Positions 1 through 64,000 of a DNA stretch of 64,000 nucleotides are shown one piece after another. The notes beneath the pieces were generated by a model that saw nothing but the letters and a program-made list of their open reading frames with translations, made no database searches and was not told where the DNA came from. Each line of letters opens with the position of its first letter. The stretch's first letter is position 1. The stretch is taken from NCBI RefSeq assembly GCF_015841355.1, contig NZ_CP064908.1, positions 1,302,001 to 1,366,000 of the forward strand, in the 5' to 3' direction. The DNA comes from Synechococcus sp. CBW1107 (lineage in GTDB: Bacteria; Cyanobacteriota; Cyanobacteriia; PCC-6307; Cyanobiaceae). The position numbers and the translations under genes were made by a program.

Positions 1-192
1 GTGGCGGCCCTCACCTTCGGCGAGGGCTGGCACAACAACCACCACGCCTTCCCCCATTCAGCCCGCCACGGCTTCGGCGCCCGCCAGTTCGACCTCACCT
101 GGCAGCACATCCGTCTGCTGCGAGCCCTGGGCCTGGCCACCCAGGTGCGCCTGCCCGCCGCCGCCGGCAAGGCAATCCAACCGGTGATCTAG
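1..192 (+). CDS. Fatty acid desaturase, C-terminal part (partial)
   Basis: Only the last 63 codons are inside the window, so the true start lies upstream. The visible part has the third histidine box, HNNHH (around codons 12-16), inside a [12 protein letters not shown] context. That context is typical of acyl-lipid/acyl-CoA delta-9 desaturases of the DesC type, which place the first double bond in membrane fatty acids using ferredoxin-delivered electrons. The end of the protein is a short basic tail. I infer a DesC-type enzyme, but the regiospecificity cannot be settled from this fragment. The rplI gene follows on the same strand after about 80 bases. Confidence 0.85.
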
Positions 193-270
193 GATCGCTG
201 ATCGCTTCAGGATGCGGGCCGTCACGCCGGCGGTCCCTGCCCGATCCCTTGTTCCCGCCGTTCTGTTTCC

Positions 271-729
271 ATGGCCAAGCGCGTCTCCGTCGTCCTCAGC
301 GAGGACGTTTACAGCCTCGGCAAACAGGGGGACCTGGTGGAGGTGGCTCCCGGTTACGCCCGTAACTTCCTGCTGCCCCAGAGCAAGGCCGTTGCCGTCA
401 CGGCCGCCGTGCTGCGCCAGGTGGAGCACCGCCGCGCCAAGGAGGCCGAGCGCCAGGCAGCCCTGAAACAGGAGGCCGAGGCCTTCCGCACAGCCCTGAC
501 CACGATCGGCCGCTTCACCGTCAAGAAACAGACCGGTGGCGACGACGTGCTGTTCGGCACCGTCACCAACGGCGATGTGGCCGAAGCGATCGAAGCCGCC
601 ACCAAGAAGGAACTCGACCGCCGCGACATCTCCGTTCCCGAGATCCACCGCACCGGCTCCTACAAGGTGCAGGTGAAACTGCATCCCGAGGTCACCGCGG
701 AAATCAACCTGGAAGTCGTCAGCCACTGA
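271..729 (+). CDS. rplI: 50S ribosomal protein L9
   Basis: The product has 152 residues, the usual bacterial L9 length. It binds domain V of 23S rRNA at the base of the L1 stalk. The N-terminal half has the L9 signature ([18 protein letters not shown], about residues 22-39), followed by a long charged connecting helix and the C-terminal domain with the [13 protein letters not shown] motif. The ATG start leaves the family's canonical N-terminus, a hydrophobic strand (VSVVLSEDV). The replicative helicase dnaB follows on the same strand after a clear terminator, a gene order common in bacteria. Confidence 0.97.
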
Positions 730-759
730 GCTGGCGCCCGTTCAGGACGTCCGTGTCCG

Positions 760-791
760 CGCCGGTCCCCTGCGGGCCGGCGTTTTCTTTT
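760..791 (+). terminator. Rho-independent terminator after rplI
   Basis: The inverted repeat CGCCGG (760-765) / CCGGCG (777-782) can be extended inward by CCC/GGG around a short loop and one bulged T. It is followed at once by TTTTCTTTT. It lies 31 bases past the rplI stop and separates rplI from dnaB. Confidence 0.75.
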
Positions 792-840
792 GGCGGCCGC
801 ACGCACCGCCGCACTCCCAGCCTGGACCTAGCCTCAGCCG

Positions 841-2307
841 ATGGTGAGTGTTCCCCTGCCGGCCCCTGAGGGCGGCCCCGAGTGGGGCCCCGCTGGCGCG
901 CATGGCGACACGGCGCCACCCGCCGCCGCCCTGACACCGTCCTTTCGGCGCCGCGGCCGGGACCAGGACGAGGCCCGCTTCGAGGCCCTGCCCGATCAGG
1001 TTCCCCCTCAGAACCTGGAGGCGGAGGAAGCGGTTCTCGGCGGCATCCTGCTCGATCCCGATGCCCTCGGGCGCATCGCCGATGTGCTGCGGCCGGAGGC
1101 CTTCTACCTCGGCGCCCACCGGGAGATCTACCGCACGGCCCTGATGCTGCACGGCCAGGGCAAACCCACCGACCTCACGGCCATGGCCGCCTGGCTGGCC
1201 GACACCGGACAGCTGGAGAAAGTGGGCGGCAGCAACCGGCTGGTGGAGCTGGTGGAGCGCACCCTCAGCACCGCCTCGATCGACCAGGTGGCCCGCCTGG
1301 TGATGGACAAGTACCTGCGGCGGCAGCTGATCCGCTCCGGCAACGAGGTGATCAAGCTCGGCTTCGATCAGGCCAAGCCCATGGAGCAGGTGCTGGATGA
1401 AGCCGAGCAGCAGATCTTCGCGATCAGCCAGGAAAAGCCCTCCGTGGGGCTCACCCCCACCGCCGAGATCCTCACCAGCACCTTCAACGAGATCGAGAGC
1501 CGCTCGCTCGGCACCTCGGTGGCGGGCATCCCGGTCAACTTCTACGACCTCGACGCCATCACCCAGGGACTGCAACGCAGCGATCTGATCATCGTGGCCG
1601 GCCGGCCGGCGATGGGGAAGACCTCGATCGTGCTCAACATCGCCAAGAACGTGGCCCAGATCCACCAGCTGCCGGTGTGCGTGTTCTCCCTGGAGATGAG
1701 CAAGGAGCAGCTCACCTACCGGCTGCTGTCGATGGAGGTGGGCATCGAGAGCGGCCGGCTGCGCACCGGCCGGCTGCAGCAGGAGGAATGGCCGCTGCTG
1801 GGCCAGGGCATCAACACCCTCGGCCAGCTGCCCCTGTTCATCGACGACAAACCCAACGCCGGGGTGCTCGAGATGCGCTCCCTCTGCCGCCGGCTGATGG
1901 CCGAGCAGGGCAAGGAACTGGGCCTGATCGTGATCGATTACCTCCAGCTGATGGAGGGCTCCACCCCCGACAACCGGGTGCAGGAGCTGTCGCGGATCAC
2001 GCGGGGGCTCAAGGGCATGGCGCGGGAACTGAACGTGCCGGTGATGGCCCTCTCCCAGCTCAGCCGCGGCGTGGAGAGCCGCACCAACAAGCGGCCGATG
2101 CTCAGCGATCTGCGCGAATCGGGCTCGATCGAGCAGGACGCCGACCTGGTGCTGATGATCTACCGCGACGAGTACTACAACCCGGAGACGGCCGATCGCG
2201 GCATCACCGAGGTGATCGTGACCAAGCACCGCAACGGTCCCGTGGGCACGGTGAAGCTGCTGTTCGAACCCCAGTTCACCCGCTTCCGGAACCTGGCTGC
2301 CCCCTGA
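841..2307 (+). CDS. dnaB: Replicative DNA helicase DnaB
   Basis: This is the hexameric helicase that unwinds DNA ahead of the replisome and recruits primase. The N-terminal DnaB domain begins with the QNLEAEEAVLGG motif near residue 57. The RecA-type core has Walker A (GRPAMGKT, about residues 254-261) and Walker B (LIVIDYLQLM), with a downstream SQLSRGVESR loop. The length of 488 residues is normal, so no intein is present, although cyanobacterial dnaB genes often carry one. About 55 proline- and glycine-rich residues before the conserved start are poorly conserved, so the true start could be slightly further downstream. Confidence 0.97.
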   Translation: MVSVPLPAPEGGPEWGPAGAHGDTAPPAAALTPSFRRRGRDQDEARFEALPDQVPPQNLEAEEAVLGGILLDPDALGRIADVLRPEAFYLGAHREIYRTALMLHGQGKPTDLTAMAAWLADTGQLEKVGGSNRLVELVERTLSTASIDQVARLVMDKYLRRQLIRSGNEVIKLGFDQAKPMEQVLDEAEQQIFAISQEKPSVGLTPTAEILTSTFNEIESRSLGTSVAGIPVNFYDLDAITQGLQRSDLIIVAGRPAMGKTSIVLNIAKNVAQIHQLPVCVFSLEMSKEQLTYRLLSMEVGIESGRLRTGRLQQEEWPLLGQGINTLGQLPLFIDDKPNAGVLEMRSLCRRLMAEQGKELGLIVIDYLQLMEGSTPDNRVQELSRITRGLKGMARELNVPVMALSQLSRGVESRTNKRPMLSDLRESGSIEQDADLVLMIYRDEYYNPETADRGITEVIVTKHRNGPVGTVKLLFEPQFTRFRNLAAP

Positions 2308-2360
2308 CCCTCGCCCGCCCGCACCGGCATCAACATGGGGGCCGATTCCCCTGCCGACCG

Positions 2361-2924
2361 ATGAGCGAGCCTCCAACCAGCCACTCCGGCCATCCCGGCG
2401 CAGGGGGCAATGGCCCAGGCGGGCTTTCGCCGGCAGCCATGGGCTGGGTGCTGGCCCTGCGCTGGCCCGTCGCCCTGGTGGCCGCCGTGGGGATCGGGGC
2501 GACCTCCCTGGGCCGGATTCTGCAGGAGCCGATCAAGATCGAACTGGTGTCGAAGAGTCCCTTGCCGGTGTCAGCCCAGGTGGATGTGGACTCCTTTGAC
2601 AACCCCCTGGTGATCGACAGCATCAACAGCCCCATCCGCACCGCTCCCATCAGGACGATTCCGATCACCGCGACGGTGACGATGGCGGAACCGATCGGGC
2701 TGGCCGACTCGCCCCTGAAGGTGAACGTGCCGGAGCTGAGCCGGGGGATCGGCGTCGCCGTCCAGGGTCCCGTTGACGCCAGGGTCACCACACCGGTCAC
2801 AGCCCAGGTCAGCGGCGCGGTGAACGCCCAGGTGACGGGCGATGTGGGAGCCACGGTGCAGGGCCAGGTGGACGCCACGGTGATGAACAAACTGGATCAC
2901 ACCCGCGTCCGGATCGGGTTCTGA
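2361..2924 (+). CDS. Single-pass membrane protein with an 8-residue valine repeat
   Basis: I do not recognise a named family. The ATG at 2361 gives 187 residues. A glycine/serine-rich N-terminus is followed by one hydrophobic segment (about residues 27-52) that could anchor the protein. The rest is a soluble region dominated by alternating valine/polar strands. Near the C-terminus it contains five consecutive 8-residue units of the form V-x-A-x-V-x-x-x, which suggests a beta-stacked or beta-solenoid structure outside the membrane. It starts 53 bases after dnaB on the same strand. The function is unknown. Confidence 0.7.
   Translation: MSEPPTSHSGHPGAGGNGPGGLSPAAMGWVLALRWPVALVAAVGIGATSLGRILQEPIKIELVSKSPLPVSAQVDVDSFDNPLVIDSINSPIRTAPIRTIPITATVTMAEPIGLADSPLKVNVPELSRGIGVAVQGPVDARVTTPVTAQVSGAVNAQVTGDVGATVQGQVDATVMNKLDHTRVRIGF
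2772..2891 (+). repeat. Five tandem 24-bp units coding an 8-residue repeat
   Basis: The units start at 2772, 2796, 2820, 2844 and 2868. They encode VDARVTTP, VTAQVSGA, VNAQVTGD, VGATVQGQ and VDATVMNK. Valines at positions 1 and 5 are invariant. The DNA has diverged more than the protein pattern, so selection appears to act on the protein repeat and not on a recent DNA duplication. Confidence 0.7.
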
Positions 2925-3012
2925 CCCGTGGCTCAGCCTCCGGTGAAGGCGCGGAACAACGCTGGTTGCGGCCGTTCGGCGCCCCTAACGTTGTGGCAGA
3001 TGCTGGACCGCC

Positions 3013-3558
3013 ATGGCCAGGTCCCGGAGCGGGCACAGTCCCTCCCTGGTCCTCACCCGCGCCGCCGCAGCAGGACTGGCTGGCCTGGGGATGGTCACGG
3101 CGGCCGCTGGGCTGCGCGCCGATGACGTGATCGGCACACCGGGCGACGGCGGCATCATCACCGTGCGGCCGAGCAACAGCATCGTGAGCCGGCAGCGGCT
3201 GGGTCAGTTCGTGGGCATCTCCGGCGCCAACAGCGGCGCCAAGGGGCTCTCGCTCAACCGCGTGGTGATCCCCCCGGGCGGCAGCGCCGCAGCCCATCGT
3301 CATCTGGGGTCGGAGTCGGCGATCTACCTGGTGCAGGGCACCGTGCGCACCCGCTATGGCGAGCGCCTGGAGCATGCGGTCGTGAACCGGGCCGGTGATT
3401 TTCTGTTCATCCCGGCCGGGGTCCCCCACCAACCCACCAACCTCAGCAGCAGCGAGGCGGCTGTGGCGATCGTGGCCCGCAACGATCCGGATGAGCAGGA
3501 GCATGTGGAGCTGATCGACGCGGTGACGCCGGCAGCGCCGTCCGCTCCCTCGCCCTGA
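3013..3558 (+). CDS. Secreted cupin-domain protein
   Basis: The protein has 181 residues. It begins with a basic N-terminus and a hydrophobic alanine/glycine-rich segment (about residues 12-36, ending near LRADD) that looks like a signal peptide for export. The mature part is a single cupin barrel. Motif 1 contains the HRH(x)nE metal-ligand pattern (AAHRHLGSESAIYL) with the VIPPGG lead-in, and motif 2 is GDFLFIPAGVPHQP, giving the third histidine. Cupins bind a divalent metal and may be enzymes or sugar-binding proteins; no substrate can be read from the sequence. It is the last gene of a + strand run and converges with a transglutaminase-like gene. Confidence 0.85.
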   Translation: MARSRSGHSPSLVLTRAAAAGLAGLGMVTAAAGLRADDVIGTPGDGGIITVRPSNSIVSRQRLGQFVGISGANSGAKGLSLNRVVIPPGGSAAAHRHLGSESAIYLVQGTVRTRYGERLEHAVVNRAGDFLFIPAGVPHQPTNLSSSEAAVAIVARNDPDEQEHVELIDAVTPAAPSAPSP

Positions 3559-3606
3559 TGCCAGGAGCAGCCGCGCACAAGCCCGGTGCGTTCATGGGAA
3601 GACCGC

Positions 3607-4470
3607 TCAGGGCGACCCCTCCAACCTCGTCACCCACACCCCCACGCTGAGGGTCGCCCCGCGCGGCCCAACGAACGAACCCGCCACGGGAGGTACGGCC
3701 TCGGGGTGGCGAGCCACGGCCACGGCCATGTGGTGAGGTCCCGCGAGGCCGCCGGTGGTGGGATCGAAACCCTTCCAGCCCGCTCCGGGCAGGTACACCT
3801 CTGCCCAGGCGTGGGTGGAGCCGGTGGCTGCGGCCGCGGCCGGATCATGGAGATAGCCGCTCACGAAGCGGGCGGCGAGGCCCAGCTGGCGGACCGCCTC
3901 CATGAACAGGGTGGCGAAGTCGCGGCAGGAGCCTGAGCCAACCGCCAGGGTTTGCTCCGCCGTCTGCACGCCCGGTTCCTCGCGGCGCTGATAGCGCAGG
4001 CTGGAGTGGATCTGAGCGCTGATCCGCTCCAGCAGCCCGTAGGTTTCGATCCCCTCGCCAGGCTTGAGAAGATCCGCCACCCAGCCCGCCAGCCGTGGAG
4101 ACGAGCCGGCCCCGGGCTGCCGGCGGTAGGGGGCCAGCAACGGCTGGTCGTCGTCGCTGTAGCGGAAGGGAAACCGCACCGCCTCCTCATCCACCAGGAA
4201 ATCCAGGGGGGCCTGGTGGTACTGCTGGACCACCAGTTCGCTCTCGATCAGCAGCTGAGCCGCGGGCTCGCTGAAGCTGGCGATCGCCACCGAATTGTCC
4301 TCCGCGTCGCGGTGCCAGCGCAGCCTGGCCGGCGGTGTGATGAGCAGGCGCGAGGATTCGATCCGCAGTTCGTGGCCCTCCCGCGGCCTGAGCCGCAGTG
4401 CATGGGCGTCAAGCCGGACGAGCGCCCCGAAGCTGTAGGTGGTGAGGTGCAGGATCCGGAAGCGCTGCAT
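3607..4470 (-). CDS. Transglutaminase-like cysteine protease family protein
   Basis: The protein has 287 residues in the usual two-part form: an N-terminal beta-sandwich beginning FRILHLTTYSF, and a C-terminal transglutaminase core. The catalytic triad is visible as Cys in GSCRDFA, His in STHAWAEVYLPG and Asp in GFDPTTG. Bacterial members are thought to be cysteine proteases or amidases; the substrate is unknown. In many bacteria the gene sits beside circularly permuted ATP-grasp and alpha-E genes, but neither is present here. Confidence 0.9.
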   Translation of the reverse strand: MQRFRILHLTTYSFGALVRLDAHALRLRPREGHELRIESSRLLITPPARLRWHRDAEDNSVAIASFSEPAAQLLIESELVVQQYHQAPLDFLVDEEAVRFPFRYSDDDQPLLAPYRRQPGAGSSPRLAGWVADLLKPGEGIETYGLLERISAQIHSSLRYQRREEPGVQTAEQTLAVGSGSCRDFATLFMEAVRQLGLAARFVSGYLHDPAAAAATGSTHAWAEVYLPGAGWKGFDPTTGGLAGPHHMAVAVARHPEAVPPVAGSFVGPRGATLSVGVWVTRLEGSP

Positions 4471-4541
4471 GGCCGTGGTTGTTCAGGGCAGTGAGGGGTC
4501 CCTAGGCTGGGGGTTGACGCCGCTGATGGGACAACCAGTCC

Positions 4542-5345
4542 ATGCCGATCGCACAGATCGACACCGAAACAGTGATCCGTTCACTCGGTGATCACTCTTT
4601 CTTGTTCTACGGACTTGTTTTCTTCGGCATCATTCTGGCCCGCTACTTTCTGCTGGCCGGTGGATCCTGGTGGTGGCTGTATGCCCGCTCAGCCCCCCCG
4701 GATCCCGGATCAGCCCCCCCCGGGGCCAGTGACATCCGTGCCGACATCCGCCTGTCCGTGCTCTCGGCGGCCGTGTTCGCCCTGGCCACCGCCAGCGTGC
4801 TCACCCTCCAGAGCCATGGGCTCACGCGCCTCTACGCCAGGCCCGACACCTACGGCTGGTGGTACCTGGCGCTGAGCTATGCCGCTGTGCTGATCCTGCA
4901 GGACGGCCTCTACTACGCCACCCATCGCTTCTTTCACCACCGCTGGCTTTACCGCTGGTGCCACCACGGTCACCACCGCACACGCCAGCCCACCCCATGG
5001 ACCTCCTTCGCCTTCGATCCCCCCGAAGCCGTGGCTCAGGCCCTGGTGCTGGTGCTCATGGTGATGCTGGTGCCCCTGCACCTGATCACCCTGATGGCGG
5101 TGCTGAGCACCATGACGGTGTGGGCGATCGTGAATCACCTCGGCCTTGATCATCTCCCCAGCGGCTTCCCCCACCACTGGCTGGGCCGCTGGGTGATCGG
5201 ACCTGCCCACCATTCCCTGCATCATCGCCACCCGGGTGTGCACTTCGGGCTCTATTTCACGCTCTGGGACCGGATCGGCGGCACCGAAGATTCCAGCTAC
5301 GCCGCCGCCGTCGAGCCACCCGACGATCTGAACGCCATACATTGA
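4542..5345 (+). CDS. Sterol desaturase/hydroxylase family membrane protein
   Basis: The protein has 267 residues with several hydrophobic segments and the fatty acid hydroxylase histidine clusters: HRFFHH, HHGHHRT and, near the C-terminus, HHSLHHRHP. These ligate a di-iron centre facing the cytoplasm and insert oxygen into lipid or carotenoid substrates. The substrate cannot be assigned; cyanobacterial members of this superfamily include carotenoid hydroxylases, but this sequence looks closer to the general sterol desaturase group. The stop is only 2 bases before the mnmG start, so translation of the two genes may be linked. Confidence 0.88.
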
Positions 5346-5349
5346 CCTG

Positions 5350-7338
5350 ATGGCCCTCAGCGCAGCCCCCAGCGAAACCTTCGAGCTGATCGTCGTCGGA
5401 GGCGGCCATGCCGGCTGCGAAGCAGCCCTCACCGCAGCACGGCTGGGGATCACCACAGCCCTGTTCAGCCTCAACCTCGATCGCATCGCCTGGCAGCCCT
5501 GCAATCCGGCGGTGGGTGGTCCGGCCAAGAGCCAGCTGGTGCATGAGGTGGATGCCCTCGGCGGCGTGATCGGCCGCCTCGCCGATGCCACCACCCTGCA
5601 GAAGCGGGTGCTCAACGCCAGCCGCGGCCCGGCCGTGTGGGCCCTGCGTGCCCAGACCGACAAGCGCCAGTACGCCCGCCAGATGCAGCAGCTGCTGCAG
5701 CACACCCCCAACCTCCACCTGCGCGAGGCGATGGTCACGGGGCTGGAGGTGGACCTGGAGGGCAGCGAGCCCAACCAAGCCGTTCATGGCGCCGTGGGCC
5801 GGGTCACCGGCGTGCGCACCTTCTTCGGCAGTGTCTATGCCGCCTCGGCCGTGATCCTCACCACCGGCACCTTCCTGGGGGGACAGATCTGGGTGGGCCA
5901 GCAGTCGATGAGCGCCGGCCGCGCCGGCGAGCAGGCCGCCGAAGGGCTCACCGAAGCCCTGCAGGCCCTCGGGTTCCACACCGACCGGCTCAAGACCGGC
6001 ACTCCAGCCCGGGTGGATCGCCGCAGTGTGGCGCTCGATCAGCTCGAAGAACAACCCAGCGACGCTGAGGGCCGGTTCTTCTCCTTTGATCCGGCCGCCT
6101 GGGTGAGCGGAGAGCCGATGGCCTGCCATCTCACCCGCACCACCGCCGCCACCCACCAGCTGATCCGCGACAACCTTCACCTCACGCCCATCTACGGCGG
6201 CTTCATCGACAGCAAGGGCCCCCGCTACTGCCCCTCGATCGAGGACAAGATCGTGCGCTTCGCCGACAAGGACAGCCACCAGATCTTTCTGGAGCCGGAG
6301 GGCCGCGACACCCCCGAGCTCTACATCCAGGGCTTCTCCACCGGCCTGCCCGAGCGACTGCAGCTGGAACTGCTGCGCACCCTGCCTGGCCTCGAGCGCT
6401 GTGTGATGCTGCGGCCGGCCTATGCCGTGGAATACGACTACCTGCCGGCCACCCAGTGCCTGCCCTCGCTGATGACCAAGCGGGTGCACGGTCTGTTCAG
6501 CGCCGGCCAGCTCAACGGCACCACCGGCTACGAGGAGGCCGCGGCCCAGGGCCTGGTGGCCGGGCTCAACGCCGCCCGGCTGCTGCGCGGCCAGGAGCCG
6601 GTGCACTTTCCACGCGAGGGCAGCTACATCGGCACCCTGATCGATGACCTGGTGACGAAAGACCTGCGCGAGCCCTACCGGGTACTCACCAGCCGCAGCG
6701 AATACCGCCTGGTGCTGCGGGGAGACAACGCCGACCGCCGCCTCACACCCCTGGGCCGGGAGCTGGGGCTGATCGACGACCGCCGCTGGGGGTTGTTCGA
6801 GGCCAAGCAGGCCGCCATCGCCGCCGAGAAGCAACGCCTCGAGACGGTGCGGCTCAAAGCCAGCGACCCGGCGGCGCCGGAGGTCGAAGCCCGCTCGGGC
6901 GCGCCGATCAAGGGCTCGATCACCCTCGCCGATCTGCTGCGCCGCTCCGGCTTCCACAGCCGGGATCTGGTGGAGCTTGGCCTGGCCGATGCAGGCCTGA
7001 CCCCTGGAGTGCGTGAGGGGGCGGAGATCGACCTCAAATACAGCGGCTACCTGGCCCGCCAGCAGCAGCAGATCGATCAGGTGCGCAGACAGGACCAGCG
7101 GCCGATCCCGGGCGGCATCGACTACTCCACCATCGCCACCCTTTCCAAGGAAGCCCGCGAGAAGCTCTCCGCCGTGCGGCCCCTCAACCTCGGGCAGGCC
7201 TCCCGCATCCCCGGGGTGAGCCCGGCGGATACCACCGCTCTGCTGCTGTGGCTTGAGCTGCGCCGCCGCCGCGAATCCAAGGAGAGGCGATTGCCCCGTC
7301 GGCAGGCCACCCCTAGTATCACCGGACTTCACTCTTGA
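5350..7338 (+). CDS. mnmG: tRNA uridine-5-carboxymethylaminomethyl modification enzyme MnmG (GidA)
   Basis: MnmG works with MnmE to modify U34 in the wobble position of several tRNAs, using FAD, methylene-THF and glycine or ammonium. The N-terminal dinucleotide motif [12 protein letters not shown] lies at about residues 15-26. Other family blocks are visible: [21 protein letters not shown], the [14 protein letters not shown] stretch, [10 protein letters not shown], and the C-terminal helical domain with RIPGVSPAD. The length of 662 residues is slightly above the usual 630 or so. The start follows the sterol desaturase stop directly. Confidence 0.97.
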
Positions 7339-7349
7339 GCCCAGCGGCC

Positions 7350-8324
7350 ATGGGCGGTGATCCACGCCCCATCTCGTCCTCCCGCGCGTTCTGGGAGCTG
7401 AAGGCCGAGCAGGTCATGGACCGCGTCTTTTCCGCCGGCCTGCCAGCGCTGGGGATCCGCTCCGGCGACCTGCCGACCTTCGAGGGCTACAGCCGCGACC
7501 CGCACCAGCCTGAGCCCAGTCTCACCATGGACCCCGGCTGCGATCCCGCACCCATCGATGTGGTGGTGCACGATGCACCGCCGCGTCTGCGGCCCGCAGC
7601 CACGGCTGGCCGCCGGTCCGCCCCGCGGCCCCGCGGCTCCGCGGCCGCGGCTTCAGCAGGCGCGCACTCCAGGCAGCCACGCTCACTGCTGGCGTTGATG
7701 GCCCTCCTGTCGGTGCTGGGAGCCGGCAGCACCCTTCTGGTCTGGCGGGGATGGACCCAGGCGAGCATCGCCCTCCAACAGGAGCGCACGATTCAACTGC
7801 TCGAGCGCTTGCGCTCGGTGGGCCCCCTGGGGGCTGCCGAGCCCGGAGCCACGGCATCCGCCACACCCTTGGCTGCAGGCCAGGCAAGCGATGGCAGCGC
7901 CACAGGGCTGCCGCCTCCACCCCCGGAGGAAGCCTGGGTTCAGGACCTTGGCCCACTGGAATCCAGCTCCCGGGCCTCGGCCGCACAACCCTTGCGGGTG
8001 CCCGTCAGCGGCACGATCACCAGGGGGGCTCCCCCAGCCCCAGCCATGCCGGCGCCGGGAGGAGCCAGTGGCTCCGGTTCATCTGCGAATGGTGGCGGGC
8101 CTGCTCCGGGAACGGATGGGGGCTCCCCCGAGCTGGTGGGTGTGGTGCAGGTGCCTGGCCAGAGCGGCTCCGCCATCTTCCAGATGGGGGGCAGCTCCAC
8201 CAGCGCATCGGTGGGGGAGGCGATCGGCTCCACCGGCTGGCGCCTGCGCTCAGCCAGCGGCAACTCGGTGGTGATCGAGCGCAATGGCCAGCAACAGCGG
8301 GTGAGCATCAGCGGAGGCTTCTGA
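7350..8324 (+). CDS. Membrane protein with a PilP/GspC-like C-terminal domain
   Basis: The ATG at 7350 gives 324 residues; a TTG at 7335 that overlaps the mnmG stop is an alternative. There is a cytoplasmic N-terminal stretch of about 105 residues, one membrane helix (around residues 108-130, ALMALLSVLGAG...LLVW) and a long glycine/serine/proline-rich linker. A small C-terminal domain (VGVVQVPGQSGSAIFQ...VSISGGF) resembles the HR/PilP domain of type II secretion GspC and type IV pilus PilP, which link the inner-membrane platform to the secretin. I infer a type IV pilus or secretion-linked role. No other pilus gene is in the window. Confidence 0.6.
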   Translation: MGGDPRPISSSRAFWELKAEQVMDRVFSAGLPALGIRSGDLPTFEGYSRDPHQPEPSLTMDPGCDPAPIDVVVHDAPPRLRPAATAGRRSAPRPRGSAAAASAGAHSRQPRSLLALMALLSVLGAGSTLLVWRGWTQASIALQQERTIQLLERLRSVGPLGAAEPGATASATPLAAGQASDGSATGLPPPPPEEAWVQDLGPLESSSRASAAQPLRVPVSGTITRGAPPAPAMPAPGGASGSGSSANGGGPAPGTDGGSPELVGVVQVPGQSGSAIFQMGGSSTSASVGEAIGSTGWRLRSASGNSVVIERNGQQQRVSISGGF

Positions 8325-8414
8325 AGTCCAGGGTTTCCGCCCGGTCCCGCTGCCGAGGAGTCGTCCCGGTGCGAGGCCTGCCCTCCTTAGCCTGAACGGC
8401 CTGAGTTGAGGCTG

Positions 8415-9050
8415 ATGGCCGACTCCCTGCTCACCAGGCCATGGGTCTCCCCCACACCCCTCTGGGAAGCCCCGATCAGCGAGGTGCTCAGCGCCAGGGC
8501 TGGTGCCCAGCTCAGCGGTGCCTGGAAGCTGCTGCTCCTCGGTGATGGCAGTCCCACCCGCCATCTGCACCTGCTCACCGGCACACCGATCACGATCGAT
8601 CTGATCGCGATGGGGCCTGAACCGGAGTCAGCGGGTTCGCTCACCCGGGCTGATGCCACCCAGGCCAGGCCCGCCGAGGTGGCGGAGCTGGTCCCGCCCC
8701 TGCTGCGGCGGCAGGTGTGGCTGCGCTGCAACGGCCAGGCCCTGGCCTGGGCTGAGAGCTGGTGGAATCAGGAGGAGGCCGAGACCTGTCTGCGCGACAG
8801 GCAGCAACCGATCTGGCTGAGCCTGACCAGTGAGCGGGCGGAACTGTTCCGGGAGGTGGATGGCCTGGCCCAGGTGAACGCCGACTGGCTGGAGCGGGAA
8901 TTCGCCGCCAGGGGACCGTTCTGGAGCCGCCACTACCGCTTTTTCCGGCAGGGACGGGAACTCACGGTGATCCGGGAAGTGTTCTCACCGGCACTGGAGC
9001 GCTGGCTGGGAGCGAGCCAGCGCGACTCAGATCTCCATAAAGTTTTATGA
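8415..9050 (+). CDS. Chorismate lyase of the cyanobacterial DUF98 type
   Basis: The protein has 211 residues from the ATG at 8415; a TTG three codons upstream is possible. The pattern with RQVWLRCNGQALAWAESWW in the middle and the GPFWSRHYRFFRQGRELTVIREVFSPAL C-terminus is that of the DUF98 chorismate-pyruvate lyases. These convert chorismate to 4-hydroxybenzoate and pyruvate, the first step of the plastoquinone head group in cyanobacteria. The gene is cytoplasmic and monocistronic in appearance. The product is a good phylogenetic hint that the genome is cyanobacterial. Confidence 0.85.
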   Translation: MADSLLTRPWVSPTPLWEAPISEVLSARAGAQLSGAWKLLLLGDGSPTRHLHLLTGTPITIDLIAMGPEPESAGSLTRADATQARPAEVAELVPPLLRRQVWLRCNGQALAWAESWWNQEEAETCLRDRQQPIWLSLTSERAELFREVDGLAQVNADWLEREFAARGPFWSRHYRFFRQGRELTVIREVFSPALERWLGASQRDSDLHKVL

Positions 9051-9141
9051 AGTCACGGTGATCTGTGGCGGTTTCCACTTGACAACTTGCGCATCCGTGC
9101 AATGTGAACAGGATGGCGGCATCGGTTCCACCTGTTTGACG

Positions 9142-9681
9142 ATGACCACCACCATTGGACCCCATGGAGGGCACCACCCAGCCGCGGAAACCGGCGATCA
9201 GTGGATCTCCCTCACCGACCTGGGCCGCTCCCTCGGCCTCTCCGCCGTGGGCTGCGGCCGCCTGCTGATTCAGGCGGGGCTGCGCCAGCTTGATGGCCGC
9301 CCCACCGAGCGGGCCTTGCACCTCGGCCTGGCACGGGCGAGCGGCCAGGGCCTCCACCGGGGTCGCGCAGTCCTCTGGCAGCAGGCCGGCTGTGCCGCCG
9401 CCCTGGCGGTCGACTGCCCACGGACAGCTCACCAGCCCACCCTGGTGGAGCAGTGGGCGGAACTGCTCTGGGCCCTGAAGCAGGGCTCCCCCTCGATCAT
9501 CACCTCAGCCGAGCAGATGGCGGAGGATCTGCCCCTCGAGCTGGTGGGGGCCGTGAACCGTCAGTTGCAGGACAAGGGCTGGGACTTCCAGGTGAGCCAT
9601 CATCCCTCCAGGCCCCAGCAGACAACGCCTCCCCATGGTCAGGGGGCCCCTGGCCGCAGCCGGGGGCACCTCAGCCACTGA
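9142..9681 (+). CDS. Conserved hypothetical protein
   Basis: I do not recognise the family. The ATG at 9142 gives 179 residues; an earlier in-frame start at 9058 would overlap nothing but adds an unlikely N-terminus. The first half has a compact region (WISLTDLGRSLGLSAVGCGRLLIQAGLR) that looks like a short helix-turn-helix or Rha-type segment, followed by WQQ and ALAVDCPR blocks. The last 30 residues are proline/histidine-rich and look disordered. No signal peptide or membrane helix is visible. A nucleic-acid-binding role is possible but unproven. Confidence 0.6.
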   Translation: MTTTIGPHGGHHPAAETGDQWISLTDLGRSLGLSAVGCGRLLIQAGLRQLDGRPTERALHLGLARASGQGLHRGRAVLWQQAGCAAALAVDCPRTAHQPTLVEQWAELLWALKQGSPSIITSAEQMAEDLPLELVGAVNRQLQDKGWDFQVSHHPSRPQQTTPPHGQGAPGRSRGHLSH

Positions 9682-9732
9682 TCAGCCACTGGAATCCAGC
9701 CACTGAACGGAACATCCGGGTCCTGGGCCAGC

Positions 9733-10254
9733 TCAGCCCAGGCGCAGGGCTTCCGCCTGTTTGCGGGTTTTCTCCAGCAACTCGCTGAGCTGGGCCTCAT
9801 CGGTGTGGCTCAGGCTGGTGCGCAGCAACTTGGCATGGGGCGCGAAGCTGCGCAGCCGCTCCACCACGCGATCGGGTGTGGCGTCGCGCACCAGCAGGCA
9901 GAGGGCCGCGCTGGCCTTGGGCAGGGTTTCACCCACCTCCCTCAGGAAGCCGTCGTTGATGCCCAGATCACTGAGCGCCCCGGAAGCAGCCCCCATGCCG
10001 GCTCCGACGGCGGCACCGAGCAGGGGATTGAGGAACAGCAGCCCCACCAGCGACCCCCAGAAACCGCCTCCCAGGGCGCCGGCGGCGGTGAGGTTGATGG
10101 CCTGGCGCAGGTGCACCTGGCCATCGGCATCGCGCTCCACCACCACGGCGTCTTCCAGGGAGATCAGATGCTCCTGCTGGATGGAGACCAGCTCCTTGCG
10201 CACGGCTTCAGCCTCTTCAACCTTGGGAAAACCCACCACGATCAGGTTGCTCAT
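9733..10254 (-). CDS. DUF1269-type membrane-associated protein
   Basis: The protein has 173 residues. It starts with a ferredoxin-like strand-helix (LIVVGFPKVEEAEAVRKEL), then the family's central glycine-rich hydrophobic region (ALGGGFWGSLVGLLFLNPLLGAAVGAGMGAASGAL), and ends with a second alpha/beta half (ASAALCLLVRD...). This matches DUF1269, a family of unknown function often linked to stress. The glycine-zipper segment probably associates with the membrane. It is the last gene of a minus-strand run that includes the next two entries. Confidence 0.8.
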   Translation of the reverse strand: MSNLIVVGFPKVEEAEAVRKELVSIQQEHLISLEDAVVVERDADGQVHLRQAINLTAAGALGGGFWGSLVGLLFLNPLLGAAVGAGMGAASGALSDLGINDGFLREVGETLPKASAALCLLVRDATPDRVVERLRSFAPHAKLLRTSLSHTDEAQLSELLEKTRKQAEALRLG

Positions 10255-10297
10255 GGACGCTGCGGAGTGTCGGGACCGGCCATCAGGCTAGGCCGCC

Positions 10298-10882
10298 TCA
10301 CTCCCGGCGAGGACGCCGGCTGGAGCGGGGCAGGGGTCGACTGCCAGGAGGGACGGAGCCCGTGGGATCCGGCTGCTGTCGTGGCGGCTCGAATGGCGCT
10401 GGCGGCGCCTGCGCGTCCGCTCGTGCAGGCTGAACGCCAGCCGGGCCGCGAGCGGGAGGCAGCAGGGGGGCCCCCCGGCGGGAGATGGCCTCCAGGGGGC
10501 GTCGGGTTCCTGCCACCGGACCCTGGGCCCTGGCCGCTGGCTGGGGTTGCGGCTGACGCTCGCTCCTGAGTTCCGACGGCATCAGGTCCGGTCGCTGCGG
10601 GGGCCTTCCGCGTTCTGGGGTCTCGGCCCGCTCCTGCCAGGGTTCCGGCCAGTCGTCGTCGCCTTCGAGGAACCAGTCGATGCTGTTCTCCACCCAGCGG
10701 CCCAGACCTTCCAGGCCCGGGCGCCCGCCGGCTCGGCGCTCGGCTCCACGGCCCTGTGTCCGCGAGCCCGGGCGAGCTCCGGCCACTCCATCCACCAGTT
10801 GCCGTCCCGCCGACATCCATTGATCCAGAGACCCGCCGGTGCGGCGGCGTCCCCGGCGGGGAGGATCACCCGAACCGTTCAT
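10298..10882 (-). CDS. Low-complexity hypothetical protein
   Basis: I do not recognise this protein. From the ATG at 10882 it has 194 residues, with another ATG six codons upstream. The composition is dominated by arginine, proline, glycine and glutamine, so most of it is probably disordered. One short ordered-looking block stands out, LGRWVENSIDWFLEGDDDW followed by PEPWQER, roughly residues 56-82. That block is the part most likely to be conserved. No signal peptide or membrane helix is visible. It ends 44 bases before the DUF1269 gene on the same strand. Confidence 0.55.
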   Translation of the reverse strand: MNGSGDPPRRGRRRTGGSLDQWMSAGRQLVDGVAGARPGSRTQGRGAERRAGGRPGLEGLGRWVENSIDWFLEGDDDWPEPWQERAETPERGRPPQRPDLMPSELRSERQPQPQPAARAQGPVAGTRRPLEAISRRGAPLLPPARGPAGVQPARADAQAPPAPFEPPRQQPDPTGSVPPGSRPLPRSSRRPRRE

Positions 10883-10932
10883 GGCCCTCGCCTGTGCCAT
10901 CGCAACCGATGTGATCCGACCTTAACGGCCCT

Positions 10933-11067
10933 TCATCGGCCGCCGGCCCGGCGCGGGCTCGGGCCCAGAAGCCCCAGCCGGTGGGCCCGCATCCAGCGTT
11001 CCCGACCCAGGCCCAGCAGGGCGATCACGACACCCCCTCCCTGCAGCATCCAGAGAAACAGATCCAA
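10933..11067 (-). CDS. Possible 44-residue membrane microprotein
   Basis: A reading frame starting at TTG (11067) begins 25 bases past the SprT stop and encodes 44 residues: a hydrophobic segment (LFLWMLQGGGVVIALLGLG) followed by a strongly basic tail rich in arginine. This single-pass, positive-inside layout is typical of small membrane proteins. An internal ATG gives a shorter 38-residue form. There is no homology evidence, so this is a candidate only. Confidence 0.3.
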   Translation of the reverse strand: MDLFLWMLQGGGVVIALLGLGRERWMRAHRLGLLGPSPRRAGGR

Positions 11068-11091
11068 GGGCTCCGGCCGGTTGGCGGAACA

Positions 11092-11634
11092 CTAGGCCGC
11101 ACGGGCTTCGAACACCAGGGCACAGCTGGCATCCCAGCGTCCGCCATGCAGCCGCTCACAGCAGAGCCGGCAGGCCAGCCCCCGCACCCGGCGACGGTAG
11201 GCCGCGCTGACCCCGCAGCAGGGGCAGCGGGCGATCCAGGGAGCCGACTCCAGCGGCAGCGGGTAGTGGTGCCGCAGACTCACCGCGAACTCCCCCTGGG
11301 TGCCATTGATCCGGGCCATGGCGGCACGGAAGTGGGGGCCGTGCACCTCCCTGACCTGCAGCACCCGGTCGATCCAGGCGTGGATCATCTCGTGGCAGAG
11401 GGTGCCCAGGGTGGCGCTGATGGGCAGATGGGCCAGGACTGGCCGCGAGAGCACGATCTCGCAGAGGGCCGAGCCGTCACGCCGACGGCCGCGGCGGTAG
11501 AGACCGGCAGTGCGGCTCATCCGTCCATCGCTCCAGCGCAGATCCAGCAGGGGCCGGCCGCCCGGAGCCAGAGCTCCGCTGAAGTGCTCCCGGTCGAGGC
11601 GATGGAACAGGGGCAGCAGGGGCTCCAGAGGCAT
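11092..11634 (-). CDS. SprT-like zinc metallopeptidase-fold protein
   Basis: The protein has 180 residues. The zincin active-site helix is clear: TLCHEMIHAWID contains HExxH, with a further histidine following in the HGPHF segment. The C-terminus has a zinc ribbon (CPCCGVSAAYRRR...CRLCCERLHGG). The overall layout matches SprT and the SprT-like domain of the DNA-protein crosslink protease SPRTN. Bacterial SprT is less well understood. The gene is the first of a minus-strand run and diverges from the next hypothetical gene. Confidence 0.87.
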   Translation of the reverse strand: MPLEPLLPLFHRLDREHFSGALAPGGRPLLDLRWSDGRMSRTAGLYRRGRRRDGSALCEIVLSRPVLAHLPISATLGTLCHEMIHAWIDRVLQVREVHGPHFRAAMARINGTQGEFAVSLRHHYPLPLESAPWIARCPCCGVSAAYRRRVRGLACRLCCERLHGGRWDASCALVFEARAA

Positions 11635-11729
11635 GCCGCCGACGGATGGGTCAACCGTTCGTCCAGTGTGAAGGGTTCGATCCCGGGGCGGCGGGGCCGT
11701 CGGTCAGACTCTGCAACCTGAACGTGCGC

Positions 11730-17629
<5,900 letters not shown>

Positions 17630-17682
17630 TCCAGGAAGGAGACAGGGGACGCCGGAACTGTCCTGCGGGAGCGTCGGCTCCG

Positions 17683-17712
17683 TCGTTAAAGGGGCATTAG
17701 CAGGGTGTTAAG
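17683..17712 (-). promoter_or_regulatory. Pho box upstream of the PhoX-like gene
   Basis: Read on the minus strand, three 8-bp repeats occur at exact 11-bp spacing: CTTAACAC, GCTAATGC and TTTAACGA. The cyanobacterial Pho box is three PyTTAAPyPy(T/A)-type repeats separated by 3 bp, and is bound by the phosphate response regulator (SphR/PhoB). The first and third repeats carry the TTAAC core; the middle one is weaker. The site ends 54 bases before the start codon. Confidence 0.65.
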
Positions 17713-17816
17713 CGAGTGGCGCATGACGCCCGCGTCACCTGGCCGGCTGGCCAGGGCCACCGGCGGGGGTGATCCCGCGCACCGACAAGGGGTCGAGCCC
17801 GCGGCACGGCACCGTC

Positions 17817-18476
17817 TCAGCCCGGGTCCTGCCGCTCCAGCGCCCGCCGGGCCGCCCGGCCCGCCACCCAGATCGAGCCCGCGGTGGCAACCAGCCCCAG
17901 GATCCGCAGCGCCCAGGTGCCGGCGTCGGCCTCGCCGTTGAGCACGTCCCCGAAGTGGGCCACGTCACCGGCCAGCTCTCCGAGAGCACAGAACAGCACC
18001 GTGCCCGGCAGGATCGCGATCAGCCCGATCACGTAGTCGCGCAGGCTCACCTCGCTGAGGCCATAGGCCAGGTTGAGCAGGCTGAAGGGAAAAGCCGGCG
18101 AGAGACGCGTGAGCAGCACCAGCTTCAGGCCCTCCCGGCTCACGGCCCGCTCGATCGCCATCAGCCTCGGGAACGCCTGCAGCCGGCGGCGGGTCCAGCC
18201 GCGCCACCAGTGGCGACCCAGCAGAAAGGCGGCCATCGCCCCGAGGGACGCCCCCACGAACACGATCACGCTGGCCAGGACGGTGCCATAGAGCGCCCCG
18301 GCCAGCATCGAGGCCCACACGCCCGGCAGCAGCAACGTCACCCAGAGGGCATAGAGCGGCACGAAGGCCACCGCCCCGGCGGGGGAGCGCAGGGCCGGCA
18401 GCACCGGCTCGAGCCAGGAGGACAGATCCAGAACCGCAGGGCGGACAACGTCAACACTGGCAGGCAGGAGCCACAC
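17817..18476 (-). CDS. TVP38/TMEM64 family inner-membrane protein
   Basis: From the GTG at 18476 the protein has 219 residues with five to six membrane segments. The DedA-superfamily core is visible: LPGVWASMLAGALYGTVLASVIVFVGASLGAMAAFLLGR, then a hydrophilic helix and LVLLTRLSPAFPFSLLNLAYGL, where the proline-rich re-entrant loop lies. Family members are thought to be lipid scramblases or transporters. The GTG start is uncertain; the first conserved helix begins about 36 residues later. Its 5' end abuts a debris region holding a broken membrane glycosyltransferase gene. Confidence 0.9.
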   Translation of the reverse strand: MWLLPASVDVVRPAVLDLSSWLEPVLPALRSPAGAVAFVPLYALWVTLLLPGVWASMLAGALYGTVLASVIVFVGASLGAMAAFLLGRHWWRGWTRRRLQAFPRLMAIERAVSREGLKLVLLTRLSPAFPFSLLNLAYGLSEVSLRDYVIGLIAILPGTVLFCALGELAGDVAHFGDVLNGEADAGTWALRILGLVATAGSIWVAGRAARRALERQDPG

Positions 18477-18481
18477 CGTGC

Positions 18482-18646
18482 GCGCTGATCGGTGTCATCA
18501 AGACCCAGATCATCGGGCTGGAACACGACCCTTCCCAGCAGGCGGCGTGGGCCATTTTGGGGCCGGTGACGTTGCCGCTCTCATGGATCAGGCCACGCGA
18601 TTGGAACAGAAACACCATCCAGGAGCGGAGCACAGCACACCAGTGA
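18482..18646 (+). pseudogene. Possible C-terminal remnant of a membrane-protein gene
   Basis: A frame of 54 codons ending in TGA at 18644-18646 reads like the end of a membrane or glycosyltransferase protein (IKTQIIGLEHDPSQQAAWAI, then LGPVTLPLSWIRPRDWN). It has no upstream start, and it abuts the TVP38 gene directly. It stops 9 bases before the next broken gene. I infer that the 5' portion was lost when the TVP38 junction formed. The identity is not established. Confidence 0.3.
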
Positions 18647-18655
18647 CACCTGCTG

Positions 18656-19511
18656 ATGCCCCACAGACTGCTCCAGCTGATCCTGTTGGTCTTGGCCTCC
18701 ATCCTGCACGTCATCATCTGGTCGAAGGGCAGTGATCATGTGCTCTCCGGTGACAGTCACGACATCTGACTGGAAGGACATCGACTCTTCGAGGGGATCA
18801 ATCCCTATGCCCGAACCCTCAGCGGCGACATGCTGCACAATGACAACTACCCCACCTATTTTCCGCTTGCCTATCTGTTCACCGCAGCGCTGAGTCATCT
18901 GGGACTCAGCAGTTATGAATCGGTGCTGGCCGTGTGGCGGCCGCTCAGCCTTCTCTGCCATCTCGGCCTGGCCTGGATGATCCATCAGGCGTATGCCATC
19001 CGGCGTTCCGGCTGGGCTGGGGTGGTGGCGGCGGCCCTGCGGCCCCTGGTGCTCGGCATCGCCCTGCAGCGCCGAGACCACCTCCCTTCTCTCGTCGCCA
19101 GACCTTGTGATCGGCCTGAAAGCGCTGGCGTGGATCAGTCTGATACCCCTGCTGATCAGCCTTCCCTTCCTGCTGAGCAGCCCCTGGGGTTTCCTCGAGA
19201 GCATGGTCTTTTCCCTGACTCGCCTGCCCATGGGGCATCCTGAAACCGGTGAGGCGCCGATCCTGTTGTTTGGGATGCATGGCGTCCGGGTGGTGATGGC
19301 TGCCCTGATCATCGGAGCCTGGAGCCTGTACGCACGTGGACAGCTGGGCCTCTGACCCGCAGCGGGTTTCTGCCTGCTGGTGTTGACGCAGCTCAATGAG
19401 GTTGTGTTCACCCAGTACTACCTGTGGCTGCTGGTGGCGGTGCTGCTGGCCATGGCCGAAGCCCTGCCATCAGCCACCCCATCCCTGACCAGAGAACGTG
19501 CACTCGAGTGA
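18656..19511 (+). pseudogene. Broken membrane glycosyltransferase gene (GT87/DUF2029-like)
   Basis: From the ATG at 18656 the frame encodes a hydrophobic N-terminus and the EGHRLFEGINPYARTL motif typical of polyprenyl-phosphate mannosyltransferases of the GT87/DUF2029 type. It is interrupted by a TGA at 18767-18769, immediately before that motif. Around 19040-19100 the reading frame shifts, and much of the central membrane region is missing. The second frame (SPDLVIGLKALAWISLIPLL...) meets another TGA at 19353-19355. It then continues as a plausible C-terminus (LTQLNEVVFTQYYLWLLVAVLL) to a final TGA at 19509-19511. Two nonsense codons plus a frameshift and deletion make this a dead gene. Confidence 0.75.
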
Positions 19512-19576
19512 ATCGATCGCTCAACCCTGAGCAGGCTTCACCGAAGGACGATTGAGCACCAGCAGCAGCTCCACCT

Positions 19577-20284
19577 TCAGAGACCGGCGAACCATTCGTA
19601 GCCCTGGTCTTCCCAGGTGCCCCGGCGCACCCCCAGAGTCGCGACCACCCGCAGACCCGTGACCCACTTGCTGAGCTTGTAGCCCAGCTTGATCGGCGTG
19701 GCGAGGCGCAGGGGCGCTCCATGGGCCACCGGCAGCGGGGCCCCGTTCATGGCCGTGGCCAGCAGGGTCTGGGGATGGAGGGCCGAGGCCAGGTCCCAGG
19801 TTTCGAAGTACTGATCGGCCGACTCGATCTCCACGTAACCGCCCAGGGGCGAGAGGCCCGCCAGGGTGAGCACATCAGCCAGACGCACGCCCGACCAGGC
19901 CACGATCGCCGACCAGCCCTCCACACAGACATGGCGCATGATCACCCTGTGCTGCGGCAGGGCCCCGAGGGCAGCCAGATCAAGCCGGAGGGGCCGGCTC
20001 ACCAGACCCTCCACCCGCAGGCGGTAGTGGAGGGGATCGAGGCGGGGGGTGCCGTTGAAGCTGTTGATCAGCAGGGCCTCCGGATCCACCTGATCGGGAC
20101 GGAACTGCGGGACCGGGCCACGGCCCTGCAGCAGGGCCTCCAGGCGTTCGTTCAGGGGCTGGGTGGCCCCGCCCACCGCTTCGCTGAAGCCGTTGAGGGC
20201 GCAGCCGCCCAGCACCAGGCTGGAGCCCCCGGCCACGCCAAGACCCAGCAGCCGGCGGCGGTTCATGGGAGGAGAAGGGGGCAT
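19577..20284 (-). CDS. Molybdopterin-dependent oxidoreductase of the sulfite oxidase/MsrP fold
   Basis: From the ATG at 20284 (or 20266) the protein has 235 or 229 residues. The N-terminus has a twin-arginine-like NRRRLLGLG run and a lipobox-like LVLGGCAL, so it is probably an exported lipoprotein. The core is the SUOX fold: RLRVEGLVSRPLRLDLAAL, then the molybdenum-ligating Cys in MRHVCVEGW, and LRLATPIKLGYK near the C-terminus. MsrP-type enzymes repair methionine sulfoxide in the periplasm, but other substrates are known for the fold. The upstream gene on the same strand encodes a cytochrome b that could deliver the electrons. Confidence 0.87.
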   Translation of the reverse strand: MPPSPPMNRRRLLGLGVAGGSSLVLGGCALNGFSEAVGGATQPLNERLEALLQGRGPVPQFRPDQVDPEALLINSFNGTPRLDPLHYRLRVEGLVSRPLRLDLAALGALPQHRVIMRHVCVEGWSAIVAWSGVRLADVLTLAGLSPLGGYVEIESADQYFETWDLASALHPQTLLATAMNGAPLPVAHGAPLRLATPIKLGYKLSKWVTGLRVVATLGVRRGTWEDQGYEWFAGL

Positions 20285-20316
20285 GTCGGGGCTCAAGACA
20301 TCTCTCCTGGCACGGC

Positions 20317-20934
20317 TCAGGTCAGCATCGAACGGAGCAGCCGCAGGCCCCCGATCCGCCACGACAGCAGCACGTGGGCGATCACCAGCAGGACGATGGC
20401 CGGGATCGTGGCGAAGTGGCACACCCGCAGGGTCTGCCAGGCGGTGGCACTGAAGGTCTCCCCGAAGGCGAACAGGCCCGAGAGCCACCAGAACTGGGCG
20501 GGTTTGTACATCGCCAGGCCGGTGATCAGGCTGAAGCCCAGCAGGATCAGCATCAGCGTGTACACCAGCCGGTGACTGGCCAGCCGGCGCCTGGCCCCGT
20601 GGGCGCTGACCCTGAGGGTGTTCAGATCACCGGCCTCCGCCAGCCGCCGGCGTCGCCGAGCCAGCAGCAGGGCCATCCAGAGACCGAGGTTGAGGGCATA
20701 GAGCCCCATGAAGCCGAAGTGCCAGTCGCGGCCGCCGGCCAGCCAGCCACCAAGCGTGAACAGCTCCGGCACGGTGGCGCCCCCCCGGCCGCCGAAGACC
20801 GGATTGGCGTTGTAGATCTGCAGGCCGCTGCCGGCCATCACCAGCAGCACCAGCAGGTTGAAGGCATGGAAGGCCCGGGTCCACCAGGGGGCGTGGCGGA
20901 TGGGGGCTGACGGCGGGGCCATGGCCTGGGACAT
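20317..20934 (-). CDS. Cytochrome b561-type membrane protein, partner of the molybdoenzyme
   Basis: From the ATG at 20934 the protein has 205 residues with four membrane segments. Candidate haem-ligand histidines lie in RHAPWWTRAFHAFNLLVLL, FGFMGLYALNLG, ASHRLVYTLMLILLGFSLITG and CHFATIPAIVLLVIAHVLLSW. This layout matches the cytochrome b/b6 domain that feeds periplasmic molybdopterin enzymes (compare MsrQ). The gene lies directly upstream of the MsrP-fold gene with a 32-base gap, so I infer a two-component membrane electron relay. Confidence 0.85.
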   Translation of the reverse strand: MSQAMAPPSAPIRHAPWWTRAFHAFNLLVLLVMAGSGLQIYNANPVFGGRGGATVPELFTLGGWLAGGRDWHFGFMGLYALNLGLWMALLLARRRRRLAEAGDLNTLRVSAHGARRRLASHRLVYTLMLILLGFSLITGLAMYKPAQFWWLSGLFAFGETFSATAWQTLRVCHFATIPAIVLLVIAHVLLSWRIGGLRLLRSMLT

Positions 20935-21010
20935 GGGGGAGTGAGTTGTCGTGATCCGGGTACCGGCGAAGCCGGCGGATGGATGGGGGTGCCGGCGCCA
21001 GGATGGCGCC

Positions 21011-21490
21011 ATGGAGAGCAGCGCCGTTCTCAGCCCCTGCGGCCGCTACCGCTACGCGCTCTGGCGGCGCTGGGACGAAACCCGGGGTGTGGTGATGATC
21101 ATCGGTCTGAATCCGAGCACGGCCGATGGGGCCCGCGACGATCCCACCGTGCGGCGTTGCCTCACCTACGCCAGGGACTGGGGCTATGGCGGCCTCTGCC
21201 TGACCAACCTGTTCGCTCTTCGCGCCACCCATCCCGCGGTCCTGAAAACGGCCGCGGATCCCATCGGCCCCGAGAACGACCGGCACCTGCGGACCGCGGC
21301 CCGGCTGGCCGACCTGCGGGTCGCCGCCTGGGGCGTGAGCGGAGCCCACCTCGGGCGCGCCACCGCGGTGCTCTCCTGGCTGTCCGGCCTGCACTGCCTG
21401 CGCCTGAGCCGCGATGGCCACCCCATGCATCCGCTCTACCTGCCCCGCGGCCTGCGGCCGGAGCCCTGGCCGGCGTCGTTTTGTTGCTGA
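21011..21490 (+). CDS. DUF1643 domain protein
   Basis: The protein has 159 residues from the ATG at 21011. It carries the DUF1643 hallmark: MIIGLNPSTADGARDDPTVRRC, then ARDWGYGGLCLTNLFALRATHP and GPENDRHL. DUF1643 resembles small alpha/beta domains related to uracil-DNA-glycosylase-type folds, but its biochemical role is unknown. It is divergent from the cytochrome b gene. The gene ends shortly before mscL on the same strand. Confidence 0.85.
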   Translation: MESSAVLSPCGRYRYALWRRWDETRGVVMIIGLNPSTADGARDDPTVRRCLTYARDWGYGGLCLTNLFALRATHPAVLKTAADPIGPENDRHLRTAARLADLRVAAWGVSGAHLGRATAVLSWLSGLHCLRLSRDGHPMHPLYLPRGLRPEPWPASFCC

Positions 21491-21569
21491 GGCCGTTCCT
21501 CAGACCGATGGTCGGCTGATACGCCCAGGGCTGTACCGCATGATCAGCCCACGTCTGCCCAGCCCTGCC

Positions 21570-21950
21570 ATGGCCTCACGCCGCCCCGGCCTTCTCGCGG
21601 ATTTCAAGGCCTTCATCAACAAGGGCAACGTGGTGGACCTGGCGGTGGCCGTGGTGATCGGCGGTGCCTTCGGCAAGATGGTGGATGCGGTGGTGAGCCT
21701 GGTGATGACCAGCCTGCTGGAGCCTGCGCTCAAGGCCGCCCAGGTGGAGTCGATCCAGGCCTGGCCCGCCGGGGCGGTGCTCGTGGCCCTGTTCAACTTC
21801 CTGGTGATCGCCTTGGTGGTGTTCCTGATCGTGCGGGCGATCGAGGCCACCAAGCGCAAGGAGGAGGCGGTGGCGCCCCCCAACACCCAGGCGCAGCTGG
21901 CCTCGGCGGTGACGCGGCTGGCCGAGGCGCTGGATCGCAAGGGGCTCTAA
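21570..21950 (+). CDS. mscL: Large-conductance mechanosensitive channel MscL
   Basis: From the ATG at 21570 the protein has 126 residues. The N-terminal amphipathic helix (LLADFKAFINKGNVVDLAVAVVIGGAFGKMVDAVVSLVM) contains the family's strictly conserved GNVVDLAVxVxIGxAFGK pattern. The second membrane helix is ALFNFLVIALVVFLIVRAI. The C-terminal helix ends in RLAEALDRKGL. MscL is the emergency valve for hypo-osmotic shock. An ATG at 21540 would add ten residues; the later start better matches the family. Confidence 0.92.
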   Translation: MASRRPGLLADFKAFINKGNVVDLAVAVVIGGAFGKMVDAVVSLVMTSLLEPALKAAQVESIQAWPAGAVLVALFNFLVIALVVFLIVRAIEATKRKEEAVAPPNTQAQLASAVTRLAEALDRKGL

Positions 21951-22041
21951 AGAAGCACTGGACAACAGCCCACGTCACCGATCACCACAAGGCGTTGATC
22001 GGGGCGTCGAGAGACTCAGAGCCACAGTCGTTCAGGTTCCC

Positions 22042-23007
22042 ATGAATGCCCCACAACGCTCGACAAGCCAGGACTGGCCCGACATTCCCTATACCGAGTG
22101 GGAAGCAACGACCACAACCCTGCAGCTCTGGATGCAGATCATCGGCAAGATCCGCCTGGTTCAAACACCATGGACCAACCATTCCTGGCACGCACCGCTC
22201 TACCTGAGTACCCGTGGCCTCACCACCTCACCCATTCCCCATGGCGGTCGCCTGTTCGAGCTGATCTTCGACTTCATTGATCACCAGCTGGTGATTCAGA
22301 CCAGTCTGGGGGAGAAGCGTCAGGTCGCCCTGGAGCCCCGCAGTGTGGCTGATTTCTATCGAGCGGTGATGGCTGAGCTGCACGCCCTGGGGCTTGATGT
22401 CGCGATCAGGACCACACCCTGCGAGATCGTGGACCCGATTCCGTTCGAGCGCGACACGCTTCATCACCACTACGACGCGGATGCCGCCTGCCGATTCTGG
22501 AGAGCCCTGCTGCAGGCCGACCGTGTCTTCAAGGAGTTCCGATCAAGGTTTCTGGGCAAGTGCAGCCCGGTTCATTTTTTCTGGGGAAGTTTCGATCTGG
22601 CGGTGACCCGCTTCTCTGGCCAGCTGGCGCCGGTGCACCCAGGTGGCATTCCCAACCTCCCGGACTGGGTGACCCGTGAGGCCTACTCCCATCAGGTGAT
22701 CAGTGCCGGATTCTGGCCAGGGGGCGGCGGTGCGCAGGCAGCAAGCTTCTACTCGTATGCCTATCCAACCCCACCAGGATTCAGCGAGAGCGCCATCACC
22801 CCGGCTGAGGCCAGCTGGACTGCCACGCTCGGCGAATTTCTCCTCCCCTACGAGGCCGTTCGAGCAGCCCCATCACCCGATGAGGTGCTGCTGAGCTTCC
22901 TGCAGAGCACCTACGAGGCTGCCGCCCAAGGCCTGAACTGGGACCGTGACCAGCTGCAGAGGCAACCGATCTCCGCTTGGAGGGATGGAAACGGATCCCG
23001 GTGCTGA
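22042..23007 (+). CDS. DUF5996 family protein
   Basis: The protein has 321 residues, cytoplasmic with no signal or membrane helix. Signature stretches are LWMQIIGKIRL..PWTNHSWHAPLYLSTRGLTTSPIPHG, then FIDHQLVIQTS, and SPVHFFWGSFDLAVTRFSG. These match DUF5996, a family of unknown function found in bacteria. GC content is a little lower than in its neighbours. It converges with valS with only 7 bases between the stops. Confidence 0.8.
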   Translation: MNAPQRSTSQDWPDIPYTEWEATTTTLQLWMQIIGKIRLVQTPWTNHSWHAPLYLSTRGLTTSPIPHGGRLFELIFDFIDHQLVIQTSLGEKRQVALEPRSVADFYRAVMAELHALGLDVAIRTTPCEIVDPIPFERDTLHHHYDADAACRFWRALLQADRVFKEFRSRFLGKCSPVHFFWGSFDLAVTRFSGQLAPVHPGGIPNLPDWVTREAYSHQVISAGFWPGGGGAQAASFYSYAYPTPPGFSESAITPAEASWTATLGEFLLPYEAVRAAPSPDEVLLSFLQSTYEAAAQGLNWDRDQLQRQPISAWRDGNGSRC

Positions 23008-23014
23008 AGGGCCA

Positions 23015-25861
23015 TCAGCCCAAACCCTTCAGCCTTCCCTGCGCCAGTGCCGCCTGGGCCTCAGCTTCGGCCAGGTTGACGCGGCACTCGGCCACCACCT
23101 CCGGCGGTGCCTTGCCGGCGAAGTTGGGGTTGGCCAGGCGACCGGCCAGGCCCTTGATCTCCTTCTCCGCCTTGGCCAGGTCCTTCTCCAGGCGGCCGCG
23201 CAAGGCGTCGAGATCGACCAGGCCCTCGATCGGCAGCAACACCTGCAGTTCACCGCTCACCGCCGCCAGGCAGCGCTCGCTGGCTGGCGCGGCAGAGGCG
23301 CCTGGATCTCGCACCTCCACCGACGCCGCTCGGGTGAGGGCGGTGATGTCGCCCGTGGCCTCGCGCAGCACCGCCGCCAGCTCCGGCCGGCTGGTGAGGA
23401 ACACCACCGGCGCGCTCTGGGAGGGCTTGAGGCCGGCCACGGCCCGCAGGTTGCGCACCACCCGGATCGCTTCGATCAGCTCGGAGAACCGGGCCTCGAG
23501 GGCGTCATCGAGGGCCGCCTCGTTCAGCGCCGGCCAGGCCTGCAGGGCCAGGAAGGTTTCTTCCTGGGCGCCGGTGAGACCGTGCCAGAGCTCCTCACTC
23601 AGGTGGGGCATCAGTGGATGGAGCAGCACCAGCAGTTCGGCCAGCACCTTGGCAAGCACCTGCCGGGCCACCCGCTGATCGGCCAGGGCTTCGGGACTGA
23701 GGGTCTCGCCCGGGGTGTCGCCCTCGCTGGCGGGTCGGGGATTGAGCCGCCGCTTGAGCAGCTCGATCGTCCAGTCGCAGACCTCGTTCCAGGCGAACTC
23801 GTAGAGCCCCTTGGCGGCCTCGCCGAGGCCGTAGCTGCCATAGCGCTCGGCGGTTTCGCGGTTCACCCGGGCCAGGCGGGAGAGAATCCAGCGATCGGCC
23901 AGGGTCAGGCTCTCGGGATCGGGTTCCCCCAGGGAGGCGGGCGTTTCGCCGCCCAGGTTCATCAGGGCGAAGCGGGTGGCGTTCCAGAGCTTGTTGGCGA
24001 AGTTGCGCGCCGCCTCCACCGTGGCCGAGCTGCCGTCGGTGCGGTCGTAGTCGAGGCGGATGTCCTGGCCGGCGCCGGCCACCTCCCGCACCAGGGCGAA
24101 GCGCAGGGCATCGGCGCCGTAGCGCTCGATCAGCGGCAGAGGATCGATGCCGTTGCCCGCGGATTTGCTCATCTTGCGGTTGTTCTCATCCCGTACCAGG
24201 CCGTGGATCATCACGTCGCGGAAGGGGATCCAGGTGTCGCGGCCGCCCACCGGCACCTCGCCCTCCTGCAGGAAGGCGCCGGAGAGCATCGTCATCCGCG
24301 CCACCCAGAAGAAGATGATGTCGAAGCCGGTCACCAGCACGCTGGTGGGATACCAGGTGGCCAGGTCGGCGCTGGTCTCGTCGGGCCAGCCCAGGGTGGA
24401 GAAGGGCCAGAGGCCGCTGGAGAACCAGGTGTCGAGCACGTCGGGGTCCTGCTCCAGCTGCAGCTCCCGCCCCGCCGCCCGGCTGGCCTCCCCGTATTGC
24501 GCCTCCGCCTTGGCCTGGGCTTCGGCCCCGTCGCGCGCCACCACATAGGGGGTGGCATCAGAAATCACGCCGCCGGTCTCGCTCACCACAAACCAGGCGG
24601 GGATGCGGTGGCCCCACCAGAGCTGGCGGCTGATGCACCAGTCGCGGATGTCCGTGAGCCAGTCGCGGTAGACCTTCTCCCAGCGCTGGGGCACGAAGCG
24701 GGGCTCGCCCCTATCGAGGGCCTCGCGGCAGCGGGCGGCCAGGGGCTCGGCCCGGGCGAACCACTGGGTGGAGAGCAGCGGCTCCACCGGCACCTTGCCC
24801 CGATCCGAAAACGGCACGCTGTGGCGGTGCGGTTCCACCTTCACCAGGAAGCCTTCGGCCTCCATCGCGGCCACCACCGCCTTCCTGGCCTCGAAGCGAT
24901 CCAGCCCGGCGAAGCGGCCGCTAGCGGCGTTCATGCTGCCGTCCTTCGCCATCACCGTGATCAGGGGCAGGCCATGGCGGGAACCGATGGCGAAGTCGTT
25001 GGGGTCGTGGGCGGGCGTGACCTTGACACAGCCGGTGCCGAAGGCGGGATCGACGTGCTCATCGGCCACGATCGGAATCTCTCGGCCCACCAGTGGCAGG
25101 GTGATCGTCTGGCCCACCAGGGCGGCGTAGCGGGGGTCGGTGGGGTGGACGGCCACGCCGGTGTCGCCCAGCAGGGTTTCGGGGCGGGTGGTGGCCACCA
25201 CCAGGTGATCGGTGCCATCGGCGGCGGCACCGCCGCTGAGCGGATAGCGGAAGTGCCAGAGGTGCCCGTCGAGCTCCTTCATCTCCACCTCCAGATCGCT
25301 CACCGCCGATCCCGAGGCCGGGCACCAGTTCACCAGGTACTCGCCCCGGTAGATCAGCCCCTGCTCGTGCAGCCGCACGAAGGCCTCCACCACGGCTTTG
25401 TTGAGGCCGGGATCAAGGGTGAAGCGCTCCCGCTTCCAGTCCACCGAGTAACCCAGCCGCCGCAGCTGGCCGACGATCGTGCCGCCGCTCGCGGCCTTCC
25501 AGCTCCAGGCGCGCTCGAGGAAGGCGTCGCGGCCCAGGTCGTCCTTGCTGCCGCCCTCGGCCTTGATCTGCCTCTCCAGGATCGACTGCACCGCGATCGA
25601 GGCGTGGTCGGTGCCGGGCAGACACAACACATTTTTGCCCTGCAGCCGCTGGAAGCGCACGATCGTGTCGATCAGGGCCGTCTCGAAGCCGTGGCCCATG
25701 TGCAGGCTGCCGGTCACGTTCGGCGGCGGGATCACCACCGAGAACGGATCACCTGGCGCACTCGGATCGGGATGGAAGGCACCGGCTTCCTCCCAGGCGC
25801 CCTGCCAGCGGGCTTCGGTGCCGGCCGGGTCGTAGGTCTTGGGCAGGGCGGCCTCGGCCAT
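23015..25861 (-). CDS. valS: Valine-tRNA ligase
   Basis: The protein has 948 residues, a normal size. It charges tRNA-Val and edits misactivated threonine. The class I signatures are present: the HMGH version of the HIGH motif ([14 protein letters not shown], residues about 46-59) and KMSKS at residues 563-567. The large inserted editing domain lies between, followed by the anticodon-binding domain. The C-terminus is the family's coiled-coil arm ([23 protein letters not shown]). Part of its 5' region is duplicated as a short relic about 1 kb outside the gene (26821-26937). Confidence 0.97.
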
Positions 25862-26201
25862 GGAACACAGTGCGCCAGCGGTGACCCCATGGTCTCAAAG
25901 GGCGCCGATGGCTTCTGCAGACGTCAACGAGGTCGCTCGGTCTACCCAGACCCCGGGCAGAGCCTGATCAGCCGCAGCATGGCGTCATGGCCTGTCTGAG
26001 CCACTGCCGGAGAGTCAGCGCATTCCCTTCAGTCATCCGTTCAGAGGACAAGGCGCCCCCACGTAACCAACATTAAATCAATCGATCGCCATCACGTCAG
26101 CACAGTGTTCCACCGATGACCATCCGCTCGACAAAGATCCGCCATCCTGAGATGTCCATCAACGGCCACTGGAGCAGCCTCATCGCCGTTCACTCTCGCT
26201 G
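25862..26201. other. Intergenic region between valS and the next hypothetical gene
   Basis: This is 340 bases of visibly lower GC than the flanking genes. It must hold the valS promoter on the minus strand. I see no convincing reading frame, no RNA fold I can name and no clear transposon ends. Confidence 0.5.
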
Positions 26202-26555
26202 ATGTTGTTCAACGACGCTTACCAGTTCGTTCGCTCAGACAGCTCACGCCGGATCAATGATCGTAAGGTCGAAGATCTCCTCGTGCCGATCATGTCGCTC
26301 ACCAGACGCGGGCCACTCCAATGGCTGGTCAATCTCGTCTTCACTGCCTTGCTGATTGGGGCTCTGGACCTGAACTTCGGTCAACAGGCCGAGGGCGGGG
26401 CTCCTTTCTTCAATGACTCCGGATCACTGACTCTGCCCCCGGACAGCATCGAGGAATTGCAGGAGTCGATGCCGGAACTCGAGCTCTTTCCGCCTCAGGA
26501 CCAATCCCAGGCCATGCCCCAACTCGGAGATCCGCTCGGATCTCCGGAGATTTGA
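26202..26555 (+). CDS. Small hypothetical protein with one membrane segment
   Basis: The protein has 117 residues from the ATG at 26202; a later ATG at 26292 would give 87 residues that begin close to the hydrophobic segment (WLVNLVFTALLIGALDL). After that segment comes an acidic, proline- and glutamine-rich tail. It looks like a secreted or membrane-anchored small protein. I do not recognise it. It lies isolated in a lower-GC debris region, so it may be a strain-specific gene or itself a remnant. Confidence 0.45.
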   Translation: MLFNDAYQFVRSDSSRRINDRKVEDLLVPIMSLTRRGPLQWLVNLVFTALLIGALDLNFGQQAEGGAPFFNDSGSLTLPPDSIEELQESMPELELFPPQDQSQAMPQLGDPLGSPEI

Positions 26556-26726
26556 AGGCAGCTCTCCCTCAGCGTTCTGATCGGCGTGGAGCGGATGAAC
26601 CGAGCTCAGTTTCAGGTGGCGTTCTGCTTCTGGCTGAGGGTTGTGGCGCCATCGATCAGCCTTCCTCAAGATCCGGCCACAGCGGTCGCAAAGGACAGCT
26701 CGAACCCCGATGGCTCACCCTGGCCT

Positions 26727-26817
26727 GTCAGTAGTCCTTCCCAGCCTTGAATCGGGCCTGAAGAGCATCCTCCTCAGCCGTGTTGGAACCATCGGCAGCA
26801 TCCAGCTGGATGTCGAC
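26727..26817 (-). repeat. Diverged copy of an arylsulfatase gene 3' end
   Basis: This 91-base segment resembles 29935-30025, the last 30 or so codons of the sulfatase pseudogene, with scattered substitutions. On the minus strand it still encodes VDIQLDAADGSNTAEEDALQ and ARFKAGKDY before a stop. The substitutions are largely silent or conservative, so I read it as the relic end of a third sulfatase gene and not as a fresh copy. Confidence 0.8.
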
Positions 26818-26820
26818 CTT

Positions 26821-26937
26821 CCTCTCCAGGATCGACTGCACCGCGATCGAGGCGTGGTCGGCTGCCGGTCACCTTCGGCGGCGGGATCACCGCCGAGAAC
26901 GGTTCAGCTGGCGCACTAGGAATGGAAGCAGGCGCGG
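26821..26937 (-). repeat. Internally deleted duplicate of a valS 5' segment
   Basis: Bases 26821-26861 are identical to 25571-25611 inside valS (41 of 41). The copy then jumps to sequence matching valS 25707-25780 with several mismatches, so about 95 bases are missing. It directly abuts the sulfatase relic. No open frame is preserved. Confidence 0.85.
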
Positions 26938-27056
26938 CTGTGGCCTTGGCCAAGGGGGGGCAGAGGAAGATCTGCCCATGGCCGCAAAGGGGGTGGGCTC
27001 ACCCTGCCTCCGCCTACCACAGTCCTTGGGAAGAGGATGGCGCCGGAGCAGAGGAG

Positions 27057-28133
27057 TCAGCCGGAGTGGGGTGGGAGGTAGACCTCCTGGCCGAAGACGT
27101 TCTGGACCACGAACAACAGCACGAAGCCGATCATGGCCGAGATCAGTGGCGTGGTGACCCAGCCGGAGGCGATCCCTCCAAGGACGCCCCAGCGAATCTG
27201 GCGGACCCCCTTGAGGCCCTGCAGCAGGCCGATGCCAAGCACTGAACCGATCACCGCCTGCGAACCCGACACCGGTAACAACGGAATCGTGGGCAGTCCA
27301 AGATTCGCCAGCAGGCTCTCCAACGCCGTGGAGGAGAAGAGGAACAGCACCAACGAATGGGACACCACCACCACGAAGGCAGCCAGGGGTGAGAGGGTCA
27401 GCAGGCTGTCACCCACGGTCAGCATCACGCGTCGTGAGTAGGTGTAGACACCCACAGCCACAGCGATGGAGCCGATCAGAAACAACTGCTCCACGGACGA
27501 AACATTGATGCTGCCAACGGCGAGATCACGGAATGGTGACGCTTCCACGAAGAAGCCCATCACGTTGCCGATGCCGTTGGCGCCGATGGCATAGGAACCG
27601 AAGATACCCGCCAGGACAAGGCCTGTGCGGGTGTTGCGATCGAGCGAGAGCAGGTGAGGCTGACTGAGGCGAATCCACTCCAGCAGCAGCTTGTACAGCA
27701 CCATCGCGAAGATCGCCCCGAGCACGGGTGAGATCGCCCAGGTGGCCACGATCCGGCGCAGTGTGCCCAGGTCGGTGGGTGAGCCACTGAACAGGTTCCA
27801 GCCGATGATCGAACCCACCACCGCCTGACTGGTGGAGGCCGGCAGGCCCACCTTGCTCATCCAGGCCACCGTGACCGCAGCCGCCAGGGCAGCCGTGAAG
27901 GCGCCCGGCAGGGCGTTGATGGAGCCCAGCTGTCCAAGTCCCTCGGCGGCGCCGGCGCCACTGGTGACTGCGCCGATGATCACGAACGCGCTGCACAGGA
28001 AAGCGGCGGTGGAGAAGCGGATCATCCGTGTGGCCACGGCGGTGCCGAAGGCGTTGGACGCGTCATTCGCCCCCATCGACCAGCCCAGAAACAGGCCACT
28101 GGAGAGGAAAACCAGGGTGACGATCAGGGACAC
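27057..28133 (-). CDS. PiT-family inorganic phosphate transporter
   Basis: The protein has 358 residues and about ten membrane segments. Both PiT signatures are present: GANDASNAFGTAVATRMI near the N-terminus and GANGIGNVMG in the middle, with SQAVVGSIIGWNL and GSQAVIGSVLGIGL as the inverted repeats. PiT carriers import metal-phosphate, driven by H+ or Na+. The gene directly follows a DUF47 gene with a 15-base gap; this DUF47-PiT pairing is common and DUF47 is thought to regulate the carrier. Confidence 0.92.
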   Translation of the reverse strand: MSLIVTLVFLSSGLFLGWSMGANDASNAFGTAVATRMIRFSTAAFLCSAFVIIGAVTSGAGAAEGLGQLGSINALPGAFTAALAAAVTVAWMSKVGLPASTSQAVVGSIIGWNLFSGSPTDLGTLRRIVATWAISPVLGAIFAMVLYKLLLEWIRLSQPHLLSLDRNTRTGLVLAGIFGSYAIGANGIGNVMGFFVEASPFRDLAVGSINVSSVEQLFLIGSIAVAVGVYTYSRRVMLTVGDSLLTLSPLAAFVVVVSHSLVLFLFSSTALESLLANLGLPTIPLLPVSGSQAVIGSVLGIGLLQGLKGVRQIRWGVLGGIASGWVTTPLISAMIGFVLLFVVQNVFGQEVYLPPHSG

Positions 28134-28148
28134 AGAGAAACCTCCAGC

Positions 28149-28811
28149 TCAGAGCGAACGCTTGATCGCAAAGATCGAGAGGTCATCGCCGATGTTCTCC
28201 GCCCTGTCGGCCATGGAGTCGATCATGGCCACGGCTTCCCGCAGCTGGGAACGCTGCTCAAAGCTGAGTTCGGTGGCGAAAATCCTGCGCTTCATCCGCC
28301 AGGCGAGCTTGTCGGTTTCATCTTCGAACACCCGCACTTCGTTGATGTGGTCACGCACAGCGACCGGTGCACGGAAGAACGTGCGGGCCGCCGCCACCAC
28401 GGCCTGCACGCAGCGGATCGCCATGTCGGTGAGATCGGCAAAATCCTGGCCGAATTCCGGCAGGCCGCGCGGCTGAACGACCATCAACTCCTGGAAGTTG
28501 TCACCCATCTCATCGAGCAGCTCGAACAGGCTGCCGAGCAGGCGCAGCACGTCGCCGCGGGCATCGGGCAGCAGCATCTCGGCATAAAGCATCGTGACGA
28601 TCGTGCGTCGCAGTTCACTGCAGCTGCGCTTGATCTCAATGATCTGATTCAGCTTCTCAAGGCAGATCTCCGGTTCCTCGTGGGCAGAGAGATAGGCTTT
28701 TATGCCCACCTCGACGATGATCACACCCTCGGAGATCTTGTCGAGAAACTCATCAATCAGCCCGACCAGAAACCTTGTTTTACCGAAAAGCGGCGGGGTT
28801 TCGCTGGACAT
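28149..28811 (-). CDS. DUF47 (PhoU-like) phosphate transport accessory protein
   Basis: From the ATG at 28811 the protein has 220 residues, nearly all helical. It has the PhoU-like coiled segments CLEKLNQIIEIKRSCSELRRTIVTMLYAEMLLPDARGD and VFEDETDKLAWRMKRRIFATELSFEQRSQLREAVAMIDSMADRAENIGDDL. The E/D-rich clusters are the usual metal-binding positions of PhoU-like proteins. It is the first gene of a two-gene unit with the PiT carrier. It probably tunes carrier activity. Confidence 0.9.
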   Translation of the reverse strand: MSSETPPLFGKTRFLVGLIDEFLDKISEGVIIVEVGIKAYLSAHEEPEICLEKLNQIIEIKRSCSELRRTIVTMLYAEMLLPDARGDVLRLLGSLFELLDEMGDNFQELMVVQPRGLPEFGQDFADLTDMAIRCVQAVVAAARTFFRAPVAVRDHINEVRVFEDETDKLAWRMKRRIFATELSFEQRSQLREAVAMIDSMADRAENIGDDLSIFAIKRSL

Positions 28812-29309
28812 TGGCTTCCCCCTCCACGCCTGCATTGCGTTGTGGAAGTATAGCTGCCATGGTTCACCGCCTTTCCGCCTGCTGCAGGTTCGTTGCAACC
28901 ACAGCCTCCTGCAGGGCCACCGCCGCGTGACGCCGTACAAGCCAATTGCGCACCGGCCAGTTGCACGATGGCCGGAAAGTGCGGGCCGCGTCCAGAGAGG
29001 GCTGCAAGCTTCAGTGCGTCAGCTCCACTTCCGCGGGGAAGGGGGCGCTCGGTGCGGAGCGGAGGCACTCCTTCTCGTCTGGATCCAGGAAGCCATGGAA
29101 GATCCAGGCAGTGAGCAGGCGGCGGACTGGGGCTTCGGTTGAGGGCAAGCACGCGAACCGGGTGCCTCCCAAGGGAGGCCACCGCACGAACGCCACACCC
29201 CGGACGGCGCTGACGCCCGTGCTCAGGGAATCGCCACCGGAATCCGGGGCAGCGGGAAGCCTGCCTTGCCATGAACGTCACTGATCACACAGTTGGTGTC
29301 GACGTACAT
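28812..29309. other. Intergenic region upstream of the DUF47/PiT pair
   Basis: This 500-base stretch must contain the DUF47 promoter at its left end. Several overlapping short frames exist, including one of 61 codons on the minus strand (29011-29196), but none has a recognisable domain or ribosome-binding site. I regard it as decayed sequence next to the mscS relic. Confidence 0.5.
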
Positions 29310-29857
29310 CTACAAGTAGTGGCTGGTGTGGGCAGGAGGGCGCACAGCCAGTTTCGGCCCTCGCTCGGTGAACTCCAGCACCTCCATGTCGGCGGAGTTA
29401 TCGAGCTTGCCGTTGGCCACGATGTGGCTCACGTTGGCCGGCGAGGCAATGGAGGTCACGAACATGCCCACCTCCTCCACCGTGTCTTCCACGCCACCGC
29501 CTTCGATGTAATCCCCCCCGCTGATCGGCCGGAAGATCTGCAGGACCACCCCGGCGGCGAAGGTGCCCAAGGGCGGCGAAGCTGGCGATCTGGATGCCGA
29601 AGAAGCCGAGGATGTTGATGCAGGCAGCCGATCACCATCGCGTCAAGACTGCCGCGGTTAAGGGTGTGGCACAGCAGGCGCAGGGCGAGCTGGATCATCC
29701 AGCCGCCGACGATCCAGAGGGCGATCGCCCCCGCAAGCCTGAACAGGAAAGAACGATCACCCCAGCGAGCACGGAAAGGCGTAAGGCAACGGACCAGAAC
29801 CAATGAGCAACATTCCAGATTGCCCTGATCCGCCGGAGCGGTCAGCCCTCGCTGCAC
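29310..29857 (-). pseudogene. Frameshifted mscS-type mechanosensitive channel gene
   Basis: Pieces of an MscS protein are readable in order in different frames. The first is an N-terminal helix region (AGAIALWIVGGWMIQLALRLL, then HTLNRGSLDAMVIG). Next is ILGFFGIQIASFAAL in a second frame, and then the pore-lining and beta-domain part (TFAAGVVLQIFRPISGGDYI, EGGGVEDTVEEVGMFVT, ANGKLDNSADMEVLEF) in the last frame. At least two frameshifts, plus a deletion in the pore helix, break the gene. The product would normally be about 280 residues. An intact, unrelated MscS paralogue is present at 37741-39006. Confidence 0.8.
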
Positions 29858-29934
29858 TTTGAAAGGGTTGGATCACACACCCGAAAATGTCCGCCAGGCC
29901 AGGAGGCCACCTTGGCCGTCAGCCGCCGGCTGCT

Positions 29935-31429
29935 TCAGTAGTCCTTCCCGGCCTTGAATCGAGCCTGAAGCGCATCCTCCTCGGCCGTGCTGGAACCATC
30001 GCCAGCATCCAGGCGGATGTCCACCTGCCTGATGCGTCCCGTATAGCTGTAGGGGGGCCGATAGTCGTTGCACAAAGGGGATCCCGTATCCGCGCCCACG
30101 CCAAAGGTGTCGATCCCGAAGCGCCCCGCCACGGTGTGGGGAATCCGCTGACGCCCCACCTCCTGGCCGATGAGAGAAAGGTCCCCTTCACCCCCCTGGC
30201 CGACACCACCACCGTCGTAGTGGAACTTGAAGCACAGCGATGACGATCCTTCGGGCAAAGGCTGACCGGAGCGGATCACCGTCCGCTCCCGATCGAGCCA
30301 GTTGTAGTGATAGATGGGCGTGCCATCTTTGACGTAGAGCACAAAGCCCACCGACTGGCCCCCGATCGCCAGCAGCACGCCATCGCCGGGCCGCTCGATC
30401 TGGATCTCGATGCTGTGGGAGCGATTCTTCGTGTTCGGCGCCGCGGTCTCCGGCAGCCTGAGGGCACCCGAATAGTAGATGAAGTGGGTGCGGTTGGGGT
30501 CGGGCCCCTCCCGGCGGCGGCTTGGGAACGGCCAGGCGGGCCGCGCCACGATCATTGAGCGGATACACCCCGTAGGTTTCACATTCCTGATCGAAGATCC
30601 CCTGAAGCTCTGCCAGCTTCTCAGGATGGTCCATGGCGAGATCGTTGGCCTCGCTGAAATCTTCATCGAGATAATACAGCTCCCAGCGATCATTCTCCCA
30701 GTGCCCGGGGGCATAGTCCTGCCGCCAGGGGAAGGTGTGCTGGGCACAGGCGATCCAGCCATTGTCGTCAATGGCGCGGTTACTGAACACGTCGAAGTAT
30801 TGCCGCTGCCGTACCGGACGTGCCTGGGCATCCCTGAACGATGACGCGATCGGCACACCATCCATCGGCTTCTGGGGGACCCATCCACCGTGCCTGGAGC
30901 CGGAATCCCGGCCACATCCAGGATGGTGGGCACGATGTCAATCAGATGGGTGAAGATGGGGCGAGTGGCCCCATGATCCTTGATCGTCTTCGGCCAGGAG
31001 ACCACCATGGGATTGCGGGATCCGCCCAGGTGACTGGCCACCTGCTTCACCCATTGAAACGGTGCATTCCCAGCCCAGGCCCAGCCCAGGGGGTAGTGGG
31101 GCTAGGTATCAGAATTGCCGATGTCATCGATCCGCATGAGGGTCTCCTGGAGATCTGAGGGCACACCATTGAGGTTCATCACCTCATTGATCGTGCCCGT
31201 CAACCCGCCCTCGGAGCTGGCTCCGTTATCACCCACGATAGAGAAGATGAGGGTGTTCTCGGCATCGGGCAGTTCCTGGATGGCCTCCAGCAGCCGCCCG
31301 CACTCCTGATTGGTGAACGAGAGGTAGCCCGCATAGTTCTCCATGGAGCGGGCATAGAGTTTCTGCTCATCCTGCGTGAGGGACTCCCAGGCCGGGCACC
31401 ACTCCGGCCTGGGAGTGTTCTCCGTTCCC
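29935..31429 (-). pseudogene. 3' two-thirds of a second arylsulfatase gene, frameshifted
   Basis: The segment matches arylsulfatase from the middle of the catalytic domain onward: SLTQDEQKLYARSMENYAGYL, IFSIVGDNGASSEGGLTG, NPMVVSWPK, and the C-terminal subdomain up to ARFKAGKDY. A TAG at 31102-31104 interrupts it just before HYPLGWAWAGNAPF. The frame shifts near 30865 and shifts back near 30500. The 5' third, including the formylglycine site, is missing. It is fused in sequence to the upstream sulfatase (next entry), apparently by recombination between tandem paralogues. Confidence 0.8.
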
Positions 31430-32966
31430 GGAGGAACGAGGTGCCCGGCCAGGGGCACACCGCGCGCCAGCCCTCGTGATACAGCGAGCGATGGCCGAAC
31501 ATCTCGAAGTACTGGGTGCGGTGCAGGCTCGGCGCTCCGGCATCGTCGAAGCAACTGCGCAGGCTGAAACCTTCGATCGGGCTCTGGGTCACGCCCCGGA
31601 TCGTGGCCGGCGGCTCGAAGCCGAGGGCATCGAGCACCGTGGGCAGCATGTCGATGGCGTGGGCGTACTGGCTGCGGATCTCGCCCCGGGCGGCGATGCC
31701 CTTCGGCCAGCTCACGATGAAGGGATCGCTGGTACCGCCCCGGTAGGTCTCGCGCTTCCAGCGGCGGAAGGGGGTGTTGCCGGCGTGGGTCCAGCCCCAG
31801 GGGTAGTGGTTGAAATGCTTCGGGCCGCCGATGTCATCGATGGCGGCCAGATTCTGCTCCAGGCTGTCAGGAACATTGTTGAAGAACTTGCCCTCGTTCA
31901 CCGACCCGGTGGGCCCGCCCTCGGAGCTGGCGCCGTTGTCGGAGATCAGCATGATCAGGGTGTTGTCATATTCCCCCAGCTGCTTGAGAAAGGAGATCAG
32001 CTCGCCGATGTAATGGTCGGCGTGCTCGAGGAAGCCGGCGAACACCTCCATCATGCGGGCGTAGAGGCGCTTCTCCTCCGCCGAGAGGCTGTCCCAGTCC
32101 GGCACGTCGGGATCGTGGCGGGAGAGAACCGTGTGGGGCGGAATGAGGCCCAGTTCCTTCTGGCGGGCGAACACCTTCTGGCGGTAGGCCTCCCAGCCGT
32201 CATCAAACTGCCCCTTGTACTTGTCTGCCCACTCCTTCGGCACGTGGTGCGGTGCATGCATGGCACCGGGGGCGAAGTAGAGGAAGAAAGGTTTGTTGGG
32301 GGCCACCTGTTTGGCATCGGCGATCATCGCCTTGGCCTGCGTCACCAGATCCGGGGTGAGGTGGTAACCCTCCTCGGGGGTGGCGGGGGGCTCCACCTGG
32401 GTGTTGTCGCGCACCAGCTCGGGGTAGTACTGGTGGGTGTCACCCCCCAGGAAGCCGTAGAAGCGCTCGAACCCCCGGCCCAGGGGCCAGCGGTCGTAGG
32501 GGCCCGCGGCGGAGGTGGCCTCCGCCGGCGTGAGGTGCCACTTGCCCACGGCGTAGGTGTTGTACCCCTTCTGCAGCAGGATTTCCGAGAGGTAGCCGTT
32601 CGCGAACGGGATGTAGCCGTTGGAGCCGGGGTAGCCCATCGACCCTTCGGTGATGCAGGCCAGGCCGTTGGAATGGTGGTTGCGGCCGTTGATGATGCAG
32701 GAGCGCGACGGCGAGCACAGGGCCGTGGTGTGCATGTTGCTGAAGCGCAGCCCCTGGGCCGCCAGGGCATCGATGTTGGGGGTGGCGATCGGGCTGCCGT
32801 AGCAGCCGAGCTGGCCGTACCCCAGGTCGTCCATCACGATGACCAGCACATTGGGGCTGCCCTCCGGGGCTCGTATCGGCTCGGGCCAGGCCGGGGTGGA
32901 CACATCGGCCGTGCGGCCGATCACTCCGGGGAAGGCCGAACCGGGCCGGTATGCCTTGGGCGCCAT
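31200..32966 (-). pseudogene. Arylsulfatase gene truncated and fused to a second sulfatase
   Basis: From the ATG at 32966 the first 500 or so residues are a well-preserved arylsulfatase of the AtsA type: NVLVIVMDDLGYGQLGCYGS (metal-binding Asp pair), the formylglycine site CSPSR with Cys84, GKWHL, HAPHHVPKEW and ISDNGASSEGG. After about residue 508 (near 31440, following AVCPWPGTSF) the frame runs into sequence of the neighbouring sulfatase out of register, adding about 80 meaningless residues before a stop. The C-terminal subdomain is therefore lost. I judge the product unlikely to be fully active, although all catalytic-domain motifs are intact. Confidence 0.75.
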
Positions 32967-33084
32967 CAAAACCAGCTATGCAGTTCCCCCGCAAGGTATG
33001 CAGAGCCTTCGGACGGGGGCATGAGGCCTTGAACAACCCTCACATCCCTCGAACGGGGGATCCGGCGGAGTTCAGGCCTCAGCC

Positions 33085-33708
33085 TCAGCCTGCGGCCAGC
33101 CGCTGCAGGTAGTCCTCCTGCCGGCCGGCATTGATCCAGCCGGTGGCGATCGTCTTGGTGTGCTGGTGGCTCACCCGGCCCCGGTGGATGTGCGACACCC
33201 CCGCCGGGAAGATCAGCAGCTTGCCCCGCTCGGCCTCCTCGTGGTGGTCCTGCCAGTGGAACTCGGTGCCGCCATCGGGGAGGGTGTTGAGGTAGAGGAT
33301 CCAGGCGAGCACGCGCCGGATCGGCTCGGTGGCCTCCTCGGTGGTGGTCCAGTCGCAGTGCCAGCTGCGGAATCCTTCTCCGGGCTGGTAGCGCTGCAGG
33401 TTGAAGATCGGGGTCACATGCAGCGCACGCTCCGGACACACCTCCAGCAGACGCGGACGCTCCTCGAGATAGCGCTGCAGACCGGCCGACACCCCCCGCA
33501 GGATCACCTCCGCCAGGCCGTGGGCTTCGGGATCGGAGCGGTCGATCGCCACCAGGCTGATGTCGGTGGAGACCTTGGCGGGTTGGGCGGGATCGTGGCC
33601 GAACGCCACGCCGGCACGCTGCAGATCAGTCCGCCGCTCATAGAACGCCAGGGCCGCGTCGGCCAGGGCGTCGTAACCGGGGCTTCGGTAGGTGCCGATC
33701 AGGCGCAT
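33085..33708 (-). CDS. 2-oxoglutarate/Fe(II)-dependent oxygenase
   Basis: From the ATG at 33708 the protein has 207 residues. The double-stranded beta-helix motifs are readable: HxD in SWHCDWTT, then LYLNTLPDGGTEFHWQDH, the distal His in PAGVSHIHRGRVS, and the 2OG-binding basic residue in the KTIATGW segment. This matches the prolyl-4-hydroxylase-like oxygenases. The substrate is unknown; PiuC-type relatives are linked to iron metabolism, but this member is only distantly similar. The gene is downstream of a hypothetical gene on the same strand. Confidence 0.87.
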   Translation of the reverse strand: MRLIGTYRSPGYDALADAALAFYERRTDLQRAGVAFGHDPAQPAKVSTDISLVAIDRSDPEAHGLAEVILRGVSAGLQRYLEERPRLLEVCPERALHVTPIFNLQRYQPGEGFRSWHCDWTTTEEATEPIRRVLAWILYLNTLPDGGTEFHWQDHHEEAERGKLLIFPAGVSHIHRGRVSHQHTKTIATGWINAGRQEDYLQRLAAG

Positions 33709-33749
33709 CACGTGCCTCCCACTGCCGGTCACCGTAGGAACCCACAAAT

Positions 33750-34238
33750 TCAGGCCGGCGCTGCCTCCCGCGCCCAGGGCATCGCCACCAGCCCATCGTG
33801 GCGCTGCCAGCTGTGGGGCTCGCTGAGCACATGCGCCGTCAGACCCACCTGCTCCAGGGCCGCGGCGAGGGTGGCCGGGACCAGCCCCCCTTCGCCGCCT
33901 GCGGGCTCCAGCGGCAGGGCCAGCACCCGGGGCTCGGCCGGATCGGCCATCAGCTTGAGGTTCACCTCCTCCAGCTCCCGCTCGAAGAACAGCCGCCGCA
34001 TCCGGGCGGTGGTGCGGGGGCCGATCGCCACCGCGAACACCTCCAGTCCCTCGCGGCTGCCGTCGGCGCCGCAGTTGAGCGCCAGCCAGATCATCAGCTT
34101 CGCCCAGCTCTCGGTGGTCCACAGGGGCTGGAAGCTGACGCGGTGCTGCCGCACCAGCTCCCCCAGGGCGAAGTCGAACAGTCCGGCCTGGAGCGCCGTG
34201 GCCTGGGGTGTGCTGGCGCCGGAGCCGGCTGAGGTCAC
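33750..34238 (-). CDS. Conserved hypothetical protein
   Basis: From the GTG at 34238 the protein has 162 residues. I do not recognise the family. It is alpha/beta in character, with conserved-looking blocks LFDFALGELVRQHRVSFQPLWTTESWAKLMIWLALNCG and FFERELEEVNLKLMADPAEPRVLALPL. No signal or membrane segment is visible. It lies 41 bases upstream of the oxygenase gene on the same strand and may be co-expressed with it. Confidence 0.65.
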   Translation of the reverse strand: MTSAGSGASTPQATALQAGLFDFALGELVRQHRVSFQPLWTTESWAKLMIWLALNCGADGSREGLEVFAVAIGPRTTARMRRLFFERELEEVNLKLMADPAEPRVLALPLEPAGGEGGLVPATLAAALEQVGLTAHVLSEPHSWQRHDGLVAMPWAREAAPA

Positions 34239-34382
34239 GGATGGAGCATGGCGGCTGCGATCCAGGCTGCCGCAACCGGGACCCTGATCAGGAGTTCCGC
34301 ACAGGAACGGCGGCTGGCGGGCCTGAACCGTTGCAGGTGCGCCCTTGGGGGCAAACTGCAAGGGCTTGCACAGGACACGCCC

Positions 34383-34643
34383 ATGGCCCTGGATCTCAAC
34401 GACCCGGAGCTCGAGTTCTCCGATCTGGTCTACGCCTACCAGAGCTGGGTGATGGCGGTGATCAACGACGAGAAGCTCGGCGGTGAGGAGAGGCTGCTCA
34501 CCGACGACATCGCCGAGGACGCACTCAATTCCATGCGCTTCCTGCCGGGCGAGGTGACCTCGGCGATCGAAACCTCCCTGGCTCGCGTCTACGACGTGGA
34601 CCCCGACGAGCTGGCCGAGCTGCTCTTCCCCGGCGAGGACTGA
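34383..34643 (+). CDS. Small acidic conserved hypothetical protein
   Basis: From the ATG at 34383 the protein has 86 residues, strongly acidic, all predicted helix. Blocks such as LEFSDLVYAYQSWVMAVINDEKL and ALNSMRFLPGEVTSAIETSLARVYDVDPDELAELLFPGED look like a small protein conserved in cyanobacteria; the function is unknown. It stands before a methyltransferase gene on the same strand. Confidence 0.7.
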   Translation: MALDLNDPELEFSDLVYAYQSWVMAVINDEKLGGEERLLTDDIAEDALNSMRFLPGEVTSAIETSLARVYDVDPDELAELLFPGED

Positions 34644-34674
34644 GCCACACGTCCTGAGGTCGTAGCGCATACCG

Positions 34675-35478
34675 GTGGCCACCGACACCTACCTGCTCGG
34701 CACCGATCCCATCGAACTCGAGCGGCTGCGGCTTCAACACGAGCTCTGGCTGCCCGAGGCGCGGCAGGCCTGGCAACGGGCCGCGCTGAAACCAGGGGAG
34801 CGGGTGCTGGATCTGGGGGCTGGCCCGGGGTTCGTGGCCATGGAGCTGGCCCGGGAGGTGGGACCCGCGGGCCGTGTGCTGGGTCTGGAGCTGAGCGCGG
34901 CCTACGCCGAGGCGGCCCGCGCCGCCGCCGCGGGGCTGAGCCAGTTGGAGGTGCGGCAGCACGACCTCTGCCGGGATCCCTTTCCCCGGGAACCCTTCGA
35001 CCTGGTCTGGTGCCGCTGGGTGGCGATGTTCCTTGGCGACCTCGACCCTCTGCTCGACGGGCTCGGCACGAACCTGGAACCGGGTGCCAGGGTGATCTTC
35101 CACGAGTACATCCACTGGAGCAGCTTCGGGTTGCATCCAGGCGCCCCGGCGGTGGCGAGCTTCGGCCGTGCCGCCAAGGCCAGCTTCCGCGCCGCCGGGG
35201 GTGATCCGGATGTGAACCGCCGCCTGCCTTCTCTGCTCAGCGAGCGGGGCTTCCATGTCGATGAGCTGCGGCCGCTCAGCGTGGTGGGACGGCTTGGCGA
35301 CGGGGTGGCTCGCTGGTTGGAGCGATTCGTGACCGTCTACGGCCCCGAGCTGATCCGGCAGGGCCTGTGGACGGAGGCGGAAGCCGAGGGTGCCCAGACC
35401 GAGATGGTCCAGGCACGGCAGGATCCAGGTGCCTTCTGGGTGGGGCCCACGGTGATGGAAACCCGCGCGACACGATGA
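34675..35478 (+). CDS. Class I SAM-dependent methyltransferase
   Basis: From the GTG at 34675 the protein has 267 residues. Motif I is VLDLGAGPGFVAMELA (about residues 43-58), followed by the acidic strand end VLGLELSAAY and the post-motif region PFDLVWCRWVAMFLGDL. The C-terminal helical extension with HEYIHWSSFGLHPG suggests a lipid or small-molecule acceptor, but no substrate can be named. It is the first of a four-gene run (methyltransferase, SDR, solute-binding lipoprotein, MscS) with close spacing. Confidence 0.85.
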   Translation: MATDTYLLGTDPIELERLRLQHELWLPEARQAWQRAALKPGERVLDLGAGPGFVAMELAREVGPAGRVLGLELSAAYAEAARAAAAGLSQLEVRQHDLCRDPFPREPFDLVWCRWVAMFLGDLDPLLDGLGTNLEPGARVIFHEYIHWSSFGLHPGAPAVASFGRAAKASFRAAGGDPDVNRRLPSLLSERGFHVDELRPLSVVGRLGDGVARWLERFVTVYGPELIRQGLWTEAEAEGAQTEMVQARQDPGAFWVGPTVMETRATR

Positions 35479-35503
35479 CATTCCAGAGCCGCTGATCACA
35501 CCG

Positions 35504-36430
35504 ATGACCTGGACCATTGCCGACAGTCCTGATCAGAGCGGCCGCATCGCTCTCATCACCGGAGCCAACAGCGGGCTGGGACTGGAGTCGGCACGGGCCC
35601 TGGCCAGCCGTGGGGCCACGGTCGTGCTGGCCTGCCGTTCCCGCCGCCGCGGGGAGGAGGCCCGCGACGAGCTGCTGCCCGCAGCGGCGGCTGGAATGGA
35701 GGTGCTGGAACTGGATCTGGCCGATCTGGCCAGTGTGCGCGCCGGGGCGCAGTGGATGCGGGAGCACTACGGCCGCCTGGATCTGCTGATCAACAACGCC
35801 GGGGTGATGGCTCCGCCCCGGTGCCTCACCCGGGACGGCTTCGAACTGCAGTTCGGCACCAACCACCTGGGGCACTTCGCCCTGACCTCCGCCCTGCTGC
35901 CCCTGATGGAAGGACGACCCGACGCCCGGGTGGTGACCGTGACCTCAGGCGCCCAGTACTTCGGGCGGATCGCCTTCGACGACCTGCAGTCGGAGCGGCG
36001 CTACGACCGCTGGGCGGCCTACAGCCAGAGCAAACTGGCCAATGTGATGTTCGCCCTCGAACTGCAGCAGAGGCTGGAGGCGGCGGGCAGCACGGTGGCC
36101 TCCCTGGCAGCCCATCCGGGGCTGGCCCGCACCAACCTCCAGCCGGCGTCGGTGGCGGCCAACAGCTCCCGCCTCGAAGAGCTGGCCTACCGGCTGATGG
36201 ACCCCCTCTTCCAGAGCGCCGCCATGGGGGCCCTTCCCCAGCTCCATGCCGCCACCGCCCCAACGGCGAAGGGCGGCGAACACTATGGGCCCGATCAATG
36301 GGGGGGGATGCGCGGATGGCCGACCCAGGTGCGGATCGCGCCGGCGGCGCGTGATGTGGCCCAGCGCCGTCGGCTGTGGGAGGTGAGTGAGCGGCTGGTG
36401 GGCCAGGCGGCGCGAGCAGAGGCCGCATGA
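35504..36430 (+). CDS. Short-chain dehydrogenase/reductase
   Basis: The protein has 308 residues. The Rossmann motif ITGANSGLGLESA (GxxxGxG), the NNAGVM signature and the YSQSK catalytic Tyr-Lys pair are all present, with AAHPGLARTNL after the active site. The pattern is that of the extended retinol-dehydrogenase/protochlorophyllide-oxidoreductase-like SDR group, which reduces or oxidises a hydroxyl/ketone with NADPH. The substrate is not known. The stop overlaps the next start codon (ATGA), so the next gene is probably translationally coupled. Confidence 0.9.
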   Translation: MTWTIADSPDQSGRIALITGANSGLGLESARALASRGATVVLACRSRRRGEEARDELLPAAAAGMEVLELDLADLASVRAGAQWMREHYGRLDLLINNAGVMAPPRCLTRDGFELQFGTNHLGHFALTSALLPLMEGRPDARVVTVTSGAQYFGRIAFDDLQSERRYDRWAAYSQSKLANVMFALELQQRLEAAGSTVASLAAHPGLARTNLQPASVAANSSRLEELAYRLMDPLFQSAAMGALPQLHAATAPTAKGGEHYGPDQWGGMRGWPTQVRIAPAARDVAQRRRLWEVSERLVGQAARAEAA

Positions 36431-37716
36431 CCGACCGGTGGCCCAGCGGGCGACGCCACTGGCTGGGCGGTGGGATGGCACGGTCCCTGTCGGCCCTGGC
36501 CACCCTGCTGCTCTGCGGAGGCTGCCAGGGCTGGGGCGTACCCGACAGCCTCTTTCTGTACGTCGAGACCGATTCCACCAGAACTCCCCAGGTGGAACTG
36601 GGGGACAGCGAACAGCGGGCCCGCAAGCTGATCGATGAATTCCGTCAGGTGAACCCCGGCGTCAGCATCCACGTCCGTCACCTCCCCAGCGATGCCTTCC
36701 TGAGCTCCACCTCCTTCCGCGCCTCCAGGGGGCTGGGCCCCGACCTGATGGTCACCCGGGTGGTGACCGCCTTGCGCCTGCACCAACAGGGATTGAGTGA
36801 AGCAGTGACACTCGATCCCAAACGGCTTGAAGAGATCGAGCCCCGCTTTCTCGATGATTTTCGCGTCGGCAGCAAGCTGCTGGCCGTGCCGCTGCTGGCC
36901 CAGCCGGAGGTGGCTTGCTACAACCGCCGGAAGGTCCCCGCACCACCGCGCGATCTGACTGATCTGATCGCCCTGAGTGCCAAGGGACTGAGGGTCGGTC
37001 TGCCCCTGCGGCTGACCGACCTCTACTGGACCAGCAGCGGCATGGAGGCCAGCGGGGCTCTTGAGCGGCTGCTGAGGACACCCATCCCGACCGGCGGCAC
37101 GCTGGTGATCAGCAGGACCGATCGCCAGGACCTGCTGCGCTGGCTGAGCTGGCTCAACAACGCCAACCTCCACCAGAACGTGGAGTTCTCGGAAGATGCG
37201 GTGGATCTGGTGCATCAGATGGAGCAGGGCAAGCTCGACTGGATCAGCTGCAACAGCCTCTGGCTGGAACGGCTCGGCAAGTCCATGGGCCCGTCTCTCG
37301 GGGTGTCGCAGCTGCCGGGCCGCCCCGGACAGCCGGCTCAGGGGCTCACCCGGCTGAAGGTCTGGAGTTTCGGGAGGCACTCCACACCACGGCAGCGGGA
37401 GCTGGCCAAGGAGTTCGTGCTCTTCACCCTCAATCGGCTCAACCAGAAGCGATTGATGCTGATGGCGCCGGGCAACCTGCCGGTGAACCGTGATGTGCTG
37501 ATCCCCAGCAAGAGCTCAGCGGTGTTCGCGGCCCTGGCGGACAGCCTCGACCGGGCCCAGCTGTTGAGCTTCGCTGACCCTGATCGGACCGAAACCCGCC
37601 TGGCCTGGATCGATGCCATCCTCGAGCGCGCCATCGTGAACGCTGAGGCACCCTCCGACGTGATGGAGACCCTTCAGGCGGGTCCAGCCACTGCGCCTCC
37701 CTCCAGCAAGCCCTGA
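36427..37716 (+). CDS. Extracellular solute-binding lipoprotein, sugar-binding type
   Basis: The protein has 429 residues. An N-terminal signal with the lipobox LLLCGGC (Cys near residue 36) indicates a lipoprotein. The mature fold looks like a periplasmic binding protein of the sugar or glycerol-phosphate group, with RARKLIDEFRQVNPGVSIHVRHLPSDAFL and GPDLMVTRVVTALRLHQQGL typical of those receptors. No permease or ATPase is adjacent, so it may be an orphan receptor or a repurposed structural protein. The start overlaps the SDR stop. Confidence 0.78.
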   Translation: MTDRWPSGRRHWLGGGMARSLSALATLLLCGGCQGWGVPDSLFLYVETDSTRTPQVELGDSEQRARKLIDEFRQVNPGVSIHVRHLPSDAFLSSTSFRASRGLGPDLMVTRVVTALRLHQQGLSEAVTLDPKRLEEIEPRFLDDFRVGSKLLAVPLLAQPEVACYNRRKVPAPPRDLTDLIALSAKGLRVGLPLRLTDLYWTSSGMEASGALERLLRTPIPTGGTLVISRTDRQDLLRWLSWLNNANLHQNVEFSEDAVDLVHQMEQGKLDWISCNSLWLERLGKSMGPSLGVSQLPGRPGQPAQGLTRLKVWSFGRHSTPRQRELAKEFVLFTLNRLNQKRLMLMAPGNLPVNRDVLIPSKSSAVFAALADSLDRAQLLSFADPDRTETRLAWIDAILERAIVNAEAPSDVMETLQAGPATAPPSSKP

Positions 37717-37740
37717 GCTCTGCCGTCCGCACGATCGCCG

Positions 37741-39006
37741 ATGCGCCTCTTCCTCTACGAGATCTCCGGTTGGCTGGGCTACCTGGCCCGCCCCCAGGTG
37801 ATGCTCCAGGTGATCAGCGGGGCTGTGCTGTATGTCATCTACGCCATCTGGATCAGGCCCCACCTGCTGGGTCGCGGCCACCGGCTGGAGTTCCTCGGCA
37901 GCCTGGGCCTGCTGCTGGGCCTGCGCCTCAACGCCCTGGTGCTGGGCTGGCTGGGACTTCCCAACGGCCTGGCCCATTACGTGGCCCAGCTGTTCAGCCT
38001 CTGGATCGTGCTGGCCCTGGTGAAGCTGGTGGCGCGGCGCTGGTTCACCGCCGCGAGCATCGAGCGCCTCTACCGCCAGCTGGTGCGTCCCCTGTTCGCA
38101 CTGCTGGTGGTGGGATCCCTGATCAACCAGCTGGATTCCCTGATCGATGTGGGCCAGATCCCCCTGATCACCCTGTTCGGCGAACCACTCACCGCCAGTG
38201 GCATCGTCCTGATCCTGACCATCCCCTATTTCCTGGTGGTGATGTCGGAATATGCGGTGGTGGGACTGGGGGATGTACTCCAGCGGCTGCTGGGCTTCTC
38301 CAGCAGCACCCGTGTGGCGGTGGAGCTGGTGAGCCGCTATCTGGTGATCGCCGTGGGGTCGCTCTGGGTGCTCAGGCGCATCGGGCTGAACAGCACCGCG
38401 ATCGCCGCCGTGGCCGGTGGGTTGTCGGTCGGTCTTGGCTTTGGCATCAAGGAGGTGTTCTCGAACTTCGTGAGCGGCCTCTGGCTGCTGTTCGAGGGTT
38501 CCGTGCGCCCTGGCGAGATCCTCTTCATCGATGGGGATCCCTGCGAGGTGCGCAGCCTTGGGCTGCGGGCGGCGGTGCTCTGGCGCGACCGCGACAACGC
38601 CGAGCTGGTGATTCCCAACCAGGACTTCTTCACCAAAACCACCACCACCTACACCGGCAGCGACCGTCTGCGCCGCAGTCAGGTGGAGGTGTCGGCCGCC
38701 TACCGCCATGACCCCGACACGGTGATCCAACGGCTGGAGGCGGTGGCCCGCTCCTCTCCACGGGTACTGCCGCAACCCCCGCCCAAGGCCCTGCTGCTGA
38801 GCTACGGCGACTCCGGCATCAACTACGCCGTGAGGTTCTGGATCGAGAATCCGATGAACAATGCCAGCATCAAGAGCGAGGTGAGCAGCGCCGTCTGGCA
38901 CCGCTTCAGTGAAGAAGGAATCGAGATTCCCTTCCCGCAGCGGGTTGTGACGACGCTTCCGCAGAACCCTGATCCACAGGAACTTCTCTCAGGAACCCAG
39001 TCCTGA
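37741..39006 (+). CDS. MscS-type mechanosensitive ion channel
   Basis: The protein has 421 residues, with several N-terminal membrane helices, then the pore helix (TAIAAVAGGLSVGLGFGIKEVFSNFVSGL) and the MscS beta domain (IDGDPCEVRSLGLRAAVLWRDRDNAELVIPNQDFF). The AxxGxxSVGLGFG pattern is the pore-lining TM3 signature. It releases solutes on hypo-osmotic shock. The extra N-terminal helices compared with E. coli MscS suggest an MscK/YnaI-like subfamily. Confidence 0.9.
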   Translation: MRLFLYEISGWLGYLARPQVMLQVISGAVLYVIYAIWIRPHLLGRGHRLEFLGSLGLLLGLRLNALVLGWLGLPNGLAHYVAQLFSLWIVLALVKLVARRWFTAASIERLYRQLVRPLFALLVVGSLINQLDSLIDVGQIPLITLFGEPLTASGIVLILTIPYFLVVMSEYAVVGLGDVLQRLLGFSSSTRVAVELVSRYLVIAVGSLWVLRRIGLNSTAIAAVAGGLSVGLGFGIKEVFSNFVSGLWLLFEGSVRPGEILFIDGDPCEVRSLGLRAAVLWRDRDNAELVIPNQDFFTKTTTTYTGSDRLRRSQVEVSAAYRHDPDTVIQRLEAVARSSPRVLPQPPPKALLLSYGDSGINYAVRFWIENPMNNASIKSEVSSAVWHRFSEEGIEIPFPQRVVTTLPQNPDPQELLSGTQS

Positions 39007-39028
39007 TCCAGGACTGTGACCTGGGACA

Positions 39029-39250
39029 TCAGGAGAGATGTGGGGACCCACGCCTGGGTGCCCGCCGTGACCCATGGCTCTCTATCAGCACCTTGAGGCG
39101 ATCGCGAACGGGGCAGACGATCAGCTCATCCTGTGGCGCGAACCGTTCACCAAGGGCTCGCAACCGCCGAGCGCTCTCCACCACCCCTAGATCTGAAAGC
39201 CGAGGCTGGAGCCGAAGCCGAAGCGGTGCATCAGCGGCTTCCGGTCGCAT
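39029..39250 (-). CDS. Possible small hypothetical protein
   Basis: From the ATG at 39250 a frame of 73 residues is rich in arginine and leucine with a plausible conserved core (RRLRALGERFAPQDELIVCPVRDRLKVLIES). An earlier in-frame start would add about 40 residues of low-complexity sequence. I do not recognise it. It lies in a low-GC gap between mscS and the cyanate operon, so it is only a candidate. Confidence 0.4.
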   Translation of the reverse strand: MRPEAADAPLRLRLQPRLSDLGVVESARRLRALGERFAPQDELIVCPVRDRLKVLIESHGSRRAPRRGSPHLS

Positions 39251-39487
39251 GATCCAGGCAATCAACCGCGGCAACGACGGCCATGGCCAGACCGGCCAGG
39301 AACTCTGGCCAGCAGAGAGTAACAACGGCGACTTATTTTTTTGCAGCAGGCAGGGAATATGGAACTGATGCAATGCTACAAAGCAGATTAAAGAAATAGT
39401 TCGTTAAGCATCCCAAACTGAGGCAAATTTTTCAGTTAGCCTGATTGAAGCCACGCAGCCCAAGTCCACTAAGCCAAAACTTTAGCC

Positions 39488-41101
39488 ATGCCATCCATCC
39501 CTGCAACGCTATCTGGCCAGGCATCCATCGCGAGGCTTCTCGGCCAACACACCCCCGCTGCCTGTAACTGCACAGACTGCGCACGGGGACTTGCTTCCCA
39601 TGAGTCATTTCTGACTGATTTTCCCGAAGATCCTGAGATCTTGATGGACGACTTCCATCGCATGGGGCTGATCAGGCGCGAGGCCTATCCCATCGCTGAG
39701 ATGATCAGTCAGGCCGAGCTTCGCGAAGTGCTCTTCTATCGGCATGCGTCACAGGGCAACCCAGAAAAGGAACAGCTCCTGCGTGCCTTGGCAAGGGAAG
39801 CCGGTGGCCTCGATCAAGCCTTCGCTGCTGCTTTCGGACCTCAGGCAGGAAGGTTTTTCTCCCGTGTGAGTACCAGCAGTCCGTTTGGACGACGCACTTT
39901 CATGAAGGGCCTGGCGGCAGGGGCAGCACTGGTCACCTTGGCCAACTGCGGTGTACGGGATGACAAGGAGACAGCAGGAGGAGCACCGATCGATGCCTCC
40001 AGCATCGAGAAGAAAGATCTGAAAGTGGGGTTCATCCCCATCACCTGTGCCACGCCGATCATCATGTCGGAACCCTTGGGCTTCTACACCAAGCAAGGCC
40101 TGAATGTGAAAGTGGTGAAGATGCCAAGCTGGGGAGCTGTGCGCGATTCAGCCATTGCCGGTGAGCTCGACGCCTATCACATGCTCGCTCCCATGCCGAT
40201 CGCGATGACACTGGGGCTTGGATCCTCACCATTCAGTGTCAAGCTGGCAAGCATCGAGAACATCAACGGCCAAGCCATCACCGTCGCCAAACGCCACGCC
40301 GGGAAGGTCAAGGAAGCCAAGGACTTCAAAGGATTCGTGATCGGCGTTCCTTTCCCCTTCTCGATGCACAACCTTCTGTTGCGTTATTACCTTGCCAATG
40401 GTGGCATCAACCCCGATACCGACGTTCAGATACGCCCTGTTCCGCCACCGGACAGCATCGCTCAACTGATTGCCGGTGATCTCGACGCCATGCTGATGCC
40501 CGATCCATTCAACCAGCGAGCCGTCTACGAAGATGCGGGCTTCATCCATCTGCTCACCAAGGATCTCTGGGATGGCCATCCCTGCTGCGCCTTTGCGGCA
40601 GGAGAAACCTGGATCAAGGATCATCCACAGACATTCCGAGCTCTCAACAAATCCATCATCGAAGCCGCAAACTACGCCAGCAAGGCCGACAATCGCAAGG
40701 AAATCGCCTCAGCGATTTCAGGCCGGGCCTTCCTGAACCAGCCACCCGAAGTGGTTGAGGCCGTGCTGACCGGTAAATTCGAAAATGGGTTGGGGCAAAC
40801 CTTGGATGTGCCCGATCGCATCGATTTCAAACCCTATCCCTGGCAGAGTTTTTCAAATTGGATTCAGAGCCAGTTGGTGCGGTGGGATCTCGGCAAGGCA
40901 GCCGCCATGATTAAGGCCGGTGATTTTGATCGCAACAGTGCTTCAATCTTTCTCACAACTGATGCACAGGAACTCGAGAAAAGCATGGGGCTGAATCCAC
41001 CCACTGAAACCACCCGCACCGAGAAACTTGCCTTTGACACCTTCGACCCCCAAAGGCCAATGGAATACATCGAGGAACAGAGGAAGCGCGATGGCTTCTA
41101 A
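39488..41101 (+). CDS. cynA: Cyanate ABC transporter, substrate-binding protein with N-terminal extension
   Basis: The frame encodes 537 residues. From residue 132 on it is a normal NrtA/CmpA-type receptor: a twin-arginine signal (FGRRTFMKG, Arg135-Arg136) plus lipobox (LANC, Cys154) and the fold with LKVGFIPITCATPIIMSEP. The first 131 residues are an extra, apparently soluble segment with three cysteines in C-x-C-x2-C (Cys26, 28, 31) and several acidic helices. An alternative GTG at 39866, preceded by AGGAAGG, would give the standard signal-peptide form. The assignment to cyanate rests on the downstream cynB-cynD-cynS order; nitrate and bicarbonate receptors share this fold. Confidence 0.82.
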   Translation: MPSIPATLSGQASIARLLGQHTPAACNCTDCARGLASHESFLTDFPEDPEILMDDFHRMGLIRREAYPIAEMISQAELREVLFYRHASQGNPEKEQLLRALAREAGGLDQAFAAAFGPQAGRFFSRVSTSSPFGRRTFMKGLAAGAALVTLANCGVRDDKETAGGAPIDASSIEKKDLKVGFIPITCATPIIMSEPLGFYTKQGLNVKVVKMPSWGAVRDSAIAGELDAYHMLAPMPIAMTLGLGSSPFSVKLASIENINGQAITVAKRHAGKVKEAKDFKGFVIGVPFPFSMHNLLLRYYLANGGINPDTDVQIRPVPPPDSIAQLIAGDLDAMLMPDPFNQRAVYEDAGFIHLLTKDLWDGHPCCAFAAGETWIKDHPQTFRALNKSIIEAANYASKADNRKEIASAISGRAFLNQPPEVVEAVLTGKFENGLGQTLDVPDRIDFKPYPWQSFSNWIQSQLVRWDLGKAAAMIKAGDFDRNSASIFLTTDAQELEKSMGLNPPTETTRTEKLAFDTFDPQRPMEYIEEQRKRDGF

Positions 41102-41133
41102 TTCAACGACACATTTCCTATCCTCCTGCCTCC

Positions 41134-41919
41134 ATGACGAAGTCGTCCCTGAGCAAACCGATGGGCCTCCTGGTTTCCATCGTCAGTGTCCTGATCGCCT
41201 TGGTCATCTGGCAGATCCTGGCCAAGCAAGGTCTGCTGGGCAAGAACTTCCCAGGCTCCCTCGAAACCCTCAAGGAACTGCAGTGGTGGCTCTCAGATCC
41301 TTTCTTCAACAATGGTCCCAATGACCTGGGGATCGGCACCAATCTGCTGATCAGTTTGCGCCGGGTGATGATCGGGTACACCTTGTCCATTCTGGTTGCC
41401 GTTCCACTCGGGTTGTTGATCGGGGTCTCCCGTCTGGCCAGCAGTTCCGCCAACCCCTTCATCCAGCTGCTCAAACCGGTTTCCCCGTTGGCCTGGCTAC
41501 CGATCGGCCTTTTCGTCTTCAGAGATTCGGAACTGACGGGCATTTTCGTGATCTTCATCTCCAGCGTCTGGCCCACGCTGATCAGCACCGCTTTTGGCGT
41601 GCAAACCATCAACCCCGACTACCTTCGGGTTTCCCGTTCCCTCGGTGCCAGCCAGCTGCGCACGATCACCAAGGTCGTGCTACCGGCTGTGATGCCCAAC
41701 ATCCTGGCGGGCATGCGCATCTCGATGGGCATAGCCTGGCTGGTGATCGTGGCAGCAGAAATGCTGTTGGGCTCCGGCATTGGCTATTTCATCTGGAACG
41801 AGTGGAACAACCTGTCACTTCCCAACATCTTCGTCGCGATCATCGTGATTGGCCTCACCGGCATCCTGCTGGATCAACTGATCGGGGCTCTTCAAAAACG
41901 CTTTGATTATCAGGTCTGA
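41134..41919 (+). CDS. cynB: Cyanate ABC transporter permease
   Basis: The protein has 261 residues with six membrane segments and the cytoplasmic ABC-coupling loop (FGVQTINPDYLRVSRSLGASQLRTITKVVLPAVMPNI). It is a BPD-transp type-1 permease of the NrtB/CmpB group. It lies between the receptor and ATPase genes, 32 bases after cynA. Function as the cyanate permease is inferred from the operon, which ends in cyanase. Confidence 0.88.
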   Translation: MTKSSLSKPMGLLVSIVSVLIALVIWQILAKQGLLGKNFPGSLETLKELQWWLSDPFFNNGPNDLGIGTNLLISLRRVMIGYTLSILVAVPLGLLIGVSRLASSSANPFIQLLKPVSPLAWLPIGLFVFRDSELTGIFVIFISSVWPTLISTAFGVQTINPDYLRVSRSLGASQLRTITKVVLPAVMPNILAGMRISMGIAWLVIVAAEMLLGSGIGYFIWNEWNNLSLPNIFVAIIVIGLTGILLDQLIGALQKRFDYQV

Positions 41920-41956
41920 ATCCCAGCGGCCTGTCGAACCAGCCTTGTTCAACTTC

Positions 41957-42805
41957 ATGTCAGCCACCAACGACTATCGCGAACCCCAACTCAGCATCGA
42001 GAACGTCAGCAAGATCTTCACATCCGAACCCGGACTGCTGAGATCGCTGAGCGGCCGCCGCGCCAGCGGTGGTTACATCGCCCTTGACGGCGTCAATCTC
42101 CGGATTGAAGAAAACACCTTCGTTTCCATCATCGGTCCATCGGGCTGCGGCAAATCGACCTTGCTCAACCTGATGGCCGGTCTGGATGAACCCAGCTCAG
42201 GACAGATCCTCCTTGACGGAGTTCGCATCCGGGGTCCAGGCCCCGATCGTGGGGTTGTCTTTCAGAACTATGTCTTGATGCCCTGGCTCACGGCCCTCGA
42301 AAACGTCATCTTTGCGATCGAAACCGCTCATCCCAGCACCAGCAAGGGCCAGGCCAAGGAGCAGGCACGCGAGTATCTGTCCATGGTGGATCTGGACAAG
42401 GCCATGGGCCGCTATCCCAGGGAGATGAGTGGCGGCATGAAGCAACGGGTGGCCATTGCCAGAGCCTTATCAATCAAGCCCAAGATCCTGCTGATGGATG
42501 AACCCTTCGGCGCCCTTGACGCCCTGACCCGCGGCTATCTCCAGGAGGAAGTTCTCCAGCTGTGGGAAAAGCACCGGGTCACGGTGGTCCTTGTAACCCA
42601 CAGCATCGACGAAGCCCTGCTCCTCTCCGACCAGATCGTGTTGATGTCGAGCGGTCCGCGTGCCCAGATCAGCGATCTGATCGACCTACCGAGGATTCGC
42701 CCGAGGAAACGGAACATGATCGAAACCCACCCAGACTTCCTTGCCGTCAAACAGCGGCTGGAAGACCACTTGCTCAAGGAAACCAGGGCCATCGAAGAGA
42801 AGTAG
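41957..42805 (+). CDS. cynD: Cyanate ABC transporter ATP-binding protein
   Basis: From the ATG at 41957 the protein has 282 residues. Walker A is GPSGCGKST (residues 60-68), the signature is [15 protein letters not shown], Walker B is [12 protein letters not shown], and the switch histidine is in VTHSIDE. It belongs to the NrtD/CmpD group. An earlier ATG at 41903 would overlap cynB by 17 bases. It supplies the energy for uptake of the anion through CynB. Confidence 0.88.
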
Positions 42806-42882
42806 CCTTCCAGCTGTCCTCCGGCCCAGCCAGCTGTTTCCGTCTCGTTTCGTTCAACCCTCCCCAACTCTTACTTTCAGCC

Positions 42883-43329
42883 ATGAGCCCACTGACCCCT
42901 CTCAGCCACACCCTGTTGAGCGCCAAGCGCCGGAAAGGCATCAGCTTCGCCGAGCTGGAATCGCTCCTTAATCGCGATGAAGTATGGATTGCCAGCCTGC
43001 TCTACGGCCAGGCCACGGCCTCGCCGGAGGAAGCCCAGACGCTTCTGGCAGCCCTGGATCTCGATCGAAGCCTGGCCAGCGAACTCTGCACCCCTCCTGT
43101 GAAGGGCTGCCTCGACCCTGAGCTGCCCACCGATCCTCTCATCTATCGCTTCTATGAAATCATGCAGGTGTATGGCTTGCCGTTGAAAGATGTCATCCAG
43201 GAGAAATTCGGCGATGGCATCATGAGTGCCATCGATTTCACCCTGGAGGTTGATAAAGTGGAAAATCCAGCCGGCGACCGCGTCAAAGTCACCATGTGCG
43301 GCAAGTTTCTGCCTTATAAGAAGTGGTGA
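42883..43329 (+). CDS. cynS: Cyanate hydratase (cyanase)
   Basis: The protein has 148 residues. The C-terminal catalytic domain has the unmistakable cyanase core [18 protein letters not shown], then [13 protein letters not shown], which holds the active-site Arg, Glu and Ser. The N-terminal part is the helical DNA-binding-like domain of the family. Cyanase converts cyanate plus bicarbonate to ammonia and CO2. It ends the cynABDS unit and so makes cyanate-nitrogen usable. The 78-base gap from cynD contains no terminator that I can see. Confidence 0.97.
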
Positions 43330-43344
43330 CCTGAAACCCTCCGA

Positions 43345-43821
43345 TCAGAGACCGAGTTCAGTGAGACCCGGGTGGTCTTGCGGCCTCGGTCCCTGCGGCC
43401 AGAGGAATTTGCGTTCCTCATCGGCAATCGGCACATCGTTGATGCTGGCCTCACGCCGCCTCATCAGACCCTGATCGCTGAACTCCCAGTTTTCGTTGCC
43501 ATAGGCCCGATACCACTGGCCACTTTCATCATGCCACTCGTACTGAAAACGCACCGCAATACGGTTGTCGTGCCAGGCCCATACTTCCTTGATCAACCGA
43601 TAGCCATTCTCCTTGGCCCACTTGCGCTGCAGAAACGCCACAATCTCCTGGCGTCCTCTGATGAATTCTGAGCGATTACGCCAGTAGCTGTCTTCCGTGT
43701 ATGCCAGCGATACTCTGTGGGGGTCGCGGGAGTTCCAGGCATCCTCCGCCATCCTGACTTTCTGTATCGCTGTTTCTTGATTGAATGGCGGAACTGGAGG
43801 TTTTACAGTCTGATCTATCAT
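43345..43821 (-). CDS. DUF1348 (SnoaL/NTF2-like) protein
   Basis: The protein has 158 residues. The DUF1348 pattern is clear: [43 protein letters not shown], then [26 protein letters not shown]. These small NTF2-fold proteins have no agreed function, though they often bind small ligands. It converges with cynS with 15 bases between the stops. GC is low, like the cyn operon, so it may have arrived with it. Confidence 0.85.
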
Positions 43822-44017
43822 GTTGGCTAAACTAGAAATTATATTGATGAATCCAGAGGTTTAACCGAACCTGCCGCCTCGCCGCGTATCAGGCGCTACC
43901 GAGCCAGGGGCACTCTCTGGCACAAGCGTCGATCGCAACACCAGGACGACAAGTTCCTCAGGATCTATCGTCACCCGAAGAGGAGCCTGTAACCGCCATC
44001 CTTCACGCTCTGCAGGT

Positions 44018-44275
44018 TCATTCAATCATGGTGAAACAACAAGCTTTTGGCTGTGGAATCCCCCTGATGCGTGAATGGACTTGTCCTGGACTGCCTGAGC
44101 AAATCACGTTGATATCCTCGACCTTGATCCTCGCCACGACGTCAGGCAAAGGGAATTGACCGACCCTCCTCTCATCGCACCGGACGATCTGAGGCTTCCG
44201 GTCAATGGCCAGGGCCATCTCCGGAGTCTCCGGGCAGCAAAACAGAACGCCATCAACAGCGCGGAAAGCGCGCAT
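44018..44275 (-). CDS. Possible small hypothetical protein
   Basis: From the ATG at 44275 the frame gives 85 residues with an ordered look (FCCPETPEMALAIDRKPQIV, KVEDINVICSGSPGQVHSRI), four cysteines and no membrane segment. GAAGG about 8 bases upstream could serve as a ribosome-binding site. I do not recognise it. It lies downstream of the Nit1C genes on the same strand and could be a truncated gene. Confidence 0.4.
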   Translation of the reverse strand: MRAFRAVDGVLFCCPETPEMALAIDRKPQIVRCDERRVGQFPLPDVVARIKVEDINVICSGSPGQVHSRIRGIPQPKACCFTMIE

Positions 44276-44361
44276 CAGGTTTGCCTTCAAAGGAGTCCCC
44301 CGGGTGGGACGCGGCGTCCGTGGCGCCCTGTCCGCCTGAAATTTGCACAGATCCCCATGGC

Positions 44362-44637
44362 TCATGGGGCGCTGATCCGCACCAGCTGATCGTCCGCGTA
44401 GCCCATGGCCGTCTGCAGCAGCTGGCACTCCTCCTCGTCGGCCCGGGTGCAGGCGAAGCCGTACCGCGCCCGTACCCGCTCGGAGGCCAGACGCAGGGCC
44501 TCCCTTCCCCGGCTGGCCAGCTCAGCCACCGCCAGGCTCTGGCCGGGCTGGAGGTAGTTCAGGATCACCGTGGAGGGTGAGTAAAGCACCGTGGTGCGGC
44601 CATCGGGCCACTCCACGGTCAGATGGACTTCGGGCAT
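44362..44637 (-). CDS. Nit1C cluster protein, MSMEG_0570 family
   Basis: The protein has 91 residues and belongs to the MSMEG_0570 'nitrogen starvation response' family: HLTVEWPDGRTTVLYSPSTVILNYL near the N-terminus and RVRARYGFACTRADEEECQLL in the C-terminal half. Its biochemical role is not known. It is the last gene on the minus-strand side of the Nit1C cluster, 64 bases after the AIR-synthase-like gene. Its presence is one of the markers of an intact cluster. Confidence 0.9.
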   Translation of the reverse strand: MPEVHLTVEWPDGRTTVLYSPSTVILNYLQPGQSLAVAELASRGREALRLASERVRARYGFACTRADEEECQLLQTAMGYADDQLVRISAP

Positions 44638-44701
44638 GGTGCCTGGGCCAGGGAGGACAGGAGCGGATCCTCCAGGACGCCGCCGACGCCGGTGGTAGGC
44701 G

Positions 44702-45688
44702 TCAGCACAGGGCCCCGAATCCGGTGAGTGTCTCATCTCGAGGCCAGAGCTGATGGCACTGCCCCGCCTGCCTCAGGCTGACGCCCCCGGCAACAGGCCC
44801 GAACTGACCGATGCAGCTCAGCTGCAGATCGGCGTACGGCGCCACGGCCGCCGCCAGGGCTCCGGCCCGCTCCGGACCTGCAGCCAGCAGATAGCCGTAG
44901 CTGGGAAAGCAGCACAGCCAGTCGTCCAGGCTGACCCCAGCTGGAGGGGTGATGGCATCGAGGTCGAGCTCCAGGCCGCAGCCCGCGGCTTCAGCGAACA
45001 TCACGGCCGTGCCGATCAGCCCTCCCATGCTGATGTCCTTGGCCGCATGAACCGTCCCGGCTTCCGCCAGCTCCGCCATCAGGGCCAGATGGCGGCGCAG
45101 CAGCGCCGGCTCCGCCCGGGTGGCTGCATCCCAGAAGGGATAGGGGTGGTGGACATGGCCGCTGGTGTTGATCAGCAGATGGCAGTGGTCTCCCGGGCGG
45201 GCGAAACGGGCCGAGAGCACCGGACCTGCCACCACCCCCAGCACGGCCACCGAGAGGGCGTTGTAGGGACTGTGCAGGTTGGTGTGACCTCCCACCACAG
45301 GCACCTGGAACGTCTCGGAAGCCACGCGCAGGCCATCGAGGAGGAGATCGGCATGCCTGGCCTCTCCACTCCAGAGACTGTTGACCACCGCCAGGGGTCG
45401 CCCGCCCATGGCGGCGATGTCGCTGAGGTTCACCAGCACACCGCTCCAGCCCGCAAACCAGGGGTCCTGATCCACCAGATCGGGATGGAGTCCCTCGCAG
45501 GCCAGCAAGAGGGAGCCCGTGGCGGCGGGCAGGAGGGCCGCGTCATCGCCCAGGGCCGCCGCCAGGCCGAGGGCCGGGAACGGGAGATGGGGGAAATGGG
45601 CCGCGGGACGCTGGATGTCCGTCTTGCCGCGCCAGCCAGCCAGTTGTCGCAGCCGCGCGGCCAGGGCCTCCAGATCGGGCTCACTCAT
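44702..45688 (-). CDS. Nit1C cluster AIR synthase-related protein (Sll0787 type)
   Basis: The protein has 328 residues with the PurM-like ATP-binding fold: GDDAALLPAATGSLLLACEG is the glycine/aspartate-rich nucleotide loop, and GHTNLHSPYNALSVAVLGVV the second conserved block. The C-terminal half contains the AKDISMGGLIGTAVMFAE motif. Enzymes of this fold phosphorylate an amide or carbonyl oxygen with ATP. The start overlaps the acetyltransferase stop by ATGA, so the two are translationally coupled. Confidence 0.92.
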   Translation of the reverse strand: MSEPDLEALAARLRQLAGWRGKTDIQRPAAHFPHLPFPALGLAAALGDDAALLPAATGSLLLACEGLHPDLVDQDPWFAGWSGVLVNLSDIAAMGGRPLAVVNSLWSGEARHADLLLDGLRVASETFQVPVVGGHTNLHSPYNALSVAVLGVVAGPVLSARFARPGDHCHLLINTSGHVHHPYPFWDAATRAEPALLRRHLALMAELAEAGTVHAAKDISMGGLIGTAVMFAEAAGCGLELDLDAITPPAGVSLDDWLCCFPSYGYLLAAGPERAGALAAAVAPYADLQLSCIGQFGPVAGGVSLRQAGQCHQLWPRDETLTGFGALC

Positions 45689-46338
45689 GCCGCCTGGCGT
45701 CGGGACCCCATGGGGGGTGCCTCCGGCCGCCGCTCACGGGAGGGGAGGTAGTAGTCGAGGTCGGCCTCCATCAGATGGTGGCTGACGCCGCGGATCTCCA
45801 GGGTCTCCACCGAACACCAGTGCAGGCGCCGGAAGAAGCGCACGTTCTGGATCTGCACCGTGGCCAGGAATCGCTTGCAGCCCCAGCCATGGGCCGTGGT
45901 GACGGCTTTCCAGATCAGACCCTTGCCGATCTGATTGTGGCGGCGGAACGCGGCAGCCACCCCCAGACGGCCGCCGTACCAGAGGCCGGGAGTGGTCTCG
46001 AGGATCCTCACCACCCCCACCACCGAGCCCGCGTTCTCTCCGCCGTGGGTCAGGGCGGCGATCGGGTAGGCGAGGTCATCGTTCGCATCGCGGTCGGTGG
46101 CCTCGAACAGGTGCTGTTCCTCGCAGAAGATGCGGCTGCGCAGGCTCCAGTAGCCCTCCAGCAGAGGTGAACCCTGGCGCAGCAGGTGAAAGGAGAACCG
46201 ATCGGAGCAGGCCCCAGGAGAGAGCCGGAAATCGTCGGCGTCGACGCCGAGCCCCCAGCGAACCGAAGGCGTGTAGGCCGCCGGCGCGGAGCTGGGGCTG
46301 CGGCCGATCTCGTGGCTGGAGGGATCGATGAAGAACAT
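45685..46338 (-). CDS. Nit1C cluster GNAT acetyltransferase (MSMEG_0567/Sll0786 type)
   Basis: The protein has 217 residues. The GNAT fold is seen in VVGVVRILETTPGLWYGGRLGVAAAFRRHNQIGKGLIWKAV, with the acetyl-CoA-binding RxxxxIGK loop. The N-terminal segment beginning FSFHLLRQGSPLLEGYWSLRSRIFCEEQHLF is typical of the MSMEG_0567 family. It probably acylates an intermediate made by the cluster. It starts 10 bases after the radical SAM stop. Confidence 0.92.
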   Translation of the reverse strand: MFFIDPSSHEIGRSPSSAPAAYTPSVRWGLGVDADDFRLSPGACSDRFSFHLLRQGSPLLEGYWSLRSRIFCEEQHLFEATDRDANDDLAYPIAALTHGGENAGSVVGVVRILETTPGLWYGGRLGVAAAFRRHNQIGKGLIWKAVTTAHGWGCKRFLATVQIQNVRFFRRLHWCSVETLEIRGVSHHLMEADLDYYLPSRERRPEAPPMGSRRQAA

Positions 46339-46348
46339 CGCCGTGGGC

Positions 46349-47473
46349 TCAGGAAGGGCCGGCTGTGCCGGACTCGAACAGGGAGAGGGCGGAGCAGGCG
46401 CCGCACTTGGCGCACCCCGCCGTCATGGCGGTCGAAATCAGATCGGAGGCGGCCAGCAACCCACCCACCGCGGCGTAGACCTCGACCATGAAGTCGGTGC
46501 TCGGAGCGGGATGGTGCTCCAGTGGGGTTCCGGCGATCGGCACGAACGGGACCACGAAGGGATAGACGCCCAGGGCGATCAGGCGCTCGCTGCAGCTCAC
46601 GATCGACTCAGCGCTGTCCCCGAGTCCGGCGAGCAGGTAGGTGGACACCTCTCCCCGGCCGAAGACGGCCACCGCCTGCTCGAAGGCCGCGAAGTAGCGC
46701 TCGAGACTGAGCTCGGCCTTGCCGGGAAGGATGCGCTGGCGCACGTCGGGCTCGACCACCTCGAGGTGCATGCCGAGGCTGTCGACGCCGGCGTCCTTCA
46801 TGCGCTGGAACCAGACCGGGTCGTCGGGGGGCTCGCACTGGGCCTGGATCGGCAGGGGCACCCGCGCCTTGACGGCACGCGCCGTTTCCGCCATCAGACG
46901 GGCGCCGCGGTCGTCGGAGTTGGGGGTGCCGGTGGTCATCACCAACTGCTTCACGCCATCGAGCCGAACGGCCGCCTCCGCCACCTCGGCCACCTGCTGG
47001 GGGGTCTTGCGCGCCAGCGTGCGGCCGTCGTCGAGCGATTGCTCGATCGCGCAGAACTGGCAGGACTGGGCGCGGTCGCGGAAACGGATGCAGGTCTGCA
47101 GCAGGGTGGTGGCCAGCACATCACGGCCGTGCAGCAGCGCGATCGAGCGGTACGACGTGCCATCGGCGGTGCTCAGCCCGTAGAAGTGGGGCTCCGGCGG
47201 GGTGTCCACCAGCTGCGGGGAGCCGCTCCCATCGCGGTGGCTCAGCCAGACCTCGCCATCGTCGTGGCGCTCCAGGGCATAGGGCGAGCCCTGGGAGGCG
47301 GTGTTGTAGACGGGCACCATCACCGTGACGCCATCGACGCTGATGGCGCGGTGATCGGAGGGGCCGGCACCGCCACGACGACCGGGATTACCGCCAACAG
47401 CTGGCACCGCCACTCCATTCACCTGCAGTTCGGTGACCAGACGGCCCAGTGCTGCCGAAGGGCGCTCAGCCAT
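46349..47473 (-). CDS. Nit1C cluster radical SAM enzyme (MSMEG_0568 family)
   Basis: From the ATG at 47473 the protein has 374 residues. The [4Fe-4S] ligand set is unusual for radical SAM proteins: C-x9-C-x2-C in [19 protein letters not shown] second cluster motif (CAKCGACS) is at the C-terminus. It should cleave SAM to start a radical reaction; the substrate is unknown. The first bases overlap the nitrilase stop (ATGGCTGA), indicating coupled translation. Confidence 0.92.
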
Positions 47474-48473
47474 GGGAGGCCACCTCCAGCGGGGGCAGCG
47501 CTGCTGCGACGAGGGACAGGTCCGCAGGGACATCAACAGGAGGCCCGGGGTGGTCCTCGATCAGACGGGCCGGGGTGCGGTCGATGCGCAGACCCAGCAG
47601 ATCGGGGCGGCTGTAGTGGCCCACGCTGTCCATCATCCGCTTGCGTTTGGTGATCAGCGAGGGGTCGAGCTCGGCGATGGCCAGACCTTCGCCTTCGGGG
47701 AGCGGGCCGGCGAGATAACGGCCCTCGGGGCTGATCACTGCGGTGTGGCAGCCGCCCTGGAGGGCCTTGTGCAGTGAGGCGTCCGGCGTGATCGTGTCCA
47801 GATCGGCGGGATCCAGCCAGGCCGTGGAGCTGATCACGAAACATCCCGCCTCCAGGGCGTGGTGACGCAGGCTGACGGCCGTCTGCTCGCTGAAGATCGG
47901 CCCCACCAATGAGCCGGGGAACTGGGCGCAGTGGATCTCCTCCCCCTGGGCCATCAGGCTGAAACGCGCCAGAGGGTTGTAGTGCTCCCAGCAGGCCAGG
48001 GCACCGACCCTGCCGAGGTCGGTGGGGACCACCGTCAGGCCGGACCCGTCGCCCTGGCCCCAGACCATCCGCTCGTGGTACGTGGGGGTGATCTTGCGGC
48101 GTTTGAGCAGCACCGTGCCGGTGTCGTCGATCAGCAACTGGGCGTTGTAGAGGCTTCCGCCATCGCGCTCGTTGATGCCCAGCAGCACGTGCATCCGATG
48201 CAACCGGGCCGCGTCCGCGATCCTGTCGATCGCCGGGCCTGGCACAACCACCGCCTGCTCATAGAGCCGCAGGTGCGAGCGGCCCATCAGCACGGGAGGC
48301 TCGATGAAGGAAAAGTAGGGGTAGTACGGGAGGAAGGTTTCCGGGAACACGATCAGCTGCACCGAGGCTGCAGCCGCTTCGGCCATGGCCTCCAGCACCC
48401 GCGCCACAGACCCCTCCAGGCTGTGAAGCACCGGACGGATCTGGGCGGCTGCAACGACGATCGGCGCCTCCAT
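47466..48473 (-). CDS. Nit1C cluster nitrilase
   Basis: The protein has 335 residues. The catalytic triad is Glu45 ([14 protein letters not shown]), Lys127 ([17 protein letters not shown]) and Cys161 ([11 protein letters not shown]). The layout closely follows the Nit6803 type of Synechocystis, which hydrolyses aliphatic and aromatic nitriles. In the cluster it is the second gene and probably acts on an intermediate nitrile or on cyanide-derived compounds. Its start codon abuts the stop of the MSMEG_0572-type gene. Confidence 0.94.
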
Positions 48474-48956
48474 TCAGAGCGTCCAGGTATCGAGAATGAA
48501 GGCACCCTCCTTGCGATGCATCAGAATGATGTCGAGCACATCGAGTGGATTGACGGGGCGAATACCTGGAATCAAGGCACCCTCGCCATGGCCATAGAGG
48601 GCCTGAAGGGCAAAACGGCAGGCATACACCTTGCCTCCCTGATCCATGAACTTCTGAAGACGGGCATTGAAATTGAGATGACCGTCGAAGGCCGCATCCC
48701 CCAGCTTGGGGAACCCCCGCTGCACCCCGAGAGTGACACCGGGCCCATAGAGCAGGATCGAGGTCTCGAAGCCCTTGTTGATCAGGCGGCTGGCCTGCAG
48801 CAGGTTCACCAGACCGATCGAGCCTTCGAAGGCCACGGTGTGAAAGGTGACCAGCGCCTTCTCGCCCGGCTCGGCCTTGACATCAGGAAAAACCTTTTCC
48901 TCGTAATCAACGAGAAAATCTCCCGCCTGATGAGCGGGATGGGTGACCTCGGGCAT
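48474..48956 (-). CDS. Nit1C cluster MSMEG_0572/Sll0783 family protein
   Basis: The protein has 160 residues, with the DsrE-like fold of the MSMEG_0572/Sll0783 family: [43 protein letters not shown] and [27 protein letters not shown]. Family members are induced by nitrogen starvation in Synechocystis (sll0783), where a mutant has a defect in polyhydroxybutyrate formation. It is the promoter-proximal gene of the six-gene unit that runs left. Confidence 0.93.
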
Positions 48957-49019
48957 CGATGAAGGGCCTGGCTAAAAAGCAACAACCAAGACCCTTGCAC
49001 AGCTCATGTTGCGTTCTGT

Positions 49020-49092
49020 GTAGCCACTGCCACAGAATCACCAGGCCACCCGCAAGAGCGGGCCGTCACCCGCGATTCGTCACGATCGCTAC
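49020..49092. promoter_or_regulatory. Divergent Nit1C promoter with two near-NtcA sites
   Basis: The 300 bases between the two arms of the cluster hold two imperfect NtcA sites: GTA-N8-CAC at 49020-49033 and GTC-N8-TAC at 49079-49092, each one base off the GTA-N8-TAC consensus. NtcA is the cyanobacterial nitrogen regulator, so nitrogen control of both arms is plausible. I see no strong -10 box at the expected spacing, so this is an inference. Confidence 0.4.
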
Positions 49093-49256
49093 CGTCAATC
49101 GATTCTCGATATCAGAGGATTTTGGATCATCCCAAGGGCGAACTCGTTCAAGGACGAGTTGCTTCAAAACGCTCAGGCCAATGTCGACGACACGCGACAC
49201 CGCCATCACCAGCGTGAGGACCGAACCGTGACAGCCAGGACATTCAGCACGCGCCC

Positions 49257-50597
49257 GTGAATCCAAGCCAGCGGACCAGCCTCGTCACCAGCTCGGGGCC
49301 TCCCCCGTCGGACTCCGCCGTCCAGCGTGTGCCGGTGGTGGTGATCGGCGCCGGCCAGGCCGGCCTGTCGGTGGCCAGCTGCCTCCAGCAGCAGGGGTTG
49401 ACCCCATTGGTGCTCGAGCGGCATCGGGTCGCCCACTCCTGGCAGCACCAGCGCTGGGATTCCTTCTGCCTGGTCACTCCCAACTGGCAATGCCGACTGC
49501 CGGAGTTCCCCTACGACGGCGACGATCCCGACGGGTTCATGGGGCGTGACGCCATCGTCGATTACCTGCGCCGCTTTGCCGCTCACGCCGCCGTGCCGGT
49601 GCGGGAGGGCATGGCCGTTGAACGCCTGCAACCCCTGGACAGCGGTGGCTACCGCCTGAGCACCAGCGATGGGCTGATCGAGGCCCCCCAGGTGGTGATC
49701 GCCACCGGCGCCTACCACCGCCCCCGGCGTCACCCGCTGGCAGCCCGTCTGCCGGCCGGGCTGCTCCAGCTCGATGCCCGCGACTACCGGCGCCCCGAGC
49801 AGCTGCCCGACGGGCCCGTCCTGGTGGTGGGCAGCGGCCAGTCGGGCTGCCAGATCGCCGAAGACCTCTTCCTGGCCGGCCGTCGTGTTCACCTCAGCGT
49901 GGGTTCGGCTCCCCGTTCACCCCGCCGTTATCGCGGCAAGGACGTGGTCGACTGGCTCGATCGCATGAGCTACTACGACACCCCGATTGAGCAGCACCCG
50001 GATCCCCGCTCGGTGCGTCGCAAGACCAATCACTACCTGACGGGCCGGGATGGAGGCCGGGAGATCGATCTGCGCCGACGTGCCCTCGAAGGGATGGTCC
50101 TGCATGGCCGGCTGGAGGAGATCAGCGCCAGCGGCTTCCGCTTCGCCCCCGATCTGGCCGCCAACCTGGATGGCGCCGACGCGGTCTATCGCCGCATCCG
50201 CGCCAGCATCGACACCTACATCGAATCCAACGGTCTCGACGCCCCTGAAGAGCCCGCCTACGAACCCTGCTGGCAGCCACCTCCGCTGGATCCACCGCTG
50301 GATCTCGGCGCTGAGCCCCTGGCAGCCGTGATCTGGTGCACGGGCTATCGCTCCGACTTCCGCTGGGTGGAGGTCCCCGTCTTCGATGGCGCCGGGGAGC
50401 CGGTCCACCAGCGCGGTGTGACACCGGCTGCTGGTCTTTACTTCCTCGGGCTGCCCTGGCTGCACACCTGGGGCTCGGGCCGCTTCTGCGGCATCAGCTC
50501 CGATGCGGTCTATCTGGCCGGCCTGATCCGCCGCCAGGCCGATCGTCGCGAGGCCAACCAGGAACGGTTGGAATGCACGGCGTTGCTGGGATCCTGA
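49257..50597 (+). CDS. Nit1C cluster flavin-dependent oxidoreductase (MSMEG_0569 family)
   Basis: From the GTG at 49257 the protein has 446 residues. FAD motif [17 protein letters not shown] (about residues 25-41), an NAD(P)H-type second motif [17 protein letters not shown], and the C-terminal [21 protein letters not shown] match the MSMEG_0569 family, which resembles flavin monooxygenases. It is the seventh hallmark gene of Nit1C, here divergent from the other six. It leads into the desaturase, MetX-like and GlnT genes. Confidence 0.93.
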
Positions 50598-50602
50598 GGT
50601 CC

Positions 50603-51544
50603 GTGACCACGAGCCAACCGGCCATCAAGACGGCCTCCGCCGAGCTGATTCCCGCGGAACCCCTGCGCCGGCTCAACCAGCGCTCCGACGCCGCCGGCTG
50701 GCGGCAGCTGGCGGGCCATGGGGCGCTGATCCTGGCCAGCGGGCTGATCTGGGGCGACGCTGGCCTGTCCTGGGCACTGCGGCTGCCGGCCCTGCTGCTG
50801 CTGGGCTGGGGCCTGGCCTTCGCGTTCTGCGCCATGCACGAATGCGGCCACCGCACCGCGTTCGCCAGCCGCCGTCTCAACGATGCCGTGGCCTGGTGGG
50901 CCGGGGTGCTGAGCTTCTACAACGCCGACTTCTACCGCCGCTACCACCAGTGGCACCACCGCCACACCCACCAGCCGGGCATGGATCCGGAGCTGGAGGA
51001 TCCGCCGCCCACCAGCCGCTGGACCTACCTACTGGAGTTGAGCGGACTGCCCTGGTGGATCGGCAAGCTGCGGGGCCACGCCGCCGGCCTGCGCGGCGAC
51101 TTCAGCGGTCGCCCCTACATCCCCGCCGAGGCCGCCCCGGCGCTGCGCCGCTCGATCCGGCTCCAGTTCGCTGTGTATGCCGTGCTGGTGCTGCTGTCGC
51201 TGCCGGGCGCCAACGGCTTTCTGCTCTGGCAGTGGCTCCTGCCGCTGGCCCTGGGACAGCCGCTGCTGCGCTTCGTGCTGCTGGCGGAGCACGGCGGCTG
51301 CAGCACCGCCAACGATGTCCTGCGCAACACCCGCACCACCCGCACCCTGGCGCCGCTGCGCTGGCTGATGTGGAACATGCCCTTCCACGCCGAGCACCAC
51401 CTGATGGCCTCGATTCCCTTCCATGCACTGCCGGCGGCCCACGGCTGGATCGCCGGGCGCCTGAAGCACAACGATCCGGGCTACCTGGCCGTGCACCGGG
51501 CGTTCCTGGCCGATCCGTCGACGCTGGCGCTGCGAGCGGCATGA
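50603..51544 (+). CDS. Membrane fatty acid desaturase, Nit1C tail gene
   Basis: From the GTG at 50603 the protein has 313 residues with four membrane segments and the three desaturase histidine boxes: HECGH, HQWHH and HAEHH. These bind a di-iron centre for oxygen-dependent desaturation or hydroxylation of an acyl chain. It begins 5 bases after the flavoprotein stop, so it is very likely part of the same transcript. The tight linkage suggests it modifies an acyl group of the Nit1C product and not bulk membrane lipids. Confidence 0.88.
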   Translation: MTTSQPAIKTASAELIPAEPLRRLNQRSDAAGWRQLAGHGALILASGLIWGDAGLSWALRLPALLLLGWGLAFAFCAMHECGHRTAFASRRLNDAVAWWAGVLSFYNADFYRRYHQWHHRHTHQPGMDPELEDPPPTSRWTYLLELSGLPWWIGKLRGHAAGLRGDFSGRPYIPAEAAPALRRSIRLQFAVYAVLVLLSLPGANGFLLWQWLLPLALGQPLLRFVLLAEHGGCSTANDVLRNTRTTRTLAPLRWLMWNMPFHAEHHLMASIPFHALPAAHGWIAGRLKHNDPGYLAVHRAFLADPSTLALRAA

Positions 51545-52584
51545 GCGTGGCCGCGGCGATCCAGGGCCGCGATGCGGTGTTTGAGCTGGGTCCGCTTGCG
51601 CTCAGCTGTGGCCGGGTGATCGCCGACGCCCGCCTGGCCTACCGGGTGTTCGGTGAACTCAACGACGCGCGCTCCAACCTGGTGCTCTACCCCAGCTCCT
51701 ACGGCGCCTGGCCCGAGGACATCGACTGGGTGGTGGGCCCGATCCTCGATCCAGCCCGTTTCTGCGTGCTGGTCGTGAGCCAGTTCGGCAACGGACGCTC
51801 CAGCAGCCCCAGCACCAGCGCCATGGGGCTGGCGGAGGACGGCTGGGTGATCAGCCATGCCGACAACGTGGCGGCCCAGAAGCGCCTGATCCGCGAGGTG
51901 TTCGGCGTGGACCGCCTCGCCCTGATCTACGGCTGGTCGATGGGGGCCCAGCAGGCCTACCACTGGGGGGCCCTGGAGCCCGACGCGGTGGCGCGGATCT
52001 GCTGCCTCTGCGGCACGGCCCGCACCACTCCCCACAACCGCCTGTTCCTGCTGAGCCTGCGCCAGGCCCTCACCGCCGATCCGGCCTGGGATGGGCGGCG
52101 CTTCACGGCCCACCCAGGGCAGGGGCTGCGCACCTTCGCGCTGATCTATGCCAGCTGGGCCGCCAGCCAGGCCTTCTACCGGGAGGGGCGCCACAGGGCC
52201 CTCGGCTTCGCCGATGTGGAGGAGTACGTGGAGCGCAGCTGGCTGCCCGCCTACCGCCGCCATGATCCCCACGATCTGCTGACGATGCTCGACACCTGGC
52301 TGGCCAATGATCTCGGAGCCGCCTTGGGGGTGGCGCTGGGGGATGGCCAGCCCCTGGAGCTGGCCGCGGCCCTGGGGCGGATCACGGCCCGCACCACCGT
52401 GATCGCCGGCTCCCACGACCTCTATTTCCCACCCGACGACTGCGCCGCCGAAGCCGCTCTCATCCCCGGCGCCCGCTTCGAGGTGCTGGAGTCGGTGCTC
52501 GGACATCGGGCCGGCAATCCCCGCGACGCTCCGGCCGAGCAGGCCCTGATCCGCGCCGCCCTCGAGCGCCTGCTGATGGAGTGA
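51541..52584 (+). CDS. MetX-like alpha/beta-hydrolase acyltransferase
   Basis: The protein has 347 residues. The nucleophile is Ser133 in GWSMGAQ, and the histidine is in VLGHRAGNP. The layout matches the homoserine O-acetyltransferase family (LAYRVFGELNDARSNLVLYPSSYG near the N-terminus) but the classical MetX RRxxx motifs are not evident, so another acyl acceptor is likely. ATGA overlap with the desaturase gene implies translational coupling. In this setting I infer acyl transfer to, or hydrolysis of, a cluster intermediate. Confidence 0.85.
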   Translation: MSVAAAIQGRDAVFELGPLALSCGRVIADARLAYRVFGELNDARSNLVLYPSSYGAWPEDIDWVVGPILDPARFCVLVVSQFGNGRSSSPSTSAMGLAEDGWVISHADNVAAQKRLIREVFGVDRLALIYGWSMGAQQAYHWGALEPDAVARICCLCGTARTTPHNRLFLLSLRQALTADPAWDGRRFTAHPGQGLRTFALIYASWAASQAFYREGRHRALGFADVEEYVERSWLPAYRRHDPHDLLTMLDTWLANDLGAALGVALGDGQPLELAAALGRITARTTVIAGSHDLYFPPDDCAAEAALIPGARFEVLESVLGHRAGNPRDAPAEQALIRAALERLLME

Positions 52585-52656
52585 TCCGCCGGGCCGCCCA
52601 AGCCGCCCCGATCCGACCGACCGCGCCCCACCGTTCCGCCCGCCCCCGCTGAGCCC

Positions 52657-53913
52657 ATGACCGACCTGGCCCGCTACGCCGCCGACCACGGACTCCGCCA
52701 TTTCCTCTTCTCCTTCTCGGATCTGTTCGGGGTGCAGCGCGCCAAGCTGGTGCCGGCGAGTGCCGTGAACCAGCTGGCCCGCGATGGCGCCGGCTTCGCG
52801 GGCTTCGCCGCCTGGCTGGCGATGACCCCGGCCGATCCCGATGTGCTCGGCCTGCCCGATCCCGCCAGCCTGGCGGTGCTGCCCTGGCAGCGCAGCGTGG
52901 CCTGGGTGGCCACCGATCTGCAGGTGGAGGGCCGGCCGCTGGAGCAGTCGCCGCGCTGGGTGCTTCGCCGCCAGCTGGAGAGGGCGGCGCAGCTGGGCTA
53001 CAGCTTCCGGACGGGAGTGGAGGCGGAGTTCTTCCTGTTGCAGCCGGGCGGCACGGTGATCGCCGATGGCCGCGACACCCAGAGCAAACCCTGCTACGAC
53101 CAGCTGGCCCTGATGCGCCAGTTCGAGCTGATCGGCGGTCTGCTCGAAGCGATGGAGGAGCTGGGCTGGGGGCCCTACCAGGCCGATCACGAGGATGCCA
53201 ACGGCCAGTTCGAGATCAACTGGACCTTCGCTGATGCCCTGGTGACCGCCGACCGCCACGCCCTCTTCCGGGTGATGGCCCAGTCGATGGCGGAGCCGCT
53301 GGGCGCTCGGGTGAGCTTCGGGCCCAAGCCCTTCCCCCAGCTCACCGGCAGCGGCGCCCACCTGCACCAGTCCCTCTGGGACGCCTCGGGCCGCAACCTC
53401 TTCCATGACCCCCGCGGCGAGCTGGGTCTCTCACGGCTGGCCTATCACTTCCTGGGGGGTCTGCTGGAGCACGCCCCGGCCCTGTGCGCCATCACCAATC
53501 CCACCGCCGAGAGCTACGCCCGCCTGGGGGGCCAGACCACCAACTCCGGCGCCACCTGGTCACCGGGCTGGATCAGCTACGGCGGCAACAACCGCAGCCA
53601 CATGGTGCGGATCCCCGACGACCAGCGTCTGGAGCTGCGCCTCGCCGACAGTGCCGCCAGCCCCTACCTGCTGCCGGCGGCGGTGCTGGCCGCCGGTCTC
53701 GACGGCCTCGAGCGGGAGCTCGACCCCGGCCCCCGCAACGACGCCAACCTCTACACCGACCCGCCGGCTCCCGGCAGCGCGACTCCGCTGCCCGCCAGCC
53801 TCGAGGAGGCCCTCAGCGCCTTCGCCGCCGACACGGTGCTGCGCGAAGCCCTGGGGGAGCCCTTCTGCCAGGCCTACGAAAGCCTCCGCGCCCGCCATTC
53901 CGCCTCGCTGTAG
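52657..53913 (+). CDS. glnT: Type III glutamine synthetase (GlnT-like)
   Basis: The protein has 418 residues. Glutamine synthetase catalytic blocks are clear: DHEDANGQFEINW (metal ligands), GSGAHLHQSLWD and GGNNRSHMVRIP. The length and start (FLFSFSDLFGVQRAKLVP) match the GlnT/GS-III-type group and the related gamma-glutamylmethylamide synthetases, so it may ligate glutamate to an amine other than ammonia. It lies 72 bases after the MetX-like gene on the same strand. Its 3' end overlaps the converging PNPOx-like gene by 40 bases. Confidence 0.88.
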   Translation: MTDLARYAADHGLRHFLFSFSDLFGVQRAKLVPASAVNQLARDGAGFAGFAAWLAMTPADPDVLGLPDPASLAVLPWQRSVAWVATDLQVEGRPLEQSPRWVLRRQLERAAQLGYSFRTGVEAEFFLLQPGGTVIADGRDTQSKPCYDQLALMRQFELIGGLLEAMEELGWGPYQADHEDANGQFEINWTFADALVTADRHALFRVMAQSMAEPLGARVSFGPKPFPQLTGSGAHLHQSLWDASGRNLFHDPRGELGLSRLAYHFLGGLLEHAPALCAITNPTAESYARLGGQTTNSGATWSPGWISYGGNNRSHMVRIPDDQRLELRLADSAASPYLLPAAVLAAGLDGLERELDPGPRNDANLYTDPPAPGSATPLPASLEEALSAFAADTVLREALGEPFCQAYESLRARHSASL

Positions 53914-54428
53914 CGGGGGGTGATGTGCTGGGGGCAGTTCCAGTCGAATGAGGCCACACGGATCAACATCACCCTCTCGATCAGGGCGGCGTCGAGGTCG
54001 GCGGGTCGCACCAGCTCCATCAGGGCAGGTTCAACGTCGGCGGCGTCAAGGCTTTCGGCCTCGCCATCGATCTTGAGCCGGCGCCTGGCGGGGTAATCCA
54101 TCAGGAACAGCGCCACCCAGGGATCCTTGCTCAGATGGCCCACCGTGAGCAGCTGGCGGTTGCCGCCGAAATCGGCGAAGGCCAGGGTGTGCGCATCGAG
54201 CAGGCGCAGGAACCCCACGGGGCCGCCCCGGTGCTGGATGTAGGGGGCGCCGTCCTCGGTGAGGCTGGCGATGTAGAAGCTGTCGCGCGCGGCGATGAAG
54301 GCCGCCTCCTTCGGGCCGAGCGGATCCGGTCCCGCGTCAGCCGGCACCGGCTGAGCACGGCCGTAGGCCCGCCGCTGCTCGGCAAGCACGGCGGGGGTGA
54401 GGTGACGCTGCAGGTAGTGCTCCGCCAT
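53874..54428 (-). CDS. Pyridoxamine 5'-phosphate oxidase-like FMN-binding protein
   Basis: The protein has 184 residues with the split-barrel flavin-binding fold: FIAARDSFYIASLTEDGAPYIQHRGGPVGFLRLLDAHTLAFADFGGNRQLLTVGHL, then KDPWVALFLMDYPARRRLKIDGEAE. It looks like a flavin-dependent detoxification oxidoreductase of the PNPOx superfamily. The start overlaps the GST stop (TGATG), so the two are coupled, and the GST promoter carries two NemR-like operators. Confidence 0.9.
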   Translation of the reverse strand: MAEHYLQRHLTPAVLAEQRRAYGRAQPVPADAGPDPLGPKEAAFIAARDSFYIASLTEDGAPYIQHRGGPVGFLRLLDAHTLAFADFGGNRQLLTVGHLSKDPWVALFLMDYPARRRLKIDGEAESLDAADVEPALMELVRPADLDAALIERVMLIRVASFDWNCPQHITPRYSEAEWRARRLS

Positions 54429-55024
54429 CAGGCCTCCATGGCGTAGAAGCCATCGAGCGCTTCGACCCGCTCCAGCCAGGCGTTGACGTACTCAAAGGGG
54501 CCCAGATCGATCTGGCCGTCGGGGGCGAGATGGATGTAGGGGTACACGGCCACATCGGCGATGGTGGGACGGCCGAGCGCCAGCCAGGGCTGGGCGGCGA
54601 GATGCCCATCCAGCAGGCGCAGCACGGCCTCCGACTTCTGCCGGGCCCGCTCGATGTTGATGCTGCTCACCCCCAGCAGGTGATGGAGGCGGGCACGTTC
54701 GGGGCCCAGCTTGATCTCACCAGCGGAGAAGGCCAGCCAGCGCACCACCTCCGCGAGGCCGACGGCGTCAAGGGGCAGCCAGGCTTCACCGCCGTAGCGC
54801 CGGGCCAGGTACACCAGGATCGCGTGGGAGTCGGCGAGGGTGACCTCCCCATCCACCAGCACCGGCACCTGGGCGGCGGGGTTGAGAGCCAGGAAGGGTT
54901 CGCGTCTGTGCTCCCCCGCCATCAGGTCGACGCGGATCCAGCGGTACTCGAGCTGAAGCAGGTGAAGCAGGAGCCGGGGGCGGTAGCTGTTGCCGGAGAT
55001 CTCGTGGCCGTGGAGGCTGATCAT
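54428..55024 (-). CDS. Glutathione S-transferase
   Basis: From the ATG at 55024 the protein has 198 residues. The thioredoxin-like N-domain (SLHGHEISGNSYRPRLLLHLLQLEYRWIRVDLMAGEHR, then NPAAQVPVLVDGEVTLADSHAILVYLARRYG) is followed by the helical C-domain with PTIADVAVYPYIHL. The serine near position 3-11 could be the catalytic residue. It heads a GST-PNPOx unit typical of electrophile-stress regulons. The two operators 5-51 bases upstream fit that role. Confidence 0.92.
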   Translation of the reverse strand: MISLHGHEISGNSYRPRLLLHLLQLEYRWIRVDLMAGEHRREPFLALNPAAQVPVLVDGEVTLADSHAILVYLARRYGGEAWLPLDAVGLAEVVRWLAFSAGEIKLGPERARLHHLLGVSSINIERARQKSEAVLRLLDGHLAAQPWLALGRPTIADVAVYPYIHLAPDGQIDLGPFEYVNAWLERVEALDGFYAMEA

Positions 55025-55028
55025 GCTG

Positions 55029-55075
55029 TAGACCGAACGGTCGATACACCACAACACTACAGACCGTTCGGTCTC
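55029..55075. promoter_or_regulatory. Two NemR-like TetR operators
   Basis: TAGACCGAACGGTCGA lies at 55029-55044 and CAGACCGTTCGGTCTC at 55060-55075, 31 bases centre to centre. Both fit TAGACC-N4-GGTCTA, the box of the electrophile-sensing repressor NemR, with one and two mismatches. They lie between the GST start and a truncated TetR gene, in the position of a divergent shared operator. Confidence 0.7.
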
Positions 55076-55077
55076 GC

Positions 55078-55263
55078 ATGGATTCCGGGGTCAGCTTCGT
55101 CACATCCACTGGCTCTAGCCCCACGGAGCGGAACCTGGCGCTGTTCGACTGGCTCGAGAGCTGGTTCCGCTCCCCCGGGTTCCATGGCTGCCTGTTCCTC
55201 AAGGCCTCCAGCAAGTACCCCCCTATCCGGGCGATCAGCAGCGCCCTGTCGGCCCACGCCTGA
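55078..55263 (+). pseudogene. Truncated TetR/NemR-family regulator gene
   Basis: A 61-codon frame from the ATG at 55078 contains a typical ligand-domain stretch of TetR proteins (LALFDWLESWFRSPGFHGCLFLKASSKYP), which resembles the C-terminal half of NemR-type repressors. The HTH domain that should precede it is missing, and the rest of the ligand domain is absent. The start lies only 3 bases from the second operator, as expected for an autoregulated repressor gene. I therefore read this as an internal-deletion relic. Confidence 0.65.
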
Positions 55264-55294
55264 ATCCCGAAGCTGCGTCTGCCAGGGGCGACGG

Positions 55295-56020
55295 TCAGGC
55301 GGAATCGAAGGTCTCCCTGAGCACCCCCGCCAGATCGCTGAGCAGCTGATCACTCCTGCCGACATAGGACGAGCCGTGCATAACGGCCAGGGCCTCCGGC
55401 CTGAGCTCAGCCAGGGCCTGCAGCACAGATTCCGTGTGCCTGGTGTACGGCATGTAGGACGCCAGGGGACCTTGCTGCATCTGCTCCATCCCCTGAAGTG
55501 TCGGCCCAATCAAGTCGGACGAGGTGACCGGAGCCCCATCCCCGAAGTGATGGAACAGATCAGAGCAGAACAGGGTCTTGTTGGTTTCCTCGAACAGCAG
55601 TCCGGCATCCCAGCCGTGCGGCAGGTGCGGGGAAGGGTAGAAGCGATAGCGATAGCGTCCGGTGCACAGCACATCGTCAGCCAGCATGCCGCGGGCAGGC
55701 CGGATGGAGAAGTCGTCAACACTCACGAGTTTGCCCACGAGGGTGCAGACGGGCTGGGCCTCGGGAGCCAGCTCCAGCCAACTGTTGAGACCACCGATCT
55801 CGTCGGACTCGAAATGACTCCAGGCGATGTACTGAAGCTTTGCGGGGTCCATCAAGGTGGCCACAGCATCCCGCAGGGCCGGGAACATCCCCTTCAAGCC
55901 AGCGTGGAACAGCAGCGGCTGCTCATCGCACACCAGAAAGTGATTGAACTGCATATCGAAGTCTGGAACATAGATCGAAAGCCTGAACAGGTCTGGGGCG
56001 ATTTCCGTGATGGTGGTCAT
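55295..56020 (-). CDS. Metallo-beta-lactamase fold protein of the oxygen-binding di-iron type
   Basis: The protein has 241 residues. Metal-ligand motif H-x-E-x-D is seen as Ser-His69-Phe-Glu71-Ser-Asp73; further ligand positions are in SPHLPHGWDAGLLFEETNKTLFCSDLFHHFG. This matches the flavodiiron/ODP-type MBL family, here without a flavodoxin domain, so an oxygen, NO or redox-sensing role is possible. It is a separate gene on the minus strand, downstream in position of the TetR relic. Confidence 0.87.
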   Translation of the reverse strand: MTTITEIAPDLFRLSIYVPDFDMQFNHFLVCDEQPLLFHAGLKGMFPALRDAVATLMDPAKLQYIAWSHFESDEIGGLNSWLELAPEAQPVCTLVGKLVSVDDFSIRPARGMLADDVLCTGRYRYRFYPSPHLPHGWDAGLLFEETNKTLFCSDLFHHFGDGAPVTSSDLIGPTLQGMEQMQQGPLASYMPYTRHTESVLQALAELRPEALAVMHGSSYVGRSDQLLSDLAGVLRETFDSA

Positions 56021-56275
56021 GGCTCAAGCAATGGCAATGAAGATGCGAAGATGACGCTAAAAAAAGCTGTGGACCCATCGCTGATAACAAGCCGATCCTG
56101 ATCTTCAGGCCAGATCCATGATCAGCCCATGGCCGTTCAACGTGTTCAACAGGCATGGGACCATGACTGTGTTGGCCTGCAAGGTCTGATCCGGCTGCCA
56201 CAGCAGCTGAGCCCATGGCAGCCGTCGTCCATGGTGGAGCGACGTTGCTCCGCTGCCAGAGGCAGCCCTCTGGTC

Positions 56276-56974
56276 ATGTGTTTCTCGAGCACGTCCAGTT
56301 TCGCCGCGGCGGCGCTGTTGATTCCCCTGAGCGGGGTCGCCGTGGCCAGGTGCTGGCGCGGGCCGTCCGCCGACCTGCTGCCCCTGGCTCTCACCCCGGC
56401 GTTGTTCGGACTGCAGCAGGGACTCGAGGGGCTGGTGTGGCTCGGCCTCGATGCTGGGGGACTTGAGCCGATGACCCATCGGGCGGCACTGGCCTATCTG
56501 TTCTTCGCCCATGGCTTCTGGATGGCCTGGATCCCCTGGTGTGCCCTGAAGATCGGAGGCGGCTCGAGAGATGGCCGCCCCACTCGGCTGCTTCAGCTGG
56601 ACCTGGTGCTGGGCCTGGTGCTGGGCCTGTGGCTCTGGTTGCCACTCCTGCTGGAGCCCGCCAGGGTGACGCCCACCGTGGTGCTCGGCAGCATCGACTA
56701 CCACGCGCTGATCCCCTCCTACGGGCTGGTGAGCCATGGCTGGGGAACCCTGATCTACGGCCTGATCGTCACGATCCCCCTGCTGCTGACGCCTCTTCGC
56801 CGCCTGCGCTGGTTCGCGGGGGGGCTCATGGCGGCCTTCGTCTATTCCCAGGTGGCCTACACCCACGCCTTCACGTCGGTGTGGTGCTATTCCGCGGCCC
56901 TGCTCTCAGTCCTGCTGATCTGGGTGGTGGATGAACAGGTGGAACCCGGCCTCGCCGGTCCGCTGGGCCCCTGA
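56276..56974 (+). CDS. DUF6629 family polytopic membrane protein
   Basis: From the ATG at 56276 the protein has 232 residues and about seven membrane segments. The MCFSSTSSFAAAALLIPLSG start is the family hallmark, with LFGLQQGLEGLVWLGL, then TSVWCYSAALLSVLLIW near the C-terminus. The function of DUF6629 is unknown. Several upstream in-frame ATGs exist but the MCFS start matches the family. It converges with the cupredoxin gene. Confidence 0.88.
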   Translation: MCFSSTSSFAAAALLIPLSGVAVARCWRGPSADLLPLALTPALFGLQQGLEGLVWLGLDAGGLEPMTHRAALAYLFFAHGFWMAWIPWCALKIGGGSRDGRPTRLLQLDLVLGLVLGLWLWLPLLLEPARVTPTVVLGSIDYHALIPSYGLVSHGWGTLIYGLIVTIPLLLTPLRRLRWFAGGLMAAFVYSQVAYTHAFTSVWCYSAALLSVLLIWVVDEQVEPGLAGPLGP

Positions 56975-57016
56975 CAGTTGGTCCGGACTCTCCTCGTGGG
57001 ATGGCGGACCGCCGCC

Positions 57017-57457
57017 TCAGACCACCTCCAGCACGCCCCGGACCATGTTCATGCCGCAGTGGAAGGGATACTCGCCGGGCTCCATCGGCGGCAGGTCCAG
57101 GCTGGTGCGGGCGTTCAGCGGCAGATCGAGGGTGCGGCGGAAGTCGGGGACGATCACCTGAGCGACGCAGCCGCTGGGATCGAGGCGGTGAAAGGTGAGG
57201 CGCAACGGGCGACCGGCCTTCAGCCTGATCCGGGATGGCCGATAGCCGCCATCGACGGTGATCGTGATCTCCTGCAGGCCGCGCTCCCCGTCGCTGGCGG
57301 CCACGGCATCGCCATGGTGGCCGAGAAACCACCAGAGCTGGGCGGCGATCAACGCCAGACCGCCGGCGGTCACCGCCAGTTTGAGCTCCAGGGGCTGGTC
57401 GATGGTGCGCCAGAGCGGTTCGCCGGTTCTCAGGGCGGAGACAACGAAGCTGGTCAT
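57017..57457 (-). CDS. Membrane-anchored cupredoxin-domain protein
   Basis: The protein has 146 residues. One membrane helix (about residues 26-46, ELKLAVTAGGLALIAAQLWWFL) is followed by a cupredoxin domain; the copper ligands are in YPFHCGMNMVRG (His-Cys-Gly-Met). It probably chaperones or stores copper outside the membrane. The start overlaps the ATPase stop (TGATG), so it is co-translated with the copper pump. Confidence 0.88.
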   Translation of the reverse strand: MTSFVVSALRTGEPLWRTIDQPLELKLAVTAGGLALIAAQLWWFLGHHGDAVAASDGERGLQEITITVDGGYRPSRIRLKAGRPLRLTFHRLDPSGCVAQVIVPDFRRTLDLPLNARTSLDLPPMEPGEYPFHCGMNMVRGVLEVV

Positions 57458-59559
57458 CAGCTGGCGGCAACGGGAAGGGGGGTGGGCCGGAAGCGGCGCA
57501 GCCTCAGGGCATTGCTCACCACCGACACGGAGCTGAAGGCCATGGCGCCGCCGGCGATCATCGGGCTCAGCAGCCAGCCGGTCAGCGGGAACAGCAACCC
57601 GGCGGCAATGGGCAGGCCCGCCACGTTGTAAGCGAAGGCGAAGATCAGGTTCTGGCGGATGTTGGCCATGGTGTGGCGGCTGAGTTCAATCGCCGCCGGC
57701 ACCCCGGCCAGATTGCCGGAGATCAGGGTGATGTCGCTGGCAGCGATCGCCACATCGGTGCCGGTGCCCATGGCCAGGCCCACATCGGCCGCCGCCAGGG
57801 CCGGGGCGTCGTTGATGCCATCGCCCACCATCGCCACCGGACCCTCCCCCTGGTCCTGCAACCGGCGGATCACGGCGGCCTTGTCGGCAGGACGCACCTC
57901 GGCGATCACCCGCTCGATCCCCAGCTGGGCGGCCACCACCTCGGCGGTGCGGTGGGCGTCACCGCTGAGCATCACCACCTGCAGGCCCAGGCGCCGCAGG
58001 GCGGCCACGGCGGCTGCCGCGCCGGGCTTGAGCGGATCGGCGATGCCGAAGCAGGCTTCGATCCGCCCGTTCACCGCCACCGCCGCCACGCTGCAGGCGG
58101 CCCCTTCGAGTCGAGCGGCCAGGGGCTCGAGTGAGGAGGTGTCGAAGCCGAGCTCGCTGAGCCAGCGGGGGGTGCCCACCAGCATGTCCAGGCCACCGGA
58201 GCTGCCCCTGACTCCCCGGCCCGCCACCGCCTCGAAGCCTTCCACGGCAGGCAGCTGCGGATCCTGGAGCTGGGGACGGACGTAGGCCACGATCGCCTCG
58301 GCCAGCGGATGCTCCGAGCGCTCCTCCAGGGCCGCCACGGCGGCCAGCAGGACCTGGGCCGGCAGCTGGGCAGCGCCGAGGCGCTCGAAATCGGTGACCT
58401 GCGGCTGGCCGCGGGTGAGGGTGCCGGTCTTGTCGAGGACGATGGTGCGTAGCCCGCCGGCGGTCTCGAGCGCCTCGGCGCTGCGGAAGATCAGCCCGTT
58501 CTCCGCCCCCTTGCCCGAGGCCACCATGATCGAGGTGGGGGTGGCCAGGCCGAGGGCGCAGGGGCAGGCGATCACCAGGACACTCACCAGGAAGAGCATC
58601 GCCAGCACCGGGTTGCCGCTGATCAGGAACCAGACCACGAAGGCCGCGATGGCCAGGGCGATCACCACCGGCACGAACCAGCCCACCACCTGATCGGCCA
58701 GCCGCTGCACCCTGGTGCGCGAGCTCTGGGCCTCGCGCACCAGGTCCACGATCTGGGCGAGCACGGTGTCGGCGCCGACACGGCTGACGCGGAAGGTGAA
58801 GCTGCCGCTGCGATTCATCGAAGCACCGATCACGTCGTCGCCGGGGCCCTTCTCCACCGGGGTCGGCTCGCCGGTGAGCATGGATTCCTCCACCCAGGAG
58901 CGGCCCTCCACCACCACCCCATCCACGGGCAGCTTCTCGCCTGGGCGCACCTGCACCAGATCGCCAACGACCACCAGGGCCACGGGGATCTCCTGCACGG
59001 CACCAGCGCGCAGCACCCGGGCCGTGGGGGGCTGCAACTGCAGCAGCCGCCGGATCGCCTCCGACGTCTGGCCGCGGGCGCGGGCCTCCAGCAGCCGGCC
59101 CAGCAGCACCAGGGTGAGGATCACCGCGGCGGACTCGTAATACACATCGGCCGGAAGGCCTTCGGCGATCAGCACCTGAGGGAACACGGTGGTGAACAGC
59201 GAGGTGAGCCAGGCAATGCCGGTGCCGGCGGCCACCAGGGTGTTCATGTCGGCGCTGTGCTGACGGAAGGCGGTCCAGGCACCGGTGAAGAAGTCACGAC
59301 CACACCAGAACAGCACCGGCGTGGTGAGCAGCAGCTGGGTCCAGGGGCTGGTGAACCAGCCCGGCAGGAACGGCAGGGCATGGACCCCGAGCATGTGCGG
59401 CAGGCTGGCGAGCATCACCAGAGTGGTGAGCACAGCCGCCACACTCACCTTGCGGCGCAGGAGGGTGAGTTCCTCAGCCAGTTCCCGCTCCATCCCAGAC
59501 GGCGATCCGGCCGGCTCATCGGTCTGGCAGCAGGAGGGGCCGGAGGATGGTGCATGCAT
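57457..59559 (-). CDS. Copper-translocating P-type ATPase
   Basis: The protein has 700 residues. It has the heavy-metal P1B features: [10 protein letters not shown] in the transmembrane metal site, DKTGTLT phosphorylation site, [10 protein letters not shown] hinge and the SEHPLAEAI loop. It has no N-terminal HMA domain; instead there is a short Cys-containing tail (SCCQTDEP). It exports Cu(I) or a related soft metal. A MerR-type promoter lies about 50 bases upstream. The cupredoxin gene is translationally coupled downstream. Confidence 0.93.
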
Positions 59560-59607
59560 CAGGAACCTGTCATCAGGGGCCGGGCCATCGCGATGGGCGA
59601 TGAGTTC

Positions 59608-59639
59608 AACCTATGGGGTCCAGCCCACTGGAGGGTCAA
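59608..59639 (-). promoter_or_regulatory. CueR/MerR-type promoter for the copper ATPase
   Basis: On the minus strand TTGACC (-35) and TAGGTT (-10) are separated by 20 bp, with the dyad TCCAG-TGGG-CTGGA in the spacer. The long spacer and central dyad are the hallmark of MerR-family activated promoters such as CueR. The ATPase start codon lies 48 bases after the -10 box. No MerR-family gene is in the window. Confidence 0.6.
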
Positions 59640-59731
59640 GCCCCCGTCGCCGGGCCTTCGCCGGGGAGCGCCACCGGCTGGCCCGAATCTCCACCTCCGA
59701 AGGGGTCCCAACCGGAGCCGGTCTGGCCACC

Positions 59732-60421
59732 ATGAAGGAAGACGATCGCGCCAGGACACCTCAGCAAATGGCCCATCCCCCCCATGCCTGCCGTCGCCCG
59801 CGCCCCCGGATCGCACGACTGGTCGCGGCAGGCTGCCTCCTCACCCTGCTGAGTCCGCTGACAGCGATGCCACCAGCCCTCAGCCAGGGCTGGGGTGGCC
59901 CGTGGGGTCCGGGGCGCATGGGGATGGGCTACTCGGATCAGCACTTCATCGTGCGCATGATTCCCCATCACGACGGGGCCATCGCCATGGCGGACCTGGC
60001 CCTCACCCAGGCACGCCGGCCTGAGATCAAGGCCCTGGCGCGCAGCATCAAGGACAGCCAGACGCAGGAGAACGCGCAGATGCGCGCCTGGTATCGCAAG
60101 TGGTACGGGCAGGACGTTCCCACCTGGGCACTGGGTGCCGGCTGGGGCTGGCAGGGAGGCATGGGCGGCCCGATGGGGATGGGTGGTGGTGGCCTGGGGA
60201 TGCACGGCGGCACCAACCTGACCGCCCTGCGCCAGGCCGCCGACTTCGATCGCGCCTTCATCGAGCAGATGATTCCCCACCACCAGATGGGCGTGATGAT
60301 GGCCTCGATGGCCCAGATCAATTCACAGCACCCCGAGCTGCGTGCGCTGCAGGAGTCGATGGTGCGGGTGCAGAGCGAGGAGATCCGCCAGATGGAGCAG
60401 TGGTACCGCAGCTGGTACTGA
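59732..60421 (+). CDS. Secreted tandem DUF305 protein
   Basis: From the ATG at 59732 the protein has 229 residues. A basic N-terminus and hydrophobic stretch (ARLVAAGCLLTLLSPLTAMPPALS) act as a signal peptide. Two DUF305 domains follow, each with MIPHH (FIVRMIPHHDGAIAM, then FIEQMIPHHQMGVMM) and a tryptophan/tyrosine-rich end. A glycine/methionine-rich linker separates them. DUF305 is a ferritin-like helical domain linked to metal or copper handling. It lies divergent from the copper ATPase, with the MerR-type promoter region between. Confidence 0.9.
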   Translation: MKEDDRARTPQQMAHPPHACRRPRPRIARLVAAGCLLTLLSPLTAMPPALSQGWGGPWGPGRMGMGYSDQHFIVRMIPHHDGAIAMADLALTQARRPEIKALARSIKDSQTQENAQMRAWYRKWYGQDVPTWALGAGWGWQGGMGGPMGMGGGGLGMHGGTNLTALRQAADFDRAFIEQMIPHHQMGVMMASMAQINSQHPELRALQESMVRVQSEEIRQMEQWYRSWY

Positions 60422-60427
60422 GCCGCC

Positions 60428-60814
60428 ATGACCGCCCCGCTGGACACCCTGATCGCCGTTCACACCACCGTGGCGAACCACGACGATGCCAGGCACCTGG
60501 CGCGGGAGGTGATCACAGCCGGACTGGCGGCCTGCGCCCAGCTCGAGCCGATCGAGAGCGTCTACATCTGGAAGGGGGAGCTGGTGGAGGAACCGGAGTT
60601 CCGGATCACCTTCAAGACCACACGGCAGCATCTGCAGCCGCTGATGGAGATGGTCCGTGGGGCCCACCCCTACGAGATCCCCGCGATCACGGCCACTCCC
60701 CAGCAGGATCCCGATCCCGACTATCTGAGCTGGGTGATCGGGCAAACGAGACCCCGGGAGGGGAGAGGGCCGACGCCAGCGGATGCCGTCACTGACCGGC
60801 AGTCAACGCCGTAG
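60428..60814 (+). CDS. cutA: CutA divalent ion tolerance protein
   Basis: The protein has 128 residues. The CutA1 trimer core is recognisable: DDARHLAREVITAGLAACAQLEPIESVYIWKGELVEEPEFRITFKTT, then HPYEIPAITATP. CutA is widely conserved and linked to divalent metal tolerance, although its exact function is unsettled. It starts 6 bases after the DUF305 stop, so the two form a unit in the copper module. A short C-terminal extension of about 20 residues is not part of the core. Confidence 0.95.
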   Translation: MTAPLDTLIAVHTTVANHDDARHLAREVITAGLAACAQLEPIESVYIWKGELVEEPEFRITFKTTRQHLQPLMEMVRGAHPYEIPAITATPQQDPDPDYLSWVIGQTRPREGRGPTPADAVTDRQSTP

Positions 60815-60871
60815 CCAGGCTGGAGCGAGAGGCGACAGGATGGCAGCCTTGCCGCCTGCTCCTGCGCCGCG

Positions 60872-61852
60872 ATGAACCCCAGCGCCCTCAGCTCCGGCCT
60901 ACCGATGAGCGCGCCGCCGCCTCCCTGGGTGGATACGCGCACGCCGCTGGGCCGGCTGATCGCCGCGGTGCTGGCGGTGGAGCCCATGCGGCAGCTGCTC
61001 TTCCTCCAGGCCCGGCGGATGATGATCCGCACGGCTGAATCGCGGGGCATCCCCTGGCGGCGGCGCCGCGAGCAGCTGCGGCAGGCGGCCGAACCCCTGC
61101 TGGCCGCCAGCACGGATGCGGCCGTGGTGGCACCCCCGTACTACCGCGCCCGCTTCCACGCCTATGCGGAGGGAAACCTCTGCTGGGAGGCCGCCTGCGA
61201 AGCGGAGCAGGCCACCGATTCGGTGGCCCTGCGGGTGTGGAAGGAGGAGAAACAGCTCACCCCAGAGGCCGCCCAGCAGCGGATGCGCGACGGCATCTAC
61301 GCCGCGATCGCACCCAGCCTGAGCGCCCCGGTGCGTGACGCCCTCGACATCGGCTGCTCCGTGGGGGTGGGCACCCTGGCCCTGGCCGACTGGCTCGAGC
61401 AGAACGGCCACCTCGGCGTGCGCGTGAGCGGACTCGATCTTTCCCCCCAGATGCTGGCCGTGGCGCGGGTGCGCGACGCCGCGGGCCGCATCACGGCCTG
61501 GCACCACAGCGCCGCCGAAGCCACGGGCCTGCCGGCGGCAGGTTTCGATCTGATCACCGCCCAGTTCCTCTGCCATGAGCTTCCCGGGCACGCCAGCCGG
61601 GCCGTGCTGCTGGAAGCCTCGCGGCTGTTGCGGCCTGGTGGCGTGCTGGCCCTGGTGGACCAGGATCCGGAAGCGGACGTGATCCGCGCCATGCCACCGG
61701 CCCTGGCCACCCTGCTCAAGGCCACCGAGCCCTACCTCGAGGATTACTTCCGTCTCGACCTGCCCGCCGCCCTGGCCGACACGGGCTTCACCGCCATCCG
61801 CCGGGTGGCCTCCGACCACCGCCACCGGGTGCTGGTGGCCACCCGCCCATGA
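60872..61852 (+). CDS. Class I SAM-dependent methyltransferase
   Basis: The protein has 326 residues from the ATG at 60872 (or 315 from 60905). Motif I is ALDIGCSVGVGTLALADWL, with VRVSGLDLSPQMLAVARVRDAAG as motif II and FDLITAQFLCHELPGHA later. A long N-terminal helical region precedes the domain. The substrate is unknown. Its stop overlaps the moaD start by ATGA, so it is translationally coupled to molybdopterin synthesis genes. Confidence 0.85.
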   Translation: MNPSALSSGLPMSAPPPPWVDTRTPLGRLIAAVLAVEPMRQLLFLQARRMMIRTAESRGIPWRRRREQLRQAAEPLLAASTDAAVVAPPYYRARFHAYAEGNLCWEAACEAEQATDSVALRVWKEEKQLTPEAAQQRMRDGIYAAIAPSLSAPVRDALDIGCSVGVGTLALADWLEQNGHLGVRVSGLDLSPQMLAVARVRDAAGRITAWHHSAAEATGLPAAGFDLITAQFLCHELPGHASRAVLLEASRLLRPGGVLALVDQDPEADVIRAMPPALATLLKATEPYLEDYFRLDLPAALADTGFTAIRRVASDHRHRVLVATRP

Positions 61853-62091
61853 TCCGCGTGCGGCTGTTCGCCGGCCTGCGCGAGCAGGCCGGCTGGGGGG
61901 AGCGCACCATGCCCATCCCGGCGGACTCTCCAGCGCCCACCACCCCGGCGACCATCTGGCGGCAGCTGGGTCTGGGGGAGGTCCTCCCGCCCCAGGTGCG
62001 GGTCGCGGTGAACCAGGGCTTCGCTCCGGCGGATCAGGCCCTCGGTCCCGGGGATGAGGTGGCCTTCCTGCCCCCGATCAGTGGTGGCTGA
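61849..62091 (+). CDS. moaD: Molybdopterin synthase sulfur carrier subunit
   Basis: The protein has 80 residues with the ubiquitin-like MoaD/ThiS fold: VRLFAGLREQAGWGERTMPIP at the start and the obligatory Gly-Gly C-terminus (FLPPISGG). The final glycine is adenylated and thiolated, then donates sulfur to make molybdopterin. It is followed by moaE after 17 bases, which supports the MoaD and not the ThiS assignment. The start overlaps the methyltransferase stop. Confidence 0.95.
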   Translation: MIRVRLFAGLREQAGWGERTMPIPADSPAPTTPATIWRQLGLGEVLPPQVRVAVNQGFAPADQALGPGDEVAFLPPISGG

Positions 62092-62108
62092 CCCCATGGG
62101 CGACCCTG

Positions 62109-62573
62109 ATGGCTGAGCCCCACCTCGAGCTCGTGCTGCAGCTCCATCCTGCCTGCTTCGATCCCCTGGCCGCCCTCACGGACTGGCACAGCAGCCTCAC
62201 GGCCGGAGGCACCGAGCCGCCCGCTGCTGAGGCCCATTTCATCGGCCGGGTGCGCGGCCGCACGGCCGATGGCACACGGCTCGAGGCCCTGGAGCTGGAG
62301 CACTACCCCGGCATGACCGAGGCCCAGATCCAGCGGCTCGCCGCCGCCATCGGCCACCGCCACGGGCTGCTGGCGGTGCGGGTCGACCACCGGGTGGGCC
62401 GGGTGCTGCCGGGCGAGGCGATCGTGCTGGTGGCCGTGGCCGCCGATCGCCGCGGCCCGGCCCAGCGGGGCGGCCAGGACCTGCTCGAAGCCCTCAAGCA
62501 CGACGCCCCCTTCTGGAAGCGGGAGTGGAGCGGTGGCGTGGGCCGCTGGGTGCAGGGCAACACGGCGTTCTGA
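62109..62573 (+). CDS. moaE: Molybdopterin synthase catalytic subunit
   Basis: The protein has 154 residues. MoaE blocks are visible: HFIGRVRGRTADGTRLEALELEHYPGMTEAQIQRL, then HRVGRVLPGEAIVLVAVAADRRGPAQRGGQDLLEALKHDAPFWKREW, with the lysine cluster of the active site (LKHDAPFWKRE). It inserts the dithiolene sulfurs into cPMP using MoaD. It follows moaD on the same strand. Confidence 0.95.
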   Translation: MAEPHLELVLQLHPACFDPLAALTDWHSSLTAGGTEPPAAEAHFIGRVRGRTADGTRLEALELEHYPGMTEAQIQRLAAAIGHRHGLLAVRVDHRVGRVLPGEAIVLVAVAADRRGPAQRGGQDLLEALKHDAPFWKREWSGGVGRWVQGNTAF

Positions 62574-62635
62574 ACGCATCGCCTGTGACGGCCTTCTGAG
62601 CCCGCCGCAGCCAGGGGATCCTGAGACCACCGTCG

Positions 62636-63889
62636 TCAGAAGATCGGCAGGCGCAGCAGCTGCGCCCACAGCTCCGTGCCGGCCGAAAGGGAGCCCAGAT
62701 CCGCCGGGATCTCCAGCAGCAGGTCGGCCCCCTGCAGCGAACCGATGCGTGAAGAGGCCTGGCTGCCCTCCACCACCGCCAGCAGCTCCCCCTCGGGCCC
62801 CACCCGCAGACAGGCCCGGGCCAGCTCGGGCCGGCCGGCACCGCGCTTCAGCCCGGAAGCCAGGCGCACCTTCAGGCGCGGCAGCGGCTCCACCGGCGCG
62901 CCCTCCAGCCGCTGCAGCGCCGGCACCAGCAGCTGCAGCGCCGTGATCGCCGCCGCCACCGGATTGCCCGGCAATCCAAAAAAGGGTGTGCCCAGCAGGT
63001 CGCCGAAGGCGAAGGGCCGGCCGGGCTTGAGGAACAGCTTCCAGAAGGCCACCGATCCCAACTCCGCCAGCAGTGGCCTGATCCAGTCGCTGTCGCCTGC
63101 CGACACACCGCCGGTGCTCACCACCACATCGCAGCCGGCGGCCAGTCCCAGCAGAGCCCCGCGCAGGGCGGCGGGCTGATCGGCCACCACCCGCCGCTCG
63201 GCCACCACCACCCCCAGCCGCGCCAGCAGCGCCACCAGCAAGGTGCCGTTGCTCTCCCAGATCTGCCCTGGCCCGCGGGCACTGCCCGCGGGCACCAGTT
63301 CATCGCCGCTGATCAGCAGCCCCAGCCGAGGCCGCGGCCGCAACGCCAGCTCCGCCACGCCGCAGCTGGCCAGCCGGCCGAGGTCGGCGGGGCCCAGCCG
63401 CACACCAGCGCTTAGCAGCTCCTGGCCGGCGGCGGCCTCCTCATCGGCGGCGCGGATCCAGGGGTTCTCCCCGGCCGCGCGGATCAGGCGCAGGCGCCCC
63501 CCGTCGGCCTCCACCAGCTCCTGGGGCAGCACACGGGTGGCCCCCTTCGGCAGCGGCGCCCCGGTGAGGATGCGGATCGCCTCGCCCTCCGCCAGGGGAC
63601 TGGGGTAAGGAGCGCCGGGGGCCGAGCGGCCCAGCAGGGGCCATGAGTGTCCCACCTGCGGGACACTCGGATCCGCCAGGGCGTAGCCGTCCATGATCGA
63701 GGCCCGGAAGCCCGGCACCGCCTCACGGGCGATCACCGGTTCGGCACACACCCGCCCCAGGGCCTGCTCCAGCGGCAGGGTCTCGCTGCCGGCCAGGGGC
63801 GTGAGGGCCGCGAGCACCTGGCGGCGGGCCTCCTCAAGGGGCAGGCCTTCGCGGGGGTAGGGCTCTGGCGAGGCGGTGCTGCTGCTCAT
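62636..63889 (-). CDS. moeA: Molybdopterin molybdenumtransferase MoeA
   Basis: The protein has 417 residues. It ligates molybdate into adenylylated molybdopterin. The family blocks are present: PGFRASIMDGYALAD near the N-terminus, the GNPVAAAITALQLLVPAL region, and VVSTGGVSAGDSDWIRPLL (the MPT-binding TGG loop). The length is normal. It converges with moaE and precedes moaC on the minus strand, so the four Mo genes are split over two convergent units. Confidence 0.95.
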   Translation of the reverse strand: MSSSTASPEPYPREGLPLEEARRQVLAALTPLAGSETLPLEQALGRVCAEPVIAREAVPGFRASIMDGYALADPSVPQVGHSWPLLGRSAPGAPYPSPLAEGEAIRILTGAPLPKGATRVLPQELVEADGGRLRLIRAAGENPWIRAADEEAAAGQELLSAGVRLGPADLGRLASCGVAELALRPRPRLGLLISGDELVPAGSARGPGQIWESNGTLLVALLARLGVVVAERRVVADQPAALRGALLGLAAGCDVVVSTGGVSAGDSDWIRPLLAELGSVAFWKLFLKPGRPFAFGDLLGTPFFGLPGNPVAAAITALQLLVPALQRLEGAPVEPLPRLKVRLASGLKRGAGRPELARACLRVGPEGELLAVVEGSQASSRIGSLQGADLLLEIPADLGSLSAGTELWAQLLRLPIF

Positions 63890-63902
63890 CGGGGCTCCCG
63901 GC

Positions 63903-64000
63903 TCAGGAGGGCGCGGCGCCCGGATGCTGCCAGACGCCGTGACGTCCCCCCGTCTTGCTCAGCAGCCGCACCGGGCCGATGGTCATGGCCGGATCCGCGG
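63903..64000 (-). CDS. moaC: Cyclic pyranopterin monophosphate synthase MoaC, C-terminal part (partial)
   Basis: The last 31 codons of a frame that runs off the window end read PAMTIGPVRLLSKTGGRHGVWQ. This is the typical MoaC end, where the IGPVRLLxKxGGxxG motif sits. MoaC works with MoaA to make cPMP, the first step of Mo-cofactor synthesis. It is followed by moeA after a 13-base gap on the same strand. Confidence 0.85.
   Translation of the reverse strand, partial: ADPAMTIGPVRLLSKTGGRHGVWQHPGAAPS

Follow-up and report, generated by a model that had tools for sequence, protein, structure and literature searches.

A probable Pho box precedes the gene for a predicted two-propeller phosphatase of unusual domain combination in Synechococcus sp. 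CBW1107

Here, we ask whether three short repeats in the genome of Synechococcus sp. CBW1107 form a switch for phosphate starvation and, if so, what kind of protein this switch controls. The repeats lie at 17683-17712 of a stretch of 64,000 nucleotides (G000:C1:1302001-1366000; referred to as the window) in a genome that consists of a single contig of 3.2 Mb (3,202,093 bases) with 67% G+C. Because the closest genes in named records (L061-L070) are from Synechococcus, Cyanobium, and one uncultured cyanobacterium, and because T1B-Tous is counted among the freshwater strains in the available part of PMC9361551, the host is probably a freshwater picocyanobacterium of the Synechococcus/Cyanobium group. 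We found that the switch belongs to a known type and that the domain combination in the protein is unusual. Based on comparisons of sequences and on predicted models, we consider with good confidence that 17683-17712 would function as an SphR/PhoB operator that switches on an exported two-propeller phosphatase under phosphate starvation.

Read from 17712 to 17683 on the minus strand, the site is CTTAACAC cct GCTAATGC ccc TTTAACGA, i.e., three octamers at exact 11-bp steps, which bears out the spacing proposed in the sequence-only reading of this DNA. The distance to the gene, given there as 54 bases, is 53 when counted from the end of the box to the ATG at 17629; this start codon is backed by the MVASS start in common with the orthologue of a member of another genus of the family (G031). 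The box is intergenic because the upstream VTT-domain gene stops 104 nt before it (Table 1). In PMC1906773, a Pho box for SphR/PhoB is defined as three or more direct repeats of 8 bp that are separated by 3-bp linkers, and the site has this architecture. Two negative results weigh against the operator reading: a search of 17560-17860 gave no sigma-70-like -35/-10 pair, and inspection by eye of the bases between the box and the ATG gave no TANNNT.

Table 1. Features discussed in the text; positions are those of the window unless a locus is named
Feature	Position	Strand	Basis and remarks
Pho-box repeat 1, distal, CTTAACAC	17705..17712	-	7.2 bits, published-site matrix
Pho-box repeat 2, weak, GCTAATGC	17694..17701	-	0.0 bits, published-site matrix; YTAAY core kept
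Pho-box repeat 3, proximal, TTTAACGA	17683..17690	-	9.2 bits; ends 53 nt before ATG
1116-aa two-domain gene downstream of the box	14279..17629	-	ORF list; ATG 17629
Choice-of-anchor I beta-propeller domain, about residues 77-578	15896..17401	-	NF038117, PF22494, predicted model
PhoX-like phosphatase domain (predicted), residues 590-1116	14282..15862	-	predicted model, Foldseek, weak PF05787
VTT-domain (DedA-type) gene, upstream neighbour	17817..18476	-	Pfam; stop 104 nt before the box
PiT-family permease	27057..28133	-	PF01384, 176.1 bits; best promoter score 0.8
DUF47/PhoU_div gene, start uncertain	28149..28940	-	PF01865, 45.8 bits; paired with PiT
Weak sulfatase-like piece	29935-31050	-	below Pfam cut-offs; between PiT/DUF47 and sulfatase
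Sulfatase ORF	31203-32969	-	PF00884, 228.3 bits; about 2.3 kb from PiT/DUF47
2OG-Fe(II) oxygenase-like ORF	33088-34275	-	near PiT/DUF47
Short choice-of-anchor I and 5'-nucleotidase/RTX loci	L052:4277-8739, L053:1611-5947, L054:1107-5493	same strand	near-identical relatives

Could the triplet be a chance match in a less G+C-rich intergenic stretch of a genome with 67% G+C? We scored the site with a matrix of 27 of the 30 triplets in Table 1 of PMC1906773 (three PCC 7942 rows were omitted as repeats of PCC 6301). The site totals 16.4 bits and sits at the low end of the 14.9 to 35.4 bits spanned by the 27 matrix-building sites. As for likeness to the consensus CTTAACCT, the three repeats score 7.2, 0.0, and 9.2 bits with this matrix, and the middle repeat adds nothing; the earlier description of the box as clear suits the distal and proximal repeats and is generous for the middle one. 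This weak repeat speaks for chance, and so do the matches elsewhere: a 400-kb sample of the genome held one site of at least 16.4 bits, corresponding to roughly eight per genome if extrapolated from that single count, and in the window the site ranks second because an AT-rich stretch at 43816 scores higher (16.7 bits). By a Markov model, 0.33 sites this good are expected per genome, and 4 of 2532 control stretches of 200 bp in the window reach the score of the promoter. Because an equal-scoring site turned up in the 400-kb sample, the published matrix alone is not decisive; the objection anticipated in the sequence-only reading, namely many equally good matches at random sites in the genome, holds in part for this matrix. 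The pattern of three YTAAY at 11-bp spacing, which was drawn up after the site had been seen, matches once in the 3.2 Mb of the genome, at 17683-17712, and not at all in the reversed control. As for the slightly higher-scoring AT-rich stretch (43816-43845, plus strand), the next listed ORF of at least 100 aa that starts after it on the same strand begins at 44753.

What speaks against chance are the promoters of the orthologues and a second, independent matrix. We compared 200-bp promoter windows with the remaining windows of each locus for 16 orthologues from eight relatives' loci and eight named records, from which duplicate loci were omitted (L069 is G002, and L070 is G007) and among which G003, G007, and G008 are near-copies that do not count as independent. 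All 16 promoters contain a triplet. In all eight relatives' loci, the highest-scoring triplet anywhere in the 9-11 kb is found immediately upstream of the orthologue and on the same strand; for 13 of the 16 orthologues, a same-strand triplet within 200 bp of the start is the best of its locus, with similar spacing, and none of the 308-499 controls for each equals it. The remaining three promoters are weak: CS-1332 and CCY 9618 both score 3.0 (equalled by 8 of 456 and 19 of 500 controls, respectively), and T1B-Tous scores 8.0 (3 of 295). The gene starts, chosen by eye, lie 46-69 nt from the end of the box in 15 orthologues and 20 nt in GreenBA-s; the distance is 53 nt in G006 (GTG start) and 49 nt in HJ21 (ATG), for which the start in the window test was six bases too far. 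For comparison with the proximal repeat, G006 and CZS25K carry CTTAACGA and TTTAACGA, with a box that likewise ends 53 nt before a GTG start. Nine homologue loci from organisms other than picocyanobacteria (L071, L074, L076, L077, L085, L107, L115, L134, and L140), which are outside the count of 16, had no such arrangement at their top matches, as expected for AT-richer or unrelated genomes.

The second matrix was built from 13 of the 16 orthologue sites; it excludes the window site, and G003, G008, and CCY 9618 were omitted because they are near-duplicates. For CS-1332 and Loc090907, the register was fixed by eye. This clade matrix was run over 512,005 of the 3,202,093 bases (16%), about 48 kb of which had been picked for phosphate genes. 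The four highest-scoring sites were at 1119912 before pstS (21.6), the window site (18.4), at 477921 before a PstS-like gene (16.1), and at 1390089 before pstS (15.7); the first unrelated match scored 15.2, just below the fourth site. Thus, of the two genome scans, the one with the published matrix does not single the site out and the one with the clade matrix places it second in 512,005 bases, in the company of three PstS-like promoters. The PstS-like protein at 477921 scores below the cut-off of its family (TIGR02136, 190.9 versus 206.6), and, should translation start at the first ATG, the site would fall within the ORF. Only three of the genome's five PBP_like_2 genes have a site among the clade-matrix matches listed. 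Together with the orthologue promoters, this grouping leads us to regard a chance match as very unlikely. The analysis has also yielded a Pho-box matrix specific for this clade, with which PstS-like promoters can be recognised in a genome rich in G+C.

The genome also encodes a candidate regulator. In one row lie pstS, ptrA, a phoB-like gene, and a phoR-like gene. The PtrA-type Crp regulator passes its cut-off (NF053664, 346.7 bits versus 300); the response regulator is named PhoB-like by context because its TIGR02154 score of 231.9 bits is below the equivalog cut-off of 296.2. With the published matrix, Pho boxes were found before pstS (19.7 bits) and ptrA (20.5 bits), and with the clade matrix the ptrA box ranks twelfth (12.6). 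A third Pho-like triplet in this locus (L058:9967-9996, plus strand; 17.8 bits with the published matrix) faces away from pstS and points to a ParBc_2 nuclease-like gene at 10348-11001. Because the orthologues have the triplet, the clade matrix groups the site with PstS-like promoters, and the genome has the pstS-ptrA-phoB-phoR cluster, the reading of 17683-17712 as a Pho box holds at the level of sequence, and we conclude that the site is very probably a real Pho box of the known kind.

Which regulator would act on this box? PtrA has been reported as the main activator of part of the response in marine Synechococcus, and the ptrA gene, with a Pho box of its own, is part of the cluster; PtrA, or yet another regulator, might be the main activator at a box that is nonetheless real. 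We give this alternative only a slim chance, as the published SphR-type site consists of TTAA-type repeats spaced at 11 bp (PMC1906773). Rather, we favour PhoB. According to this model, when phosphate is scarce, phosphorylated PhoB from the pstS-ptrA-phoB-phoR cluster would bind the direct repeats and switch on the gene starting at 17629, the product of which would be an exported two-propeller phosphatase; its N-terminal choice-of-anchor I propeller is the part that also occurs in PhoA, an atypical alkaline phosphatase from Synechococcus elongatus, and its C-terminal PhoX-like propeller would release phosphate from organic esters via a calcium/iron site. For the site and its product, it is binding, induction, catalysis, metals, and export that we infer.

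The predicted protein was initially described as a giant PhoX-like phosphatase. This description fits residues 590-1116; approximately residues 77-578, however, form a choice-of-anchor I propeller, with scores that pass the cut-offs of both families (NF038117, 320.8 bits versus 300; PF22494, 145.1 versus 32). Consistently, residues 40-598, modelled on 48 sequences, are predicted to fold into a WD40-like propeller (pLDDT 87.0), and comparisons of this model with the PDB by Foldseek and VIA-align gave WD40-like and similar propellers. No phosphatase was among the best 50 matches in each of the two comparisons, a result that excludes nothing. We know of no activity assigned to choice-of-anchor I, and the term was absent from the literature searched. 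By eye, neither a signal peptide nor a twin-arginine motif is visible at the N-terminus. Because the Tat signal peptide of PhoX is not seen among the N-terminal residues, we refer to the protein as PhoX-like and not as a PhoX.

The question for the C-terminal half is whether it could be an active phosphatase. The gene might be Pho-controlled and yet encode a surface or scaffold protein with an inactive PhoX-like half, and there are points in favour of this: choice-of-anchor I proteins are widespread, no Tat signal is seen, and the PF05787 score of the protein is weak (21.6 bits in hmmscan and 24.2 in the whole-genome search, with a cut-off of 24). On the other hand, both orthologues tested pass this cut-off (CACIAM 14, 47.4; G002, 30.0), and the C-terminal model, built for residues 590-1116 on 10 sequences (pLDDT 79.5), is predicted to have the PhoX fold. 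In Foldseek, this model is matched best by PhoX from Pseudomonas fluorescens (3zwu, E 1.5e-17; 4a9v, E 4.7e-17), with a fold in common over 417-419 residues; in VIA-align, PhoX (Z 23.7, 3.6 A, 417 aligned residues) ties with a lactonase (Z 24.0 over 264 residues). At the sequence level, searches of the PDB with the whole protein, a five-sequence profile, and a C-terminal profile gave no match, and hhalign of the protein profile with a single PhoX gave a weak match (probability 3, E 0.015). Versus nine PhoX sequences (one from this genome plus 8 from the 23 loci tried), hhalign gave E 2e-07 and aligned R909-I-E911-D912 with the R-P-E-D of PhoX, which by our own count is R385-P-E387 in the P. 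fluorescens chain.

This alignment gave the PhoX counterparts of R909 and E911, two of six residues, C718, E744, E775, D795, R909, and E911, that are invariant in 10 of 10 sequences and that also argue against an inactive half. The other four were matched to PhoX by eye: FCSA (C718) to NCAN (C179), YLVGEET (E743, E744) to YLTCEEN, WES (E775) to KHE (E273), and FDD (D795) to GDD (D292). C179, E273, and E387 are active-site residues of PhoX. PMC11098088 names R385 and D292 as such. We conclude from the predicted model that the C-terminal half folds like PhoX and, from a mapping made partly by eye, that it probably keeps the active-site residues of PhoX, and we regard a Pho-controlled protein with an inactive PhoX-like half as unlikely. 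Unlike P. fluorescens PhoX, the CBW1107 protein has an extra N-terminal propeller, shows no Tat signal, and falls short of the PF05787 cut-off in hmmscan. PhoX is a usual Pho-regulon phosphatase, and a separate canonical PhoX is encoded in the same genome (match at G000:C1:757597-759351, within G000:C1:757369-759549; L056:3370-5550); none of the five sites that score highest with the published matrix in its 8-kb locus is a Pho box upstream of it. Based on family profiles and predicted models, the protein in the window is an unusual combination in which an atypical-PhoA propeller is joined to a PhoX-like domain.

How is this combination distributed? The protein was matched in 22 of the 60 genomes searched, including its own. 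Within the genus, eight further members were compared: the fusion is present in G002, G005, and G006, a short form in G003, G004, G007, and G008, and no match in G001; in another genus of the family, we found the fusion in G031 and an 1824-aa frame in G026. Both halves are in one frame in nine (L061-L069; L069 is the record behind G002) of the best 80 loci from named genomes, where 577 relatives met the limit. In plasmid records, none of the 51 matches extends over 80% of the protein, and the 10 of them listed have the first half alone, except for one Methylobacterium with the second half alone. In three of three near-identical relatives (G003, G007, and G008), a gene for a 792-aa 5'-nucleotidase/RTX protein lies downstream of the short choice-of-anchor I gene in the same orientation (Table 1); in G004, the next listed same-strand ORF (324 aa) matches no Pfam family.

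A precedent for the first half exists in S. elongatus. The gene phoA of strains PCC 7942 and PCC 6301 (Synpcc7942_1392 and syc0163_d), which encodes an atypical alkaline phosphatase, likewise combines a Pho-box triplet with a choice-of-anchor I part. Of 388 genomes of the class, one (L142), which we take as S. elongatus, contains the exact 30 bases of its published Pho box. The 1355-aa gene behind this box encodes a 5'-nucleotidase part, then choice-of-anchor I (NF038117, 601.1 bits), and then DUF4214, and it matches the window protein in the choice-of-anchor I part only (33% over 561 columns). The partner of this part is an N-terminal 5'-nucleotidase plus DUF4214 in S. elongatus and a C-terminal PhoX-like domain in CBW1107, and the box is at -214 for phoA (PMC1906773) compared with about -54 to -83 in CBW1107. 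In marine Synechococcus WH8102, the SYNW2391-SYNW2390 operon has a Pho box listed at -59 (PMC1906773), which we did not find in 400 genomes of the family. The consulted part of PMC3865332 describes the SYNW2391 protein as more abundant under low phosphate and SYNW2390 as annotated alkaline phosphatase/5'-nucleotidase; a box precedes the operon, as one precedes the gene in CBW1107, whereas that part of the text mentions no PhoX fusion, and we liken the two by description. The same is true of Psip1, a high-affinity phosphatase of marine picocyanobacteria: in the available sections of PMC11098088, it has a PhoX-like propeller active site with little sequence likeness to PhoX, and no choice-of-anchor I partner is mentioned. 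Atypical PhoA proteins (PhoA-aty) have four conserved motifs (Lin et al. 2015) and acidic motifs in common with a part of cyanobacterial phosphatases, according to the portion of PMC4548154 that was available, and an atypical-PhoA-type protein of an alga is induced by low phosphate, as stated in an excerpt of PMC6156274.

Given that the 5'-nucleotidase is fused in S. elongatus and separate in three near-identical relatives, and that the fusion in CBW1107 is to a PhoX-like domain, we tentatively speculate that the choice-of-anchor I propeller might serve the phosphate regulon as a module with exchangeable catalytic partners, expressed from a Pho-box promoter, and that the fused protein might be two-headed, with both propellers acting on phosphate esters; we hold this to be possible but rather doubtful. 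With its partner changed in this way, the atypical PhoA domain lends itself to a direct test of its function when alone. Altogether, our findings would link an unusually built phosphatase with the starvation regulon of picocyanobacteria, organisms that may obtain part of their phosphorus from organic sources.

The sequence-only reading had also counted the PiT/DUF47 pair as a second phosphate-acquisition system of the window. Pfam confirms both genes (Table 1), but neither has a Pho box upstream by the published matrix (PiT, 0.8; DUF47, -6.7 and -11.6 for two possible starts). Because the pair is without a Pho box and has a sulfatase gene at a distance of about 2 kb, the presence of two phosphate systems is only half supported. 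According to PMC9361551, PitA occurs in only 20 of 57 freshwater SC 5.2 isolates. The PiT permease of the window may serve sulfate rather than phosphate; it weakly resembles sulfate permease (62.4 bits, with a cut-off of 400).
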